From: Candidatus Gastranaerophilales bacterium
GTDB taxonomy: Bacteria > Cyanobacteriota > Vampirovibrionia > Gastranaerophilales > Gastranaerophilaceae
Reading direction: 5' to 3'
DNA: 64,000 bases
Assembly: GCA_944324305.1 (NCBI GenBank)
Contig: CALUVV010000008.1
Span: forward strand, 62,001-126,000
The translations under genes were made by a program, and so were the position numbers. Below are positions 1-64,000 of this stretch, piece after piece (the first letter of the stretch is position 1; the number at the start of each line of letters is the position of its first letter). Below the pieces are notes generated by a model. The model was not told the DNA's origin, ran no database searches, and saw nothing but the letters and a program-made list of their open reading frames with translations.

Positions 1-1713
1 AAGGTAATTCTCATCAACAGAAACTCCTGTGTATTCCATATCAGCGAGAACAAAGGTTAGTGGAACTTCTACATTATATGTAAGTTCTAATTCTTTTTCA
101 TCAAGATTGTTAATCCAGAATTTTGTTAATTCTATTACAGTGGAAATTTCATCAGCCGCATAATTAAGAATAGTATCTGACGGAGCATCCGCAAAATGAA
201 TTTGTTTTTTCTTATTTTTCTCAAACGGCGTATACTGAACAACAGCATGGTTTAAGTGTTCCATAGCCTGAATATCCAATTCATGATTCCTTTGCGGGTC
301 TTTTACATAACTTGCCAGAGCAGTATCAAAAATGATACCGTTTGCACAAATATCCAGACATCTTAATATATTAAATGCCGTTTTTGCATTATGTGTTGTC
401 TTATAAACACCTGCATTCTCAAACAGAGGTTTAAGGACAGCCAAAACATCAGTCAATCGAAGTTGATTTTCAATATTTGAATGATTTATCGGCACATAAA
501 AAGTTTTTGTGACCGCGCTCCCGCCTGAATATTTTATATTTTTACAGGCCGAAAAATCAGTGTTATATGCAAAAGAAAAACCAGTTACAAGCGAACTTAC
601 CGCACTTCTGACATCAGCGTATATATTAAATGCAATTAAAGACTGTTTTTGAAGTTCTGCAGCCATATCAGCCAAATCGGAAGAATCTGTAATAAGTTTT
701 TTCTCAAATTTAAAATCAGACTCTTTATTGATTTCCTCATTAACGGCATCAGCAAAAAAGCCCAGCTGCAAAGAAGCGTCGGAAGGCAAATTCGCAGATG
801 CTGTACGTTCAATTTTATCAAATGAATACATTATTTCATTAATGTTTTTGATAAATGTATAAAACTGCATTTTCTTTAAAAATTCAGTAACAACAGCAAC
901 TTCAGGCAAATCAACTTTTGCTTTATCAATATCAAAATCAATATCAACATCCCTTACGATAGTCGCGAGGTATTGGCTCATTTTTGCCTGCTCTTTACCT
1001 GAACAAATTTTTTCTCTGACGGATTTTTCCGCAATATTTTCACAATCTGCAAGAACAGCATCCAGAGTTCCGTATTTGGCAAGAAGTTTTTGCGCTGTTT
1101 TTTCTCCTATGCCCTTCACCCCGGGAATACAATCAGATACATCGCCCCGCAGACCTTTATAATCAATAACCTGATCAGGATAAACCCCGAGTTTTTCAAA
1201 AATTCTATCCCAGTTATATTCGATTAACTCCCCTTTAGCGGGTAAAATAACCTTTACACAGCCTTCTTTATCAACAAGCTGAAATGCATCCTGATCTCCT
1301 GTTAAAATTAATACTTTATGTCCTAGTTCACAAGCTTTTTTTGAAATCGTACCTATAACATCATCTGCTTCAAAGCCTTCCTTAGTATAAACAGGAATAT
1401 TAAATGCCTTTAAACCGTCATATATTAAATTCATTTGAGTACGCATATTGTCAGGCATAGCTTCACGATTGCATTTATAATCGGCAAATGTTTCCGTTCT
1501 GAATGTATGATGGCTGACATCAAAAGCAACGGCAATGGCATCGGCATTTAATTCACTGTTCTTAAGCAAGTCAAAAACAGCCTTAAAAAATCCGTATACA
1601 GCCCAAGTGGGAGTACCATCGGATGTTCTCATATTACTTCTCTCTAATGCATAGTATTGTCGGAAAGCTAACGCATGACCGTCAATTAAAATAAGTGTTT
1701 TATTATTACTCAT
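1..1713 (-). CDS. polA: DNA polymerase I, N-terminal part (cut by window edge)
   Basis: The reading frame starts at an ATG at 1713 and stays open to base 1, giving about 571 residues. The rest of the polymerase domain lies outside the window. The N-terminus begins MSNNKTLILIDGHALAFR, the start of the 5'-nuclease (flap endonuclease) domain. GFEADDVIGT and the helix-hairpin-helix-like GVKGIGEKTAQKLL follow. The region from about residue 290 should be the 3'-5' exonuclease fold, but the place expected for the DxE metal ligands reads IAFNIYADVRS, so proofreading is probably lost, as in several bacterial Pol I enzymes. The protein works in DNA repair and Okazaki fragment processing. It lies downstream of clpX, separated by a hairpin terminator. 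Confidence 0.93.
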   Translation of the reverse strand, partial: MSNNKTLILIDGHALAFRQYYALERSNMRTSDGTPTWAVYGFFKAVFDLLKNSELNADAIAVAFDVSHHTFRTETFADYKCNREAMPDNMRTQMNLIYDGLKAFNIPVYTKEGFEADDVIGTISKKACELGHKVLILTGDQDAFQLVDKEGCVKVILPAKGELIEYNWDRIFEKLGVYPDQVIDYKGLRGDVSDCIPGVKGIGEKTAQKLLAKYGTLDAVLADCENIAEKSVREKICSGKEQAKMSQYLATIVRDVDIDFDIDKAKVDLPEVAVVTEFLKKMQFYTFIKNINEIMYSFDKIERTASANLPSDASLQLGFFADAVNEEINKESDFKFEKKLITDSSDLADMAAELQKQSLIAFNIYADVRSAVSSLVTGFSFAYNTDFSACKNIKYSGGSAVTKTFYVPINHSNIENQLRLTDVLAVLKPLFENAGVYKTTHNAKTAFNILRCLDICANGIIFDTALASYVKDPQRNHELDIQAMEHLNHAVVQYTPFEKNKKKQIHFADAPSDTILNYAADEISTVIELTKFWINNLDEKELELTYNVEVPLTFVLADMEYTGVSVDENYL

Positions 1714-1770
1714 ACTTATATTTTTCCATAAATACAAGTATTTTACAAATATGTTAAGTATTTTTTCACT

Positions 1771-1798
1771 AAAAAAGGTGATTTTACAATCACCTTTT
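1771..1798 (-). terminator. Rho-independent terminator after clpX
   Basis: Inverted repeat AAAAGGTGATT/AATCACCTTTT with a 4-base loop, just beyond the clpX stop. Read on the minus strand it ends in a T run. It separates clpX from polA. Confidence 0.75.
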
Positions 1799-1805
1799 CA
1801 TCAAT

Positions 1806-3110
1806 TTATGCTGTAATTTCTTTATCTTTTACCGTGGTAGGAAGCGGCACAACCTGAGCATTTTTCCGATTTCTAACCATATCTGCCGTAACTACAAACT
1901 TTGTCATATCATTCTTTGTCGGAACATCATACATTACATCAAGCATAATTTCCTCAACAATTGAACGCAATGCCCTTGCACCTGTCTTACGCTTTATAGC
2001 TTCCTGAGCAATTAAATCTATAGCTTCCGGTTCAAATTCCAAATCAACACCATCCATTTCCAATAAACACTTATATTGTTTAAGAACAGCATTTTTAGGT
2101 TCTGTCAAAATCATTTTTAATGTTTTTTCGTTCAACTCGTCAAGAACAGCATAAATAGGAACACGGCCTATAAATTCAGGTATTAAGCCGAATTTTAACA
2201 AATCTTCGGGCTGAAGCTTTTTAAGCATTCTGACAGCTGCGGCATCTTTTTCCGCCTGTGTCATCGGAGCTTTTGCGCCAAATCCCACGGAAGTACCTTC
2301 GCCGGCTCTGCGTTCAACAATTTTTTCCAAACCGACAAACGCACCGCCGACAATAAATAATATATTACTTGTGTCTATTTCAATAAATTCCTGATGAGGA
2401 TGTTTTCTTCCGCCCTGAGGAGGAACATGCGCAACAGTACCTTCAATCATCTTTAATAAAGCCTGTTGTACACCTTCACCGGATACATCACGCGTAATAG
2501 AAGTGTTTTCGGATTTTCTTGAAATTTTATCAATTTCATCTATATAGATAATACCGCGTTCAGCTTTGGCAGAATCAAATTCGGCATTCTGGTAAAGACG
2601 CAAAAGAATATTTTCAACGTCATCACCCACGTAACCCGCTTCGGTTAAAGTAGTAGCATCGGCAACCGCAAAAGGCACATCAAGCATTTTTGCAAGTGTC
2701 TGGGCTAGTAGCGTTTTACCTGAACCTGTAGGACCGACAAGCAAAATATTTGACTTTTGTATTTCAACATTATTTTTTAAGTCGGCAGTTTTATTGTGTT
2801 TCAGCCGTTTATAATGGTTATAAACAGCAACGGATAAAACTTTTTTTGCATCATCCTGACCTACAATGTATTCATCAAGGTAAGCTTTAATCTCATGCGG
2901 TTTCGGAATAGGTTTTTCTTCCGCTGAAGTTTCTGCATCATTACCTTCTTTATCTTTATTCTCAAAAAATTCTTCATCGAGAATTTGATTGCACAAATCA
3001 ACACATTCATCACAAATATACACTTCAGGACCGGCAATAAGTTTTTTTACCTGATCTTGAGATTTTCCGCAAAATGAACATTTTAATCTGCTATCGTCAT
3101 GCTTTGGCAT
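1806..3110 (-). CDS. clpX: ATP-dependent Clp protease ATP-binding subunit ClpX
   Basis: 434 residues, the usual ClpX length. The N-terminal zinc-binding domain shows Cys11, Cys14, Cys33 and Cys36. The AAA+ core has Walker A GPTGSGKT at 126-133 and Walker [11 protein letters not shown]. The loop that docks on ClpP is of the IGF type (VGF here, in TSVGFGAK). ClpX unfolds tagged substrates and feeds them to ClpP. It lies 15 bases downstream of clpP in the same direction, and tig is further upstream, the classic tig-clpP-clpX order. Initiation is at ATG 3110 with AAGGAATTAATA upstream. Confidence 0.98.
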
Positions 3111-3125
3111 TATTAATTCCTTTTA

Positions 3126-3716
3126 CTACTTAATTATATCTCTTGATACAACTTTATCAATCATACCGTATTCAAGTGCTTCTGCAGGTGTCATAATATA
3201 ATCACGGTCAGTGTCTTTTTCAATTTTCTTAATAGACTGTCCTGTATTAGAAGCAAGAATTTCATTTAAAGCTTTTTTAATTCTGATAATTTCAGCTGCT
3301 TGAATTTCTATATCGGTAGCCTGTCCTTGAGCACCGCCTAAGGGCTGGTGTATTAAAACACGGGAATGCGGTAAAGCCATTCTCTTGCCTTTAGCACCCG
3401 ATGATAACAGGAAAGCACCCATAGAAGCGGCCTGTCCTAAGCAAATAGTTGAAACATCAGCTCTGATATGCTGCATTGTATCATAAATTGCAAACCCTGC
3501 AGTTACGGAGCCGCCCGGGCTGTTAATGTACAGCATAATGTCTTTTTCAGGATTTTCACTATCCAATAATAACAACTGAGCAACAACCAAATTTGCTACC
3601 ATATCGTCAATAGGAGTTCCTAAGAAAATAATTCTTTCTCTCAATAATCTTGAAAAAATATCGAAAGAACGTTCGCCTCTGCTTGATTGTTCAATTACTA
3701 CCGGTACAAAGCTCAT
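3126..3716 (-). CDS. clpP: ATP-dependent Clp protease proteolytic subunit
   Basis: 196 residues. The catalytic triad is visible as Ser98 (GQAASMGA), His123 (LIHQP) and Asp172 (DRDYIMT), close to the E. coli positions. ClpP forms the two-ring peptidase barrel that works with ClpX (next gene, 15 bases downstream) and other Clp ATPases. It starts [10 protein letters not shown], so little or no propeptide is evident. Confidence 0.98.
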
Positions 3717-3825
3717 TTTTTTTAACCCTTTCCGCCGATTATCAATCGACTTTTATAATGATAAGAGGTTTGTGCACCTCTTTTACTTTTTACAATAAAA
3801 TTATATAACTTTACTTAATATTAAT

Positions 3826-3854
3826 CAAAAATGTGCCGTTGTAAATACGGCACA
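3826..3854 (-). terminator. Rho-independent terminator after tig
   Basis: Stem TGTGCCGT/ACGGCACA (3832-3839 and 3847-3854) with a 7-base loop, followed on the minus strand by TTTTTG. It lies 18 bases past the tig stop, so tig may be transcribed apart from clpP-clpX. Confidence 0.75.
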
Positions 3855-3872
3855 TATATTAATTTTGATTTA

Positions 3873-5165
3873 CTATTTGATTTCAACTTTATTGTTTTCC
3901 ATCAAAAAGTCTCTTACTTTATCATTCATAGCCTGCTGTGAAATAGAAGCAAGAACTTCCGGATTTTGACCGAGCTGCTTAATTAAGTCTTGCGGTTTTA
4001 AACCGTAAGCAGCACCTAATTGAGCAAACTTAGTTTCTAAATCTTTTTGTTCAAGTTTAATATTTTCTTCTTTAGCTATTTTGTCGATAACAAGAGAATT
4101 TTTAATTCTTACAAGAGCATCTTCATTAAGGTTTTTCAACAACTGATCTTCACCCTGCGATTTTACAAGAGCATCCCAATTGATACCTTGAGCGGCAAGT
4201 CTTTGTTTATATTCTTCTCTCAAAGAATTAGCTTCTCTGTCAATCATAGATTGAGGAATTTCAACTTTTGAAGCGTCAATTACTGTCTTAAACACTTCAT
4301 TTTCAGAATTTTGTTTATTTGTTCTTTCTCTTTGAGATTCCAAATATTTTTGAATATCGGCTTTCAATTCATCAACATTTTTAAAAGGACCTACCTTTTG
4401 AGCGAATTCGTCATTCAATTCAGGTAATTTCTTTTCTTTAATTTCATTTATTTTAATTTTAAAAGTTGCAGGCTGTCCTTTAAGTTTTTCATCATGGTAA
4501 TTTTCAGGGAAAGTTACCTTAATTTCAAATTCATCATTAAGATTTTTACCTACAAGCTGTTCGGCAAAGCCTGGGATAAAGTTTGAATGAGCTAAATCCA
4601 AGGGATAATTTTTAGCTTCACCGCCCTGAATTTTTTCACCGTTTGCATAACCATCGAAATCTATCACGGCAATATCAGTATCTTTTGTCGGTCTGTCAAT
4701 AACGATTTCCTGAGTACTGTGCTGGTTTAAAAGATTATCAATAGATTTTTGCATTGCATCTTCTTCGATAGGTGAATCTTTAACTTCAAGAGTTAAACCT
4801 TTATATTGTCCGAGAGTAACTTCAGGTCTCAATTCGGCTTTAGCAGTTACTGTTAAATCTTCACCGATATTAAAATTATAGTTTGTAATATACGGCTGAG
4901 CAATAATATCAAGGTTATTATCAACTACTGCCTGATTAATAGCTTTCGGCATCAAATTTTCAATAGCTTCCTGTTTAATTCTTTCCGTTCCTACATGTCT
5001 TTCTACAACCGCACGCGGAGCTTTCCCTTTTCTGAAACCGTCAATATTAACATACTGGGAAATTTTTTGAACAGCTTTATTGTAAGCATCTGCAGCATCT
5101 TTTGCCGGAATTGTAATATCTAATTTTACAACATTTTCTTTTTCTTTTTCTAAAGTAACTTTCAT
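3873..5165 (-). CDS. tig: Trigger factor, ribosome-associated chaperone
   Basis: 430 residues, full length. The N-terminal ribosome-binding domain carries the signature GFRKGKAP. The middle PPIase (FKBP-like) domain spans roughly residues 160-245 (DFDGYANGEKIQGG, FIPGFAEQLVG). The C-terminal part is the helical substrate-binding arm. Trigger factor binds nascent chains at the ribosome exit tunnel. It heads the tig/clpP/clpX cluster, and a terminator follows its stop. Confidence 0.96.
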   Translation of the reverse strand: MKVTLEKEKENVVKLDITIPAKDAADAYNKAVQKISQYVNIDGFRKGKAPRAVVERHVGTERIKQEAIENLMPKAINQAVVDNNLDIIAQPYITNYNFNIGEDLTVTAKAELRPEVTLGQYKGLTLEVKDSPIEEDAMQKSIDNLLNQHSTQEIVIDRPTKDTDIAVIDFDGYANGEKIQGGEAKNYPLDLAHSNFIPGFAEQLVGKNLNDEFEIKVTFPENYHDEKLKGQPATFKIKINEIKEKKLPELNDEFAQKVGPFKNVDELKADIQKYLESQRERTNKQNSENEVFKTVIDASKVEIPQSMIDREANSLREEYKQRLAAQGINWDALVKSQGEDQLLKNLNEDALVRIKNSLVIDKIAKEENIKLEQKDLETKFAQLGAAYGLKPQDLIKQLGQNPEVLASISQQAMNDKVRDFLMENNKVEIK

Positions 5166-5241
5166 ATCTAAATCCTTATATTAATTAATACATGTGTATT
5201 AATCATACCGCAAAAAAGAATTTGTGCAAGTTATAAGCAAA

Positions 5242-5262
5242 GGCGGGAATAAAATACCCGCC
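5242..5262 (-). terminator. Possible weak terminator after the prepilin gene
   Basis: Stem GGCGGG/CCCGCC with a 9-base AT loop, 6 bases past the prepilin stop. The following T run on the minus strand is short (TTTGC), so efficiency is doubtful. Confidence 0.45.
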
Positions 5263-5267
5263 GAAAT

Positions 5268-5953
5268 TTAATAGTTCATTTCCCAGTTATCATTCAATAT
5301 TTTTCCGAAACAGCCGTAAAGCTCCACACTGGAAGATGCGCAATGAGTATTATACATATTCTCTCTTTCTTCCTTAGTTAAAGGGGCGTTTTCGCCGAAA
5401 TCATCAATTAGAGCATTACTATATATCATAAGCCAGAATAAATCCCTGCCTTGAATATTAGGTCCTTTAGCTCCGTTAATATCAACACCGAGATTTACAA
5501 GTATTTGTCCCGCAGGAGAATAAAGAGGTCTGATTGATGCACCATTAGATAAAACAAAAGATTTTGTTTTGGAAAAACTCGGGACAGAACCGTTAAGTTT
5601 ATTGTAAGCTGTTGAAAAACATTCATCTGTACTATCACACTCTTTAACAACTTTAAAATAAGATTTTATAAATGTATTTATCTCTTCCTGAGAATTTAAA
5701 CCTGCTTCCTTAAGATTAAGCGCATTTTTGTCGGTTTGATACTGCAAAAGAGCTTGACTAAATTCATTATAAACCTTATGCAGCTGAGTTACATAAATTT
5801 TACGCTGATGATTTTGCATTAATGACGGGACGGTCATTGCAGATACTACACCGATTATGCCTAAAGTTACCAAAACCTCTGCTAAAGTAAATGCAGGAGC
5901 TGAGCCTAAAGTCTGCCCCCCCCCCGAGTTTCATAATTAAACAATTTTTTCAT
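5268..5953 (-). CDS. Type IV prepilin-like protein, leader frame broken by a 10-base G tract
   Basis: The start is ATG 5953 with GAAAGGAG upstream. The leader MKKLFNYET is followed by a G10 run (C on the top strand, 5916-5925), then the prepilin motif AFTLAEV with Glu at +5 and a hydrophobic helix. Nine codons plus one base precede the run, so 8 or 11 G would join the leader to the pilin. With 10 G translation stops six codons later. The intact part is about 200 residues, with DINGAKGPNIQGRD and the family C-terminus CFGKILNDNWEMNY. It belongs to the same subfamily as the genes ending at 29819, 33511 and 36503. Function inferred: minor or variable pilin/pseudopilin. Confidence 0.85.
5916..5925. 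repeat. C10 homopolymer in prepilin leader
   Basis: Ten C on the top strand, in the context CTG-C10-GAG. It sits inside the leader codons of the minus-strand prepilin gene. In-frame lengths are 8 or 11. Confidence 0.9.
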
Positions 5954-5985
5954 AACTGCTCCTTTCTTTAAATTTTATTATAACA

Positions 5986-6013
5986 CAAAACAGCCTCAAA
6001 TTCCAGAGGCTGT
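5986..6013 (-). terminator. Rho-independent terminator after the alcohol dehydrogenase
   Basis: Stem ACAGCCTC/GAGGCTGT with an 8-base loop, then TTTTG on the minus strand, 20 bases beyond the dehydrogenase stop. Confidence 0.75.
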
Positions 6014-6033
6014 TATTATGTTTCACAAGAGTT

Positions 6034-7194
6034 TTATGAAGCTTTTACAATATCATATGCAGCTTCGGCATCAATTGCACCTTTCTCTCCGAGTGCTGTA
6101 CCGCGTTTCGCAAATCGTCCCCGAATTTTTTGAGCAGCTTCTTCTGCATTTATATCATAATCCGATAATCTTGTTTTCATGCCTAACGAATTAAAAAATG
6201 TTTCGATTTTATCAACGGCAATATCAGCAGCCTTCAAATCAACAGGCTCATTTACTCCGAAAACTTCTCTTGCAAGTTTCGCAAGTTTTTTAGATTTGCT
6301 TACTTTCTGATTTCTCAACAATCTCGGTTCTATAATAGCTAAACTTTGCCCGTGGTCAATTCCGTAAAAAGCGGTCAATTCATGTCCTATCATATGAGTT
6401 GCCCAATCTTGCGGAACTCCCAAAGAAATCCAGTAATTTAAACCGCAGGTAGCACACCAGAATACATTTGCCCTTGCGCCATAATCATCAGGATTGGCAA
6501 TAACTTTCGGAGCTTCTTTTATTAGAGTTCTTAAAATACCGAGAGCCCAATCGTCCTGAAGCGGCGAATTAACATCATATGTGCAGTACTGTTCCATTAC
6601 ATGCACAAAAGTATCAACAATACCGTTTACTGTCTGCTTAACAGGCAGGCTGAACGTAACTTGAGGATCAATTATTGAAAATTGCGGATATAACGGCTCC
6701 CACTGAAAAGCGAGTTTTTCGTCTGTAGATATTCTTGAAATTACCGCACCGTTATTCATTTCTGAACCCGTAGCAGGTAAAGTGATTACATCCGCCAGAG
6801 GCAATGCGTCAGTTACGGGATTTTGCTCTATCATAAAATAATCATAAGCATCTTTTTCACCGTAATATTTTGAGGCCGCAGCAATAAATTTTGTACCGTC
6901 TAAAACAGAACCGCCGCCGACAGCCAGCAGAAAGTCTATGCCTTCACTTTTTACAATATCAACAGCTTTCATCAAAGTTTCATACTTCGGATTGGGCTCA
7001 ATACCGCCGAACTCCAAAACATCATAACCTTCAAGAGCATTTTTTACCTGTTCATATACGCCGTTTTTCTTAATTGAACCGCCGCCGTATGTTATTAAAA
7101 TCTTTTTTGACTTATCTATAAGTTCAGGAAGTTTTGCAATAGTACCCTTTCCAAACACAATACGTGTCGGACAATAAAATTCAAAATTATTCAT
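6034..7194 (-). CDS. Iron-containing alcohol dehydrogenase (YqhD/butanol dehydrogenase type)
   Basis: About 386 residues. The N-terminus NNFEFYCPTRIVFGKG and the nucleotide-binding GGGSVLDGTKFIAAA are typical of group III Fe-dependent alcohol dehydrogenases of the YqhD/BdhA kind. The metal-binding helix region includes DTFVHVMEQY and the downstream histidines in HMIGHEL and GIDHGQS. It should reduce aldehydes with NAD(P)H in the cytoplasm, a fermentative redox sink. I place the start at ATG 7194, behind AAAGGAG with 7-base spacing. The frame also opens at a TTG two codons upstream. It is a single-gene unit with its own terminator. Confidence 0.9.
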   Translation of the reverse strand: MNNFEFYCPTRIVFGKGTIAKLPELIDKSKKILITYGGGSIKKNGVYEQVKNALEGYDVLEFGGIEPNPKYETLMKAVDIVKSEGIDFLLAVGGGSVLDGTKFIAAASKYYGEKDAYDYFMIEQNPVTDALPLADVITLPATGSEMNNGAVISRISTDEKLAFQWEPLYPQFSIIDPQVTFSLPVKQTVNGIVDTFVHVMEQYCTYDVNSPLQDDWALGILRTLIKEAPKVIANPDDYGARANVFWCATCGLNYWISLGVPQDWATHMIGHELTAFYGIDHGQSLAIIEPRLLRNQKVSKSKKLAKLAREVFGVNEPVDLKAADIAVDKIETFFNSLGMKTRLSDYDINAEEAAQKIRGRFAKRGTALGEKGAIDAEAAYDIVKAS

Positions 7195-7293
7195 AAACAA
7201 ACTCCTTTCAGTAAAGTTATGTTAGTATAAATTTTTAATATTGTCAAAATAAAACATGTTTTTGATACAATATCTTTCGGAAGAGGAGAAAGT

Positions 7294-7920
7294 ATGGAAT
7301 TTATCAATTCAATTTTAGGGTATTTAATAAATTTTATTGAACATATAATAACGCTTATGGGTCCCTGGGGAATAAGTTTGCTTATGGCAATCGAATCGTG
7401 TAATATACCGCTGCCGAGTGAAGCTATTTTGCCTTTCGCGGGTTATATAGTCAGTAAGGGAGAAATGAATTTTCACGTAGCGGCATTTGCAGGAGCGTTC
7501 GGCTGTGTTCTGGGCTCAATACCTTCATACTATCTCGGCTATTTCGGCGGCAGAAAGTTTGTTGAAAAATACGGTAAATACTTTTTAATCTCACATAAAG
7601 ACCTTGAAGAAGCGGACAAGTGGGTTGAAAAATATGGAGATTGGGCATTTTTCTTATGCAGGATGCTTCCTGTAGTAAGAACATTTATTTCTCTTCCTGC
7701 AGGAATTTTAAGAGCTAAAAAAAGAATTTTCTTTACTTTAACCTTCTTAGGGTCTCTTGTTTGGAGTTACCTGCTTGTATATGTAGGGGTTAAAATGGGC
7801 GAAAATATGGAAGCTTTCAAGCATATATGGCATAAATTTGATATTGCAATAGTTGTAATTTTCGGAATTCTTGGAGCCTTATATGTTTACAAACATGTTA
7901 AACATTTAAAAGAATCATAA
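7294..7920 (+). CDS. DedA family membrane protein
   Basis: 208 residues with several hydrophobic segments. Family marks are ESCNIPLPSEAILPFAGY near the N-terminus, GSIPSYYLGYFGGR, and FLCRMLPVVRTFISLPAG (the R-x3-P-x-R-T motif). DedA proteins are inner-membrane proteins linked to polyprenyl-phosphate or phospholipid flipping and envelope stability. The start ATG lies 7 bases behind AGAGGAG. The stop overlaps the convergent DUF488 gene by 6 bases. Confidence 0.9.
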   Translation: MEFINSILGYLINFIEHIITLMGPWGISLLMAIESCNIPLPSEAILPFAGYIVSKGEMNFHVAAFAGAFGCVLGSIPSYYLGYFGGRKFVEKYGKYFLISHKDLEEADKWVEKYGDWAFFLCRMLPVVRTFISLPAGILRAKKRIFFTLTFLGSLVWSYLLVYVGVKMGENMEAFKHIWHKFDIAIVVIFGILGALYVYKHVKHLKES

Positions 7921-8265
7921 TTTATTCAGAATAAAATCTCTGAGAACCGCAGCATGGTTAATCTTTTCATCTTTTGCCGCATATATAAGCGAAACTTTTT
8001 TCGTTTTTAAAATATCAATAATTTGATTAACCGCACTGTTATGCCTTAGTTCCTCAGTATATTTTTTAGTAAAGTCCTTAAATTTTTCAGGCTCATGATT
8101 AAACCACTTTCTTAAATCGGTGCTTGGAGCGACATCTTTAAGCCATAAATCAATGTGAGCATCTGTTTTAGCTTCGCCGCGCGGCCAGAGCCTGTCCACT
8201 AGTATTCTGTAACCATCGCTTTTTGAAGGAAGTTCATAAACCCGCTTAATTTGTAAATTATTCAT
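7915..8265 (-). CDS. DUF488 (YeaO-like) family protein
   Basis: 116 residues. It carries the family motif RILVDRLWPRG and, near the C-terminus, SLIYAAKDEKINHAAVL. These small cytoplasmic proteins are widespread but of unproven function. It overlaps dedA tail-to-tail by 6 bases and has no partner in an operon. Confidence 0.85.
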   Translation of the reverse strand: MNNLQIKRVYELPSKSDGYRILVDRLWPRGEAKTDAHIDLWLKDVAPSTDLRKWFNHEPEKFKDFTKKYTEELRHNSAVNQIIDILKTKKVSLIYAAKDEKINHAAVLRDFILNKL

Positions 8266-8305
8266 ACAATTATAATAAGTAATAAAGAATTTTTAACATT
8301 AGTCG

Positions 8306-9412
8306 TTAAGGCAAATCGCCATTATCATCAATATCATCTGATTTATCTAAAAATAATTGTTCAGCCTTTAAACTAACATCACGACTATTACAAACGCTGA
8401 ACTTTTTAAATAAACTGGCTATATGTGCCTTTACAGTATGTGTCGATATAGAAAATTTTTCAGCAATTTCATTATTACTATAACCTTCCATGACAGCTTT
8501 TAATACTCCAATCTCTCTTTCCGTTAAGTTAGGTAGTTTCCCTTTTCCTAAAACCTTAACTTCAACCATTACTTTATTATCTACAGATATATGAAAATAT
8601 TTCTTAATAAATTGAATAAATCTTTCAGAATTATACATATAAAACAATTGTTCCGTTTCATCATTAAATTCTTTTATTAATTCAACTCTACAGCCTGTAT
8701 TTTTGTGTTTTACAATGGTCCACCAATCTTCTTTAACATCATCTGTAATAAAAATTATTGGCTTTCCCACGCACAAAACATGGTCAATAATTTGTTTCCA
8801 TATAATCAAATCACCGTATTTTTCTCTCTCAGACTTTTTATCTTTGTCCATATAACCGGGCGGAATACTGTTTTCATATCTGGTCTTTCCCTCTTTATAG
8901 ACATATTTTAACTGTTCGTCAGTATATGGAGAACCAACCTTATTCTCATATAAGCCGGAAATTTTTTTTAGAATAAAATCATTGTCCCGTAATTTAGGCT
9001 GTTTTTCCTTATCACGGGAAATTGAAAGTAAAATGTCTTTAAAAGAGGTTTCTATAACTTTTAAAATTTTACTGTTATCTGCATCTTCCCAGGACGGATA
9101 CCTCATATTCTTAATTTCTCTTTGAATTTTATCAGAATACTCTTTAATCAATTTCTCAGTTTTATCATATACGCACTCGACCTCATTGATAACAGAAAGT
9201 CTGTTTTCGTGGTATTCCCAGCCGATTTGGTATGGAATCCATAAACGTTCTTTTAATTTTTCTAAAATATAAAACCAGGCATCACGAGTACTATTAGAAT
9301 ATCTGTATAGATTCAAAAATATATTCGTATCAAATACAAATAAAGCATTATTCCATAAAAAATCATATTCAAAATCCTGCATTTTATAATATTCTTTAAA
9401 TAATTTTTTCAT
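8306..9412 (-). CDS. PIN-like nuclease domain fused to LuxR-type DNA-binding domain
   Basis: 368 residues. The N-terminal part resembles the PIN-like domain group found in predicted RNases. Its acidic motifs include FVFDTNIFLNLYRY (Asp28), REKYGDLIIW (a likely second acidic site) and PIIFITDDVKEDWW near residues 215-230. From about residue 295 to 350 there is a complete LuxR/GerE helix-turn-helix (LTEREIGVLK, SNNEIAEKFSISTHTVKAH). The family assignment is from motifs only. The gene starts 48 bases downstream of tRNA-His in the same direction, with a terminator between and its own AAGGAG site. The combination suggests a sequence-targeted or self-regulating RNase. Function unknown. Confidence 0.75.
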   Translation of the reverse strand: MKKLFKEYYKMQDFEYDFLWNNALFVFDTNIFLNLYRYSNSTRDAWFYILEKLKERLWIPYQIGWEYHENRLSVINEVECVYDKTEKLIKEYSDKIQREIKNMRYPSWEDADNSKILKVIETSFKDILLSISRDKEKQPKLRDNDFILKKISGLYENKVGSPYTDEQLKYVYKEGKTRYENSIPPGYMDKDKKSEREKYGDLIIWKQIIDHVLCVGKPIIFITDDVKEDWWTIVKHKNTGCRVELIKEFNDETEQLFYMYNSERFIQFIKKYFHISVDNKVMVEVKVLGKGKLPNLTEREIGVLKAVMEGYSNNEIAEKFSISTHTVKAHIASLFKKFSVCNSRDVSLKAEQLFLDKSDDIDDNGDLP

Positions 9413-9433
9413 AAATCAGCTCCTTGACAACAA

Positions 9434-9457
9434 AAAAGCCCTGCGAACAGGGCTTTT
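9434..9457 (-). terminator. Rho-independent terminator after tRNA-His
   Basis: Stem AAAAGCCCTG/CAGGGCTTTT with a 4-base loop and six T on the minus strand, directly behind the tRNA 3' end. Confidence 0.85.
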
Positions 9458-9460
9458 AAA

Positions 9461-9537
9461 TGGGGCGTCTGATGGGATTCGAACCCATGCATATCGGAAC
9501 CACAATCCGAGGTCTTAACCGCTTGACGACAGACGCC
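9461..9537 (-). tRNA. tRNA-His (GTG anticodon)
   Basis: On the minus strand a full cloverleaf can be drawn. A 7-bp acceptor stem GCGTCTG/CAGACGC is preceded by the extra 5' G typical of tRNA-His, opposite C73. The anticodon stem TCGGA/TCCGA closes the loop TTGTGGT, giving anticodon GTG. The T arm is ATGGGTTCGAATCCCAT. The 3' CCA is encoded in the DNA. Confidence 0.97.
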
Positions 9538-9550
9538 ATTCGTTACTTTT

Positions 9551-9580
9551 TTATAATACCATAAACATTATTGAAATCAA
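9551..9580 (-). promoter_or_regulatory. Likely promoter of tRNA-His
   Basis: On the minus strand TTGATT, an 18-base spacer and TTATAA, with TGGTA just upstream of the -10. It lies 14 bases before the tRNA 5' end. Confidence 0.45.
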
Positions 9581-9593
9581 GACTTTTTATAAA

Positions 9594-9620
9594 AAAAGTT
9601 CCGCAATTTACGGAACTTTT
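9594..9620 (-). terminator. Rho-independent terminator after rpaB
   Basis: Stem AAAAGTTCCG/CGGAACTTTT with a 7-base loop and T runs on both sides, 25 bases past the rpaB stop. Confidence 0.8.
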
Positions 9621-9644
9621 TTATTTATTTCTATTTAATATTTA

Positions 9645-10403
9645 CTAGCTTATTCTTTGAAACATATAACCAATGCCGCGGGCTGTCAAAATTAATTCCG
9701 GATTAGCAGGATCAGATTCAAGTTTTGAACGAAGTCTTGAAATATGAACGTCTACTACACGGGTATCAATTCGATGATCAGGCGGATATGCCCATACATG
9801 CTGCAAGATTTCATTTCTTGAGAATGCTTGACCGGAGTTATTTACCAATAATTCCAATAAGCTGAATTCCATACCTGTCAAACGAATTCTTTCATTTTTT
9901 CTGAATACCTGACGACGTGCGGTATCTATTTTAATATTACCAGTTGTTATAACATTTTTGGTTACTTTACCTGTCGGAGTAACAGTTTCTCTGTTATTTG
10001 TTCTCCTTAATACAGCTTTAACTCTGGCTTCAAGCTCTTTCGGGCTGAAAGGTTTAATAACATAATCATCCGCACCGAGTTCCAAACCTGTAATTCTTTC
10101 TGAAACGTCACCTAATGCTGTAAGAATAATAATAGGAACGTCAGAAGTTCTTCTGATTTCTCTTGTAACGCCGTAACCGTCCATTTTAGGCATCATTACG
10201 TCAAGAACAACCAAATCGGGATTATATTTATTAAATGCGTTTACTGCTTCTTCTCCGTCTTGCGCAGTATAAACATCATATCCGACCATCTTTAATCTTG
10301 TTTCTAAAATTCGTCTAATACTGGCTTCATCATCAGCCAAAAGTATTCTTTGACGATCTTCCGTTTCATTAGGCATTTCCGCGTTTTCAGTCATAGTCTT
10401 CAT
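9645..10403 (-). CDS. rpaB: OmpR-family response regulator, RpaB-like
   Basis: 252 residues: receiver domain (acid pair Asp24-Asp25, phospho-acceptor Asp68 in VVLDVMMPKMDGYG, Lys117 in VIKPFSPKE) and a C-terminal winged helix (RLTGMEFSLLELLVNNSG, VVDVHISRLRSKLE). Compared from memory, the receiver and DNA-binding parts match cyanobacterial RpaB very closely, including the start ASIRRILETRL and the end ILTARGIGYMFQR. In cyanobacteria RpaB is an essential regulator that binds HLR1 sites in stress and light response. Here light targets are not expected. A second ATG at 10394 has better spacing from AAAGGA than the first at 10403. No histidine kinase is adjacent. Confidence 0.9.
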   Translation of the reverse strand: MKTMTENAEMPNETEDRQRILLADDEASIRRILETRLKMVGYDVYTAQDGEEAVNAFNKYNPDLVVLDVMMPKMDGYGVTREIRRTSDVPIIILTALGDVSERITGLELGADDYVIKPFSPKELEARVKAVLRRTNNRETVTPTGKVTKNVITTGNIKIDTARRQVFRKNERIRLTGMEFSLLELLVNNSGQAFSRNEILQHVWAYPPDHRIDTRVVDVHISRLRSKLESDPANPELILTARGIGYMFQRIS

Positions 10404-10492
10404 TTCCTTTGTTACAATAATCTAACACCTTTAATATAACACAAATATAAAATATTACAAAATATTGACTTTTTTAAATTTTCTTTAATATT

Positions 10493-10520
10493 TGTATATA
10501 TATATTAATTTAATTTTCAA
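10493..10520 (-). promoter_or_regulatory. Candidate rpaB promoter
   Basis: On the minus strand TTGAAA, a 16-base spacer and TATACA. The transcript would have a leader of about 85-90 bases. The rest of the 10404-10637 gap is very AT-rich and shows nothing else. Confidence 0.4.
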
Positions 10521-10637
10521 AAAATTGCAAGTACTTTTATAAAAAAAATTTTTTATTTCGCTGAATTATAAAAAATAACCATATGAGTGATGTACAGCTT
10601 CATAGTATTAATAGTAATATACAGTTTAAATATAACT

Positions 10638-10862
10638 ATGGAAAATGAAGAAGTAAAATACTATGAAATAATCTCAAAAAATATTAGGAGATTAAGAACT
10701 ACAGCAAAACTTTCTCAGGAATCTATGGCAGAAAAATTAAGCTGTTCAAGAGAGTTTATCAGCAGAGTTGAGAACAGAAAAGAAAAAGTAAGCTTAAATA
10801 TGCTTTTAAAGATAGCAAATCTGTTCAACGTAAACCCGAGTAATCTGTTTATACAGTTTTAA
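10638..10862 (+). CDS. Small XRE/Cro-type helix-turn-helix regulator
   Basis: 74 residues from ATG 10638. It is almost entirely one HTH_3 domain: ISKNIRRLRTTAKLSQ, then MAEKLSCSREFISRVENRK. The frame extends upstream to a GTG at 10587, but that addition is hydrophobic and unlike the family. No clear ribosome site precedes either start. The stop overlaps the 3' end of kdsB by 14 bases in convergent orientation. Targets are unknown. It resembles the XRE gene at 18926 in size and layout. Confidence 0.8.
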   Translation: MENEEVKYYEIISKNIRRLRTTAKLSQESMAEKLSCSREFISRVENRKEKVSLNMLLKIANLFNVNPSNLFIQF

Positions 10863-11583
10863 CAGCTGCAATATTTTTAAATTTTTCTAAATCTTCTGCA
10901 GTGTCAATTCCGACAGGAACAAAATCAACTACGGATGTTTTAATTTTCATGCCGTTTTGCAGTACACGTAATTGTTCCAGACTTTCTGCCTGTTCATAAG
11001 AACTTTGAGGAAGTTCGGTCATATGTATAAGTGCCTCGCGTTTATATCCGTAAATTCCCAGATGACCGTAAAATTCAGCTTTACCTTCATTTCTTTCAAA
11101 AGGAATTTTAGAACGCGAAAAATACATTGCGTACCCTGAATTATCAATTACACATTTTACAAGATTTGGATTATCCGCTTCTTCAGGTGTAATTTTACGA
11201 ATTAATGTTGATATATCAGCATTTATATCTTCTTTAACATTTTTGGCAACTGCGTCAATACTTTCAGGCTTTATAAGAGGTTCATCACCTTGAAGATTAA
11301 CAATATAAGAAATTTCCGGATGACGCATAACAACTTCTTTTATTCTGTCTGAACCGCACTTGTGATTAACGGAAGTCATTTCTGCATTACCGCCAAAGGC
11401 TTTTACCACATTAAAAATTCTTTCATCATCCGTCGCAACAATAATAACATCTGCCGATTTTGCCTGCTTCGCTTTTTCATATACCCATTGGATAATAGGT
11501 TTGCCTTCCACAACTATCAGGGGTTTTCCTTCCAATCTTGAGGAACCGTATCTTGCAGGTATTATTATTGCTGTTTTAGACAT
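10849..11583 (-). CDS. kdsB: 3-deoxy-manno-octulosonate cytidylyltransferase
   Basis: 244 residues. The nucleotidyltransferase start AIIIPARYGSSRLEGKPL, the mid motif NLQGDEPLIKPESID and GHLGIYGYKREAL are characteristic of KdsB. It makes CMP-Kdo for lipopolysaccharide inner core, so the cell has a Gram-negative outer membrane. The start ATG lies behind AGGAGAAACAAT. It overlaps the upstream membrane-protein gene by 8 bases, so the two are probably translated from one message. Confidence 0.95.
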   Translation of the reverse strand: MSKTAIIIPARYGSSRLEGKPLIVVEGKPIIQWVYEKAKQAKSADVIIVATDDERIFNVVKAFGGNAEMTSVNHKCGSDRIKEVVMRHPEISYIVNLQGDEPLIKPESIDAVAKNVKEDINADISTLIRKITPEEADNPNLVKCVIDNSGYAMYFSRSKIPFERNEGKAEFYGHLGIYGYKREALIHMTELPQSSYEQAESLEQLRVLQNGMKIKTSVVDFVPVGIDTAEDLEKFKNIAAVKTV

Positions 11584-12064
11584 ATTGTTTCTCCTCTATA
11601 TAATTTTTTAAAAATAAAACATCTGACGGATTGATATAAAATTGCAAAGCACTAACAGGTGAAAAGACTATTAAATCTTCACGTTTACGCGCAATTCTTT
11701 TCCCGAGTAATTCTGCATAACTTTCTGTTTTAATAAATGAAATAAAATTTTTATCAAAATTATTAATAATCAAAGCTCTGCCGCAGCTCGTAAACAGAAA
11801 AAAATCGGAATAAACAAGCAGTTTAAACGGAATACTTTGCTGAGGGCTTGAACCGTAATATTTTTTTTCATTACCAAATCTATTTAATGTTATTTTTATT
11901 GTTTTAAGCGGTTGAGGAAATTTTTTCTTTAATTCTGAAAAGTTTTCGGGCAAATGTTTTTTCAAAAGATTTCTTGTAATTAATGAAAATATAATATTAA
12001 AAATTAACACTAAAGCTATTATGACTGGTAAACCGGCAGCAGCAAAAAAAACTTCCAAACTCAT
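11576..12064 (-). CDS. Membrane-anchored protein of unknown function
   Basis: 162 residues. One N-terminal transmembrane helix (LPVIIALVLIFNIIFSLI) is followed by a basic, mostly soluble domain with hydrophobic strands such as LLVYSDFFLF. I recognise no family. It sits between prmA (6 bases upstream) and kdsB (8-base overlap), so it is part of the accD-accA-prmA-kdsB transcription unit. The context hints at an envelope role, which is inference. Confidence 0.75.
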   Translation of the reverse strand: MSLEVFFAAAGLPVIIALVLIFNIIFSLITRNLLKKHLPENFSELKKKFPQPLKTIKITLNRFGNEKKYYGSSPQQSIPFKLLVYSDFFLFTSCGRALIINNFDKNFISFIKTESYAELLGKRIARKREDLIVFSPVSALQFYINPSDVLFLKNYIEEKQYV

Positions 12065-12070
12065 TTCTAT

Positions 12071-12967
12071 TTATCCTGCCTTTCTTACAACAAGCGCAAC
12101 CCATTGATCCTGATGTACTTCTTCTATTAATTCAAGATTATATTTTTTTACAGCATCTGATACAACAGGCTTTTTCTCGTCCAGAATACCTGATAAAACC
12201 ATATATCCGCCATTATTCATAAGATTTTTTAAATCACCCATGATATCTGCAAGCACATTATGCAATATATTTGCCAGTACGAAATCAAATTTTTCATTAA
12301 TTTTATCAGCCGTATTTAATTCAAATAAACATTCAACATTATTTTTTAAAGCATTTTCCTTTGCTACATCAATTACGGTTTCGTCATTATCACAACCGTA
12401 TACGTAAGATGCTCCGAATTTTTTCGCGCAAATACCTAAAATTCCCGAGCCCATTCCGATATCTGCCGTTTTTGCATTCTCGGGCATATACTTTTCAATT
12501 GCTTTCATACAAAGCTGGGTAGTCTGATGAGTTCCTGTTCCAAAAGCACAGCCCGGTTCAAGCCTGATAACAACTTCACCAGCCTTATCATTGTATTCAA
12601 GCCAATCGGGAACAATAACAATTTTATCCGTAACGCGTGTAATATCCCATTTTTCTTTCCATTTTTTTGACCAATCTTCATTATGTCTATTGGAAATTAC
12701 ATATTCCCAGCTTCCTAATTCTTCATCAGACAAACCTCTGGACTTCAAAAGTTCACGCTGCTCTTTTAAAAATTGAGATAAATTGTCAGGTTCAGAAGTT
12801 AAAAAGACCTTTAAAGTTCCTTCTGTTGTAGAAATCATTTCCAGATCTTTATAAGCTTCTTCCGCCAAAACAACACCTTCACAGGGAAGATTTTCAAAGA
12901 AAATTTCTGATATAACATCTTCCAATTCAGGGTTAATTTTTATTTGGAGTTCATAGTAGTTATTCAT
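12071..12967 (-). CDS. prmA: Ribosomal protein L11 methyltransferase
   Basis: 298 residues. The SAM-binding motif TADIGMGSGILGICA follows PGCAFGTGTHQTT. The catalytic-site motif VLANILHNVL (family NILA/NI-type) is present. PrmA methylates L11 of the large ribosomal subunit in the cytoplasm. Start and accA stop overlap as TAATG, so translation is coupled. Confidence 0.95.
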   Translation of the reverse strand: MNNYYELQIKINPELEDVISEIFFENLPCEGVVLAEEAYKDLEMISTTEGTLKVFLTSEPDNLSQFLKEQRELLKSRGLSDEELGSWEYVISNRHNEDWSKKWKEKWDITRVTDKIVIVPDWLEYNDKAGEVVIRLEPGCAFGTGTHQTTQLCMKAIEKYMPENAKTADIGMGSGILGICAKKFGASYVYGCDNDETVIDVAKENALKNNVECLFELNTADKINEKFDFVLANILHNVLADIMGDLKNLMNNGGYMVLSGILDEKKPVVSDAVKKYNLELIEEVHQDQWVALVVRKAG

Positions 12968-13920
12968 TATTGTAAAAACACACCCATTTTTCTGAATTTC
13001 TGATAACGCTGTTCTTTTAAGTCTTTAACAGAAAGTTTAGAAAGTTCTTCCAGACTGTCAAGAATTGTCTTTTTCATATTCTCAGAAACTTCGTCATAAT
13101 TTGTATGAGCTCCGCCTGTGGGTTCTTTTATTTCTCCGTCAATAATATCAAACTGCATTAAATCTTTTGCGGTAATTTTCAAAGCATCAGCGGCTTCGGA
13201 TGCTTTTGAAGCATCACGCCATAAAATAGAAGCGCAGCCTTCGGGAGAGATTACCGTATAATAAGCATGCTCAAGCAAAAATACTCTATCTGCAACGGCA
13301 AGACCTAACGCCCCGCCTGAGCATCCTTCACCTGTAATTATTGCGATTACGGGCACTTCTAATTTTGCCATTTGCATTAAATTTACGGCAATAGCACCGC
13401 CCTGATTGGTTTCTTCGGCACTTATCCCCGGATAAGCCCCCGGAGTATCAATCAAAGTAACAATAGGTATATTAAATTTACTTGCGTGTTTGAATAATCT
13501 CAGAGCTTTTCTGTAACCTTGGGGCTGAGGCATGCCAAAATTGTATTCAAGGTTTTCCTTAGTGGATTTCCCCTTCATAGTTCCGATAATCATAACAGGC
13601 TTTCCGTCAATTTTTGCAAGACCGCCTATAATAGCCCTGTCATCCATACCTTCTCTGTCACCATGAAGCTCAACAAAGTCCTCGCAAATATGATTTACGT
13701 AATCCAAAAAGTTAGGTCTTTCGGGATGTCTTGCGATTTGTAACTTTTGTGAAGGCTTCAGATTTGAATAAAGTTCTTTCCTGTAATCTTCCGCCTGCTG
13801 CTCAAAAGTTTCAATTTCTTTATTAAGATCCATGCCTGACTCCAAACTTATTTTCTTTAATTCTTCAATTTTTTCTTGAATTTCCAAAATAGGTTTTTCA
13901 AAATCCAAAACTGCTGTCAT
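12967..13920 (-). CDS. accA: Acetyl-CoA carboxylase carboxyltransferase alpha subunit
   Basis: 317 residues, full length. Family marks are PERPNFLDYVNHICEDFVEL, GYRKALRLFKHASKF, IDTPGAYPG and EGCSGGALGLAVADRV. With AccD, AccC and AccB it makes malonyl-CoA, the first step of fatty acid synthesis. It lies 16 bases downstream of accD and overlaps prmA by one base, forming an accD-accA-prmA operon. Confidence 0.97.
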   Translation of the reverse strand: MTAVLDFEKPILEIQEKIEELKKISLESGMDLNKEIETFEQQAEDYRKELYSNLKPSQKLQIARHPERPNFLDYVNHICEDFVELHGDREGMDDRAIIGGLAKIDGKPVMIIGTMKGKSTKENLEYNFGMPQPQGYRKALRLFKHASKFNIPIVTLIDTPGAYPGISAEETNQGGAIAVNLMQMAKLEVPVIAIITGEGCSGGALGLAVADRVFLLEHAYYTVISPEGCASILWRDASKASEAADALKITAKDLMQFDIIDGEIKEPTGGAHTNYDEVSENMKKTILDSLEELSKLSVKDLKEQRYQKFRKMGVFLQ

Positions 13921-13936
13921 TATTCCATACCTCTTA

Positions 13937-14806
13937 CTATGCCGCTGTGTGCATTTCCAAAATCTTAGCCAATGTATCTCTTAACTCTTTGCGCGGGGAT
14001 ACAACGTCCACTTGACCGTACTTCAACAGATATTCCGCCGTCTGGAAATCTGACGGCAGTTTCTGTCTTATGGTTTGTTCAATAACACGGCGTCCCGCAA
14101 AACCTATTCTTGCTCCCTGTTCTGCGACTATAATATCGCCGAGCATACCGAAACTTGCCGTAACACCTCCAAAAGTAGGTTCGGTTAAAAGATTTATATA
14201 TAACAGTTTTTCGTCATCAAGTTTTGAAACAGCGCATGACGTTTTAGCCATTTGCATTAAGCTTAAAGCGCTTTCCTGCATTCTTGCCCCGCCCGAAGAA
14301 GTGATTGCAAGCACGGGAAGTCTTAGTTCAATAGCTTTTTCAATAATTTTTGTAACTTTTTCTCCTACTACACTGCCCATTGAGCCGCCCATAAAATCAA
14401 AGTCCATAACCGCAACCGCAACTTTATTCCCTTCAATTTCAGCCACACCGGTAATAACGGCATCATTAAGCCCTGTTTTTTCATGAGCTTTAGATAATCT
14501 GTCTTTATAACTTTCCGTATCAACGAACTCAAGAGGGTCATCGGGTTTAATTTCCGTAAATAGCTCTTCAAAAGAATTTTCGTCAAAAAGCTGTTTTATA
14601 CGTGTTCTTGCATTTATTCTGAAATGGTAATCACACACAGGGCAAACCATATCATTTTTCACAAGGTCTTCTTTAAGAAGCTGCGCATCACAGTGAACAC
14701 ATTTAGTCCACAAATTAGGATCCATATCGGATTCAACTTTGCCTTCCAGCTCCCGTCTTTGTATTTGAGCCTGTTTACGTTTTTCAAACCAATCTTGAAC
14801 TGTCAT
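13937..14806 (-). CDS. accD: Acetyl-CoA carboxylase carboxyltransferase beta subunit
   Basis: 289 residues. The N-terminal zinc ribbon has CVHC and CPVC pairs (WTKCVHCDAQ, VCPVCDYHF). The carboxyltransferase core follows (DFDFMGGSMGSVVGEK, SGGARMQES, LTEPTFGGVTASF). It is the partner of AccA, encoded immediately downstream, and the first gene of the operon. About 100 bases separate it from the divergent gene at 14910. Confidence 0.97.
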   Translation of the reverse strand: MTVQDWFEKRKQAQIQRRELEGKVESDMDPNLWTKCVHCDAQLLKEDLVKNDMVCPVCDYHFRINARTRIKQLFDENSFEELFTEIKPDDPLEFVDTESYKDRLSKAHEKTGLNDAVITGVAEIEGNKVAVAVMDFDFMGGSMGSVVGEKVTKIIEKAIELRLPVLAITSSGGARMQESALSLMQMAKTSCAVSKLDDEKLLYINLLTEPTFGGVTASFGMLGDIIVAEQGARIGFAGRRVIEQTIRQKLPSDFQTAEYLLKYGQVDVVSPRKELRDTLAKILEMHTAA

Positions 14807-14909
14807 ATTAATATATCCCTTAAAAAATCATTATTATAATACAAGATTATTATACTCCAAAAAAAATTTATAGCAATTTTTTACATTCAGGGGTTTTACA
14901 AAGTACACA

Positions 14910-15680
14910 ATGCAAGTAAATACTAATTACCCCCGTCAAAGAAAACAATTATCATTCACACAGCTGCCTTTCAGACGCCTGAACGGAATTAAGCTGTTTG
15001 AAGAAATTCATTGCCAATCACCGGCTAAACTTTTGGAACGCGGAAACGGAAGGGATTATTTTGTCAGAATTGAGGACAATTATACGCCTGACGAATTTTA
15101 TATTAAAATCGATGACATAAATTTTACTCCTGTAGGAGAAAGTAAATTAAGTTTTAAGGACAACAAAACATTATATAATGATAATATTGATATAATAAGC
15201 CGCAATTTAAAGCATTGCGGCGCAGGAACAATTATGCGCCTGGGTGAAATTATAACAATGCTTGAAAATGATATTGACAAAATAGAACTACATTCTCTAG
15301 GACAGGCTGTATATTTTCACTCAAAATTTAAATTTGAACCTGTTATCAATGATATTAATCAATTAACCAATTATATCCGTACCGACATTCTATCAAGAGA
15401 AAACGATAAACGTTTTGAGCAAATTGCCAAATGTGCAAAAGAATGGGAAAAAGACAGTACTATCCCTGCCGCTGAAAGACTTAAACGCGGAAACAAAATT
15501 CTATACAATTATCTTCAAACAGTTAACAAATTTAAGTTAAACCATGATGAAGAGTTTCAAATTTATCCCGGATTTGATATGGTGCTCAAAAAAGAAAAAG
15601 TAATTGATAACATGGAATATTTTAACAAACTATTTGAAAAATTCGGTATAGATTATCAAGTTAAGGCTTCTGTCTGTTAA
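14910..15680 (+). CDS. Unknown soluble protein, 256 residues
   Basis: No family recognised. The N-terminus is polar with RKQLSFTQLPF, a short LSF-type stretch also seen in other unknown proteins here. The rest is mixed alpha/beta with a charged helical centre (KRFEQIAKCAKEWEKD) and ends in FGIDYQVKASVC. There is no signal peptide or membrane segment. It overlaps the convergent matrixin gene by 20 bases. Codon use is like the neighbours. Confidence 0.7.
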   Translation: MQVNTNYPRQRKQLSFTQLPFRRLNGIKLFEEIHCQSPAKLLERGNGRDYFVRIEDNYTPDEFYIKIDDINFTPVGESKLSFKDNKTLYNDNIDIISRNLKHCGAGTIMRLGEIITMLENDIDKIELHSLGQAVYFHSKFKFEPVINDINQLTNYIRTDILSRENDKRFEQIAKCAKEWEKDSTIPAAERLKRGNKILYNYLQTVNKFKLNHDEEFQIYPGFDMVLKKEKVIDNMEYFNKLFEKFGIDYQVKASVC

Positions 15681-16440
15681 TAAAAAACTTCCTCATATCC
15701 TCTGATATTTGAACATTTTGCAAAGCCATATGATACTTTCTTAAATTTGCAATTGCTTCCTGTTCTTCGAGTAAATCACGTTTAGGCAGTTTTACCGAAG
15801 CTTTTACTTTCTCAAATTCGGTCGGGGATTTTCTGTTAATAAATTTTGCAATTATTTCATCTATATTGCTTCCGCCTATACCGTACTTTGAAGCCACTTC
15901 TGCCGTATCTGCTCCCTGAGGCAGAGTATAAAGCCAGTTTACGGTTAATCTGTCACCTTCCGATATACTGTTAATCCCTTTTTGATGCGGTGTATACATA
16001 ATATCGGCAGGGTTATGGCTGTGGCCTAATCCTATTGCATGTCCAATTTCATGCAATATAGTATGGTATACCTCGCCTTCATCCATGTAATCAGCATGAA
16101 CCAAGCCTTCCGTCAAACCTATTGCAACTTCAGCACCGTAAAGCCTGTTTGAACCGTCAAAATTAAAATAACAGTGCCCGAGAGCTTTACGTTCAACCCT
16201 TTTCCAATCAACATTAACGTTAGATTCAAGAAGATTGTTAACGACCTTAAAAGCGACTTTTCCTTTTGCTGCCTGCTCCCACTCATTCAAAGCCCTTATC
16301 ACCATTTCTCTGTACTTATATTCCTGACCCTGTTTTGAATAAAACTTCATAGGCGCAATATAAACTTTTAAAGGCATAAATGTCCATCTCATTATACGCC
16401 CGTTTTTTAAAGATTCAGCAACATAGGTGTATTTTTTCAT
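15661..16440 (-). CDS. Matrixin-like (M10) zinc metalloprotease
   Basis: 259 residues. The zinc site is complete: HEIGHAIGLGH at 130-140 (HExxHxxGxxH), with a Met-turn candidate DIMY just after. This is the M10/matrixin type. No signal peptide is visible: the N-terminus is MKKYTYVAESLKNG, so export, if any, is by another route. The C-terminal 90 residues are a helical tail of unknown role. A clean promoter places its ATG at the transcription start (leaderless). Confidence 0.85.
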   Translation of the reverse strand: MKKYTYVAESLKNGRIMRWTFMPLKVYIAPMKFYSKQGQEYKYREMVIRALNEWEQAAKGKVAFKVVNNLLESNVNVDWKRVERKALGHCYFNFDGSNRLYGAEVAIGLTEGLVHADYMDEGEVYHTILHEIGHAIGLGHSHNPADIMYTPHQKGINSISEGDRLTVNWLYTLPQGADTAEVASKYGIGGSNIDEIIAKFINRKSPTEFEKVKASVKLPKRDLLEEQEAIANLRKYHMALQNVQISEDMRKFFINRQKP

Positions 16441-16446
16441 ATTTTT

Positions 16447-16475
16447 ATTATATAATAAATTGCGGTAAAAACCAA
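16447..16475 (-). promoter_or_regulatory. Promoter of the matrixin gene (leaderless start)
   Basis: On the minus strand TTGGTT, 17-base spacer, TATAAT. The ATG at 16440 lies exactly 7 bases past the -10 edge, where transcription should begin, and no ribosome site could fit. Confidence 0.65.
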
Positions 16476-16518
16476 TTATGTTAAAATGATTATTATAAGA
16501 TAAAGGGGAGAATTATTT

Positions 16519-16854
16519 ATGAACATTATGCAAATGATGAAACAAGCTCAAGGCTTGCAAAAAAGATTAAAAGACACGCAGGAAGAACTTGCCAATCTTG
16601 AAATTACAGGTGAAGCCGCTAACGGGGCAGTAAAGGTTGTCTGTGACGGTCAAGGCAAATTTAAATCCATAAAATTAACCGCGGAAGCAATTAACCCTGA
16701 AAATCCGTCATCTGTTGACAATGACACTGTTGAAATGCTTGAAGATATCATTTCATCAGCTATCAAACAAGCCAGTGACAAAGCCGGCAAAACTATGGAA
16801 GAAAAAATGAAAGCCGTTACAGGCGGTATTAATATTCCGGGATTAAATTTCTAA
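16519..16854 (+). CDS. YbaB/EbfC nucleoid-associated protein
   Basis: 111 residues. MQMMKQAQGLQKRLKDTQEEL and a GxVKVVCDGQGKFKSIKL-type centre identify the YbaB family of small dimeric DNA-binding proteins. It is followed by recR with a TAATG overlap, a widely conserved gene pair. Ribosome site AAAGGGGAG precedes ATG 16519. Confidence 0.95.
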   Translation: MNIMQMMKQAQGLQKRLKDTQEELANLEITGEAANGAVKVVCDGQGKFKSIKLTAEAINPENPSSVDNDTVEMLEDIISSAIKQASDKAGKTMEEKMKAVTGGINIPGLNF

Positions 16855-17450
16855 TGATTTACCCGAAATCAATAGCATCTTTAATAGAGCATTTTCAGAA
16901 GTTTCCGTCAGTCGGGCCTAAATCTGCCCAGCGTATGGCATTTTATTTATTAAGAATGCCTAAATCCGAGGTGGAAAAATTTGCTCAAAGTATGATTGAA
17001 GCAAAAGAAAACACAAAAACCTGTGAAATTTGCTTCAATCTTTCTTCATCAAGTCCCTGCGAAATCTGCCTGTCAACATTGCGTGATAAATCGACAATAT
17101 GTGTAGTGGCAGAAACCAAGGATTTAATTGCTGTTGAAAAAACGAACGAATATAAAGGCCTGTACCATGTTTTGCAGGGTTTAATTTCTCCAATGGACGG
17201 TATAGGTGCCGATGATATAAGAATTAAAGAATTATTAAGCCGTCTTACCGATGAAAAAGTTAAAGAGGTTATACTTGCGCTCAGCCCTTCAGTTGAAGGC
17301 GAAGCTACAAGTCTTTATTTAAGTAAATTAATTAAACCTTTCGGAATTAAAATTTCCCGTATTGCCTTCGGGCTTCCGGTCGGCGCCGATTTGGAATATG
17401 CTGACGAAATTACCATCGCTAAAGCAATTGAAGGCAGACGTGAGCTTTAA
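16854..17450 (+). CDS. recR: Recombination mediator RecR
   Basis: 198 residues. The helix-hairpin-helix LIEHFQKFPSVGPKSAQRMAF, the four-cysteine zinc finger (CEICFN, CEIC), and the Toprim domain with VVAETKDLIAVEKT are all present. With RecO (encoded at 49213) it loads RecA on gapped DNA. Translation is coupled to the upstream YbaB gene, and the stop overlaps the convergent prepilin gene by 4 bases. Confidence 0.97.
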   Translation: MIYPKSIASLIEHFQKFPSVGPKSAQRMAFYLLRMPKSEVEKFAQSMIEAKENTKTCEICFNLSSSSPCEICLSTLRDKSTICVVAETKDLIAVEKTNEYKGLYHVLQGLISPMDGIGADDIRIKELLSRLTDEKVKEVILALSPSVEGEATSLYLSKLIKPFGIKISRIAFGLPVGADLEYADEITIAKAIEGRREL

Positions 17451-18129
17451 AAACGTAACGGATAATCCTTGTTAATTTTCCATCCGTCATGAATTATTAA
17501 AGCAGTACAAAGATTACGCATTCCGTGATCTTCATTTCCGCAGGCGTTTAAAAGTTCTGCCCTGCTCCTTCCATAGCCGCCGTAAGGTTGCAGTCCGTTT
17601 TTCGAAAAATGAAAAGTAAAATATTTCTGCCCTGTACAAGAAGCTTGGTCAGAGGCATTACGGCATTTTTCAACATCTTTTGCATAAGGATAAAAATATA
17701 TATCAAAACTTGTTCTTATTTCCGCTGTTGAAAAGCGCATTCCGAAAGCACTTCCATCTGAAAATTTTATCCAAACAACATAATCATATGTATCCCGTTC
17801 CACAGAAACAGTGTTTAAATATTTTGCCAGATATCTGTTATACCAGTCCTCGGAAGCTGTTAACGACGATAAATCAGGGTCTTCCCAGTATTCTTTTTCG
17901 CCGTTGTCTTTTTCAGACATAATAACGGCTTGGGTAAATGTTGTATAAAATTTTTTTAAACGGCTTTCAACTACCTGCTTTTTATGATTATAAATAAGGC
18001 TGGGAATTGTCAATGACGAAACAATTCCGATTATACCTATAGTTATTAAAACCTCGGCAAGAGTAAAAGCTTGAGCAGAGCTTAAATTATGCCCCCCCCC
18101 CGAGTGACAATATTAAATAAATTTTTCAT
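17447..18129 (-). CDS. Type IV prepilin-like protein, leader frame broken by a 10-base G tract
   Basis: The start is ATG 18129 behind GAAAGGAGAG. The leader MKNLFNIVT leads into G10, then HNLSSAQ and AFTLAEVLITIGI. 28 bases precede the run, so 8 or 11 G are in frame and 10 is not. The mature part (about 215 residues) is of a different subfamily, shared with 62443-63156 (NHKKQVVESRLKKFY versus NHRVVETRLKKFY, and a C-terminus near CTALIIHDGWKI). The DxNGxKGPN motif of the other paralogs is absent. It has its own promoter. Inferred to be a pilin or pseudopilin with switched expression. Confidence 0.83.
18092..18101. repeat. C10 homopolymer in prepilin leader
   Basis: Ten C on the top strand in the context ATG-C10-GAG, inside the leader codons. 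In-frame lengths are 8 or 11. Confidence 0.9.
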
Positions 18130-18151
18130 AAGTCTCTCCTTTCTTTTTTTC

Positions 18152-18180
18152 ATTATAACAAATATAATGACCTTTTTCAA
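18152..18180 (-). promoter_or_regulatory. Promoter of the prepilin gene at 17447-18129
   Basis: On the minus strand TTGAAA, 17-base spacer, TATAAT. Only about 16 bases separate the expected transcription start from the ATG. Confidence 0.7.
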
Positions 18181-18203
18181 CAGCAAAATAATGATTTTGA
18201 CAG

Positions 18204-18857
18204 CTATTCAAACAGTAAGGTTGTATACAAACAATGTCCTGACGGACACCATCTCTGTTTCGCAGTATAATCTTTTTGCGGAATGATTACAGTAATCTCA
18301 TCTATAAACATACCTTTGCTCTCATCGGAAAAATAAAGCACAAACCTGTCTTTGCCAAGTCTATTAGGTTTGCGGTTTCCGTTTACATCAACAATTATGG
18401 GAGCTTCTCTATTGCTGTATAAATACCAGGCAAAACCGGAATTATCTACAAATGCATAATTGTCTTTAGTACAACCGAGATAATCAGGAGCTGAAGAGTA
18501 TAATGCTCCGGCCTGCCCGTCTTCGCAGGACCAGCATTCATCTGCATTGTTATCAAAACAAGTTTTAACGGTTTTAAAATATCCGGATATAGTTTTAAAA
18601 TTCTCGCCGATATTCTCCGAGGTAGGAGTTGACGTTTCCGAAGTATTATTAATAGGTAACATTTTATAATCAGATATAGCATAGACAAGAGCCTGGTTTA
18701 TTGCACTGTAAGCTTTTTTGTATGCTGCCTTATACTGCTTATCTTTTGTATGATTTATTAGCGACGGCATAGTCATTGCGGCAACCGCACCAATTATTCC
18801 CAAGGTTATCAAAACCTCTGCCAGAGTAAAAGCAAAATTAAAGTTTAATCTTCTCAT
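18204..18857 (-). CDS. Type IV prepilin-like protein without a tract
   Basis: About 217 residues from ATG 18857, behind a strong GGAGG. The frame also opens at a TTG four codons earlier. The leader is only MRRLNFNFA before FTLAEVLITLG, and there is no C tract, so this gene is expressed without any switch. The body has cysteine pairs (TCFDNNADECWSC) and the paralog motif DVNGNRKPNRLGKDRF. It is divergent from the XRE gene at 18926, sharing a control region with a palindrome. Likely a minor pilin or pseudopilin. Confidence 0.87.
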   Translation of the reverse strand: MRRLNFNFAFTLAEVLITLGIIGAVAAMTMPSLINHTKDKQYKAAYKKAYSAINQALVYAISDYKMLPINNTSETSTPTSENIGENFKTISGYFKTVKTCFDNNADECWSCEDGQAGALYSSAPDYLGCTKDNYAFVDNSGFAWYLYSNREAPIIVDVNGNRKPNRLGKDRFVLYFSDESKGMFIDEITVIIPQKDYTAKQRWCPSGHCLYTTLLFE

Positions 18858-18874
18858 AATTACCTCCAATTTTT

Positions 18875-18891
18875 ATTGGCTCATAGCCAAT
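18875..18891. promoter_or_regulatory. Perfect palindrome, candidate operator
   Basis: ATTGGCT-CAT-AGCCAAT, 7-base arms with a 3-base centre. It sits just downstream of the prepilin -10 box and on top of the possible -35 (TTGGCT) of the divergent XRE gene. That is a position where a bound repressor could control both. Confidence 0.55.
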
Positions 18892-18904
18892 GTTATTTAT
18901 ATAA

Positions 18905-18932
18905 ATTATAGCCTAACATGGTTAAATGTCAA
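18905..18932 (-). promoter_or_regulatory. Promoter of the tract-free prepilin gene
   Basis: On the minus strand TTGACA, 16-base spacer, TATAAT, near consensus. Its -35 overlaps the first codons of the divergent XRE gene. Confidence 0.7.
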
Positions 18933-19141
18933 ACAATTTCTACATTCAGCTCGGGAAAAAAATTTTTCACCTGCGCAAATCACAGAAACTCTCCAGAGAA
19001 AAATTTGCGGAGATTGCCGGAATAAATGATTATTATCTGGGGGAAATTGAAAGAGGAGAAAAAAAAGCTTCAATTGATATTTTACTAAAAATCTCAAAAA
19101 CATTAGGTATAAAAATTCATGAATTACTTAATCTTGAGTAG
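18926..19141 (+). CDS. Small XRE-type helix-turn-helix regulator
   Basis: 71 residues, one HTH_3 domain: LGKKIFHLRKSQKLSREKFAEIAGINDYYLGEIERG is the two-helix DNA-binding core and helix following it. No Shine-Dalgarno site is seen before ATG 18926. A possible promoter (TTGGCT, 17 bases, TATAAA) overlaps the palindrome at 18875-18891, so it may repress itself and the divergent prepilin gene. That role is inferred from layout. Confidence 0.8.
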   Translation: MSNNFYIQLGKKIFHLRKSQKLSREKFAEIAGINDYYLGEIERGEKKASIDILLKISKTLGIKIHELLNLE

Positions 19142-19154
19142 CCCTTTTATATAA

Positions 19155-19183
19155 TTGCCTTTGGTTTAAAGTTGCGCTAAAAT
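19155..19183 (+). promoter_or_regulatory. Promoter of the ABC ATPase gene (leaderless start)
   Basis: TTGCCT, 17-base spacer, TAAAAT. ATG 19190 is exactly 7 bases past the -10 edge. Confidence 0.6.
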
Positions 19184-19189
19184 TCTTTT

Positions 19190-20146
19190 ATGCAAGAGAA
19201 AACATTAGTAAAAATTCAGAATTTGTTTGTAGAATACCGTACCAATAAAGGGGTTTTAGGGGGAGAAAGTATAATTCACGCGGTTAACGGCGTATCTTTA
19301 GATATATATAAGGGCGAAATTTTAGCAATTGCAGGGGAATCTGGATGCGGGAAATCAACACTTGCGAAAGCTATTATCAAGCTGGAACCCGCAAAATCAG
19401 GGCAAATATTTTTTAACGGGAAAGATGCACTATCTTTAAATAAAAAAGATTTAAAAGATTTTAGAAAACATGCACAAATGGTATTTCAGAACCCTTATGC
19501 AAGCCTTAACCCTAAAATGAAAATTATTGACATTTTGAAAGAACCTCTTGAAATAAATACGGATTACAGTCAGGAAAAAATAATTGAAATCGTAAAAGAA
19601 AAAATTAAGCTTGTAGGGTTGGATGAAAATTGTCTGGAGCTTTTTCCGCATGAATTTTCAGGCGGGCAAAGGCAGAGAATTGCAATAGCGAGAGCACTTG
19701 TTTTAAATCCGGAATTTATTCTTGCAGATGAACCCGTAAGCGCTTTAGATGTAAGTATTCAGGCGCAGGTCATAAACCTTTTGAAAGAATTAAAAGAAAA
19801 ATATAATTTGACATTTGTTCTTATAACTCATGATATGAGTGTAATAGAATATTTAGCCGACAGAGTTGCAATTATGTACCTTGGCGAAATTGTAGAATCA
19901 GGAAAAACTTCCGAAATATTTTCAGCACCGCTTCACCCGTACACAAAAGCTCTTTTAAGCTCTGTACCGCAAATTAATAAATCAGGGAGAAAAATTATAC
20001 TGAAAGGCGATTTACCTTCTCCCGCAAACCTTCCGCAGGGATGCAAATTCCATACAAGATGCCCTTACGTAATGGAAAAATGTAAAAACTGTATTCCCGA
20101 TGAAAAAGGCATTTCTCATAAAGTAAAATGTTTTCTGTATGAATAA
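19190..20146 (+). CDS. Oligopeptide/dipeptide ABC transporter ATP-binding protein (OppF/DppF type)
   Basis: 318 residues. Walker A GESGCGKST, signature FSGGQRQRIAIARAL and Walker B FILADEPVSALD are in order. The C-terminal oligopeptide-transporter extension contains PQGCKFHTRCPYVMEKC. Such ATPases power peptide or nickel importers. The permeases, the binding protein and the OppD partner are not next to it, so this is an orphan ATPase gene, 19 bases ahead of smpB. Confidence 0.9.
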   Translation: MQEKTLVKIQNLFVEYRTNKGVLGGESIIHAVNGVSLDIYKGEILAIAGESGCGKSTLAKAIIKLEPAKSGQIFFNGKDALSLNKKDLKDFRKHAQMVFQNPYASLNPKMKIIDILKEPLEINTDYSQEKIIEIVKEKIKLVGLDENCLELFPHEFSGGQRQRIAIARALVLNPEFILADEPVSALDVSIQAQVINLLKELKEKYNLTFVLITHDMSVIEYLADRVAIMYLGEIVESGKTSEIFSAPLHPYTKALLSSVPQINKSGRKIILKGDLPSPANLPQGCKFHTRCPYVMEKCKNCIPDEKGISHKVKCFLYE

Positions 20147-20150
20147 TCTG

Positions 20151-20159
20151 TGTTATAAT
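20151..20159 (+). promoter_or_regulatory. Extended -10 promoter of smpB (leaderless start)
   Basis: TGTTATAAT (TGn plus a perfect TATAAT). ATG 20166 lies exactly 7 bases past the -10 edge. The -35 is weak. Confidence 0.55.
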
Positions 20160-20165
20160 CAGTTT

Positions 20166-20618
20166 ATGGACAGAAAGATTATCACAACAAACAGAAAAGC
20201 ATTTCACGACTACACTATTATAGAAAAATATGTGGCAGGAATTGTGCTGACAGGAACAGAAATCAAATCAATCCGTAAAAACGCGATTAATTTGAAAGAC
20301 AGCTTTTGTAAAATTGAAGATAATGAAATTTTTCTGTACAAATGTCACATTTCACCTTATGAACAGGGAAACAGATTTAACCATGAAGCGGAACGTGTCA
20401 GAAAACTGCTGCTTAATAAAAAAGAAATTTTGAAAATGCAGACTAAAGTTAAACAGGACAATTACACAATTGTACCGCTGGAAGTTTTTTTAACACACGG
20501 CTTTGCAAAAGTTGAAATCGGGCTTGCAAAAGGTAAAAAAGTTCACGACAAACGTGAAGACATTGCAAGAAAAGACCAGAAACGTGAAATGGACAGAGCA
20601 TCCAAAATCAGATATTAA
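20166..20618 (+). CDS. smpB: SsrA-binding protein SmpB
   Basis: 150 residues from ATG 20166. AFHDYTIIEKYVAGIVLTGTE and EIKSIRKNAINLKDSF are the family core. The basic C-terminal tail (KKVHDKREDIARKDQKREM) enters the ribosomal A site. SmpB with tmRNA rescues stalled ribosomes. No tmRNA gene was found in this window. The frame opens further upstream at 20139, but that extension is unlike the family. Confidence 0.96.
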   Translation: MDRKIITTNRKAFHDYTIIEKYVAGIVLTGTEIKSIRKNAINLKDSFCKIEDNEIFLYKCHISPYEQGNRFNHEAERVRKLLLNKKEILKMQTKVKQDNYTIVPLEVFLTHGFAKVEIGLAKGKKVHDKREDIARKDQKREMDRASKIRY

Positions 20619-20632
20619 TCGGAGAATTAAAT

Positions 20633-21607
20633 ATGAAGGTCATTATTTTAGGCAAAGGAGAAATGCTGTCTAATCTTATAGAAGGCACTATTAATGCCGG
20701 ATGTGAAATTGCAGGTGTTTTCAGATATGAAAGAACCGTTATGCCTGATATACTGCTTTCTTTGAGAGATTTTTTTAAAAGTTCTCCCGACGTAACATTG
20801 ATTAAACAGCACAAACTGCACGAAATTAAATGTAAATCGGCAAATTGTGAAAAATTTAAAAAGGAAGTTTTGAGATTAAACGCAGATGTCATTCTTGTCG
20901 GAACATGGCGGGAAAAAATAAAAAAAGAAATAACGGATTTGCCGGTAATAGCCTCTGTTAACGTACATCCGTCTTATCTTCCGAAATACCGCGGCCCAAA
21001 TCCGTATTTACAAGTAATTCTACATGGAGAGAAAAAATCCGGCATTACTTTCCATTTGATAGGAGAAGAATTTGATAACGGAGCAATTCTCGAACAGCAG
21101 GAAACAGATATATTGCCGGGAGATACCTCAAAAGAGCTTAAAGCCCGTACTATTTTTCAGGCGAGAAACCTTTGTACTTCAATTCTGGCAAACCTTGCAT
21201 CTGGGCTTATTATACCTGTTCAGCAGAATGAAAAAGAAGCAACTTATTACCCGAATATTAAAGCAGAAGAAATGATGCTTGACTTTAAACATGAAACCGC
21301 GGAACAAATACATGCAAGGATAAGGGCTTTTCATCCCTGGCTTCCCTGCTATGTAACTTATAAAAACAAATATTTTATCCCAAATCCATACAAGTTAAGG
21401 ATATTGGATGAAGAACATACAACAAAAATTCTCAAAAAAAATAAAATTTCAACACCAAAAGCAGGGGATATTATAAATACAAACTACAAATCCCGTTCAA
21501 TAACAGTCATGTGCAGAGATTGGAAGTCTTTAAAAATGACCGGTGTAAACCTGTACGGATTTTTTAACCGGCCGTTTACAAGGTTATTTATAAAAAATAT
21601 ACTTTAA
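20633..21607 (+). CDS. Formyltransferase family enzyme, Fmt-like
   Basis: 324 residues, near the length of methionyl-tRNA formyltransferase. The catalytic Asn-His motif is visible as VNVHPSYLPKYRG, with the Asp in EEFDNGAIL. The C-terminal part has AEQIHARIRAFHPW, like the Fmt C-domain. It starts MKVIILGKGEM behind GGAG, 15 bases after smpB, which fits a translation role. The active-site loop (YRGPNPY rather than WRGAAP) leaves room for a different formyl acceptor. Confidence 0.7.
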   Translation: MKVIILGKGEMLSNLIEGTINAGCEIAGVFRYERTVMPDILLSLRDFFKSSPDVTLIKQHKLHEIKCKSANCEKFKKEVLRLNADVILVGTWREKIKKEITDLPVIASVNVHPSYLPKYRGPNPYLQVILHGEKKSGITFHLIGEEFDNGAILEQQETDILPGDTSKELKARTIFQARNLCTSILANLASGLIIPVQQNEKEATYYPNIKAEEMMLDFKHETAEQIHARIRAFHPWLPCYVTYKNKYFIPNPYKLRILDEEHTTKILKKNKISTPKAGDIINTNYKSRSITVMCRDWKSLKMTGVNLYGFFNRPFTRLFIKNIL

Positions 21608-23025
21608 AAATTATAATCTCTTCCGCCAGCTTCAATTTTTTCCAAATCTTCAGAAACTTTAGCTTTTACACACTGAGGACACTCGAGAATTTTAACTTCA
21701 TTTTTTATTAATTCTTCGCCTATTTCCTTTGTTTCCTGCGATGCGTAATCCTCAAGATACTCTTTAAGGGTTAAGATTGCATTCGGGTGGCAGAAGTTAT
21801 GAATTTGTTTTTCTTTGCAAATTTCCATAAATCTGTCTCCTGTTCTTCCGTTACGATAGCAGGCAGTGCAGAAGCTCGGCAGATATCCGAGTTCCATAAG
21901 CCATTTTATAACTTCATCAAGCGGGCGTCTGTCCGAAATGTCAAATTGAGAAGAATTTTCTTTTTCCGGCATCGGATTGAAGTATCCGCCTACACTGGTT
22001 TTCGAGCCGCCTGAAATTTGGGAAATTCCGAGTTCGAGGACGCGTTTTCTGCATTCCGCGCTTTCTCTGGTAGAAACAATCATGCCTGTATACGGAACGG
22101 CAATCCTTATACATGCAACAATTTTAGCAAAAGTATCATCATCTATACCGTTATCAAATACATCAGGGTCAATATCATCGGCTTTACGAATTCGCGGAAC
22201 ACTTATTGTATGCGGTCCTACGCCGAAAACAGCTTCAAGGTGCTCGGCATGCATTAAAAGTCCTGCAAATTCATAACGGTACAATTCAAGTCCGAAAAGA
22301 ACCCCGAGACCGACATCGTCAATTCCGCCCTGCATTGCTCTGTCCATTGCTTCCGTATGATATTTATAATTATGTTTCGGACCTGTAGGATGAAGTTTTT
22401 CATAACTTTCTTTATTATATGTTTCCTGAAACAGAATATAAGTCCCGATACCTGCTTCATGAAGCTTTTTGTAATTCTCGACGGTAGTTGCCGCAATATT
22501 TACATTAACCCGTCTGATTGAACCGTTTTTATGCCTTATACCATAAATTGTCTTTATTGATTCCAAAATATACTCAAGAGGATTGTTAACGGGGTCCTCG
22601 CCCGCTTCTATGGCTAGCCTTTTATGCCCCATATCCTGAAGCGCGGTTACTTCATTTTTAATTTCTTCCTGAGTAAGTTTTCTTCGCGGAATATGTTTGT
22701 TTTTAGAGTGATAAGGGCAGTACACGCAGCCGTTTACGCAGTAATTTGATAAATATAAAGGAGCAAACAAAACTATTCTGTTGCCGTAATAATCCTGTTT
22801 TATTTTTTTTGCCAGAGAAAAAATTTCTTCATTTTTTTCATCAATTTCACAGGACAGAAGAACGGATGCCTCTCTGTGAGTAAGACCTTTTCCCAATCTT
22901 GCTTTATCTAAAATTTTATCAATCAGTTCAAGATTGTTTTTATTTTCATCAGCGTATTTAAGCGTTTCAAGAATTTCTTCATGAGAAATAAATTCTTCGG
23001 CATTTAGCGATTTTGGATTATACAT
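21604..23025 (-). CDS. hydG: [FeFe]-hydrogenase maturase HydG (radical SAM tyrosine lyase)
   Basis: About 473 residues. The radical-SAM cluster motif CVNGCVYC (CxxxCxxC) is near residue 100. The second cluster site of HydG is visible as FCTACYRNGRTGD with a further Cys in HNFCHPNA. The protein cleaves tyrosine to give the CO and CN ligands of the hydrogenase H-cluster. It implies H2-producing fermentation. HydE, HydF and the hydrogenase are not in the window. ATG 23025 is better spaced from AGGGAG than the ATG at 23031. It overlaps the end of the convergent formyltransferase gene by 4 bases. Confidence 0.9.
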   Translation of the reverse strand: MYNPKSLNAEEFISHEEILETLKYADENKNNLELIDKILDKARLGKGLTHREASVLLSCEIDEKNEEIFSLAKKIKQDYYGNRIVLFAPLYLSNYCVNGCVYCPYHSKNKHIPRRKLTQEEIKNEVTALQDMGHKRLAIEAGEDPVNNPLEYILESIKTIYGIRHKNGSIRRVNVNIAATTVENYKKLHEAGIGTYILFQETYNKESYEKLHPTGPKHNYKYHTEAMDRAMQGGIDDVGLGVLFGLELYRYEFAGLLMHAEHLEAVFGVGPHTISVPRIRKADDIDPDVFDNGIDDDTFAKIVACIRIAVPYTGMIVSTRESAECRKRVLELGISQISGGSKTSVGGYFNPMPEKENSSQFDISDRRPLDEVIKWLMELGYLPSFCTACYRNGRTGDRFMEICKEKQIHNFCHPNAILTLKEYLEDYASQETKEIGEELIKNEVKILECPQCVKAKVSEDLEKIEAGGRDYNF

Positions 23026-23081
23026 ACACATCTTCTCCCTATCAAAAGCATGATAACCCTGTAAAAAATAAAAGTAAATAG

Positions 23082-24134
23082 TTATCTTACAACAAAACCG
23101 CCGCCGATCAGATGCTTGTCTTCAATATCATAGATAACACCGGACTGACCGTTTGTAACGGAATTCACAGGTTCGTAAAATTCAATATCGGCAAAATCTT
23201 CAAAAATTCTGACATGAGCTTTCTTATGTTCCATGTTGTAGCGAATTTTAACAAGTGCATCAAATTCCTGCCTTACAGGTTTGTAAGTAAGGTTAATATC
23301 CGTTAATTTTAAATTTTTTCTGTAGTTGTCTTCTTCTCTGCCGACATAAACAATATTTTTTTCCGCATCAATATCAATTACATACAGAGCGTAAGGAGCG
23401 GCAATTCCTATGCCTTTTCTCTGCCCTATTGTATATTGATAGCAGCCTTGATGTTCACCCCATTTTTTTCCGGTAAGAATATCAATGAAGTCACCTCTCT
23501 CTAATCCGAACCTGTCAGATAAAAATTTCTTAGTTGTCATCGGTTTTTGTATAAAGCAAATATCCTGACTTTCTTTTGCATCTTTGGGAGGCAAATCAAA
23601 GTCAACAGCCATCTGCTTAACTTCGGATTTATCATAGTGATATAACGGGAATATTGTTTTAGCCAATTGTTTTTGTCCCAGACGATAAAGAAAATATAAC
23701 TGGTCTTTATGTTCATCTTTAGCGGGATATAATTTATAAATTCCGTCATTGCATCTGATATCGGCATAATGCCCCGTTGCAAATACATCGGCTTTTAATT
23801 CTTCAACAGCATAATCAAAAAGAGCACCCCATTTAATAAATTGATTGCAGATTATACAGGGATTTGGCGTCTTGCCGCTTCTGTAGGAATTGATAAAATA
23901 ATCAACAACTTTATCGTTAAATTTTGCGGTAACATCGCAAGAATAATGTTTAATAGCTAATTTATCCGCAACACGTTTTGCATTATTTACAACGGCATCG
24001 GCAGAAGGAGAATTTACCATTCTGCCTGTTAAACCTATGACTTCATATCCCTGTTGCTGAAGAATAAGCGCGGTAACGGAACTGTCAACTCCGCCGCTCA
24101 TTGCAACAACAGCTTTTTTAGAAATACTTTCCAT
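23082..24134 (-). CDS. mnmA: tRNA-specific 2-thiouridylase MnmA
   Basis: 350 residues. The ATP-pyrophosphatase P-loop MSGGVDSSV starts near residue 13. The catalytic cysteines are visible in NPCIICNQFIKWG and SQDICFI. GHYADIR and the later GQRKGIGIAAPYALYVI fit the family. It thiolates U34 of tRNAs for Lys, Glu and Gln. Its ATG lies directly at the expected transcription start (leaderless). It is divergent from glmU. Confidence 0.96.
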   Translation of the reverse strand: MESISKKAVVAMSGGVDSSVTALILQQQGYEVIGLTGRMVNSPSADAVVNNAKRVADKLAIKHYSCDVTAKFNDKVVDYFINSYRSGKTPNPCIICNQFIKWGALFDYAVEELKADVFATGHYADIRCNDGIYKLYPAKDEHKDQLYFLYRLGQKQLAKTIFPLYHYDKSEVKQMAVDFDLPPKDAKESQDICFIQKPMTTKKFLSDRFGLERGDFIDILTGKKWGEHQGCYQYTIGQRKGIGIAAPYALYVIDIDAEKNIVYVGREEDNYRKNLKLTDINLTYKPVRQEFDALVKIRYNMEHKKAHVRIFEDFADIEFYEPVNSVTNGQSGVIYDIEDKHLIGGGFVVR

Positions 24135-24140
24135 ATCTAA

Positions 24141-24169
24141 ATTTTAACATAAAAATTGACTTGATATAA
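24141..24169 (-). promoter_or_regulatory. Candidate mnmA promoter (leaderless start)
   Basis: On the minus strand TTATAT, 17-base spacer, TAAAAT. ATG 24134 is 7 bases past the -10 edge. The -35 is weak, and the region overlaps the divergent glmU promoter. Confidence 0.4.
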
Positions 24170-24184
24170 TTCGGATAGTAAAAT
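24156..24184 (+). promoter_or_regulatory. Candidate glmU promoter
   Basis: TTGACT, 17-base spacer, TAAAAT, followed by an AAGGAGAG ribosome site before ATG 24209. Confidence 0.55.
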
Positions 24185-24208
24185 TATCATATTAATAAGG
24201 AGAGTTTT

Positions 24209-25483
24209 ATGGAAATTAAATCAGTAATATTAGCTGCAGGCAAAGGCACAAGAATGAAATCCGAAACACCGAAAGTCTTACACAAAATATTTGAAAAACC
24301 TTTATTGGGTTATGTTTTGGATAATGTAAAAAATATAGTAAATGAATCTTTTGTAATTGTAGGTCATCATGCTCAAGAAGTAACCGAATATGTTGAAAAA
24401 AATTATAATACGGCAAAAACAGTATTGCAATCTCCGCAATTGGGAACAGGCCACGCCGTTTCCATGGTTTGCCCGTTAATTGAAAGTTTCGAAGGACAGG
24501 TAATAATTCTCTGCGGAGATACCCCTCTAATTACGGAAGCCACTTTGAAAAAGTTTGTGGAATATCATAACTCTAATAATTCTGATTTGACAGTTATGAG
24601 CACAATTTTTGAAAATCCTGCAAATTACGGAAGAATAATAAGAGAAAATGACAATTCTTTAAAATGCATTGTGGAAGAAAAAGATGCTACAACAGAACAA
24701 AAAGCGGTAAAAGAAGTTAACGCGGGTATATATTGCCTTAACTGGAAAAAAATTAAACCTGCATTCTCACAATTAACAAGCAATAATGCTCAGGGTGAAT
24801 ATTATCTGACAGATATTATTGCCTGGGGTAAGAAAAATAATCTTAATGTTAACGCTTATATCTTAGAAAACAGCGATGAAATATACGGGATTAATTCCCG
24901 CTCAAACCTTGCAGCCGCAACAAAAATAATTAACGAAAGAAAATTAAATTCTCTTATGGATAACGGGGTAACAATTGTTGACCCGGCATCTACATGGATT
25001 TCTGAAGATACGGAAATCGGTGCTGATACCGTAATTTACCCTTCAACTTATATTGAAGGTAAAAATAAAATCGGTAAAAACTGCAAAATCGGCCCCTGTG
25101 CACACCTCAGAGGAGATGTTGAGATTGCCGACAACTGCAAAATCGGTAACTTCGTAGAAGTAAAAAAAGCTAAAATTAGCAACAATACAAATGCAGGGCA
25201 TTTAAGTTACATCGGCGATGCAGAACTCGGCTCTCATGTAAATATCGGAGCAGGCACTATTACCGCAAATTATGACCCGATTTCAAAAACAAAAAGCAAA
25301 ACAATATTAAAAGATAATGTTAAAATCGGTTCTAATACCGTTCTGGTCGCTCCTGTCGAAATAGGCGAAGGCACAAATATCGGGGCGGGAAGCGTAATTA
25401 CAAAAAACATAGGCAAATGGGCACTCGGAATTACTCGTGCTCCGTTAAGAATTATTGAAAATTGGGTAAAAAATAAAGTATAA
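24209..25483 (+). CDS. glmU: Bifunctional UDP-GlcNAc pyrophosphorylase / GlcN-1-P acetyltransferase
   Basis: 424 residues, somewhat shorter than the usual 450. The N-terminal uridyltransferase shows VILAAGKGTRMKSETPKVLH. The C-terminal left-handed beta-helix has hexapeptide repeats (IGKNCKIGPCAHLRGDVEI) and the acetyl-CoA site region GHLSYIGDAELG and GAGTITANYDP. It makes UDP-GlcNAc for peptidoglycan and lipid A. glmS, for the earlier step, is also in this window at 41005. Confidence 0.95.
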   Translation: MEIKSVILAAGKGTRMKSETPKVLHKIFEKPLLGYVLDNVKNIVNESFVIVGHHAQEVTEYVEKNYNTAKTVLQSPQLGTGHAVSMVCPLIESFEGQVIILCGDTPLITEATLKKFVEYHNSNNSDLTVMSTIFENPANYGRIIRENDNSLKCIVEEKDATTEQKAVKEVNAGIYCLNWKKIKPAFSQLTSNNAQGEYYLTDIIAWGKKNNLNVNAYILENSDEIYGINSRSNLAAATKIINERKLNSLMDNGVTIVDPASTWISEDTEIGADTVIYPSTYIEGKNKIGKNCKIGPCAHLRGDVEIADNCKIGNFVEVKKAKISNNTNAGHLSYIGDAELGSHVNIGAGTITANYDPISKTKSKTILKDNVKIGSNTVLVAPVEIGEGTNIGAGSVITKNIGKWALGITRAPLRIIENWVKNKV

Positions 25484-25554
25484 TATAATTATGTAAAACT
25501 CCCGCTTTTATGAGCTTTTTTATGGGAGAAGGAATGAAATGAATATTTAATTAT

Positions 25555-25578
25555 TTCCCTTTTACAGGGAATTTTTTT
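25555..25578 (+). terminator. Rho-independent terminator after glmU
   Basis: Stem TTCCCT/AGGGAA with a 5-base loop and seven T. Confidence 0.75.
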
Positions 25579-25631
25579 ACAAAAATTAATTATTGACAAA
25601 AAAATTTGTTTACAGGTTTTACAATAGAATG

Positions 25632-26483
25632 ATGAATACTATAAACAACAGTACAAATAATAATTACAATCTTAATAATATACTTATAGGGGCTGCAGGA
25701 GTTTGCGCCGGCTGGGAAGCAGACACTTTAACACAAAAATTCTTAAGGAATACTTACGGCAAAAGGACTATAAAACAGGTAAAAGCTCTGCAGGGTAATG
25801 AATTTAAGCAGTATGTACAAACAGCAGTTAATAAAAACGGATTAGACAAAACAAACTTTAAGATTTTAGACTTAAACAAAAATACTGCCGGAGAAATCTG
25901 GAAAATCTTTGAAGGGAAAAGAAAACAGCCAAACAAAATCTTAATGCATATATTAAGGCTGCCTGATAAAAAAAATACATTTAACAGTACACTAAACGGA
26001 TATAACGCTTTTTATTACCCTAAAAAGAAAATTGTTGTATGCAATTTGGACAAATTTTCAATTCCTATTTTCCATGAGATAAGACACAGAATAAATGAAA
26101 CTTCGCCTAACTTTTTTATAAAAGCATTATCCAAAGTTCGTTCTCCGCTAGCCTTTGCAGGTCCTATCGCTATCTCAATCTGCTCTTTATTTACGGATAA
26201 AAAAGATGAAGACAACTCGGTAAGGCAAAAAATAAAAAATAATTGCGGAATATTAGCATCTTTATCAAGATTACCTCTGGTAACCGAAGAATGTATTGCC
26301 AATATTAAAGGGACACAAATCGCAAAAGAAGCGGGAGTTAAAGGCGAATTGCTTAAAAAAGTGAAACAATGCCATAAAATTTCAATGACGGGATATATTC
26401 TTAGTGCTGCAATAACAGGAATTTCTGTATGGACGGGAAATAAAGTCAGGGATGAAATCTGCAGATTAAAAAAGCACGAATAA
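25632..26483 (+). CDS. Unknown protein with a HExxH motif
   Basis: About 283 residues from the second of two adjacent ATGs (7 bases past a TACAAT). I recognise no family. The Asn-rich N-terminus (NTINNSTNNNYNLNN) is followed by GAAGVCAGWEADTLTQ. In mid-protein there is FHEIRHRINE, a HExxH zinc-site candidate, with TEECIAN downstream as a possible third ligand. Two hydrophobic stretches (PLAFAGPIAISICSLF and ISMTGYILSAAITGISVW) flank it. This resembles a membrane-associated metallopeptidase in outline only. A single gene unit. Confidence 0.65.
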   Translation: MNTINNSTNNNYNLNNILIGAAGVCAGWEADTLTQKFLRNTYGKRTIKQVKALQGNEFKQYVQTAVNKNGLDKTNFKILDLNKNTAGEIWKIFEGKRKQPNKILMHILRLPDKKNTFNSTLNGYNAFYYPKKKIVVCNLDKFSIPIFHEIRHRINETSPNFFIKALSKVRSPLAFAGPIAISICSLFTDKKDEDNSVRQKIKNNCGILASLSRLPLVTEECIANIKGTQIAKEAGVKGELLKKVKQCHKISMTGYILSAAITGISVWTGNKVRDEICRLKKHE

Positions 26484-26513
26484 TAAAATGTTATTCATGC
26501 TAAAATTAAATAT

Positions 26514-27914
26514 ATGAGTACAAAAGAGATTAAGTGGACTATGTTTGTAATTACGGCTGTCGGCAATTTTATTGCCATGCTGGATGCAACAACGGTTAAT
26601 CTTGCTCTTTATCCTATGGCTGTGGATTTACATGTTACAATGAGCCGGATACAATGGGTAATGATTGCTTATATGCTTGTTCTTACGGTATTTTTACCGT
26701 TTTTCGGCAAACTGGGGGATATTTTTCCTAAAAATAAACTTTATTCGGTCGGTTTCTCTCTTTTTGCACTCGGAGCTTTTTTAAATACTACAGCTGACAG
26801 CTTCGGTTTACTAATAGCATACAGATGTCTGGAAGCTCTCGGGGCTTCCATAATGCTTTCAAATGCGCAGGCTATTATTGCAACTATTTTCAAAAAAGAA
26901 AGACGCGGAAAAGCTTTGGGGTTAAACGGCTGTATCGTTGCAATCGGCGGAATGAGCGGTCCTGCACTCGGCGGAATTTTAATAAACTCATTCGGCTGGC
27001 ATTCGGTATTTTTTCCCTGTATACCTGTAGCACTTGCAGGAGCTTATTATGCGTACAAAATGCTTCCGCATGCCATTAAAACTGACAGAAAAAATTTCAA
27101 ATTCGACTACAAAGGTTTTTTCTATTTTACAATAAGCCTTTTTGCACTACTGCTTGCAATCTCGGAAGGCCACAGCTGGGGCTGGAATTCTCTAAAAATA
27201 ATTTCACTTGGTGTAATAACTTTAATATTCGGTGTTCTGTTCTATATCAGAGATCACCATATTAATTATCCGTTAATCAACTTTTCCATGTTCAAGATTA
27301 AACCGTTTACTTTTGGTAATCTTGCGGTAATGACATCTTACATGGCAATGTATACGAACAGCATTTTGCTGCCTTTCTTTTTGCAGGAAATTTTAAAATA
27401 CAATGCGCTTAAAACAGGTCTTTTAATTTTACCGTATTCCGTAACTCTTTCTGTTATGGCACCGATTGCAGGAAGGCTTTCGGGAAAATACGGAAGCAGA
27501 TATTTAACTCTTGCGGGTCCTCTGGTTTACTGCATAGCACTTTTAATGTTTACGTTGTATGATAAAAACGCCGCAATGTGGCAGATTGTTCTCGCATCGG
27601 GCATAATGGGGATAGGAAACGGATTATTTCAATCGCCTTCAAATAACGCGATTATGACATGCGTGAAAACGGAAGAACTCGGCCTTGCATCGGGAATTCT
27701 GGCATTATCAAGAAACATGGGAAATATATTGGGAGTAGCCGTAACAATCACATTATTCGAAACATTCAGAAACATTTTTCTTGAAACAGGCAAAGTTTAC
27801 GATTTAGCGTTTTTATCATCTTACAGAACAACAATGTGTTTCGGAATATTTTTCGGGCTTTGCTGCTTAACATTCGCATACATTGCATACAAGCCTCACA
27901 AAACTACACATTAA
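26514..27914 (+). CDS. MFS transporter, DHA2 (EmrB/QacA-type) drug exporter
   Basis: 466 residues with about 14 hydrophobic segments. Family motifs: FIAMLDATTVNLAL in helix 1, the loop FGKLGDIFPKNKLY (motif A) and the helix-5 stretch GGMSGPALGGIL (motif C, typical of exporters). It would export drugs or other amphiphiles using the proton gradient. The partner EmrA is not adjacent. TAAAAT 8 bases before the ATG suggests a very short or absent leader. Confidence 0.9.
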   Translation: MSTKEIKWTMFVITAVGNFIAMLDATTVNLALYPMAVDLHVTMSRIQWVMIAYMLVLTVFLPFFGKLGDIFPKNKLYSVGFSLFALGAFLNTTADSFGLLIAYRCLEALGASIMLSNAQAIIATIFKKERRGKALGLNGCIVAIGGMSGPALGGILINSFGWHSVFFPCIPVALAGAYYAYKMLPHAIKTDRKNFKFDYKGFFYFTISLFALLLAISEGHSWGWNSLKIISLGVITLIFGVLFYIRDHHINYPLINFSMFKIKPFTFGNLAVMTSYMAMYTNSILLPFFLQEILKYNALKTGLLILPYSVTLSVMAPIAGRLSGKYGSRYLTLAGPLVYCIALLMFTLYDKNAAMWQIVLASGIMGIGNGLFQSPSNNAIMTCVKTEELGLASGILALSRNMGNILGVAVTITLFETFRNIFLETGKVYDLAFLSSYRTTMCFGIFFGLCCLTFAYIAYKPHKTTH

Positions 27915-27991
27915 ACTTGAAAATTTATTATCAGCAGTATAAAATTAAAGTGTAATATTTACACTAAACAACTTATAAATGGCAGGTAATT

Positions 27992-29791
27992 ATGACAACA
28001 CAAAATGAAAATATACGAAATATAGCGATTATCGCTCACGTTGACCATGGCAAGACAACCCTTGTTGACTGTCTTTTAAAACAGGCAGGAGCATTCAGAG
28101 CTAATCAGCAGGTGCAGGAACGCGTATTAGACAGCAACGACCTGGAAAGAGAACGCGGAATTACAATTCTTTCCAAAAATATTTCAATTAACTATAAAAA
28201 TACAAAAATTAATGTAGTAGATACCCCGGGACACGCTGACTTCGGCGGAGAAGTAGAACGCGTACTCGGAATGGTAGACGGTGCATTATTAATTGTTGAC
28301 GCGGCAGAAGGACCGATGCCGCAGACAAGATTTGTATTGTCAAAGGCTTTGGAATTAGGTTTGAAAATTATTGTAGTAATTAACAAAATCGACAAACCGG
28401 CTGCAGAACCTTTAACAGCACTCGATAAAGTTTTTGATTTATTTACAGAGTTAACTGACAGAGAAGATTTAATTGATTTTCCTTTCATTTTCTCAAGCAG
28501 TTTAAACGGCTTTGCAATAAAAGATTTAGATGATGAAAGAAAAGATATGATACCGCTGCTTGATTGTATCTTAGAAAATATTCAACCGCCAAAATGTGAT
28601 TCGTCAAAACCTTTCCAATTCAGAGCTACAACCCTTGATTACAACGAATATGTAGGAAGAATTGTAATCGGAAGAATTGAAAACGGAAAAGTTAAATCTC
28701 AAGAACAGGTTTGCGTAGTTCATGCAGACGGAAGCCGGGAAAAAGGAAAAATTACAAAATTATTCGGTTTTCATGATTTAGGCAGAGTTGAAATTGAAGA
28801 AGCTCTTGCAGGAGATATTGTCGGAATTGCAGGTTTTTCAGATATTCAAATCGGAGAAAGTATCTGCTCAACATCGGATCCGCAGCCGCTTCCGCTTATT
28901 AAAGTTGACGAACCGACATTACAAATGAACTTCTCAGTAAACGACAGCCCGTTTGCGGGAACAGAGGGAAAATTTGTAACATCACGCCAGCTAAGAAAAA
29001 GACTTTACGATGAACTTGAAAAAAATGTAAGTTTACGTGTAGAAGATACAGAAAGTACTGATGTATTCAGAGTATCAGGAAGAGGAGAACTTCACCTCGG
29101 AATTTTAATAGAAACAATGCGCCGCGAAGGTTATGAATTTCAGGTTTCAAAACCGGAAGTTATTTATAAGAATATTGACGGCAAACAATGCGAACCTTAT
29201 GAAAACCTAATTGTTGATGTTCCCGAAGGTTATGCGGGAAGCTGTATCGACAGACTTTCAGGAAGAAAAGCCGAAATGAAAGAAATGCAGAATAATAAAG
29301 GAAGAACAACAATGGTATTCCATATTCCCGCACGCGGACTTATCGGTTTCAGAAGCGAATTCATCAGAATGACGCGCGGTGAAGGTATTATGTATCATAC
29401 ATTCCTGCATTACAGACCTTTTGCGGGAGACATTCCGCGCCAGAGAAACGGTTCTATTATTGCCCATGAACAGGGAGAAGCTATTCCTTACGCATTGGCT
29501 CAATATGAAGATAGAGGAACATTCTTTGTAACCCCGAAAACTAAAGTTTACCGCGGAATGATTATCGGTGAATGCAATAAACCTCAAGATATAGTAGTTA
29601 ATATTTGCAAAACGAAAAAATTAACCAACATGAGAAGTGCAACAGCTGACGTAATGGTAACACTTCAGGCTCACAAAGAAATGTCACTTGAAGAATGTAT
29701 GGAATACATCGGTGATGATGAACTTGTTGAAATAACTCCTGAAAACGTCAGAATAAGAAAAGCCGACTTAACCAAAAAGGTATACAATTAA
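27992..29791 (+). CDS. typA: Translational GTPase TypA/BipA
   Basis: 599 residues, full length. G1 [12 protein letters not shown], switch region RERGITI, G3 [15 protein letters not shown] and G4 [10 protein letters not shown] are in order. The TypA C-terminal domain includes [18 protein letters not shown] and [14 protein letters not shown]. It binds ribosomes and aids assembly and stress adaptation. The start ATG follows GGCAGGTAATT. Confidence 0.97.
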
Positions 29792-29820
29792 AAAAGACCG
29801 CTTTAAAAGCGGTCTTTTTT
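29790..29820. terminator. Bidirectional terminator between typA and prepilin gene
   Basis: Stem AAAAAAGACCGCTTT with its complement and T runs at both ends. It overlaps the stop codon of the convergent prepilin gene. Confidence 0.85.
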
Positions 29821-30573
29821 AATAAGTCATTTCCCAATTGTCATTTAATATTTTACCGAAACATCCTGTCCAATTATTATTAGCAGAAGTACAATCTGCA
29901 GCATAGTTTGTATCTCTGACATCTTTATCAGGTTTACTTCCATCATCTGACCAATCATCTACAGTTCCGTCATTATAAATATAAATTGCAAATATATCAC
30001 GACCTGCAATATTGGGTCCTTTGACGCCGTTAATGTCTACATATAAACTTGCAATCCTATCACCGGTAATAAAAGAATCAAATCCAACAGATGCACCGCT
30101 GCTAATCGAAAAATAACCGCCACTTAATCTGGTTCCGATTTGTTCTGAATCATTTATTTTTCTATACTCATTATTTGGGGCGAAACAAGGTTCTTGTTCA
30201 GAACCGCAATCATTTACAACTTTAAAATAAGATTGAAAAAAAGATTTTAATGCATTATTATCAGTTAACCCTGCTTCTTTTAAATTTAATGCATTTCTAT
30301 CAGTTTGATATTGAATAAGTGCCTGAGATAACTCATTATAAAATTTATGCAGTTGTGTTACATAAGTTTTACGCTGATGATTTTGCATCAATGTAGGCAC
30401 AGTCATTGCAGATACTACACCGATTATTCCTAAAGTTACAAGTACTTCTGCCAAAGTAAAACCCAAGCGTGCCGCTTGACCCGACACAACAGGTTTGAAC
30501 AAACCTTCAAAACTTCCGGAAGAAGCTAAGAAACGCCCCCCCCCCGAGTTGCAATTTTAAATAAATTTTTCAT
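29819..30573 (-). CDS. Type IV prepilin-like protein, leader frame broken by a 10-base G tract
   Basis: The start is ATG 30573 behind GAAAGGAG. The leader MKNLFKIAT leads into G10, then a longer spacer (RFLASSGSFEGLF, VVSGQAARLG) before FTLAEVLVTLG. 28 bases precede the run, so 8 or 11 G are in frame. The mature part is about 215 residues, with Cys pair DCGSEQEPC, motif DINGVKGPNIAGRDIF and C-terminus CFGKILNDNWEMTY. It is a close paralog of the genes ending at 5268, 33511 and 36503. It has its own promoter and is divergent from mlaE. Confidence 0.85.
30536..30545. repeat. C10 homopolymer in prepilin leader
   Basis: Ten C on the top strand in the context ACG-C10-GAG. In-frame lengths are 8 or 11. 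Confidence 0.9.
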
Positions 30574-30599
30574 AATGGCTCCTTTCATTATTATTTATT

Positions 30600-30628
30600 A
30601 TTATAAATTATTCTCAGACTTTTTGCAA
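30600..30628 (-). promoter_or_regulatory. Promoter of the prepilin gene at 29819-30573
   Basis: On the minus strand TTGCAA, 17-base spacer, TATAAT. Confidence 0.7.
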
Positions 30629-30633
30629 TAAAA

Positions 30634-30662
30634 TTGCATTAAATAAAGATTTTTTGTATAAT
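30634..30662 (+). promoter_or_regulatory. Promoter of mlaE (leaderless start)
   Basis: TTGCAT, 17-base spacer, TATAAT. ATG 30669 is exactly 7 bases past the -10 edge. It is back-to-back with the prepilin promoter. Confidence 0.7.
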
Positions 30663-30668
30663 TCAGAA

Positions 30669-31478
30669 ATGGGCAGCTTACAAAAATATTACAAACAATC
30701 AGCAACCTATAAAATTTTTTCGGGAATATTTGCCGAGCTTGAAGAATTTCTTGATACACTCGGAAAAATAACTCTTAACGGCATTGAAGTAATAAAATGC
30801 ATTTTTAAATGGCAGATTGACAAAAAAGAAGTTGCAGAACAGTGTTACAGATTTGGCGTAACTTCACTTCCGATAACGCTGTCTATTGTCGGAATGACTT
30901 CAATAATTGTTGCTTCACAGGTTGCTCTGGAAATGGTTAAGCAGGGCGGGAGCAATTTTGTCGGACTTTTAATGACTATGCTTATAGTAAGAGAAGTCGG
31001 AGTTATTATGTCGGGATTTGCAATTATATCTATGATAGGCTCGTCGCTTGCTTCTGAAATTGCAACTATGAGGGTTACCGAGCAAATTGATGCTATAAAG
31101 GTGTTAAAAGTTAATCCGGTAAATTATTTATTTGTTCCTAGGGTTCTTTCGGGAATTATAATGATGCCTTCCGTTGTTGTAATTGCGTCAGCCGTCGGGG
31201 TTATTGCAGGAGCTGTTACCGCAAACCTGACATCAGGACTGGGATACAGAGCTTTTTTTGATTCCGCCTGGCTCGGAATTTATATGAAAGACCTCGGGGT
31301 TTGTCTTTTAAAGGCATTATTTTTCGGCGGAACAATTGCACTTATAAGCTGTTCTTGCGGGTATTACGCAAAAGGCGGGGCAAAAGGCGTCGGAGAAGCC
31401 ACTACAAAAGCGGTTGTATGGTCTTTTGTTGCAATCGTAATATGGGATATGATATTTGCTATAGCATTTTTCTTTTAA
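30669..31478 (+). CDS. mlaE: MlaE/YrbE-type ABC transporter permease
   Basis: 269 residues from ATG 30669. Five or so membrane segments, with the family core GVIMSGFAIISMIGSSLASEI and TMRVTEQIDAIKVLKVNP. MlaE forms the membrane part of the lipid transporter linking inner and outer membrane. The ATPase gene follows after 19 bases. No MlaD substrate-binding gene is adjacent. The frame also opens at a TTG upstream, but that TTG overlaps the promoter. Confidence 0.9.
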   Translation: MGSLQKYYKQSATYKIFSGIFAELEEFLDTLGKITLNGIEVIKCIFKWQIDKKEVAEQCYRFGVTSLPITLSIVGMTSIIVASQVALEMVKQGGSNFVGLLMTMLIVREVGVIMSGFAIISMIGSSLASEIATMRVTEQIDAIKVLKVNPVNYLFVPRVLSGIIMMPSVVVIASAVGVIAGAVTANLTSGLGYRAFFDSAWLGIYMKDLGVCLLKALFFGGTIALISCSCGYYAKGGAKGVGEATTKAVVWSFVAIVIWDMIFAIAFFF

Positions 31479-31497
31479 AGAGGTAAAATCTTAAATC

Positions 31498-32223
31498 ATG
31501 AGTATTGAAGTAAAAAATTTAATAAAAATATTTGATGATAAACGTGTCATAGATGACGTTTCATTCAAGGTTGAGAATGGAGAAACCCTCGCAATAGTAG
31601 GATTTTCCGGCTCGGGGAAAAGTACGATATTAAAACTTATATGCGGGCTTTTAACTCCCGACAGCGGGGAAATTATTACATCCGAAGGTGATATTGCTAT
31701 GGTGTTCCAGTATTCGGCACTGTTTGATTCGCTTAATGTTGCCGATAACATAGCATTTGCTCTGCATGAAAGAAAAGATTTAAGAAATAAATATTCCGAA
31801 AAAGAAATAAAAAACATTGTAGCCGAAAAGCTTGAACTTGTAGGATTAAAAGGTATTGAAAACAAATTTCCGTCAGAACTTTCAGGCGGGATGCAGAAAC
31901 GTGTAAGCTTTGCACGCGCAATTGTAACCGAACCTAATTCAATACTTTATGACGAACCGACAGCAGGTTTAGACCCGATTTCTTCTACGCTTATTGAAGA
32001 TTACATCGTGAGATTAAAAGATGAAACAAATGCAGCATCTGTTGTAGTTACACACCAGATGTCAACGATTAAAAGAACAGCGGATAAAGTCATTATGCTT
32101 TATGAGGGAAAAGTTGTTTTCGAAGGAACGCCCGAACAAATGCTTAGACAGGACAACGACTATACAAGGCAGTTTGTAACAGCATCGCTTGATGGCCCTA
32201 TGAAAATGATTTCCGAGAATTAA
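31498..32223 (+). CDS. mlaF: MlaF-type ABC transporter ATP-binding protein
   Basis: 241 residues. Walker A GFSGSGKST, signature LSGGMQKRVSFARAI and Walker B ILYDEPTAGLDP. The GGMxKRV signature form is typical of the Mla branch. It forms the transporter with the upstream permease. The start ATG follows AAAGAGG. Confidence 0.92.
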   Translation: MSIEVKNLIKIFDDKRVIDDVSFKVENGETLAIVGFSGSGKSTILKLICGLLTPDSGEIITSEGDIAMVFQYSALFDSLNVADNIAFALHERKDLRNKYSEKEIKNIVAEKLELVGLKGIENKFPSELSGGMQKRVSFARAIVTEPNSILYDEPTAGLDPISSTLIEDYIVRLKDETNAASVVVTHQMSTIKRTADKVIMLYEGKVVFEGTPEQMLRQDNDYTRQFVTASLDGPMKMISEN

Positions 32224-32235
32224 GAAAGGGAAAAT

Positions 32236-33486
32236 ATGAATACTGAAAAATTATTTAATAAAGAGGTTATGTCTCTTGAGACTTATATTATGTTTAAGCT
32301 TAAAGAGGAAACCGCAAGATTAAAAGACGAACTTACGGCAAAAAACAGAGCACCTATATCACTTTCAATGGGAGCTCCTACGGCAAATCCGCCTGAAACT
32401 CTTATAAAAAGATTAAAAGAAATACTCAATGAGGACGGTATTCATACCTATTCAACTCCGAAAGGTGAAACTTATTTCAGAAAAGCAATTGCGCAAAGAA
32501 TGAAAAATCGTTTTGGGGTAGAATTGGATCCTGAAACGGAAATATTTTCTCTTGTTGGCTCCAAAGAAGGTATAGCAAATCTTGTACGATTTATTACAAC
32601 CCCGAAACACGAAGAACTTGAAAAAGATGTAATAATGGTTCCCGACCCCTGCTATGCTTCATATTTACAGTTTATTCAATGTTCCGGAGCAAAAGCCTAC
32701 CCGATGCCTTTGACAAAGGAAAATGACTACCAGCCCAATGTTGAAGAAATTTATAATCAAATAATAAAAGACGGTTATAAAGCAGAAAATATTAAAGCAT
32801 TATTTATAAATTACCCGAATAACCCGCTCGGAAGCTCTGCAACAAAAGCATATGTCCAATCCGTAATAAATTTCTGTAAAAAATATGATATTCTTCTCGT
32901 TTCAGATGCGGCATACTGTGATATGTATTTTACTGAGGATGAAAAACCTTTCAGTATATTTGAACTTGAAGGAGCAAAAGACATTGGTATAGAGTTTTAC
33001 AGTTTTTCTAAACCTTATGCAGTTACAGGATGGAGACTAGGATGGGTATGCGGAAATAAAGAAGTTGTTCAACGCTTCGGGAAAGGCAAATCTACAATTG
33101 ACAACGGGATATTTAAAGCTCTGCAGAAGGCTTGCGCTGAAATATTAAATTCAGAAGAAGGAGATAAATATATCGAAGAAAAGAATAAAGGGTACGCAAG
33201 AAAACAGGCAATAATGGTAAAAGGTTTTAAAGAATTGGGCTGGCCGATTGATGAAAACACAGTGCCCCACACAACTTTCTACTTGTGGCTTCCGATACCG
33301 AAAAGATATGCTTCGGCTTTTAAATTCTGTGAAGACGTTTTGAAGACATCAGGCGTGGTTCTGGTTCCCGGCAATGCATTCGGGAATCACGGAGAAGGCT
33401 TTTTCAGACTGTCTTTTGTATGTTCTGATGAGCAGCTTCAAGAGGTTATTGACAGGTTCAAAGCTGACGGTTTTACATTTAATTAA
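32236..33486 (+). CDS. PLP-dependent aminotransferase, class I/II (LL-DAP aminotransferase-like)
   Basis: 416 residues. The PLP lysine is in FYSFSKPYAVTGWRLGW. The NYPNNPLGS motif and the C-terminal FFRLSFVC (substrate-binding Arg) are class I/II marks. LSMGAPTANPPETLI at the N-terminus and the length suggest the aspartate or LL-diaminopimelate aminotransferase group. The exact substrate cannot be read from the sequence. It lies 12 bases after mlaF, probably co-transcribed. Confidence 0.8.
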   Translation: MNTEKLFNKEVMSLETYIMFKLKEETARLKDELTAKNRAPISLSMGAPTANPPETLIKRLKEILNEDGIHTYSTPKGETYFRKAIAQRMKNRFGVELDPETEIFSLVGSKEGIANLVRFITTPKHEELEKDVIMVPDPCYASYLQFIQCSGAKAYPMPLTKENDYQPNVEEIYNQIIKDGYKAENIKALFINYPNNPLGSSATKAYVQSVINFCKKYDILLVSDAAYCDMYFTEDEKPFSIFELEGAKDIGIEFYSFSKPYAVTGWRLGWVCGNKEVVQRFGKGKSTIDNGIFKALQKACAEILNSEEGDKYIEEKNKGYARKQAIMVKGFKELGWPIDENTVPHTTFYLWLPIPKRYASAFKFCEDVLKTSGVVLVPGNAFGNHGEGFFRLSFVCSDEQLQEVIDRFKADGFTFN

Positions 33487-33512
33487 AAAAGGCTCCTTTC
33501 GGAGCCTTTTTT
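33485..33512. terminator. Bidirectional terminator between aminotransferase and prepilin genes
   Basis: AAAAAAGGCTCC/GGAGCCTTTTTT with a 4-base loop, overlapping the prepilin stop. Confidence 0.85.
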
Positions 33513-34205
33513 AATACGTCATCTCCCAATTATCATTCAAAATTTTTCCGAAACAGCCAAACCAGGTTGTTTCACCTGCAATACAATTATCATTAAAAAC
33601 ATTATCCCTTTGTTCTTTTGTCAAAGGAGCAGCCGGTCCGTTATCATCTATCAGTCCGTTATTATATATATAAACCGCAAATATATCTCTCCCTGCTATA
33701 TTCGGACCTTTTTGACCGTTAGTATCAAGATAAAGATAAAATATTACACTTGTACCTCCGCTATAGTGAGCTGAAAAAGAAGCTCCGCTGGCTAAAGTCA
33801 TATAAATTGGTTCGTTAAATGGAGTACCGATAGTTCTTCCGGAAATAGTTTTATATGAAGAAGCAAGACACGGTGTTTGGGTATCTCCGCAGTCATTTAC
33901 GACATTAAAATATGTCTTAAAAAATGAATTTAGTTCCGCCTGACTTGTTAACCCCGCCTCTTTTAAATTTAATGCATTTTTATCTGTTTGATATTGAATA
34001 AGTGCTTGAGATAACTCATTATAAAATTTATGCAGCTGGGTTACATAAGTCTTACGCTGATGATTTTGCATCAACGACGGCACAGTCATGGCTGAAACTA
34101 CACCGATTATTCCTAAAGTTACTAACACTTCAGCTAAGGTAAAAGCAGGTTTTGGAGCTAAGAAATGCCCCCCCCCCGACTTGTTGAAGTAAACAAATTT
34201 TCCAT
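33511..34205 (-). CDS. Type IV prepilin-like protein, leader frame broken by a 10-base G tract
   Basis: The start is ATG 34205 behind GAAAGGAG. The leader MENLFTSTS leads into G10, then HFLAPKP and AFTLAEVLVTLG. 28 bases precede the run, so 8 or 11 G are in frame. The mature part (about 210 residues) shares NHQRKTYVTQLHKFYNELS and the C-terminus CFGKILNDNWEMTY with its paralogs. The middle is divergent (TLASGASFSAHYSGG), and DTNGQKGPNIAGRDIF is present. Pilin or pseudopilin with switched expression is inferred. Confidence 0.85.
34168..34177. repeat. C10 homopolymer in prepilin leader
   Basis: Ten C on the top strand in the context ATG-C10-GAC. In-frame lengths are 8 or 11. Confidence 0.9.
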
Positions 34206-34237
34206 AATGGCTCCTTTCTATTCAAGTAATCATTTTG

Positions 34238-34266
34238 ATTATAACATTTTTCATATATTTTTTCAA
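34238..34266 (-). promoter_or_regulatory. Promoter of the prepilin gene at 33511-34205
   Basis: On the minus strand TTGAAA, 17-base spacer, TATAAT. Confidence 0.7.
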
Positions 34267-34267
34267 T

Positions 34268-34296
34268 AAAAAAATCGCCTTTATAAGGCGATTTTT
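34268..34296 (-). terminator. Rho-independent terminator after the gene at 34331
   Basis: Stem AAAATCGCCTT/AAGGCGATTTT with a 3-base loop and T runs. Confidence 0.8.
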
Positions 34297-34330
34297 ATGT
34301 ATATGAAATCTGGCAAATTTAATATATCTT

Positions 34331-34702
34331 TTATGAAAGTGCCATTAAAGCTTTCACTGAACGTGCATTATCTCTGACTTCTTCATCAGAATGCATTTCA
34401 ACAGTATCTTCTAAAATCTTCATTGCTTCCGATTTATCTTCCAATGATAAAAGCTCATTGATTGTGCTCATTGCAACAACTGTTGACATGTCATTAATAC
34501 CTTTGCCTTTATTTGTAATTACTACTTTTAAAGCGTCATGCATGTTTTTCTTTACAAGAGCACGTGCAGTCATTTCTCTTATAGCATCGATTTTAGAATT
34601 TGTACCTACATCTTCCAAAATTGAAATTGTTTCAGGGTTAGGATTTAAGCCTAAGCCTTCAATTACGTTTGTTACATCTTTAACTATTTTTTTATCTACC
34701 AT
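34331..34702 (-). CDS. Unknown small helical protein
   Basis: 123 residues, all-helical in appearance, with repeated 35-40 residue units that look HEAT-like (ISILEDVGTNSKIDAIREMT, MKILEDTVEMHSDEEVRDNA). I recognise no family. It starts behind GGAGGAG and follows the gene at 34721 by 18 bases, so the two form an operon. A scaffold or binding role is a guess. Confidence 0.75.
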   Translation of the reverse strand: MVDKKIVKDVTNVIEGLGLNPNPETISILEDVGTNSKIDAIREMTARALVKKNMHDALKVVITNKGKGINDMSTVVAMSTINELLSLEDKSEAMKILEDTVEMHSDEEVRDNARSVKALMALS

Positions 34703-34720
34703 TTGTCTAATCTCCTCCTA

Positions 34721-35227
34721 CTAAATTTCTGCAGCTTCCCACATAGCTATTTTATCAGTTGCAAGTTGTCTTACAGCAATCATGTCATCCATTTTTGATA
34801 CTGATTTAGCCGAGACACCTTGAGGTATCAAATCAGAAACAGGAGTTGATAATTTTTCTATTGCTGAGTTGAAAATAGAAACGGCTTTTTCTTTAGCCGG
34901 AGTAAAAGAGATTTCAACTTCGTTTAATCTATTTAACCATTTTTTCATTCTGTTTCCAAATGCTTTAGCAGATTCTATCATATTGTGGAATTTTTCACCG
35001 ATACCTGAAATAGAGCCAACTAATGCGCTTGCTTTTAATTTACCTGTAAAGCTCGGTTGTTCCGCTTTCTTAGAAGAAGATTCAAATACATCTGCAGTCA
35101 AAACGTTTCCTTTAAAAGAAGATGCTGCAAAAGGATTTGTTGAATTTGAATTTCTTTGAGTAGTTTGTTCGTGTTTGCTTGTATTAAAAAGTCTTTCACG
35201 AATTGATGGGATTGATAAATTTGCCAT
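34721..35227 (-). CDS. Unknown protein with SFKG/SFTG motifs
   Basis: 168 residues. The polar N-terminal third contains two short motifs, SSFKGN and PSFTGK, and the rest is helical with GIGEKFHNMIESAKAFGNRM. No signal peptide or membrane helix. I know no family for it. It is the first gene of a two-gene operon with the helical protein at 34331. Similar F-x-G stretches occur near the N-termini of other unknown proteins in the window. Confidence 0.75.
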   Translation of the reverse strand: MANLSIPSIRERLFNTSKHEQTTQRNSNSTNPFAASSFKGNVLTADVFESSSKKAEQPSFTGKLKASALVGSISGIGEKFHNMIESAKAFGNRMKKWLNRLNEVEISFTPAKEKAVSIFNSAIEKLSTPVSDLIPQGVSAKSVSKMDDMIAVRQLATDKIAMWEAAEI

Positions 35228-35366
35228 TGTAATATCCTTTCGTATAACTTTATTATCGACCCTAATAGAATATCATTATAAAAATTTTAATGGCTCAACC
35301 TTTTGGAGTATTATTATTTGAATTTCTTATACTTTAGTTGTAAAATAAACCTCAGAGGTTATTAAT

Positions 35367-36143
35367 ATGGGATATGAAAATTTAGATAAACTTATAGAAA
35401 CCGTACGTATATTGCGCTCACCGACGGGATGTGAATGGGACAGAGCACAGACGCATGCATCATTACGCCCCAACATGCTTGAAGAAGCTTATGAAGCTGT
35501 TGATGCCATTGTGTCGGGAGACATGAAACATCTAAAAGAAGAACTTGGAGATGTGCTTTTACAGGTGCTTCTTCACTCACAAATTGCGGATGATGAAGGA
35601 GTATTTAATCTTGATGATGTTGCAAAAGGGTTAAACGAAAAGCTTATTCACCGCCACCCGCATGTATTCGGTGATGTAAAAGTAAATTCCACAGATGAAA
35701 TTTTGGACAATTGGGATAAATTAAAACAAGAGGAGAAACCTCACAGAAAATCGGCAATGGACGGGATTTCCAAGTCCCAGTCCGCATTGATGAGTGCTCA
35801 AAAAATCAGCAAACGCGCCGTAAAACAAGGTTTTGAATGGCCTGATGAAAAAACGTTATATGAATGTATTCATTCGGAATTTAAGGAATTTAAAGAAGCT
35901 GTTGAGGAAAAAGACAGAGAGCACATGGAAGAAGAAATGGGAGATATCTTGTTTGCAGTTGTTAATCTTGCACGCTGGAATAAAATTGATGCGGAACAAG
36001 CACTTTTAAAAGCAAATAAAAAATTCATGGCACGTTTCCGTAAAATGGAAGAACTTGCGGAAAAACCGTTAGAAGAATACGATTTCAGGGAATATGATAT
36101 ATTATGGAACCGGGCTAAGGAATGCATATCTGCTGATTGTTAA
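35367..36143 (+). CDS. mazG: Nucleoside triphosphate pyrophosphohydrolase MazG
   Basis: 258 residues, the two-domain form. The first domain has CEWDRAQTHASLRPNMLEEAYE and HLKEELGDVLLQVLLHSQIA. The second has EFKEAVEEKDREHMEEEMGDILFA, with the ExxE...ExxD metal ligands. It hydrolyses (d)NTPs to NMPs and pyrophosphate, and is tied to nutritional stress and damaged nucleotides. Confidence 0.95.
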   Translation: MGYENLDKLIETVRILRSPTGCEWDRAQTHASLRPNMLEEAYEAVDAIVSGDMKHLKEELGDVLLQVLLHSQIADDEGVFNLDDVAKGLNEKLIHRHPHVFGDVKVNSTDEILDNWDKLKQEEKPHRKSAMDGISKSQSALMSAQKISKRAVKQGFEWPDEKTLYECIHSEFKEFKEAVEEKDREHMEEEMGDILFAVVNLARWNKIDAEQALLKANKKFMARFRKMEELAEKPLEEYDFREYDILWNRAKECISADC

Positions 36144-36230
36144 CAAATGTAAACTATCGTTACCCTAAAAAAGCAATTCCTAAATAAAAAAATCCTTTAT
36201 ATAAATATACAGGAAAGAGGATAAGATTTT

Positions 36231-36434
36231 ATGAAAGAACAGGAATTAAATACTTTAATGTCTGTAGTTTCAGACCCTATTAAAAATGTTTATAAGATTG
36301 AATCAAGAAAAGATCTGGAAGAAATTCAGCGTATTATAAGAATTTTTAATATCGCTGAAAGCCAGCATAATAAACATGCAATGCTTTCAATCAAAAATCT
36401 TGCCACTTTGAGATTAGTTTTAAGCAACAATTAA
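36231..36434 (+). CDS. Small unknown protein, 67 residues
   Basis: Initiates at ATG 36231 behind AAAGAGGA and is followed by a terminator, both supporting a real gene. It is helical and charged (SRKDLEEIQRIIRIFNIAE), without a recognised family, signal peptide or membrane helix. Confidence 0.65.
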   Translation: MKEQELNTLMSVVSDPIKNVYKIESRKDLEEIQRIIRIFNIAESQHNKHAMLSIKNLATLRLVLSNN

Positions 36435-36465
36435 TACTCTTGCCCGAAAACCAATAAATATATAA

Positions 36466-36489
36466 AAAGCCCTGATTATTCAGGGCTTT
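36466..36489. terminator. Terminator between small gene and prepilin gene
   Basis: Stem AAAGCCCTGA/CAGGGCTTT, usable from both sides. Confidence 0.75.
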
Positions 36490-36502
36490 GTTGTATTTTT
36501 AA

Positions 36503-37266
36503 TTAATAAGTCATTTCCCAATTATCATTCAAAATCTTTGATAAACATCCATGCCACTCAGAGCTGTTATCTGTAAAACATCCAGCTGCACTTCTCTCTC
36601 TATCTTCTTTTGAAGGAGGAACATCAGGATCTACATCCATATCATCAATAACACCATTTTTAAACAAAAGCATAAAAAAAGCATCTCTGCCAAGTATATT
36701 AGGACCTTTTTGACCGTTAACATCAACAGGAATTGCAATAATTGACTTCTTACCATACGCTTCTATTTCATGATATGTACCAATAGCAGCCCCGCTTGCC
36801 AGAACTGAACAATTAGCAGTACAACTAAAAGCAACATTTACACCAGAAATTTTTTTGTATTCATTTGAAAAACAAGGTGTCATTTCTTGCCCGCAATCCT
36901 GTACAACATTAAAATATTTTTTCAAAAAGACCCCAAAAGCAGCCTCGGAATTTAAACCTGCTTCGGTCAAATTAACAGCATTCTTATCTGTCTGATATTG
37001 CATTAGTGCTTGAGAAAGTTCATTATAAACTTTATGCAGCTGAGTTACATAAGTTTTACGCTGGTGATTTTGCATTAAAGCCGGAACTGTCATAGCAGAT
37101 ACTACTCCGATAATACCTAATGTTACAAGAACCTCGGCTAAAGTAAATGCCGGATTAGGAGCTTTTAGGCTGCCCCCCCCCCGAGCACTGCGTGCGCAGA
37201 CACTTCAACACAAAAATTGTGAAACTTTTCATGTAATGGCATCTGTTTTGTTTCAAAACTTTTCAT
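36503..37266 (-). CDS. Type IV prepilin-like protein, leader frame broken by a 10-base G tract
   Basis: The start is ATG 37266 behind GAAAGGAG. This leader is longer: 28 codons (MKSFETKQMPLHEKF... ending VSAHAVL) precede the G10, then SLKAPNP and AFTLAEV. 84 bases come before the run and the pilin frame begins one base after it, so again 8 or 11 G are in frame and 10 is not. The mature protein has VVQDCGQEMTPCF, DVNGQKGPNILGRDAF and the C-terminus LSKILNDNWEMTY. The extra leader codons include a small hairpin repeat shared with 61069-61086. Confidence 0.83.
37173..37182. repeat. C10 homopolymer in prepilin leader
   Basis: Ten C on the top strand in the context CTG-C10-GAG. In-frame lengths are 8 or 11. 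Confidence 0.9.
37185..37203. repeat. Short hairpin repeat beside the C tract
   Basis: AGCACTGCGTGCGCAGACAC-like segment with stem CTGCG/CGCAG and loop TG. A variant with compensating changes (CTACG/CGTAG) lies next to the C tract at 61059. Confidence 0.6.
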
Positions 37267-37301
37267 AATTGCTCCTTTCCTAATTACTTTTTCCATTACC
37301 C

Positions 37302-37329
37302 ATTATAACATATTTTTTAATGTTATCAA
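37302..37329 (-). promoter_or_regulatory. Promoter of the prepilin gene at 36503-37266
   Basis: On the minus strand TTGATA, 16-base spacer, TATAAT. Confidence 0.65.
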
Positions 37330-37372
37330 TATTGTTTTTATGCTACAGTATGTTTGGTTAGGAGATATCTAT

Positions 37373-38515
37373 ATGAAAAAATTATTTATAATTATATTTT
37401 TGCTTTTAGGAATATTTATACCGTCGTATGCCGCTGATGATAACAAAGCGATTTTACCATCCGAAACAGGTATTGTTGAAAGTATTAAATACGAAGATGC
37501 AGAGGATTTAAACCAGGGAGAACAAACTACAAAACAGGTTGTAACCGTAAAAGTTTTGACAGGAAATTTTAAGGGAACAGAACGCATGATTGATAACATG
37601 CTTACAGGCAATCCTGCGTATGATATACAGTTATCAAAGGGTGATAAAGTTGTCCTGCATGTTGAACCGACTTCTGACACTGTTTCAACTCCCGACGATG
37701 TGGATTTTTTCATTGCAGATATTAAAAGAGATAACCAAATTTTTATTTTTACGGGAATTTTCTTTATATTACTTCTTTTTATAGGCAAAAAGAAGGGGTT
37801 AACAAGTATAATTTCAATAATCTCAACAATTGCTTTAATCTTTTTAATGCTTATGCCTATGATATTAAACGGATTTTGCCCGATTGCATCAGCGGTATTA
37901 ACGGGAATACTTTCTACTGTCATAACAATTTATCTCGTCGGCGGTTTTAATTCAAAAAGTTCGGCAGCAATTATAGGAACAGCACTAAGCTTAATATTTG
38001 CAGGCGGTCTTTCAATGCTTGCAATCTATTTCGCACATTTAACAGGGTTTGCGGGAGAAGAAAACATGTTTCTGTATACGGCAAGACCGGACTTAAGTTT
38101 TACGGGAATATTGTCAGCCTCTATGATTATAGGTGCATTGGGAGCCTTAATGGATACTGCAGTATCAATAGCAAGTACGGTGAATGAAATTTATGAAACA
38201 GACAGAACTTTATCAATAAAACAATTATTCAAGTCAGGGATGAATGTAGGACGCGACATTATAGGAACAATGTCAAATACTTTGATTTTGGTTTATCTGG
38301 GAAGTTCATTGCCTCTTGTTCTTTTATCAAGCAACATAGACATGAATAAGTTCTTTAATCTTAATCAGGTTGCAACAGAAATACTTTCAGCTCTTATAGG
38401 AAGTATTGCAATATTGTTTTGCGTTCCTGTTACTGCCGTAATTGCGGCATATTTAATTAAAAAACAAAAAGAAAAAATTCATTTTAATTTTGACACAGAA
38501 AAAGAGACGAACTAA
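37373..38515 (+). CDS. YibE/F family membrane protein
   Basis: 380 residues from ATG 37373, behind TTAGGAG. A signal peptide (MKKLFIIIFLLLGIFIPSYA) is followed by an extracytoplasmic beta domain of about 100 residues, then at least seven transmembrane helices. GALGALMDTAVSIASTVNEI is the characteristic stretch of YibE/F proteins. The function of the family is not established; a transport role is supposed. Confidence 0.85.
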   Translation: MKKLFIIIFLLLGIFIPSYAADDNKAILPSETGIVESIKYEDAEDLNQGEQTTKQVVTVKVLTGNFKGTERMIDNMLTGNPAYDIQLSKGDKVVLHVEPTSDTVSTPDDVDFFIADIKRDNQIFIFTGIFFILLLFIGKKKGLTSIISIISTIALIFLMLMPMILNGFCPIASAVLTGILSTVITIYLVGGFNSKSSAAIIGTALSLIFAGGLSMLAIYFAHLTGFAGEENMFLYTARPDLSFTGILSASMIIGALGALMDTAVSIASTVNEIYETDRTLSIKQLFKSGMNVGRDIIGTMSNTLILVYLGSSLPLVLLSSNIDMNKFFNLNQVATEILSALIGSIAILFCVPVTAVIAAYLIKKQKEKIHFNFDTEKETN

Positions 38516-38534
38516 ATAATTCGTCTCTTTTTTT
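38500..38534. terminator. Terminator between the YibE/F gene and metK
   Basis: AAAAAGAGACGAA/TTCGTCTCTTTTTTT with a 10-base AT loop, overlapping the YibE/F stop. Confidence 0.8.
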
Positions 38535-38553
38535 GATTTATTTATAAGTTCAA

Positions 38554-39828
38554 TTACTTAGAACAAGAACATCCGCAGCAAGCTTCAGCTTTTAAAGCAT
38601 CTGCTTTGTCAGTTCTTTCCCACGGTACATCAATATCAGTTCTGCCCATGTGGCCGTAAGCCGCTAACAATTGATAGAACTTACCGCCGTTTTTAGCAGG
38701 CAAACCGCGCAAATCAAACTGATTAATAATTGCGGCAGGTCTTAAATCAAAGTTTTTATAAACTAATTTAGAAATTTCATCATCAGAAATTTTACCTGTA
38801 CCGAATGTGTCAACCATAATTGAAACAGGTTCGGCAACACCGATAGCGTATGCCAGCTCGATTTCGCATTTTTCAGCCAAACCTGCAGCTACGATGTTTT
38901 TAGCAACATATCTTGACGCGTAAGCAGCTGATCTGTCAACCTTTGTAGGATCTTTTCCGGAGAAAGCTCCGCCGCCGTGGCGAGAATAACCGCCGTAAGT
39001 ATCAACAATAATTTTACGGCCAGTCAAACCTGCATCACCTTGAGGTCCGCCGACTACAAAACGTCCTGACGGGTTAACAAGAATTTTTGTTTCGCTGTCA
39101 ATTTTAATAGTTTCGCTGTCAAAAACGTAATCAATAACATATTTTTTGATATCGTTTTTGATAATTTCCTGAACTTTATGATTATCTGATATGCCGTTAA
39201 TTTCAGGATCATGCTGTGTTGAAATTAAAACAGTATGAATTCTTGACGGTTTGCCGTCAACGTATTCAACAGTAACCTGAGATTTTCCGTCAGGTCTTAA
39301 GTAATCAACAAGTCCTTGTTTTCTAACTTGAGCCAATCTGTAAGATAATTTATGAGCTAAGCTGATAGGTAAAGGCATAAGTTCGGGAGTTTCGTTACAA
39401 GCATAACCGAACATAATACCCTGGTCGCCGGCACCGATATTTTCAGTTTCGGATGTTGAAGTATCAGCATTATCATTTCTGGTTTCAAACGCTTTGTTTA
39501 CACCGCCTGCGATGTCACAAGACTGTTCATCAATACTTGTTAACACGGCACAAGTTTTGTAATCAAATCCTCCGCCTTCTCTGCCTACATAACCAATATT
39601 TTTTATTGTGTTACGAACAACAGACGGAATGTCAACATAACAGTCAGCGGTAATTTCTCCGCAAACCAGAGCCATGCCTGTAGTAACGGTTGTTTCTGCA
39701 GCTACACGTGCCTGCGGATATTTTGTCAAAAATTCGTCCAAAATAGCGTCAGAAATCTGATCGCAAACTTTGTCGGGGTGTCCTTCTGTTACTGATTCAG
39801 AAGTAAATAAAAAGTTTCTTGGTGTCAT
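38554..39828 (-). CDS. metK: S-adenosylmethionine synthetase
   Basis: 424 residues from ATG 39828, behind AAGGAG with 9-base spacing. The frame also opens at a TTG two codons earlier. [33 protein letters not shown] and [18 protein letters not shown] are the diagnostic MetK motifs. It makes SAM from methionine and ATP. The C-terminus has an unusual cysteine-rich tail (ACCGCSCSK). Confidence 0.97.
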
Positions 39829-39856
39829 TTCCAATTTCTCCTTAATTTGTTTTTGT

Positions 39857-39890
39857 ACCGGCCGGTAAGTTTTTTAATTCCAACCCGGCC
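39857..39890 (-). promoter_or_regulatory. GC-rich inverted repeat in the metK leader
   Basis: GGCCGG and CCGGCC can pair across a 19-base AT-rich loop, shortly upstream of the metK ribosome site. In such AT-rich surroundings this stands out. I could not match it to a known SAM riboswitch class. Confidence 0.4.
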
Positions 39891-39952
39891 ACATCATTAA
39901 GAAACAGTTTACAACCAAAACTTTTTAAAATCAAATATTGTATGAATATATA

Positions 39953-40111
39953 TTAAATTATATATGAAACGCTTACGGTAATATCATTATCAAGAACATC
40001 AATAACAGCCCAGCGGATAATATTTTTAAAAATTTTTGTCAATTTGTCTTCAATATAGTTGTTATCAAAATTTTCGATTTTATTTATTGTTATAATTTCC
40101 GATTTAATCAT
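39953..40111 (-). CDS. Small ORF of 52 residues upstream of metK
   Basis: It opens at ATG 40111 and closes at TAA 39953-39955. The peptide begins MIKSEIITINKIENFDN and contains a plausible amphipathic core (IFKNIIRWAVIDVLDND). No clear ribosome site precedes it. It fills most of the 350-base gap between metK and the prepilin gene at 40180 and could be co-transcribed with metK. No family recognised; it may be spurious. Confidence 0.4.
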   Translation of the reverse strand: MIKSEIITINKIENFDNNYIEDKLTKIFKNIIRWAVIDVLDNDITVSVSYII

Positions 40112-40131
40112 AAAAAAATTATATCAGTAAG

Positions 40132-40160
40132 TTGACAAAATTCAAATAATAGCAAATAAT
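40132..40160 (+). promoter_or_regulatory. Promoter of the prepilin gene at 40180
   Basis: TTGACA, 17-base spacer, AATAAT. The same layout recurs before the prepilin gene at 48021. Confidence 0.6.
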
Positions 40161-40179
40161 AAGAAAAAAGGAGATAAAA

Positions 40180-40976
40180 ATGTTTAAAAGAGCTGTTGAG
40201 ATTGCCCCCCCCCCGAAAAGTTAGTTTGTAATAAGGGGGTCAAGGGATTTACGTTAGCGGAAGTTTTAATTACACTTGGGATTATAGGAATAATAGCTGC
40301 AATGACATTACCGTCGATTATTCAGGATAAACAGGCTAAAGAAAGAGTAGCGCAGCTAAAAAAGGTTTATTCAATTTTGAATCAGGCTCATATGCAGGCC
40401 GTTTCTGAAAAAGGCACACCGGACGAATGGGGTATGAATGGCATGTATGACAGAGAAAGTCATTACATCTTTGCGACAACATTCAGGCCTTATCTTAAAT
40501 TGGCAAAGGATTGTATAGACATGCAGCAATCTCAAGTTTCTGCGGAATGCGATCCAGAAGATTTATCATCATTTGTAAATGCCCGAAGTGTTATACTTAT
40601 TGACGGTACACGTTTAACATTCAGAATTTACAGCGGGATGTGTAGCGCAAATTATTCGGGGACATCCGGCTCCGTCGCACTTCAAAATACCTGCGGTGTT
40701 ATCAGAGTTGATTTGAACGGAAAAAAAGGACCGAATAAAAACGGAGAAGACAGATTCAGATTTTATTTTACAAAAAGCGGTATTGTACCTTACGGAATAA
40801 AAAATTCAGGACTTGAGTTTGAGAAAGCTTGTAATAAAAAAAATGAAAATCCCTATCCGGATTATTCAGCGGGCAGCAATATGTATGCCTGTGCAGCCTG
40901 GGTTTTATACAACGAAAACATGGATTATTTGAAATGTGATGATTTAAGCTGGGGCAAGAAAACCAGATGCAAATAA
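40180..40976 (+). CDS. Type IV prepilin-like protein, leader frame broken by a 10-base C tract
   Basis: The start is ATG 40180 behind AAAAAGGAG. The leader MFKRAVEI leads into GC10, then (with 8 or 11 C) EKLVCNKGVKG and FTLAEVLITLGI. With the observed 10 C the frame ends at TAG seven codons after the leader. Mature part about 240 residues: Cys-containing loops, DLNGKKGPNKNGEDRF and a C-terminus with ACAAWVLYNENMDY. Here the coding strand carries C, not G as in the minus-strand paralogs. Inferred pilin or pseudopilin. Confidence 0.85.
40205..40214. repeat. C10 homopolymer in prepilin leader
   Basis: Ten C on the top strand in the context TTG-C10-GAA. In-frame lengths are 8 or 11. Confidence 0.9.
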
Positions 40977-41002
40977 AAAAGAGCTTTTTAAAGCTCTTTT
41001 TT
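40976..41002. terminator. Terminator between prepilin gene and glmS
   Basis: AAAAAGAGCTTT/AAAGCTCTTTTTT stem with short loop, T runs on both sides. Confidence 0.8.
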
Positions 41003-41004
41003 AT

Positions 41005-42849
41005 TTATTCAACTGTAACAGATTTTGCAAGATTTCTCGGCTGGTCAACATCTTTCCCGAGGAATTCCGCAATATAATATGCAAGAAGCTGTAAAGGAAT
41101 TGCCGCAATTATGGGAGAGAAAAGTTCCTGAACATCCGGAACCCGTATTATATGTTCAAATAAATCGTTTAACTTTTCATCTTTCGAATTTGTCAAAGCA
41201 ATCATTCGCGCGTTTCTGGCTTTAGCTTCTTCGCTGTTTGACAGAAGCTTTTCATAAACTGAACCGTTCATTAAAATTGATAAAACAGGCATAGTTTCAT
41301 CAAGCATTGCAATCGGTCCGTGTTTTAATTCGCCTGCAGGATAACCCGTTGCGTTAATATAACTTATTTCTTTAAGCTTTAAAGCACCTTCAAGAGAAGT
41401 TGCAAAATTTATTCCTCTTGCGATATAAATAAAATCTTTTGTATTGGCATAGGCTCTTGCAACGGCTTGAATATTTTCTTTATGAGCAAGAATTTGTTCT
41501 ATTTTTTGAGGCAAAAGCATTAATTCCGCTTTTAAAGATGTAAGTGTTGAAGCAGCAATACTGTCTTTAATTTCCGCCATATACAATGAGAGAAGATAAA
41601 ATGCCATAAGCTGAGCAATATAAGATTTTGTAGCAGCTACAGAAACTTCAATACCGGCGTTTACGGGAATTAAGCTGTCAGCTTCCCTGGCCATTGCGCT
41701 GTCAGGTCTGTTTGTGATTATTAAAATATGAGAACCTTTAGCTTTAGCCTGTTTAATAGCCGTTAAAGTATCAGCTGTTTCACCGGATTGAGAAACGCCT
41801 ATTACAAGCGTTCTTTCATTAGTAACTGTTTTCCGGTAAATATATTCGCTTGAAGCTTCAACATCAACAGCTATTCCGCAAAAGCTTTCTATTAAATACT
41901 TGCCAATCATAGCGGCATGTAAAGATGTTCCGCAGGCAATAATTTGAATTCTGTCAAGATTTTTTAAAGTTTCTTTAGTAAGTTTAACTTCATTAAGAAT
42001 AATATTTTCATCAGGAGCATGCAAACGGCCGACAAGAATATTTCTTATAACATCAGGCTGTTCATGAATTTCTTTAAGCATGAAATGTTTGTAGCCCATT
42101 TTGCTTAAAGCAACAGGTTCCCAAGGCAGTACTTCAATTTTAGGGGAAAGCTTATTACCTTCTGCATCAATCATTTGCATACTTTCCGGCGTCAACGTTG
42201 CAATCTGGTTGTCTTCAAGATAAACCGCCTTGTTTGTATGTTTTATAATAGCAGGGACATCAGAAGCCGCATAATATTCACCTTCACCAATTCCGACAAG
42301 AAGCGGAGCATTTCTTTTAGTAATAACAAGAGTATTTTTGCAGTCATGATGCATTACACACAATGCATAAGCCCCTTCAATTTCTTCCGACGCAAGGCGT
42401 ACGGCTTCAGTTAAATCTTTACACTCAGCATATTTTCTCGCTACAAGATGTGCAACGGCTTCGGTATCAGTCTGTGACCTGAATACACAACCGTCTTTAG
42501 ACAATTCATCTCTTAGCTCTTTGTAATTCTCAATAATACCGTTATGTACAACGACAAGATTTCCGCAGGTACAAGTATGCGGGTGCGCATTTAAAAGTGT
42601 CGGCGCACCATGAGTTGCCCACCTGATATGCCCAATACCCATTGTTGAGTGCGCAAATTCAGTTTCATGACCTTTAAGCTCGTCACGTAAATTCTGCAAT
42701 TTACCTATAGCTTTATAAACTTTTATTTCACTGTCGCACATGACTGCAATACCCGAAGAATCATAGCCTCTGTATTCTAATTGCTCCAAGCCGTCCAACA
42801 ATATATCAACAACAGATTTATTACCAACATATCCTACTATTCCGCACAT
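41005..42849 (-). CDS. glmS: Glutamine-fructose-6-phosphate aminotransferase
   Basis: 614 residues. The N-terminal glutaminase begins MCGIVGYVGNKS, with Cys2 as the nucleophile once Met is removed, and QLEYRGYDSSGIAV follows. Two SIS sugar-isomerase domains (SQSGETADTLTAI, GVEVSVAATKSYIAQL-like) end with QPRNLAKSVTVE. It makes GlcN-6-P for cell wall and LPS, feeding GlmU (24209). No glmS ribozyme was recognised upstream. Confidence 0.97.
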   Translation of the reverse strand: MCGIVGYVGNKSVVDILLDGLEQLEYRGYDSSGIAVMCDSEIKVYKAIGKLQNLRDELKGHETEFAHSTMGIGHIRWATHGAPTLLNAHPHTCTCGNLVVVHNGIIENYKELRDELSKDGCVFRSQTDTEAVAHLVARKYAECKDLTEAVRLASEEIEGAYALCVMHHDCKNTLVITKRNAPLLVGIGEGEYYAASDVPAIIKHTNKAVYLEDNQIATLTPESMQMIDAEGNKLSPKIEVLPWEPVALSKMGYKHFMLKEIHEQPDVIRNILVGRLHAPDENIILNEVKLTKETLKNLDRIQIIACGTSLHAAMIGKYLIESFCGIAVDVEASSEYIYRKTVTNERTLVIGVSQSGETADTLTAIKQAKAKGSHILIITNRPDSAMAREADSLIPVNAGIEVSVAATKSYIAQLMAFYLLSLYMAEIKDSIAASTLTSLKAELMLLPQKIEQILAHKENIQAVARAYANTKDFIYIARGINFATSLEGALKLKEISYINATGYPAGELKHGPIAMLDETMPVLSILMNGSVYEKLLSNSEEAKARNARMIALTNSKDEKLNDLFEHIIRVPDVQELFSPIIAAIPLQLLAYYIAEFLGKDVDQPRNLAKSVTVE

Positions 42850-42942
42850 TATTTCTGCTCTCCAATAAACTAAATACTTTACTTAATATTATAGCATTGA
42901 AAACTTCAAAATAAAATTTCCTTACAAAAGTTTTACATCAAC

Positions 42943-42971
42943 TTGCAATATTTTATTTGGTGTAGTATTAT
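42943..42971 (+). promoter_or_regulatory. Promoter of the M48 peptidase gene
   Basis: TTGCAA, 17-base spacer, TATTAT, with AGAGGA ribosome site before ATG 43003. Confidence 0.6.
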
Positions 42972-43002
42972 TAAGACGGAATTAAGAAAAAGAGGAATTA
43001 TT

Positions 43003-43713
43003 ATGAAAAAGTTTTTGGTTTTATTGGGTGTGTTACTAATTGGTATGTGCTCATTTGCTGAGGAAGTATATGTCATACGTGGCGTAAATTTCGGCAACTT
43101 CTGGAAGAAAAAAGGTATTGATGAAGAAAAAGTTCTTGATGTCGGGCACAAAATTTTAATATCAAACAAAATTCCGAGAAGGGTTCCAATCATTGTTAAC
43201 AGCTCTCCTAAAGAGCTTAATGCAAATTCAAGCCCGTATACTAAAATTGTAACTATTAATTCGGGGATGTTTCTATACATAGACAATGATGACGAGCTGG
43301 CATTTGTGCTTTCACACGAAATTGCACACTCTGTTGAAGCATACGGCGGTATGGTTAAGTATCTGGCAATACAGGCTAATTCTAAAAAATATGAACAAAA
43401 AGCTGATTTAAACGGTATTGACTATATGGTGAAAGCAGGATATGACCCGATTGCCGCAATAACAATCAGCAACAAAATATTTGGAGAACCCGTATGGGAT
43501 TGGGGCTTTACTTCCTCGCACCCGAAAGGTTCCAAAAGACTTTTTGACATGTACAAATACATTTATGTTAAATACCCTCAATATTTAAATTCTCCTTACA
43601 CACAAACTCCGTCTTACAAAAATTTTGTTTACAGCATGAATAAAGACATAAAAGAATTTCAGCAAAAACAAAAAAGACGTCAGTTAAAGCAGCAGCAAAA
43701 CGGAGATTTATAA
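43003..43713 (+). CDS. Secreted M48-like zinc metallopeptidase
   Basis: 236 residues from ATG 43003. A signal peptide (MKKFLVLLGVLLIGMCSFA) is followed by a domain with LSHEIAHSVEAYGG (HExxH) and, further on, KYEQKADLNGIDYM with the third ligand region. This is the M48 arrangement of periplasmic proteases such as BepA/LoiP. A C-terminal Lys/Gln-rich tail ends the protein. The next gene starts 3 bases later. Confidence 0.83.
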   Translation: MKKFLVLLGVLLIGMCSFAEEVYVIRGVNFGNFWKKKGIDEEKVLDVGHKILISNKIPRRVPIIVNSSPKELNANSSPYTKIVTINSGMFLYIDNDDELAFVLSHEIAHSVEAYGGMVKYLAIQANSKKYEQKADLNGIDYMVKAGYDPIAAITISNKIFGEPVWDWGFTSSHPKGSKRLFDMYKYIYVKYPQYLNSPYTQTPSYKNFVYSMNKDIKEFQQKQKRRQLKQQQNGDL

Positions 43714-43716
43714 AAT

Positions 43717-44547
43717 ATGTTAAAAAGATTATTATTAATTTGTATATTGTTAACGGGAATTTCTTTTGCGGAAGAAGTTCCCGTGACTATAACTCCCATA
43801 AATAAAATTACAACTGCGGATAAAACACTGCAGGAAGGAAGCACGGTTGAATTTAAAGATATTAACAGCGGAGAGTTAATAACAGCAATTATAAAAGAGC
43901 TTACTCCAAACGGTTTTGCAGGAGAGCAGGCATCAATTCTGATAACTAACTTTAAATATAAAAATTCCGACAAAACTTTAAACGGTCAGGTTTTTATTAA
44001 AGGCGGCAGCCATAAAAAATATCAGGATATGGCTGATGCAGGCCTCGTCCCTGTTGTCGGGATTATAAGAGGTGGCGAAGTAATCTTGAAGCCGAATAAA
44101 ACAAAAATTACAGTATTTTTCAGTGATTACATAAATTCCGAAGACACTCCGATTAAAATAAGACCTGCTCAAAAAATTTCTACCTGCTATGATGAAATCG
44201 AAGTAGGAGACAGAATTAAATTTACATCTGTAAAAGATATATACAAAAATAATAAACTTTACATTAAAAAAGATACCCCGGTTTACGGGATAGTAGATTA
44301 TGTAAGCGATAACGGCTGGTCATACGATAATGCCCAAGTTGATTTTAAAAAATTCAAAACCCGAACCGCAGACGGAAAAATTATAACAATATCAAGTCCG
44401 CTGTCAATTAACGGTTTTGATATTCTTCAATATAAAGGAAAAAGAATTGCACAATTTTTTAACTATTGCGGAGTAGCTTTCAGAGGAAAAGAAGTTGAGA
44501 TTATCCCTGAAAAAGATAATATTCAATTTAATATATGGTTAAGGTAA
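43717..44547 (+). CDS. Secreted protein of unknown function
   Basis: 276 residues. N-terminal signal peptide LKRLLLICILLTGISFA, then an all-beta-looking region with two repeated segments (GSTVEFKDINSGEL and GDRIKFTSVKDIYKN), suggesting duplicated SH3-like or barrel domains. It starts 3 bases after the M48 gene, so it belongs to the same operon and probably acts in the periplasm. No family recognised. Confidence 0.75.
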   Translation: MLKRLLLICILLTGISFAEEVPVTITPINKITTADKTLQEGSTVEFKDINSGELITAIIKELTPNGFAGEQASILITNFKYKNSDKTLNGQVFIKGGSHKKYQDMADAGLVPVVGIIRGGEVILKPNKTKITVFFSDYINSEDTPIKIRPAQKISTCYDEIEVGDRIKFTSVKDIYKNNKLYIKKDTPVYGIVDYVSDNGWSYDNAQVDFKKFKTRTADGKIITISSPLSINGFDILQYKGKRIAQFFNYCGVAFRGKEVEIIPEKDNIQFNIWLR

Positions 44548-45213
44548 AAATTCGGAAACCTTATTCAGAAAAACTCTTGAGGCATCCATTGCAACGTTAA
44601 CGGTATTTTGAGCAATAATCTGCCACCTTTCTTGATTATTATTGTTCGGAAATTCAGAGTTTTTTGAATAATCAACAACACTCATAAAAATATCATCAAA
44701 ATCATCTGTGATAAATTCTACAGGTGATTTTTTTGAATTTGCAATAAAAGTATCTTCATTGTCATATATATAATCTTCAAAACGTTTATGCATTTTTTGA
44801 TCACGCCATTTTTGAAAAATGTTCCCTCTTTGAACGTGAAGCCCGACACTCATATCATCAAGAAAATGTTTAGCTCTGCCTGCTTCTTCTGCCATTTCAC
44901 TGAAACGGCAATATTTAGAAGCCGCAAAAAACTTATCTATATGTTCATTATATTTAGCTCTGGCATTATGCAGTCCGTCAAAATCAAAAAAACTCTCACG
45001 AAAACGGAGTAAATTTTTTTCAGGATAATAAAAGTGAGAATTTGAATGAAAACCTAATTCGTCAAAGTCAGGATTAATTACTGAATGTTTAATTATAGGA
45101 GCATATTTTTGAAGTTTGGGATATTCTTCTTCAATTAATTTTTGAGCAATTTTTCGGTGTGTACTGTAATTAAAGCCAAAATTTATATCGTTTTGTGTTT
45201 TTGTCACTTTCAT
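44539..45213 (-). CDS. Possible zinc-dependent phospholipase C-like protein
   Basis: 224 residues. STHRKIAQKLIEEEYP, a FHSNSHFYYPE stretch and AKHFLDDMSVGLHVQRG form a His/Asp pattern like the metal site of the PLC/S1-P1 nuclease fold (H-x3-D...H). No signal peptide. The N-terminus MKVTKTQNDINFGFN carries an INFG stretch of the F-x-G type. It overlaps the convergent secreted-protein gene by 9 bases. The assignment is tentative. Confidence 0.5.
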   Translation of the reverse strand: MKVTKTQNDINFGFNYSTHRKIAQKLIEEEYPKLQKYAPIIKHSVINPDFDELGFHSNSHFYYPEKNLLRFRESFFDFDGLHNARAKYNEHIDKFFAASKYCRFSEMAEEAGRAKHFLDDMSVGLHVQRGNIFQKWRDQKMHKRFEDYIYDNEDTFIANSKKSPVEFITDDFDDIFMSVVDYSKNSEFPNNNNQERWQIIAQNTVNVAMDASRVFLNKVSEFLP

Positions 45214-45239
45214 ATAATAATTTTATCCCAAATACAAAT

Positions 45240-45266
45240 AAGGGAACAAATTAAATTTGTTCCCTT
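45240..45266 (-). terminator. Terminator after clpB
   Basis: AAGGGAACAAATT/AATTTGTTCCCTT, near-perfect 13-base arms. Confidence 0.75.
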
Positions 45267-45279
45267 AAGATATATTAAG

Positions 45280-47877
45280 TTATTGTTTATTAAATGTTAT
45301 TTCATCGTTATCAACATCGATTATAACTTTATCGCCGCGCAGGAATTTCTGAGCAAGAATTTGTTTTGACAGCGGGTTTTCAATCAATTGTCTTATAACC
45401 CTTTTAAGAGGCCTTGCACCATATACGGGGTTAAACCCGCGTGTTGCAAGAAATTCTTTTGCATCAGGAGTTATTTCAAAATCAATTTCCTGATCTTTAA
45501 GAAGCTTTCTCAAATAATCCATTTGAATATCAACAATTTTTGTTAAGTCCTGCATGTTCAAAGCTCTGAAAAAGATTGTTTCATCAATTCTGTTTAAAAA
45601 CTCCGGTTTAAATCTGCTTCTCAAAACTTCAAGGACTTTGTCTTTTGTTTCCTCAAAATTTTGCTGTGATACCATAGAGTTCAGAGTATTTTCAAGAATA
45701 ATATCACTTCCGATGTTTGAAGTCATAATAATCAATGTATTTTTAAAGTCAACCGTTCTTCCTTTAGAATCCGTCAAACGGCCGTCATCAAAAATTTGAA
45801 GCATTATATTAAACACATCAGGATGTCCTTTTTCTATTTCATCGAAAAGAACAACCGAATAAGGTTTACGGCGCACAGCTTCGGTTAATTGGCCGCCTTC
45901 GTCATACCCGACATATCCCGGAGGGGCTCCGACAAGTCTTGAAACATTGTGCTTTTCCATATATTCCGACATATCAATACGGATAAGCGCATCTTCATCA
46001 TTAAACATGAATTCTGCAAGCGATTTGGCAAGTTCGGTTTTACCAACCCCTGTAGGTCCCAGAAACAAAAAGGTGCCTATCGGGCGTTTAGGGTCTTTCA
46101 ACCCCGAACGGGCGCGGCGTATTGCATCGGCAACCGTATCTACGGCTTCTTCCTGCCCGACAAGACGTTTATGCAGAATATCTTCCATATTAAGCAATTT
46201 TTGTTTTTCGCTTTCTACAAGTTTGTTTACGGGAATTCCTGTCCACTTGCTTACGACATTTGCAATATCTTCATCATCAATTTCTTCTTTAAGCAGTTTA
46301 TTATCAACTTTTTCTTTATTTTGAACGGCTTTTAATTGCTTTTCAAGTTCTAAAAGTTTACCGTATTTAAGTTCGGCAGCAGTCTGTAAATCGGTATTAC
46401 GTTCCGCTTCATCTATTTGATTTTTAACTTTTTCGATTTCTTCTTTAATACCCGCTTCTCCCGTAATTGAAGCTTTTTCCTGTTCCCACTGTGCTTTAAG
46501 TCTGGAAATTTTGCTTTCTAAATCATCTATTTGTTTTGTCAAATCAGCAACTTTATTTTTTGCATCTTCATCATCTTCTTTTTTAAGTGCTTCCCGTTCG
46601 ATTTCAAGCTGAATTTTCTGACGCATCATTTTGTCAATTTCTTCAGGCATTGAATCTATTTCAATACGAAGTGAAGAAGCTGCCTCATCAATCAAATCAA
46701 TTGCTTTATCAGGTAAAAACCTATCTGTAATATATCTGTCTGACAATTTTGCAGCTGCAATTAACGCGCTGTCTAAAATACGAATACCATGATGAACTTC
46801 GTATTTTTCTTTTAAACCTCTTAATATAGAAATTGTATCTTCAACAGAGGGTTCTCCGACGAGTACAGGTTGAAAACGTCTTTCAAGGGCAGGGTCTTTT
46901 TCTATATATTTTCTGTATTCGTTAACTGTCGTTGCACCTATTGTTCTTAATACTCCACGCGCAAGCATAGGTTTAAGAAGGTTGCCCGCATCCATGGAGC
47001 CCTCTGTTGCACCTGCTCCGACAACAGTATGAAGTTCATCAATAAACATTACGATTTCGCCGTTTGAATTTTCCACTTCTTTTAATACAGCTTTCAAACG
47101 TTCTTCAAATTCACCCCTGAATTTAGCACCTGCAACAAGAGCACCCATATCAAGAGATACAAGTTTAACATCTTTTAAACTTTCCGGAACATCACCGCGT
47201 ACAATACGCTGTGCCAGCCCTTCAACAATGGCGGTTTTCCCGACCCCCGGCTCGCCGATTAACACAGGGTTATTTTTTGTTCTTCTGTTTAAGACCTGAA
47301 TTATACGTCTGACTTCTTCATCACGGCCTATAACAGGATCTAATTTTCCTTTTCTTGCAAGTGCTGTCAGGTCGGTTGAATACTTTTCCAACGCTTTCAT
47401 ATTTTCTTCTGCATTTTTATTATCCACTTTTTTGTTACCTCTGATTTTTTTCATTGCATTCAAAACTTTATTTGTGTCGACATTATAATTCCTCAATAAC
47501 AGCTGAATAGGGCTGTTATCAAGTTTGGTCATAGCAAGCAGAATAGCTTCGGCACTGATAAATTCGTCTTTAAATTCCTCTGCCTGCTGTCCTGCCAAGT
47601 CCAGAAGCTGATATGTTTTTGCTGACAAAAATACCTGCCCCGAAGGAGGTCCTGAAATTGTCGGGAATGAATTCACAACCGAAACAATTTTATCAATAAA
47701 TCCCTGATTTAATAATTTTAGTTCGGTTAAATAATCTTTTATCGCACCGTTATCCTTAATCATGGCAAGCATAATATGCTCGGGCTGCATTTCAGAATTT
47801 TTATGCGCCTGCATGATTGCGCCTGCAGAATTTAATAATTCCTGTGAATAATTCGTAAATTTGTTAAAATCTGGCAT
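45280..47877 (-). CDS. clpB: ATP-dependent disaggregase ClpB
   Basis: 865 residues, full length. The N-terminal Clp repeat domain is followed by NBD1 ([15 protein letters not shown]), the coiled-coil middle domain (about 410-530) and NBD2 ([17 protein letters not shown]). It works with DnaK in dissolving aggregates. The IGF/IGL loop for ClpP docking is absent, as expected. A single-gene unit with a terminator; the start ATG follows TGGAG. Confidence 0.97.
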
Positions 47878-47968
47878 AACAATAACTCCATTTAAAATAA
47901 CTTATACATTTATTTTAACGTTATTTTCGCAAAAGTCATTGAAATTAATTTTTAATTAATTATTTATA

Positions 47969-47997
47969 TTGACAAATAATAAAATATAATAAATAAT
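47969..47997 (+). promoter_or_regulatory. Promoter of the prepilin gene at 48021
   Basis: TTGACA, 17-base spacer, AATAAT, the same as before the prepilin gene at 40180. Confidence 0.6.
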
Positions 47998-48020
47998 AAT
48001 TAAAAAAAGGAGAGATAAAA

Positions 48021-48838
48021 ATGTTTAAACAAACAGCTTTGAGACTGCCCCCCCCCCGCAAACCTGCCGTTTGACCCGCCATACAGGGGATTTTACAAAA
48101 TTTTCTAACGGTTTCACACTTGCTGAAGTTTTAATTACATTAGGAGTTATAGGTATTGTTGCAGCACTTACAATGCCGGCACTGATTGCAAATTATCAGA
48201 AAAAAAGGACTGTCACACAGTTAAAAGCAACATACTCTATTCTGGCGCAAGCATTTGAAAGAGCCAAAGCTGACTACGGAGATATGGAAAACTGGGGTAT
48301 GGACAGTATTTACGGCCAGACATCAGGTGCAGACAAGATTTTCAAAGAATTTACAGAAACCTACTTTGTTCCATACGTAAAACCTGTACAAAATTACGGA
48401 ATAACAACATTAAAGAATATAGGTTATGAAAAGGATATATCTCTGCTTGACGGAAGCAGTGCATATAAATCAGTTAATATTAACTCATCATCTTATATTC
48501 TTATTTTACCAAACGGGACAATAACAAGCTTTAGACTTGATGACCACTGTGATGAAATTGAAACAGACAGCAGCGGGAATAATGTTTGTGTTTCGGAAAG
48601 ATATTATACTTCTATATATATAATAGCAGATATTAACGGTTTAAAAAAGCCTAATACAGTCGGAAAAGATATTTTTGTAATGGCAATGCAATCAAATAAG
48701 TTTGGTTTTTACAACTACACTTCTACAGCAAATAACAGAACCTGGCTTTTAAAAGCCTGCAGCAAAGGAAGTATAGAAAACAGGCATTGCGGAAGATTAA
48801 TACAATATGACGGATGGGAAATCAATTATGATTGGTAG
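48021..48838 (+). CDS. Type IV prepilin-like protein, leader frame broken by a 10-base C tract
   Basis: The start is ATG 48021 behind AAAAAGGAGAG. The leader MFKQTALRL leads into C10, then (with 8 or 11 C) QTCRLTRHTGDFTKFSNG and FTLAEVLITLGV. With 10 C a TGA follows after a few codons. The mature protein is about 240 residues with DINGLKKPNTVGKDIF and a C-terminus RLIQYDGWEINYDW. The frame downstream of the run also opens at TTG 48071. It overlaps the convergent membrane-protein gene by 17 bases. Confidence 0.85.
48048..48057. repeat. C10 homopolymer in prepilin leader
   Basis: Ten C on the top strand in the context CTG-C10-GCA. In-frame lengths are 8 or 11. Confidence 0.9.
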
Positions 48839-49202
48839 GATTATTATTGTCAAAAGCCGTCAGAAACGCAACAGGTATCATTCCCAGAGAAGCTCCCCCA
48901 AAGTATAAAAGCGGTACGGCAATTATTGTAAGAAGCACTGCCTGAAAAGAATTAAAAATACCTTTTGCGGAAATTACCGCAAATGACATAATAACACCGT
49001 ATAATATTGCACATACAGGACCGTATATCCCACCAAGCCGTGCACCGTCCTCAAATGTTTTTGCTTCCGGATGCAAAAATGCAATTATTACTCCGCAAAT
49101 CAGACCCGCTGCAAATGCTCCTAATATAGAATAAAACAAATAAAATCCAAAAATTTCCATGCCTGAACGCTTTACGGACAAATCAAATAAATTTTTAAAC
49201 AT
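48822..49202 (-). CDS. Small integral membrane protein, unknown
   Basis: 126 residues with about four hydrophobic helices (FYLFYSILGAFAAGLICGVI, YGPVCAILYGVIMSFAVI, AVLLTIIAVPLLYFGGASLG). No family recognised. It is downstream of recO by 10 bases, and its end overlaps the convergent prepilin gene. Confidence 0.75.
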   Translation of the reverse strand: MFKNLFDLSVKRSGMEIFGFYLFYSILGAFAAGLICGVIIAFLHPEAKTFEDGARLGGIYGPVCAILYGVIMSFAVISAKGIFNSFQAVLLTIIAVPLLYFGGASLGMIPVAFLTAFDNNNPTNHN

Positions 49203-49212
49203 AATTCACCCC

Positions 49213-49974
49213 TTACTTGATTTCCTGCAATATATCGGTTGAATTAAACTTTTTGGATGAGTGAATATTTATGTATTCCTTTAAAAGCTCAAAGCACACA
49301 GAACATACCTTTTCATTAGCTTTTTCATCATATTCCGATTTGTAATCAAAATCATACTGCAAACAGGCATTTAAAAAATCCCTCAGCTTGTGGTGCATAA
49401 CTGTACGTAATTTATAGTTAGTATTACATTCATTACATATAATTCCGCCCATTTGGGGTGAAAAAAACATATTTTCACCTCTTATCGGTTCTCCACAGCA
49501 TAAACAACAGTCCAATTCTACTCCAAGGCCTGAAATCTGCATCATTTTTAATTGAAACTTAATAACGGCAATCAAAATTTCTATCGTATCGGATGCATTG
49601 GAAATCTTATCAAGAGCTTTATACAGAAGTTCGTAAACCTCGTTTGAACAAGGATCATCCTCAACGCCAAAATTACTCACAACCTCTGAAATATACATTG
49701 AATAAAAGATTTTATCCATGTTTTGACGTGTTTTGTTAAAAGTATTTAAAGCCTCAGCCTGACAAATCCTGTCAAGACTTTTCCCTTTATAAAGCATAAG
49801 CTTATTGGCAACAAGCAAATCCATTCTTGCGCCGAGTTTACTCTTTGGCTTTTTTACTCCCTTTGCAACTCCTCTTATCAGCCCTTTGTCTCTTGAGTAC
49901 ATAACAATAATCTTGTCTGCTTCACTCAAATTGTAAGCTTTAAGATTTATCGCGTCAGTTACGAAATTATTCAT
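49213..49974 (-). CDS. recO: DNA repair protein RecO
   Basis: 253 residues. The N-terminal OB fold (DAINLKAYNLSEADKIIVMYSRDKG begins it) is followed by a helical domain and a zinc finger with CCLCCGEP and CNEC. RecO partners RecR (16854) in RecA loading. It lies 22 bases downstream of pilT, in the same direction. Confidence 0.93.
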   Translation of the reverse strand: MNNFVTDAINLKAYNLSEADKIIVMYSRDKGLIRGVAKGVKKPKSKLGARMDLLVANKLMLYKGKSLDRICQAEALNTFNKTRQNMDKIFYSMYISEVVSNFGVEDDPCSNEVYELLYKALDKISNASDTIEILIAVIKFQLKMMQISGLGVELDCCLCCGEPIRGENMFFSPQMGGIICNECNTNYKLRTVMHHKLRDFLNACLQYDFDYKSEYDEKANEKVCSVCFELLKEYINIHSSKKFNSTDILQEIK

Positions 49975-49996
49975 ACAACTATCTCTGATTTAAATT

Positions 49997-51112
49997 TTAT
50001 TTGCCGGAAGAGCCGAATGTGCCGTGGAATACTCCCCTAAACATTTGCTGCAATTCATTCTTATTATCAGAATAAGTCATTGCAACATCTTCCGTTATCA
50101 AATCCTGTTCAAATAATCTGTACAATGAAGTATTCATTGTAATCATATTGTTGAAAGACCCTTTCTTAACAAGTTCATAAATTTCTTCAAGCTTATCTTT
50201 TTCAATAAAGTCTTTAACCGTCGGAGTTACAACCAAAACTTCGCAAGCCGGACGGCGTCCTGCTCCGTTTGAAATCGGAACAAGTTTTTGAGAAACGGTA
50301 CCTCTCAAAATAGAAGCCAGCTGGCCTCTTACAAATTCTCTGTCAGAAGGCTCATACATGTTTACAATTCTGTTAACTGTCTGGATAGCGTCGTTAGTGT
50401 GAATTGTCGCAAATACAAGGTGGCCTGTTTCAGCGGCTTTTAAAGCTGCTGTTACGGTTTCTTTATCTCTGATTTCGCCGATAAATATAACATCAGGATC
50501 CTGCCTTAAAGCATATTTAATACCGTCAGGGAAAGACGGAGTATCAATTAACACCTGACGTTGTGAAACAAGAGATTTTTTATTTGTAAAGATAAATTCA
50601 ACAGGATCTTCAATCGTAATAATATGCTTCGGATAATTTATATTAACATAGTCAATCAATGAAGCAATTGTTGTAGACTTACCTGATCCCGTAGGCCCTG
50701 TAATCAGTACAAGTCCGTTATTCAAAGTTGCAAACTGTTCAATAGACTCTGGCAGCATTAAGTCCGAAACTTTCTTAATATTATAAGGAATAGTTCTTAT
50801 AACAAGAGCACTTTTGCCAAGCTGCCTGCTCAGATTTACCCTAAAACGCGATACACCGTGAATTTCATATGCAAAGTCCAAATCAAATACAGCATTTACT
50901 TTTCCCTTAAAATGAGTAGGGAGCAAAATATCATAAGCAATTGATATATCATCCTCAGATAAAGCAGGCATGTCAACTTTAGTAATTTTACCGTCAATTC
51001 TGATAGCAGGGTGTTCGTCTACCTGTAGATGAACATCGGAAGCTCCGACAGCAACTGCTTTTTTCAAAAAAGATATTATATTAAATTTAGAATTTGAGTA
51101 ATTTTCAGCCAT
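49997..51112 (-). CDS. pilT: Type IV pilus retraction ATPase PilT
   Basis: 371 residues. ASDVHLQVDEHPAIRIDG at the N-terminus, Walker A GPTGSGKST, the Asp box IITIEDPVEF, Walker B DPDVIFIGEIRD and the His box HLVFATIHTNDA are all present. PilT powers pilus disassembly and twitching. Its presence together with ten prepilin-like genes supports a working pilus or pilus-like machine. Assembly genes (pilB, pilC, pilD, pilQ) are not in the window. Confidence 0.95.
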   Translation of the reverse strand: MAENYSNSKFNIISFLKKAVAVGASDVHLQVDEHPAIRIDGKITKVDMPALSEDDISIAYDILLPTHFKGKVNAVFDLDFAYEIHGVSRFRVNLSRQLGKSALVIRTIPYNIKKVSDLMLPESIEQFATLNNGLVLITGPTGSGKSTTIASLIDYVNINYPKHIITIEDPVEFIFTNKKSLVSQRQVLIDTPSFPDGIKYALRQDPDVIFIGEIRDKETVTAALKAAETGHLVFATIHTNDAIQTVNRIVNMYEPSDREFVRGQLASILRGTVSQKLVPISNGAGRRPACEVLVVTPTVKDFIEKDKLEEIYELVKKGSFNNMITMNTSLYRLFEQDLITEDVAMTYSDNKNELQQMFRGVFHGTFGSSGK

Positions 51113-51212
51113 AATGCTCCTTTCAATAAAAAAAATTATATCATTTTTTTATATATCTGACAATAATATATTTAATGTAACAAAACTGTAACATTAAATT
51201 CAAAAAAGGAAA

Positions 51213-51241
51213 TTTTCAAAAATAAAATTACTTTATATAAG
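51213..51241 (+). promoter_or_regulatory. Possible promoter of the candidate sRNA
   Basis: TTTTCA, 17-base spacer, TATAAG, on the plus strand in a region without plus-strand genes. Confidence 0.35.
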
Positions 51242-51247
51242 AGTAAG

Positions 51248-51417
51248 GGAAATTTAAAATTACAAAAAGGGAAAAATCAATCATCGGATATTAAATAAAG
51301 ATTAATCAAGTTCTTCAAATGGTTTGAACAAAGATTAAAGGAAAAAGTTTTTTATACTCTCTCTCTTAATATCCTCGTGTTTATTTAATGTTGCCTTCAA
51401 ACGGCAACTTTTTTTTT
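51248..51417 (+). ncRNA. Candidate structured small RNA
   Basis: The 340-base gap between pilT and trxB (both minus strand) ends in a strong plus-strand terminator with no plus-strand gene before it. Between a possible start near 51248 and the terminator, GGATATTAA (about 51286) can pair with TTAATATCC (about 51366), enclosing a hairpin TTCAAA-TGG-TTTGAA. The size of about 170 bases and a long closing stem around a largely open interior recall 6S RNA, but I could not establish identity. Boundaries are approximate. Confidence 0.4.
51390..51417 (+). terminator. Strong plus-strand terminator
   Basis: Stem GTTGCC/GGCAAC with a 7-base loop followed by nine T. Only the plus-strand reading has the T run. 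Confidence 0.8.
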
Positions 51418-51420
51418 GCA

Positions 51421-51441
51421 AGCGCAGCCGCTTGACCCGCC
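51421..51441. repeat. Short dispersed GC-rich repeat
   Basis: GCAGCCGCTTGACCCGCCA. The core GCCG(C/T)TTGACCCG(A/C)C also occurs near 30471-30487 and 48067-48080, both in prepilin leader regions and in the same top-strand direction. Confidence 0.5.
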
Positions 51442-51451
51442 AAATCTTACA

Positions 51452-52384
51452 CTATACAGCGACTTCCTTATGTGTTTCTATATATTTAACAGCATAAACC
51501 GCGCCCACAGCACCGTCAGATGCGGCTGTAATAACCTGTCTTAGCGGAGTTGTCCTTACATCTCCCACTGCAAAAACTCCTTCAACCGAAGCTGCCATTG
51601 TCTCGTCCGTCACAATAAAACCTCTTGCATCCTGCTGAAGCTGGCCGTTAATATTTTCAACATTCGGGGTTATGCCTATATAAGGGAAAACACCGTTAAC
51701 CGGTAAATCTGAAAGTTCTTTTGTTTTTACATTTTCCAAAACTGCTGTTGTTACAAGATTATCGCCTTTAATTTCTTTTACAACCGAGTTCCAGATAAAC
51801 TCGATTTTTTCATTTTTAAACGCGCGTTCCTGAACGATTTTATCTGCGCGAAGTTCGTCGCGTCTGTGAATTACGTAAACTTTATCAGCAAATTTCGTCA
51901 AATACATTGCTTCTTCAACAGCTGCATTACCGCCGCCAACAACAGCAACAATTTTATTTCTGTAGAAAGCACCGTCGCAAACAGCACAGTAGCTTACTCC
52001 GCGTCCTACAAATTCATTTTCGCCGGGAACTCCGAGTTTCATCGGCTGCGCGCCTGTAGCGATAATAATAGTTTTTGCTTTAAATTCATATTCATTTGTT
52101 ATAATTGTTTTTGATTTTAAATCAATACTTTTTATTTCCTGCATAGGAAATTTATTAACACCGAATTTGTCTGCGTGTTCTTCAAATTTTTCCATTAAAT
52201 CGTAGCCGCCTACTATCTGAAATCCCGGATAATTTTCCAGTTCCAGATAATTTGAAGGCTGGCCTCCGAGCATATTTATATCAACGATTGCTGTTGATAC
52301 TGCTCCTCTTGCGGCATAAATAGCAGCAGAAAGACCTGCAGGACCGCCGCCTAAAATTATAGTATCAAAATTTAATTGCTCCAT
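51452..52384 (-). CDS. trxB: Thioredoxin reductase
   Basis: 310 residues. FAD motif GGGPAGLSAAIYAARG at the start, redox CxxC in SYCAVCDGAFY, NAD(P) motif VVGGGNAAVEEA, and the C-terminal GVFAVGDVRTTPLRQV. It reduces thioredoxin with NADPH. The next gene downstream on its strand is pilT; the gap holds a candidate sRNA on the other strand. Confidence 0.96.
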   Translation of the reverse strand: MEQLNFDTIILGGGPAGLSAAIYAARGAVSTAIVDINMLGGQPSNYLELENYPGFQIVGGYDLMEKFEEHADKFGVNKFPMQEIKSIDLKSKTIITNEYEFKAKTIIIATGAQPMKLGVPGENEFVGRGVSYCAVCDGAFYRNKIVAVVGGGNAAVEEAMYLTKFADKVYVIHRRDELRADKIVQERAFKNEKIEFIWNSVVKEIKGDNLVTTAVLENVKTKELSDLPVNGVFPYIGITPNVENINGQLQQDARGFIVTDETMAASVEGVFAVGDVRTTPLRQVITAASDGAVGAVYAVKYIETHKEVAV

Positions 52385-52393
52385 TTTCTATCC

Positions 52394-52891
52394 TCATTTT
52401 CCTGTAATACTTGAACCTGATATTTTTTCACCTTTTAAAATATAAATTGCAGTATCTTTTTTAATCAAAGATTTGTCGTGAATTGAAAACGTTTCTAATG
52501 TTAAATAATTTACACCGGTAAAAGTATTTCCGTCAAGTTTTAAATCAACCGTATCGGTTAATTTTTTATTTCCGTCATACTCCCCTGTCTTGGAAAATCT
52601 TATGATATTTCCGTCAACATAATCCAGTTTAACAGAAGCACTCGCTCCTGTAAACGGGTTGTTTAAATTTATGACGTCACCTGTTCTTGATAAGTTCCAA
52701 AAATCTACGGTTACAGGTTTGAAATATAAACTGCCCGATTGTTTATCTATTTTTGCAACTACCCGCCAGCTTCCGAAAAAAGAATTCGGAACTGCTCCAA
52801 CCATGGAAACACCTGCTTTTAAGGTTTCAGCTGATGTCGATAATCCTATAAAAAACAAAAATAAAATTAATAATTTTTTAAATACTTTCAT
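52394..52891 (-). CDS. Secreted protein of unknown function
   Basis: 165 residues. N-terminal signal peptide (KKLLILFLFFIGLSTSA), then a beta-rich domain with SWRVVAKIDKQSG and NIIRFSKTGEYDGNKKLTD. No family recognised. It lies between pgi (16 bases upstream) and trxB (9 bases downstream), so it is in the same operon. Probably periplasmic or outer-membrane associated. Confidence 0.75.
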   Translation of the reverse strand: MKVFKKLLILFLFFIGLSTSAETLKAGVSMVGAVPNSFFGSWRVVAKIDKQSGSLYFKPVTVDFWNLSRTGDVINLNNPFTGASASVKLDYVDGNIIRFSKTGEYDGNKKLTDTVDLKLDGNTFTGVNYLTLETFSIHDKSLIKKDTAIYILKGEKISGSSITGK

Positions 52892-52907
52892 GTTTTACGG
52901 ATGCATC

Positions 52908-54296
52908 CTATATTGCGGACATTTTTTCTTTTAAAGCCTGAGCTGATTCTTCATAGCCCACTCTGCCCATTAATGCATAAGTATAATTTTTTGCCTGCTC
53001 AACACCCGGCTGATTAAACGTATTAATATTATATAATTCTCCGGCAATAGCAGTTTGAACTTCCAGCATATAAAGCAGCTGTGCAACATTATAACCGTCA
53101 ACTTTTTCAAGAGTAATTGTAACGGTTGGTCTTCCGTAATCAGACAGGGCAACTCTTGTGGAATCAGCTTCGGCATTAATCAGCTGATTTATGGTTTTTC
53201 CGCCGAGATAGCCAATACCCGTATACTCAAAAATATTAGGAATTTCAAGAGTATTATCAAATTCCGCAACCCTTATAAAGTTTATAACTTTATCATTCGG
53301 CCCTTCGTTATAAAGCTGAATTTGTGAATGCTGGTCTGTAGCACCGAGAGCCTTTATCGGAGTAGGTCCGATATGAACGTCATTTCCGTCTTTGTCTTTA
53401 TTTTTTCCCAAAGATTCCGCCCATAATTGAACATACCAGTCGGAAACATGTTTTAATCTGCTTGAATAAGGCATCATTACAGATAAATTTTTACCTTTTT
53501 TGGTATCCATCAAATAATGAATTAACGCATTTTGAGCCGCGATATTTTCTTTAATATCGGTATTTTTCAATGCCAGATCCATATCCTTAATACCGTTCAT
53601 AATTTCATCGATATCAATACCTACGAGGGCAAACGGCAGTAAGCCGACGGCTGAAAAGACCGAAAATCTTCCGCCGACGTCATCAGGAACAACAAAAGTT
53701 TTATACCCTTCCTGTTCGGAAATCTGTCTTAAAATCCCTGTTTTTTTGTCTGTTGTAGATACAATATTATATCTGTATTCGTCGCCTAATTCCTGTTCAA
53801 GAAAATTTTTAACAATCATAAACTGCGACATTGTTTCGGCAGTTGAACCTGATTTTGTAATAACATTTACGAGAGTTTTCTTTAGGTCTAGAACCTTTAA
53901 AAGCCCCGCAATTGTATCAGGGTCAATATTATCAAGGAAGAAAATTCTCGGCAAATCATTTCTTTGTTCGGGAGTTAAAAGGTTCCAGTAAGGTTTTAGC
54001 AAAGCTTCGGTAACGGCGAGCCCTCCGAGTGCGGAACCTCCTATACCAAGTACAAGAATATTTTCAAAGCGGCCCTGCACCATTGCGGCATATTCTTTAA
54101 CATACCATACTGTTTCTTCGCTGTAGCCGAGGTTCATCCACTGAAGCCATTGCCCCGGTTTATCTTTTCTTTTATTCAAGTCGGCAATAATATGAGCTAT
54201 AGTATCTTTGTATTTGTCAAATTCTTCATGAAGATTTAAGCCGTTTTCCTGACCTATAATCATTTCATCAGAATATCTATAGTCCAATTTAATCAT
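52908..54296 (-). CDS. pgi: Glucose-6-phosphate isomerase
   Basis: 462 residues from ATG 54296, behind GAGGGG with 9-base spacing. The frame opens 18 codons earlier, but that part is unlike the family. LVLGIGGSALGGLAVTEAL, VITKSGSTAETMSQF, DDVGGRFSVFSAVGLLP and ALGATDQHSQIQLYNEGP are the PGI signatures. It interconverts glucose-6-P and fructose-6-P in glycolysis and supplies GlmS. Confidence 0.95.
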   Translation of the reverse strand: MIKLDYRYSDEMIIGQENGLNLHEEFDKYKDTIAHIIADLNKRKDKPGQWLQWMNLGYSEETVWYVKEYAAMVQGRFENILVLGIGGSALGGLAVTEALLKPYWNLLTPEQRNDLPRIFFLDNIDPDTIAGLLKVLDLKKTLVNVITKSGSTAETMSQFMIVKNFLEQELGDEYRYNIVSTTDKKTGILRQISEQEGYKTFVVPDDVGGRFSVFSAVGLLPFALVGIDIDEIMNGIKDMDLALKNTDIKENIAAQNALIHYLMDTKKGKNLSVMMPYSSRLKHVSDWYVQLWAESLGKNKDKDGNDVHIGPTPIKALGATDQHSQIQLYNEGPNDKVINFIRVAEFDNTLEIPNIFEYTGIGYLGGKTINQLINAEADSTRVALSDYGRPTVTITLEKVDGYNVAQLLYMLEVQTAIAGELYNINTFNQPGVEQAKNYTYALMGRVGYEESAQALKEKMSAI

Positions 54297-54415
54297 ATTA
54301 TTTACCCCTCTAAAATAACCTTTCTCTCTCAAATTATACACTTTATACACTTATTATATTGCGTAAAGATTTGAAAACAAGGATATACGGGTGATATTTA
54401 ATAATTATTTACCGT

Positions 54416-54442
54416 AAAAAAGAGCCTTTAAAGGCTCTTTTT
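54416..54442 (-). terminator. Terminator after the DnaJ-domain gene
   Basis: AAAAAAGAGCCTTT/AAAGGCTCTTTTTT, no or tiny loop; T run on the minus strand. Confidence 0.8.
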
Positions 54443-54446
54443 TTTA

Positions 54447-56723
54447 TTATTTCAAAACTCCGTATGCTTCTGAAATTTCTTTAAAGATTTCTTCAAACTG
54501 TTTAGCTTGTTCGGCATTTGCAGCTTTGTCAGGATGATATTTTACGGCAAGCTGCCTGTATGCTGTTTTTATATCGGATGGTTTTAAATTATCACCTAAC
54601 TGTTGTTCTTTCGGAAGGTATTTATTTAAAATTTCTTTTGCACTGTCTTTTGAAAGATTTGATGATGGTGCTTTACCCCCGCCGAAGAAACGTCGTTTAA
54701 ATTCTTCGTAAAAATCTTCATCTGACCATATTCCCAGCCGTTTTTCCATATCTTTTAATTTAGCATTGAGAATTTTTCTTGTTTCATCAGAGTAAAAGTG
54801 AGGATATTCTACCAAATTATATTTTATAGCTCTATGAAGTGTAAATTCAGGTTGGAAATCAGAAACAACATCACCTATGCTTATTGCAATATCTTCAATT
54901 GCTCTATCTTCAATTTTAATTTTTTGCGCAATATCTTTGTCATGGCCTTTTCCAAATAACATATCAATAAATTCTGATTTTAAAATGTTATGATAAATCA
55001 TTTTTTGTTCAGGTACAATATTTCTTACAGACATAATCTTTGCACCGATTGCACGGAGTCTGATATTTTTCAAAAATTCCAGTTCTTTCGGGTCTTTTAC
55101 AACTTCATCAACTTTTGATAAATACTGTATTGCTTCATCCCAAAATGCGGATTGAACATCTTCATAGGCACCATTTTCATATTTATTTATGGATTGTTTC
55201 ATAACATATCTGATAATTTTTCCGTCGCCTTCTTTCATCTTGTTAATTACATCTGCAGATGAAAGGTTAAATTTTGTTCCTGCTTCCGCAATTACTTTTT
55301 TAACTTCAGAATTAGCGGTAAATGTTTCAAACGCTTCATTTAAAGGTTTTGCATTAATCATTTTGCTTATACCATCATACATTTGTTTCAATTCTGGTTT
55401 CAGCTTATTCTCAACTGTTATCATTTCATCTTTAAAAGCCTTGCTGAGCTGATCATCGGTTTTAATTTTTTCAATAACATTGACTGCATCTCCTCTCGCA
55501 TTTTGCTGAATTGCAAAATCAACAGCTGCCCTGTAGTATTTTTCATCACCGGTTCTTTTACCTGCAATTGTCAGACCGTCAATGATATGTGAATATTCTA
55601 CATCTTTAGGTGTATAGTGGGAAAACTTACGATTTGTGGTGCTTATAACAATATCAGCAAGAACTCGTTTGTCTTTTTCTGATCTCAAAGGAAGTTTAAA
55701 TTTTGAAAAATATGCTTCAATCATTTCATTCAGTTGTTTTAAAACTGTATCTTTATGAACAAATTCTGCACCGCCCTCTGTCTGTAAAGCTTCCAGCTGA
55801 CGCAAAATATCATATGCCTTTACGGTATTTTTATGATGATTTTCACTGAAAATTGTTGTATTCAAAAATTTCAGAAGCATATCTTCTTTCTTAAGAAGAT
55901 TTGTTTCTGATTTAATTAAAGCCGGGAAAGTATCATTTAAAAATAATGCTATCAATCTTTTTTCTTTTTCATCATTTTTGGCCCATAAAAGAGAAGTTTC
56001 CGACATCGGATTTGGTGCTTTACGCCAAAAAATATCTTTGTAAGTTTTACCTTGCTCTAACAATTGTTCATACAAATCATAACCACATTTTGAGCCTAAT
56101 ATTTCATTTAACACCTTTATAGATTCTTGATTTTCAAAAACATTTAGGAATTTCGGTTGAATAGTATCTTCAAACAATTGTTTTGATTTAAAATCACCAT
56201 TTACTTTGTATAAATTTCTAAATTCGTTATATAAAGGGGCAACTCTTTCAAAATTTGCATTTTTTGACCAATAAGATCGAAACCCCTTCTTTGGAAGAAA
56301 ATTGAACGATTTAATAAGAAGTTCTTCTTTCTTTACAGGATCTAATGCACCATTGGCAGCTTTTAATAAATCTTCAGAGACACAAGCAGGATTATCTATC
56401 AAATCTCGTTTCAATTGATAATCATATCCTAATATATCTGCAAATTCTTCGTTCCTGCCCCTTTTTAGCAAGGCTATCCGCACCGTTTTCAGCAGCTTCA
56501 ATAACTTTTGAGCCTCTTCCTTTATAAATTGCAGCCCCAACACCGATAGCGGCTAAAACTGCTGCTGCCAATAAAACTTTATTCCTTTGCTTTTTATCCT
56601 CTTTATCTTTTGCAGATGGTTCAAATGTGTCAAAAGTTTGTGTTAATTGAGGTTTAGCTTCGATTTGCCCCCCCCCCGAAAGGGTACACGAACTTGTTTA
56701 AAGGAATTAATTGACTCAATCAT
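54447..56723 (-). CDS. DnaJ-domain membrane protein with a G10 tract and a second frameshift
   Basis: Starts at ATG 56723 with GGAG upstream: MIESINSFKQVRVPF, then G10 (56668-56677). With 8 or 11 G the frame continues RGGQIEAKPQ and into a transmembrane helix (KVLLAAAVLAAIGVGAAIY). Near 56455-56470 the reading frame must change again by one base, at AAAAAGGGGCAGG, to enter the long open frame of almost 700 residues. That frame is helical with no known domain until a C-terminal J domain (YRQLAVKYHPDK with the HPD motif). The protein probably recruits a DnaK to the membrane. In the sequence as given it is not translatable from its start. Confidence 0.7.
56668..56677. repeat. C10 homopolymer near the start of the DnaJ-domain gene
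   Basis: Ten C on the top strand in the context TTG-C10-GAA. In-frame lengths for the upstream part are 8 or 11. Confidence 0.9.
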
Positions 56724-56811
56724 TAATTTTCTCCTGTAATTTTCCCATTATAATTTTATAAAAACAAAAAAAGAAAAATTTTGCGTTTATTAAAAATATT
56801 ATTAAGATATA

Positions 56812-58365
56812 CTAAACTTTAGTTTTCACTTTGGGCTGTCTAATCAATTTTTGATTTTCTTCAAGGCGTTTTTGGTTATAACCGTAACCCGCATAAATTG
56901 CAACACCCATTAAAAGCCATAACGGGAAATACAATGAAGAAGTTGTTAAAAATTTCATAGAATACACCATCAAACCGCCGCACGTAATTATACCCAGAAC
57001 AGGGAATAACGGAGAAAACGGGACTTTAAAAGGACGATGTCTGTCAGGATCTGTTTTTCTTAAAATTAAAACAGCGATACAGATTATTATAAATGATGTG
57101 AATGTTCCGAAGTTGCAAAGTTCCGCTGAAATATTCAAATCCATAAATAATGTGCAGATTATTACAACAATACCCGAAATCCAGGTTAAAACATGAGGAG
57201 TTCTGTATTTTTTATGAATAAGTCTTAAAGATTTCGGCAAAAATCTGTCCCTGCTCATTGCGTACAAAATTCTAGTTGTCCCGAGCTGGTAAATAAGAAT
57301 TACGGATGTCAAAGCGCACAAAGCACCTATTGAAATAAGCCCCGCAAACCAGTCTTTTCCAATAACACGCATAGCATGCGCAATCGGAGCCTGAGTATCA
57401 ATATGTCCTAAAGGCACGTTACCCGTTAAAACCAGAGCAACCGCAACATACATAACCGTACAGATTATTAATGTTCCGAGAATTGCAATAGGCAAATCTC
57501 TCTGGGGATTTTCGGTTTCTTCCGCAGTTGTAGATATCGCATCAAATCCGATATATGCAAAAAAGATTAAAAATGCACCCATAAAAACGCCTTCAAAACC
57601 GTTCGGAGCAAAAGGCGTCCAGTTTTCGGGCTTTACATAAAATGCGCCGACAACTATGAATGACAAAATCATAAACATATTAACGCCGACCATAATACTT
57701 GCAAATCTGGTAGATTCTTTTACGCCTTTAATAAGCAAAATCGTAAGCAGTAAAACAATTACCATTGCGGGTAAATTCACGGCAACAGGAATTTTATCAA
57801 ACAAATAAGGCATCTGCGTATGCGGATCAAGTCCGTATTTATCACAGAATGCAAACATATAGCGATAATCTGTTCTGAGCCATAACGGGAAATTTATAAC
57901 AAAGTCAGGTAATATATGCTTAAACCCTTTCAGAAATTGAACAAAATACCCTGTCCAGGCACATGCAACCGTAATATTTCCTATGGCATATTCAAGCATT
58001 AAAATCCAGCCGACCATCCACGCCATAAATTCACCCATTGTAGCGTAGGTATAAGTATAAGCACTTCCCGCAACAGGTATCATTGCAGCGATTTCAGAAT
58101 AACAAAGCGCAGAAAATACGCAGGCAATAGCCGCTAAAACCATTGATATTATAATCGCAGGCCCTGCTCCCGAACTTTCTGGACCGCCCTGAATTGCCGA
58201 ACCTATAATCGTGAAAATACCAGTTCCGACAACCGCGCCTATTCCAAGCACAATTAAGTCAAATACATTCAAAGTCTTTTTTAATTCTGACTTTTTACTT
58301 ACAGCTATTAATTCATCGGGGCTTTTTTTCTTTAAAGCATTAAATATTATATTTTTTAATTCCAT
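56812..58365 (-). CDS. APC family amino acid permease (first of two)
   Basis: 517 residues with about 12 membrane helices. LGIGAVVGTGIFTIIGSA in helix 1 and the helix 2-3 stretch CYSEIAAMIPVAGSAYTYTYA are typical of the cationic amino acid transporter branch of the APC superfamily. The neighbour at 58365 is a close paralog with the same layout, one base overlapping, so the pair arose by tandem duplication and is co-transcribed. Substrate unknown. Confidence 0.9.
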   Translation of the reverse strand: MELKNIIFNALKKKSPDELIAVSKKSELKKTLNVFDLIVLGIGAVVGTGIFTIIGSAIQGGPESSGAGPAIIISMVLAAIACVFSALCYSEIAAMIPVAGSAYTYTYATMGEFMAWMVGWILMLEYAIGNITVACAWTGYFVQFLKGFKHILPDFVINFPLWLRTDYRYMFAFCDKYGLDPHTQMPYLFDKIPVAVNLPAMVIVLLLTILLIKGVKESTRFASIMVGVNMFMILSFIVVGAFYVKPENWTPFAPNGFEGVFMGAFLIFFAYIGFDAISTTAEETENPQRDLPIAILGTLIICTVMYVAVALVLTGNVPLGHIDTQAPIAHAMRVIGKDWFAGLISIGALCALTSVILIYQLGTTRILYAMSRDRFLPKSLRLIHKKYRTPHVLTWISGIVVIICTLFMDLNISAELCNFGTFTSFIIICIAVLILRKTDPDRHRPFKVPFSPLFPVLGIITCGGLMVYSMKFLTTSSLYFPLWLLMGVAIYAGYGYNQKRLEENQKLIRQPKVKTKV

Positions 58366-59957
58366 TATTTCATCATTTCTTGTTTTTTAAGTTCTACTTT
58401 TTCGTTATGAATTTTGTTTTCGTTAAGTCTGTTTTTAACAAATCCGTATAAAAGATATATTATTGCTCCGACACCTAACCAGACAGGGAATAATAATGCA
58501 GAGCCTGACGGCTGCATTGATTTGTAAATCATAAGCCCCCCGCAGCATATTATGCCGAGCGCAGGTGTGACGGGTGAAAACGGAACCTTAAAAGGTCTCG
58601 GTCTTTCAGGATCGGTTTTTCGAAGGATTAATACCGCAACACAGACTATAATGAAAGAAGTAAATGTACCGTAATTACAAAGCTCTGCCGCTACATCAAG
58701 GTTTAAGGTCAGAATGCCGACAACAGCAAGTATTCCCACAGTCCATGTCAAAAGCGCAGGAGTTTTAAACTTTGGATGTAATTTTTGAAATCTTTGGGAA
58801 ATAAAATGATCTCTGCTCATTGCATACAGAATTCTTGTTGCTGCCATTTCAAGAACAAGCAATACTGAAGTTAAACCTGCCAGAGAGCCTATTGAAATCA
58901 AGCCTGCTGCCCAGTTCATATTAAACAAAGACATGCAATAAGCCATCGGGGCTTTTAAAAATCCCATTGGAACGGCTGTACTCGTATCCTGTAAACCTGT
59001 TAAAACAAGAGCAACAGAAACATATACAACAGTTGTGATTATTAATGAGCCTATAATACCTATCGGCAAATCTTTCTGCGGATTTTTACATTCTTCTGCC
59101 GCAGTTGCAAGAGCATCAAACCCGATATATGCAAAGAATATTAAAAATGCACCGGCAAATATACCCGCAGCACCGTTCGGAGCAAAAGGCGTCCAGTTTT
59201 CGGGTTTTACGAAAAACGCGCCGGCAACAACAAATAAAGCTATTACAGCAAGTTTTATAAATACCATTAAACCTGCCATTTTAGTAGAATCCTTAGTCCC
59301 CTTGACCAAAATCATCGTAATTAGCAAAACAATTACTATAGCAGGCAAATTAATACATATAGGAAGCCCGAACAAAGTCGGAATATGAACGGAAGCATCA
59401 GCCGCCGCAATTTTAGCGGCACTGAAAGCATCATTTACTAACCATACAGGCGGATGAGCAAGCCATGCCGGAAGCACTTTTTCAAACCCGCTTAAAAACT
59501 GTACAAAATGATTTGACCAGGCACACGCAACCGCAATAAACCCGATTGCGTACTCAAGCATTAATACCCAGCCTACCATCCATGCCGCAAACTCACCGAG
59601 AGTTGCAAATGTATATGTATAAGCACCGCCGGCAACAGGTATCATTGTTGCAAATTCGGAATAGCAAAGAGCCGAAAAAATACAAGCTATTGCGGCAATT
59701 ATCATAGAGATAACCAACGCAGGCCCTGCACCGAGAGCAGATCCGTCAGCACTTCCCGCAGCCGCAATACCGACAACCGCAAAAATTCCCGATCCGATAA
59801 TCGCGCCCACACCTAAAATAATCAGGTCAAAAACTCCGAGAGTTTTTTCCAGACCTTCTGCTTTAGCTTCTGCCAGCATCTCATCAGGATTTTTTATCCT
59901 TGTAACTGTCTTTAAAAAATTGCGAGTAAATGTCGCACGGTGAAATTTTTCAGCCAT
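58365..59957 (-). CDS. APC family amino acid permease (second of two)
   Basis: 530 residues, about 12 membrane helices. LGVGAIIGSGIFAVVGIAAAG and CYSEFATMIPVAGGAYTYTFA match the paralog at 56812, with a divergent loop near residue 170 (DAFSAAKIAAADASVH). It lies upstream in the operon, 14 bases downstream of glyQ. Likely amino acid uptake or exchange. Confidence 0.9.
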   Translation of the reverse strand: MAEKFHRATFTRNFLKTVTRIKNPDEMLAEAKAEGLEKTLGVFDLIILGVGAIIGSGIFAVVGIAAAGSADGSALGAGPALVISMIIAAIACIFSALCYSEFATMIPVAGGAYTYTFATLGEFAAWMVGWVLMLEYAIGFIAVACAWSNHFVQFLSGFEKVLPAWLAHPPVWLVNDAFSAAKIAAADASVHIPTLFGLPICINLPAIVIVLLITMILVKGTKDSTKMAGLMVFIKLAVIALFVVAGAFFVKPENWTPFAPNGAAGIFAGAFLIFFAYIGFDALATAAEECKNPQKDLPIGIIGSLIITTVVYVSVALVLTGLQDTSTAVPMGFLKAPMAYCMSLFNMNWAAGLISIGSLAGLTSVLLVLEMAATRILYAMSRDHFISQRFQKLHPKFKTPALLTWTVGILAVVGILTLNLDVAAELCNYGTFTSFIIVCVAVLILRKTDPERPRPFKVPFSPVTPALGIICCGGLMIYKSMQPSGSALLFPVWLGVGAIIYLLYGFVKNRLNENKIHNEKVELKKQEMMK

Positions 59958-59971
59958 TTATTTTCCTTATG

Positions 59972-60844
59972 TTATTTGCAAAGAGGAAATCCCATTTCTT
60001 CTCTTTGAGCTACGTATAATCTTGCAACGGCAGAAGCCATTGTTCTTACTCTGTTAATAAAGTTAATTCTTTCATCTTTACTGATTACTCCTCTGGCATC
60101 CAGAAGGTTGAAAGTATGCGAACATTTCAAAACGTAATCATAAGCAGGCAAAACAAGTTTTGCATTAATACAATTATCAACTTCTTTCTGGTATAAATCA
60201 AACATTGTAAACAAAGCTTTTGCATCACTTACTTCAAAATTATATTTAGATTGTTCAATTTCATTTTGAAGGAAAATTTCGCCGTATTTCAGCGTATCAT
60301 TCCACATAATGTCATAAACAGACTCTTTATTTTGCAAATACATAGCTATTCTTTCAAGCCCGTAAGTTAGCTCAAGCGCAACCGGTTTAACTTCTACGCC
60401 GCCTACCTGCTGAAAATACGTAAATTGTGTAATTTCCATGCCGTCAAGCCAAACTTCCCAGCCCACACCTGCGGCACCTAAAGTCGGGGATTCCCAGTTA
60501 TCTTCAACAAATCTTACGTCATGCTCTTTTAAATCTATCCCCATAGCTTCCAAACTCTTCAAATAAAGTTCCTGAGCATTGTCGGGTGAAGGCTTTAAAA
60601 TAACCTGAAATTGATAATAATGTCCAAGTCTGTTCGGATTTTCTCCGTATCTTGCATCAGTCGGTCTTCTGCACGGTTCAATCATTGCAGTATTCCAGGG
60701 TTCAGGACCCAATGAGCGCAAGAATGTTGCAGGGTTCATCGTAGAAGCACCTTTTTCAATATCATAAGGCTGTTGGATTATACAGCCGTAGTCTGACCAA
60801 AATTTTTGTAAATTAAAAACAAGTTCCTGAAAGTTTAAAGCCAT
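59972..60844 (-). CDS. glyQ: Glycyl-tRNA synthetase alpha subunit
   Basis: 290 residues from ATG 60844 (a further ATG lies four codons upstream). [38 protein letters not shown] and [22 protein letters not shown] are diagnostic of the alpha subunit of the tetrameric bacterial enzyme. The glyS beta-subunit gene is not next to it, so the two subunits are encoded apart. Confidence 0.96.
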
Positions 60845-60980
60845 AACATATTCCATATATTGTACTAATTACACTCATTTATACACATAGAGCCGCTCCG
60901 CTCAGACGTGCTTTTTTCATACTACGTCTAACATATTTAAAAAGCAATTATTATGTTAAAAATATTAAGCTGACAACATA

Positions 60981-61009
60981 TTGCATAATTAAGGCGGATA
61001 AATTATAAT
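60981..61009 (+). promoter_or_regulatory. Promoter of the prepilin gene at 61031
   Basis: TTGCAT, 17-base spacer, TATAAT, then AAAAAGGAGG before the ATG. Hexamers identical to the mlaE promoter. Confidence 0.7.
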
Positions 61010-61030
61010 TAATAAAAAAAGGAGGCTAAA

Positions 61031-61875
61031 ATGTTTGATATTGAAGCGTTAAGGATTGCCCCCCCCCCAGCACTACGTGCGTAGATACACCGGATAGACT
61101 GTTTAAGGGGCGCTTTTACAATTTTTCTAAAATTTTCAACCGGTTTTATTTTAAGCGCTGTTTGAAGGCTTTTACATTGGCTGAAGTTCTTGTTACTTTA
61201 GGTATTATCGGAATTGCTGCCGCTCTTACAATGCCGGCTCTGATTGCAAATTATAAGGAAAAAGTTCTGGTTTCACAGGTAAAAAAATCATATTCACAGA
61301 TGCAAAATGCTCTTAAGTTATATGCCGCAAAAAATGAATGTTCTGAAGTTGCTTGTATATCTGATACAAACGGAACAGATGAAGACATTACAAAAAAGCT
61401 TTTTGAATCATTCAATGGCGGAGTTTATTGTAATAACAATTCAAATAACAGAGAATGTAAAAATTACGGAATAAAGGCAAATACTCCGACAAGCAACGGT
61501 TCCGGGACAGCAGATTATGTAGATTCTTTTGTCAAACCGTTTTTCATTTCCCGTGACGGAGCAACATATAAAGCAAAACAATACAGCAGCTGTATAAGAG
61601 AAGCAACGTACGAAATAAAAGATGAAAATGGATTTACTGTAGATGAAGATGGTGACGGCATACCTGATACAGTGACAACAACCGTTGATCTTTGCGCCAT
61701 TATATATTTTGATGCAAACGGCTTAAAAGGACCTAATCAATTTGGGGCAGACGTTTATAGAATTGATATCAGAAGTAACGGTAAATTAGATCAGGGAAGT
61801 TACATTACTAAAACTTTGTCTAATGACAAATTATATTATACTCCGTATAACATCGGCGATAAAATTAATAAATAA
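61031..61875 (+). CDS. Type IV prepilin-like protein, leader frame broken by a 10-base C tract
   Basis: The start is ATG 61031 behind AAAAAGGAGG. The leader MFDIEALRI leads into GC10, then (with 8 or 11 C) a spacer of about 30 residues starting STTCVDTPDRLFKG before AFTLAEVLVTLGI. With 10 C a TAG follows five codons on. The mature part is about 235 residues, Cys-rich (NECSEVACIS, YCNNNSNNRECKN), with a short acidic Ca-site-like DEDGDGIPDT and the paralog motif DANGLKGPNQFGADVY. Inferred pilin or pseudopilin. Confidence 0.84.
61059..61068. repeat. C10 homopolymer in prepilin leader
   Basis: Ten C on the top strand in the context TTG-C10-AGC. In-frame lengths are 8 or 11. Confidence 0.9.
61069..61086. 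repeat. Short hairpin repeat beside the C tract
   Basis: AGCACTACGTGCGTAGATAC, stem CTACG/CGTAG with loop TG. It is the partner of 37185-37203, where both stem arms have changed together. Confidence 0.6.
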
Positions 61876-61937
61876 TTTCATAAATTATATACAAACTCTT
61901 CATATTGTGGTAATTTTAATCTAGGGAGAATAAGATT

Positions 61938-62453
61938 ATGGCAGATAAAATTATAATATTTTCAGGGAAACAGTATTCCGGTAAAGACACCGCCGCTAAA
62001 ATAATGCTTGCTAAAATGCCGGATTATAAAAGATGTGCAATGGGTGACATAATAAAATTAACTTACGGAGCTCAAAAAGGTTTGACATATGAAGAAATTG
62101 AACAAAATAAACCTTTATACAGACAGGATTTAATCAATCTCGGGAATTGGGGTCGTGCTCAAGACCCTGATTACTGGCTGAAAAAAATTATCGAACAAGA
62201 CGGTAATATTATGGTAACTGACGTACGTGTTCCGCATGAGTATGAGGTGTTTAAAAATGCCGGTGCAGTGTCGATAAGAGTTGAAGCATCAAGAGAAACA
62301 AGAGCTTCGAGAGGCGAGCTTATAGGAGAACATGATATTACCGAAACGGGATTAGACAATATCAAAGACTGGGATTATGTAATAGAAAATAATTCTGACT
62401 ATGAAGCATTAGTAAACGAAGTCGATAAAGTTATAAAAAAACTTAATTTCTAA
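61938..62453 (+). CDS. P-loop kinase resembling animal-type phosphomevalonate kinase
   Basis: 171 residues. P-loop FSGKQYSGKDTAAK. LYRQDLINLGNWGRAQDPDYW, MVTDVRVPHEYEVFKNAGA and GLDNIKDWDYVIENN match, from memory, the pattern of the phosphomevalonate kinase family first described in animals (RKDM...QADP...VSDTRR...LDNF.DWVIEN). Bacterial members may instead be nucleoside-monophosphate kinases. No mevalonate pathway gene is nearby. Start ATG behind AGGGAGAA. It overlaps the convergent prepilin gene by 11 bases. Confidence 0.7.
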   Translation: MADKIIIFSGKQYSGKDTAAKIMLAKMPDYKRCAMGDIIKLTYGAQKGLTYEEIEQNKPLYRQDLINLGNWGRAQDPDYWLKKIIEQDGNIMVTDVRVPHEYEVFKNAGAVSIRVEASRETRASRGELIGEHDITETGLDNIKDWDYVIENNSDYEALVNEVDKVIKKLNF

Positions 62454-63156
62454 TTCTCCGCGGGTAATCATCAGGAATAGTCCAGTTATTTATCTGGATA
62501 ATTGCAGTACAATAAAGGCCGCTGCCTGTATCACAGGAATATGAAGAACCTTTATAAAGCTGCTTTTTATCTCCTGTCCAAGAGCATTTATAAGGTTCCA
62601 TACCTTTGTTGTAATGATATGTCCAGGTATCGCTATCAGAAACGGGATAAAAATTAAAGGCAAATAAACATACACCAAGCCCCTCAGGACTATAACCTAT
62701 ACCATACATATCCATACATTTTTTAGGGTTAGACGGATAAAAATACCAGTCACGTGTAAAATCTGTTGCAGGTCTTAATGCGCTCCCATCCGGGAAATAA
62801 ACAAGAAATGCGCCGTCCGATAAAGTTTCTTTTTTTATTATTGTCATATAAGGAGCAATATACTTATTAAACCATTTTTCGGCTTTATTTGTTCCCTCTA
62901 TGGGATTTCCTTCTCCGTCAATTTCGGAATTTTTTAAGTCCTGATACCAATCGCGCTTATCACCATAATCAATCTCAGCCATTAATATTGCCTGATTAAT
63001 CGATGAATAAAACTTCTTTAATCTTGTCTCAACTACTCTATGGTTATGTTTTTGAATTAAAACAGGCAAAGTCATAGCAGATACCACGCCTATAATGCCT
63101 AATGTTATCAAAACTTCGGCAAGTGTAAATGCAGGTCTGAAACAGTATCTTAACAT
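62443..63156 (-). CDS. Type IV prepilin-like protein without a tract
   Basis: 237 residues. Leader MLRYCFRP then AFTLAEVLITLGI, with no C tract, so it is readable as it stands. It is a paralog of 17447-18129: VETRLKKFYSSINQAILMAE and the C-terminus CTAIIQINNWTIPDDYPR. Several cysteines (KKCMD, YKCSW, SYSCD) suggest disulfides outside the cell. It serves as an internal control that the tract is not needed for the family. Possible minor pilin. Confidence 0.87.
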   Translation of the reverse strand: MLRYCFRPAFTLAEVLITLGIIGVVSAMTLPVLIQKHNHRVVETRLKKFYSSINQAILMAEIDYGDKRDWYQDLKNSEIDGEGNPIEGTNKAEKWFNKYIAPYMTIIKKETLSDGAFLVYFPDGSALRPATDFTRDWYFYPSNPKKCMDMYGIGYSPEGLGVCLFAFNFYPVSDSDTWTYHYNKGMEPYKCSWTGDKKQLYKGSSYSCDTGSGLYCTAIIQINNWTIPDDYPRRIRN

Positions 63157-63257
63157 ATCTAAATTTCACTCCTTATTTATAGTTATATATCCTTATTTTT
63201 ACACATATATTCCCATAAGTCAATATTAGTATTTATTTTTATTAAAGGGAGGTAAAT

Positions 63258-63470
63258 ATGTCTGTAAAAGAAGATGTAAAAACTCTGCTTGCCCGTGAAG
63301 CTTTTACAATGACCAAATTAGCAGCTGAAATGACGAAAATATCAGGCAGAAAATATACAATGAAATCTATTTCCGATAAGCTTGCAAGAAAGACCCTCAA
63401 ATATGAGGAATTCATGCTGATTATCAGTATACTTAAATACAAAATAGAGTTAAAAAAGATTGAAAAATAA
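63258..63470 (+). CDS. Small helix-turn-helix-like protein, 70 residues
   Basis: It starts at ATG 63258 behind AAGGGAGG and is closed by a strong terminator. REAFTMTKLAAEMTKISGRKYTMKSISDKL and the following LKYEEFMLIISIL look like a small DNA-binding fold of the LLxREGLTLTxLA type seen in gut bacterial and phage proteins. Role unknown. Confidence 0.7.
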   Translation: MSVKEDVKTLLAREAFTMTKLAAEMTKISGRKYTMKSISDKLARKTLKYEEFMLIISILKYKIELKKIEK

Positions 63471-63478
63471 TCATGCAA

Positions 63479-63509
63479 AAAGCCTCCCTAAAAACGGGAG
63501 GCTTTTTTG
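63479..63509 (+). terminator. Terminator after the small gene at 63258
   Basis: AAAAAGCCTCCC/GGGAGGCTTTTTT with a 7-base loop, also usable for the convergent NarL-type gene. Confidence 0.85.
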
Positions 63510-63524
63510 TGAAAATAAAAATAA

Positions 63525-64000
63525 TTAAACCATGCCTTCTTTAACGGCTTTTACCGCAGCCTGCACTCTGTCATTTACACACATTTTTTGCAATATGGAA
63601 CAAACGTGAGCTTTTGCTGTATGAACACTTACTATAAGCTCCTTAGCTATTTCGGTGTTGCTTTTACCTGAGACAAGATGTTTTAAAACTTCAAATTCTC
63701 TTTCTGTAAGCGGAACACGGCCGTCAGTATTTGACTTACTGGGAAGAATTCCGATATTATCAATTTTAGGCAAAGAATTTAAAGTCATTTGTGCAACCAT
63801 AGGATCAATCCAGCACACACCCGTTGAAACATCTCTTACGACATCCGCCAATTTATTCGGATCAATATCTTTAAGGCAATAGGCGCTTGCTCCGGAACTT
63901 AAAGCGGCAATAACTTCTTCGCATCTGTCATGTGAGGTCAAGGCAATAATTTTTGAATCAAACATCATTTCTTTACATTTAACCATAGCTTCAATACCGT
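63525..64000 (-). CDS. NarL/LuxR-family response regulator (N-terminus cut by window edge)
   Basis: About 158 residues are visible and the frame remains open to base 64000. The receiver remainder shows IIALTSHD (conserved Thr/Ser) and AYCLKDI (conserved Lys). The C-terminal LuxR helix-turn-helix is LTEREFEVLKHLVSGKSN and IAKELIVSVHTAKAH. The phospho-acceptor Asp lies outside the window. The HTH is close to that fused to the PIN-like domain at 8306. Target genes unknown. Confidence 0.9.
   Translation of the reverse strand, partial: GIEAMVKCKEMMFDSKIIALTSHDRCEEVIAALSSGASAYCLKDIDPNKLADVVRDVSTGVCWIDPMVAQMTLNSLPKIDNIGILPSKSNTDGRVPLTEREFEVLKHLVSGKSNTEIAKELIVSVHTAKAHVCSILQKMCVNDRVQAAVKAVKEGMV

Follow-up and report, generated by a model that had tools for sequence, protein, structure and literature searches.

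The window, by which we mean the whole 64,000-nucleotide stretch analyzed here (contig CALUVV010000008.1 of a Candidatus Gastranaerophilales bacterium), carries on its reverse strand, at 8306..9412 with the stop codon counted, an intact open reading frame of 368 amino acids with an ATG start and no internal stop codon. The product joins a PIN_8 domain to a GerE/LuxR helix-turn-helix (HTH), and the gene is hereafter designated PIN_8-GerE. On the same strand, a Shine-Dalgarno sequence read directly from the DNA (AAGGAG, 9420..9425) lies 7 nt upstream of the ATG, and further upstream are an intrinsic terminator (9434..9457) and the gene for tRNA-His (GTG; 9461..9536). The gene thus has tRNA-His upstream and a DUF488 gene downstream, with gaps of 40-50 nt; no antitoxin or other partner gene fits between these two, and no defence gene adjoins PIN_8-GerE in the window, its neighbours being housekeeping genes and the DUF488 gene. 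Since the start codon is found only 21 nt past the tRNA-His terminator, the gene has little space for its own promoter and operator, and transcription may be driven by read-through past the terminator. A 21-nt inverted repeat (86%; 8338-8358/9399-9419) near both ends of the gene was equalled in 2 of 40 shuffles and is probably a chance product of A+T-rich DNA.

The tRNA-His gene follows rpaB in all 29 sister loci that extend far enough to show it, a count that includes the locus in the window (survey loci L071-L099 and window positions 9461-9536), and what lies on its 3' side varies from genome to genome: toxin-antitoxin-type pairs of an NTase_sub_bind (HEPN-like) gene and an MNT-type nucleotidyltransferase gene in three loci (L081, L092 and L099), PAPS-reductase-like (sulfurtransferase-like) genes in two others (L075 and L083), and also glycosyltransferases and Ogt. 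In L086, L091 and L096 the tRNA 3' end is repeated about 200 nt further on, as is typical of integration. In the closest sister genome (G004), the stretch 8267..9457 is absent and its place is taken by a 41-kb island enclosed by flanks that are 91-94% identical to those of the window; the DUF488 gene is retained there. The 3' side of tRNA-His is thus a genus-wide hypervariable insertion site, and PIN_8-GerE is an intact cargo gene that was acquired recently and horizontally. Its G+C content (0.27-0.33, versus 0.34-0.40 in much of the flanks) fits a recent acquisition, with the reservation that other dips occur too; direct repeats that could mark an element border around the gene were not found. 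The initial annotation had taken the neighbouring tRNA as a hint to the substrate of the nuclease. This does not hold, because the site is a hotspot that houses other cargo in sister genomes, and adjacency to the tRNA is therefore uninformative in this respect.

The N-terminal half of the protein is matched by Pfam PIN_8 (PF18476) over residues 24-245 (8678..9343, reverse strand), with an E-value of 8.9e-64 and 216 bits against a cut-off of 26.1, the match covering the whole model (1-227 of 227). Conservation was assessed in an alignment of 27 homologs from genomes and viral contigs, then extended to 40 with same-phylum genomes, the window protein being counted in both. D28 in the motif FDTN (codon at 9329..9331), E66 (9215..9217) and D201 in GDLIIW (8810..8812) are invariant in the 40-homolog alignment; D225 in ITDD (8738..8740) is invariant in the 27 homologs and conserved in at least 90% of the 40, and all four residues are present in the window protein. 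Also kept in the 27-40 homologs are N30 in FDTN, G200 and W205 in GDLIIW and D224 in ITDD, along with two further motifs, PPG.xD and KEDWW. The three acidic motifs named in the initial annotation are thus conserved in the homologs. NCBIfam has no family that covers the whole protein, a search of solved structures by sequence returned the HTH only, and in PADLOC-DB 2.0 the PIN half had no match, the only rows being HTH matches to CARF/CasR models and a chance-level Cas9 row (E 0.11).

An AlphaFold2 model built with 27 sequences has a mean pLDDT of 82.9, with most of the PIN part at 80-98 and the tail at 35-70; within the latter, the HTH block scores 43-70 and the final 30 residues fall below 50. 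Between the two halves of the predicted PIN active site, the model places a helical stretch (residues 61-180, 8873..9232; helices 61-102, 110-137, 146-154 and 165-180). When the model was compared with the PDB using VIA-align, the top 17 rows were all PIN/VapC-type chains, matched over model residues ~20-276; these include 1ye5_A (Z 9.2, rmsd 3.7, 142 of 142 residues aligned) and VapC2 (3zvk_B; Z 9.0, rmsd 3.5, 131 of 133). Foldseek alone was weak for this half (FitB, 2bsq, E 0.24, probability 0.84), and matched the LuxR half to the C-terminal domains of EsrB, VraR and LiaR with a probability of 1.00. Z scores of 8-9 are modest, but the matches form one consistent family and cover the small targets nearly in full, and Pfam and the conserved residues are independent evidence; on the model and the alignment together, the assignment of the N-terminal half to the PIN nuclease fold, with a full acidic set, is secure. 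The structure prediction that the initial annotation had called for thus returned a VapC-type PIN fold and a LuxR C-terminal domain; that annotation would have been contradicted by a non-nuclease fold or by acidic residues that vary among orthologs, and the PIN fold and the conserved acidic set leave neither standing. From fold and active site we infer a nuclease activity, the PIN half being probably an active enzyme, and its substrate is probably RNA.

The C-terminal part is a full GerE/LuxR HTH, as had been annotated from the outset, and is supported both by Pfam and by the structures of LuxR C-terminal domains. It spans residues 295-346 (8375..8530, reverse strand), has the sequence LTEREIGVLK..NEIAEKFSISTHTVKAHI and matches GerE (PF00196) with an E-value of 9.8e-16 and 57.6 bits against a cut-off of 23.5, over model positions 2-53 (52 of 57). 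The order is therefore a conserved nuclease followed by a complete HTH, and with both Pfam matches far beyond chance the presence of a PIN-like nuclease and a LuxR-type domain in one reading frame stands confirmed. NarL/FixJ-type LuxR regulators share the C-terminal GerE HTH, as do standalone GerE proteins; in the window protein, however, a PIN nuclease takes the place of the receiver domain of the response regulators, for which no Pfam match was obtained, PIN_8 filling the N-terminus. The likeness that had been drawn to the NarL-type regulator near position 63525 is real (45% identity), but of the GerE sequences compared, standalone proteins of 72-101 amino acids from sister genomes come closest (50-54%). 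Reading frames for such proteins were seen in sister-genome loci L003-L009 and L018; several of them lie tail-to-tail with a gene that we take to be lepA, and overlap its 3' end. A GerE domain tree lacked the resolution to place the origin of the window domain, which sits on a long branch; a derivation from a GerE gene of the host genus is thus no more than a possibility.

A search for the same fusion in related genomes had also been proposed. The GerE tail was found in the window protein only, among 65 distinct PIN_8 proteins compared, and hence in none of the other 64, so that its functional meaning hangs on one sequence. The fusion did not recur in 72,556 plasmid and 50,697 phage records or in viral contigs (two scans), nor in 84,980 species genomes (searched with conserved peptide patterns, of limited sensitivity) or about 1,980 whole genomes from several phyla. 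A separate GerE gene was likewise not seen beside other PIN_8 genes in the flanks examined, and the literature search returned nothing on PF18476 or on the combination of PIN domain, GerE and fusion.

What the PIN_8 proteins have in common is a conserved core of about 285 amino acids followed, after a sharp edge near residue 275-300, by a fast-changing C-terminal tail. In related pairs, identity drops from 84% in the core to 31% in the tail (L047/L049), from 69% to 22% (L025/L029) and from 97% to 58% (L063/L065). Tail length, in the 65 distinct proteins (all with a readable 3' part), ranges from 0 to 230 amino acids, and one member (L116, 283 amino acids) is PIN-only, with the tail absent. Few tails carry a recognised domain: KTSC in L056 and GerE in the window protein. 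The last 90 residues of the L135 tail look like a winged HTH by eye, but Pfam and the PDB give no support, so that a recurrence of DNA-binding tails among PIN_8 proteins is not demonstrated; the L050 tail, checked for the same fold, gave a model without confidence. That a swapped or fast-changing C-terminal module is general in these proteins is a point absent from the initial annotation. The tail is probably a changeable module for sensing or localisation, and, judged by sequence, the LuxR domain is one case of tail exchange, one of many tails on proteins that generally have such a module.

The family is patchy in distribution. Within the genus, PIN_8 occurs in the window genome alone (1 of 33), within the phylum in 18 of 386 sampled genomes, and in other phyla in about 1-2% of genomes at stricter cut-offs. 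The group to which the window genome belongs has an RpaB-type regulator, and relatives sampled in the phylum reach 9 Mb; the host is probably a non-photosynthetic gut bacterium of the cyanobacterial lineage (Gastranaerophilales-like). It is present on 61 plasmid records, some of them tiny, such as those of 2.1 kb (E. coli, two genes) and 4.2 kb (Psychrobacter, with rep, mob and PIN_8); among 5,426 E. coli genomes, one PIN_8 plasmid was found at high identity, and a second probe matched nothing. A handful of viral contigs carry PIN_8, and the INPHARED phages carry none. Among the neighbours of PIN_8 in other genomes, which speak for association by individual examples with no background frequency behind them, are type I restriction-modification genes (L044, L040 and L035) and, in L043, an OLD-family nuclease gene followed by PIN_8. 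On a Pseudoalteromonas megaplasmid, PIN_8 (L135:4608-6128) comes directly after dndBCDE, starting 43 nt past dndE; PIN RNases have been reported in Dnd neighbourhoods (PMC10853773).

Set against known systems, the window protein stays within a known class of proteins, of which it is an unusual variant. With other PIN_8 proteins (PF18476; 'PIN-like domain-containing protein' in NCBI) it shares the core, the acidic residues, the PPGY and DDVKEDWW motifs and the occurrence as one-gene units, on chromosomes, plasmids and prophage-like contigs; it differs in its GerE tail, the others having other tails or none. VapC of VapBC has the same fold and acidic active site, but is a protein of about 130 amino acids with a separate antitoxin gene, whereas the window protein has 368, lacks a partner gene and carries a helical stretch of about 120 residues within its PIN domain; it thus falls outside type II VapBC modules, in which a small PIN toxin is encoded next to its antitoxin. 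DS-3, found with DefensePredictor, is an anti-phage system that consists of a single PIN protein with no antitoxin, and its catalytic mutants no longer defend (PMC13092281). Likened by description only, DS-3 and the window protein are both single proteins with a PIN domain split in sequence and no antitoxin gene; by the same measure they differ in that the PIN domain of DS-3 is described as divided between the N and C terminus, with no mention of a LuxR domain (PMC13092281).

At a probability of about one half, we favour the view that this hotspot cargo is a one-protein, VapC-like PIN_8 conditional RNase, probably acting in phage defence, with a LuxR tail that most likely tethers the protein or makes it self-regulating. 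The absence of a partner gene, together with the DS-3 precedent (PMC13092281), favours a self-contained protein. The PIN core would be a metal-dependent enzyme, probably an endoribonuclease, that is silenced in cis and released by a trigger, most likely infection by a phage, to shut down translation or arrest growth. The sensing or localising role of the tail would here fall to a DNA-binding LuxR/GerE domain that has no receiver and would most likely dimerise the protein on DNA, either its own control region or foreign DNA; once dimerised, the tail would set the level of the protein, or else hold or aim the nuclease. In this scheme we infer an RNA substrate and a defence role in the host, as well as DNA binding and its consequence.

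VapBC PIN toxins are normally autoregulated by their DNA-binding antitoxin, and the LuxR domain could replace that part of the antitoxin, repressing the gene in cis in a self-regulating one-protein toxin that would maintain the locus in the manner of an addiction module and have no anti-phage role. A DNA-binding domain in the same chain, the lack of a partner gene between tRNA-His and DUF488, and the MNT/HEPN-type pairs that fill this position in three of the sister genomes speak for such a toxin; however, the sequence offers no means of holding the PIN site off, repression cannot neutralise toxin already made, and the 21 nt behind the terminator are scant room for a promoter and operator, so that we regard it as unlikely, if still a credible contender. 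Recruitment of the PIN domain to specific DNA sites, or to nascent transcripts at those sites, through the LuxR domain would suit a complete HTH on a conserved nuclease and the frequent position of PIN_8 genes, in the examples above, beside DNA-modification systems; we hold it to be improbable, as no target site can be predicted and the tail of the dndBCDE-adjacent member resembles a winged HTH only by eye. The tail may also have been exchanged neutrally, the GerE domain having been gained, perhaps from a standalone gene of the host lineage, and adding at most nonspecific binding. Homolog tails that vary wildly or are absent, the singleton status of GerE and its nearest relatives among the short proteins of the host genus are what such an exchange would predict, but a useless HTH would be expected to decay and this one is complete at 52 of 57 positions, and the tree leaves its origin undemonstrated; we rate this as rather improbable. 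These three alternatives, the first two of which the initial annotation had also raised, cannot be told apart by sequence. Some PIN proteins cleave tRNA, and a housekeeping nuclease of tRNA processing or decay tied to the adjacent tRNA-His would account for the position of the gene. Cleavage of tRNA by VapC is also stated in PMC13092281. Such a role is scarcely tenable, as the gene is missing from the 32 other genomes of the genus, tRNA-His itself being present downstream of rpaB at 29 of 29 loci, and the slot is an insertion hotspot.

The pattern of the PIN_8 family holds more interest than this one fusion. Conserved nuclease, fast-changing tail, patchy distribution and restriction or Dnd neighbours make PIN_8 a candidate one-gene defence family, as yet uncatalogued, that can be put to the test. 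A bolder reading, which we offer as a long shot, is that PIN_8 would be a widespread one-gene immune family with a conserved nuclease and an exchangeable C-terminal sensor; here the LuxR part would be the sensor or switch, and DNA binding, or its loss, would control the RNase directly. If true, a transcription-factor domain would be coupled directly to an RNase in one polypeptide, a pairing absent from every other protein compared and from the literature search. In four alphaproteobacteria (L030:3458-9095; L026, L031 and L034), PIN_8 is the last gene of an overlapping operon that also encodes HATPase_c_3, an Mrr_cat/ResIII helicase and a 175-amino-acid protein of no recognised kind; domains were scanned in one of these genomes, and gene lengths and order are identical in the other three. 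The operon resembles an uncatalogued restriction-like defence system, and in L041 it is partly deleted, such that the ATPase reading frame continues into the PIN half.
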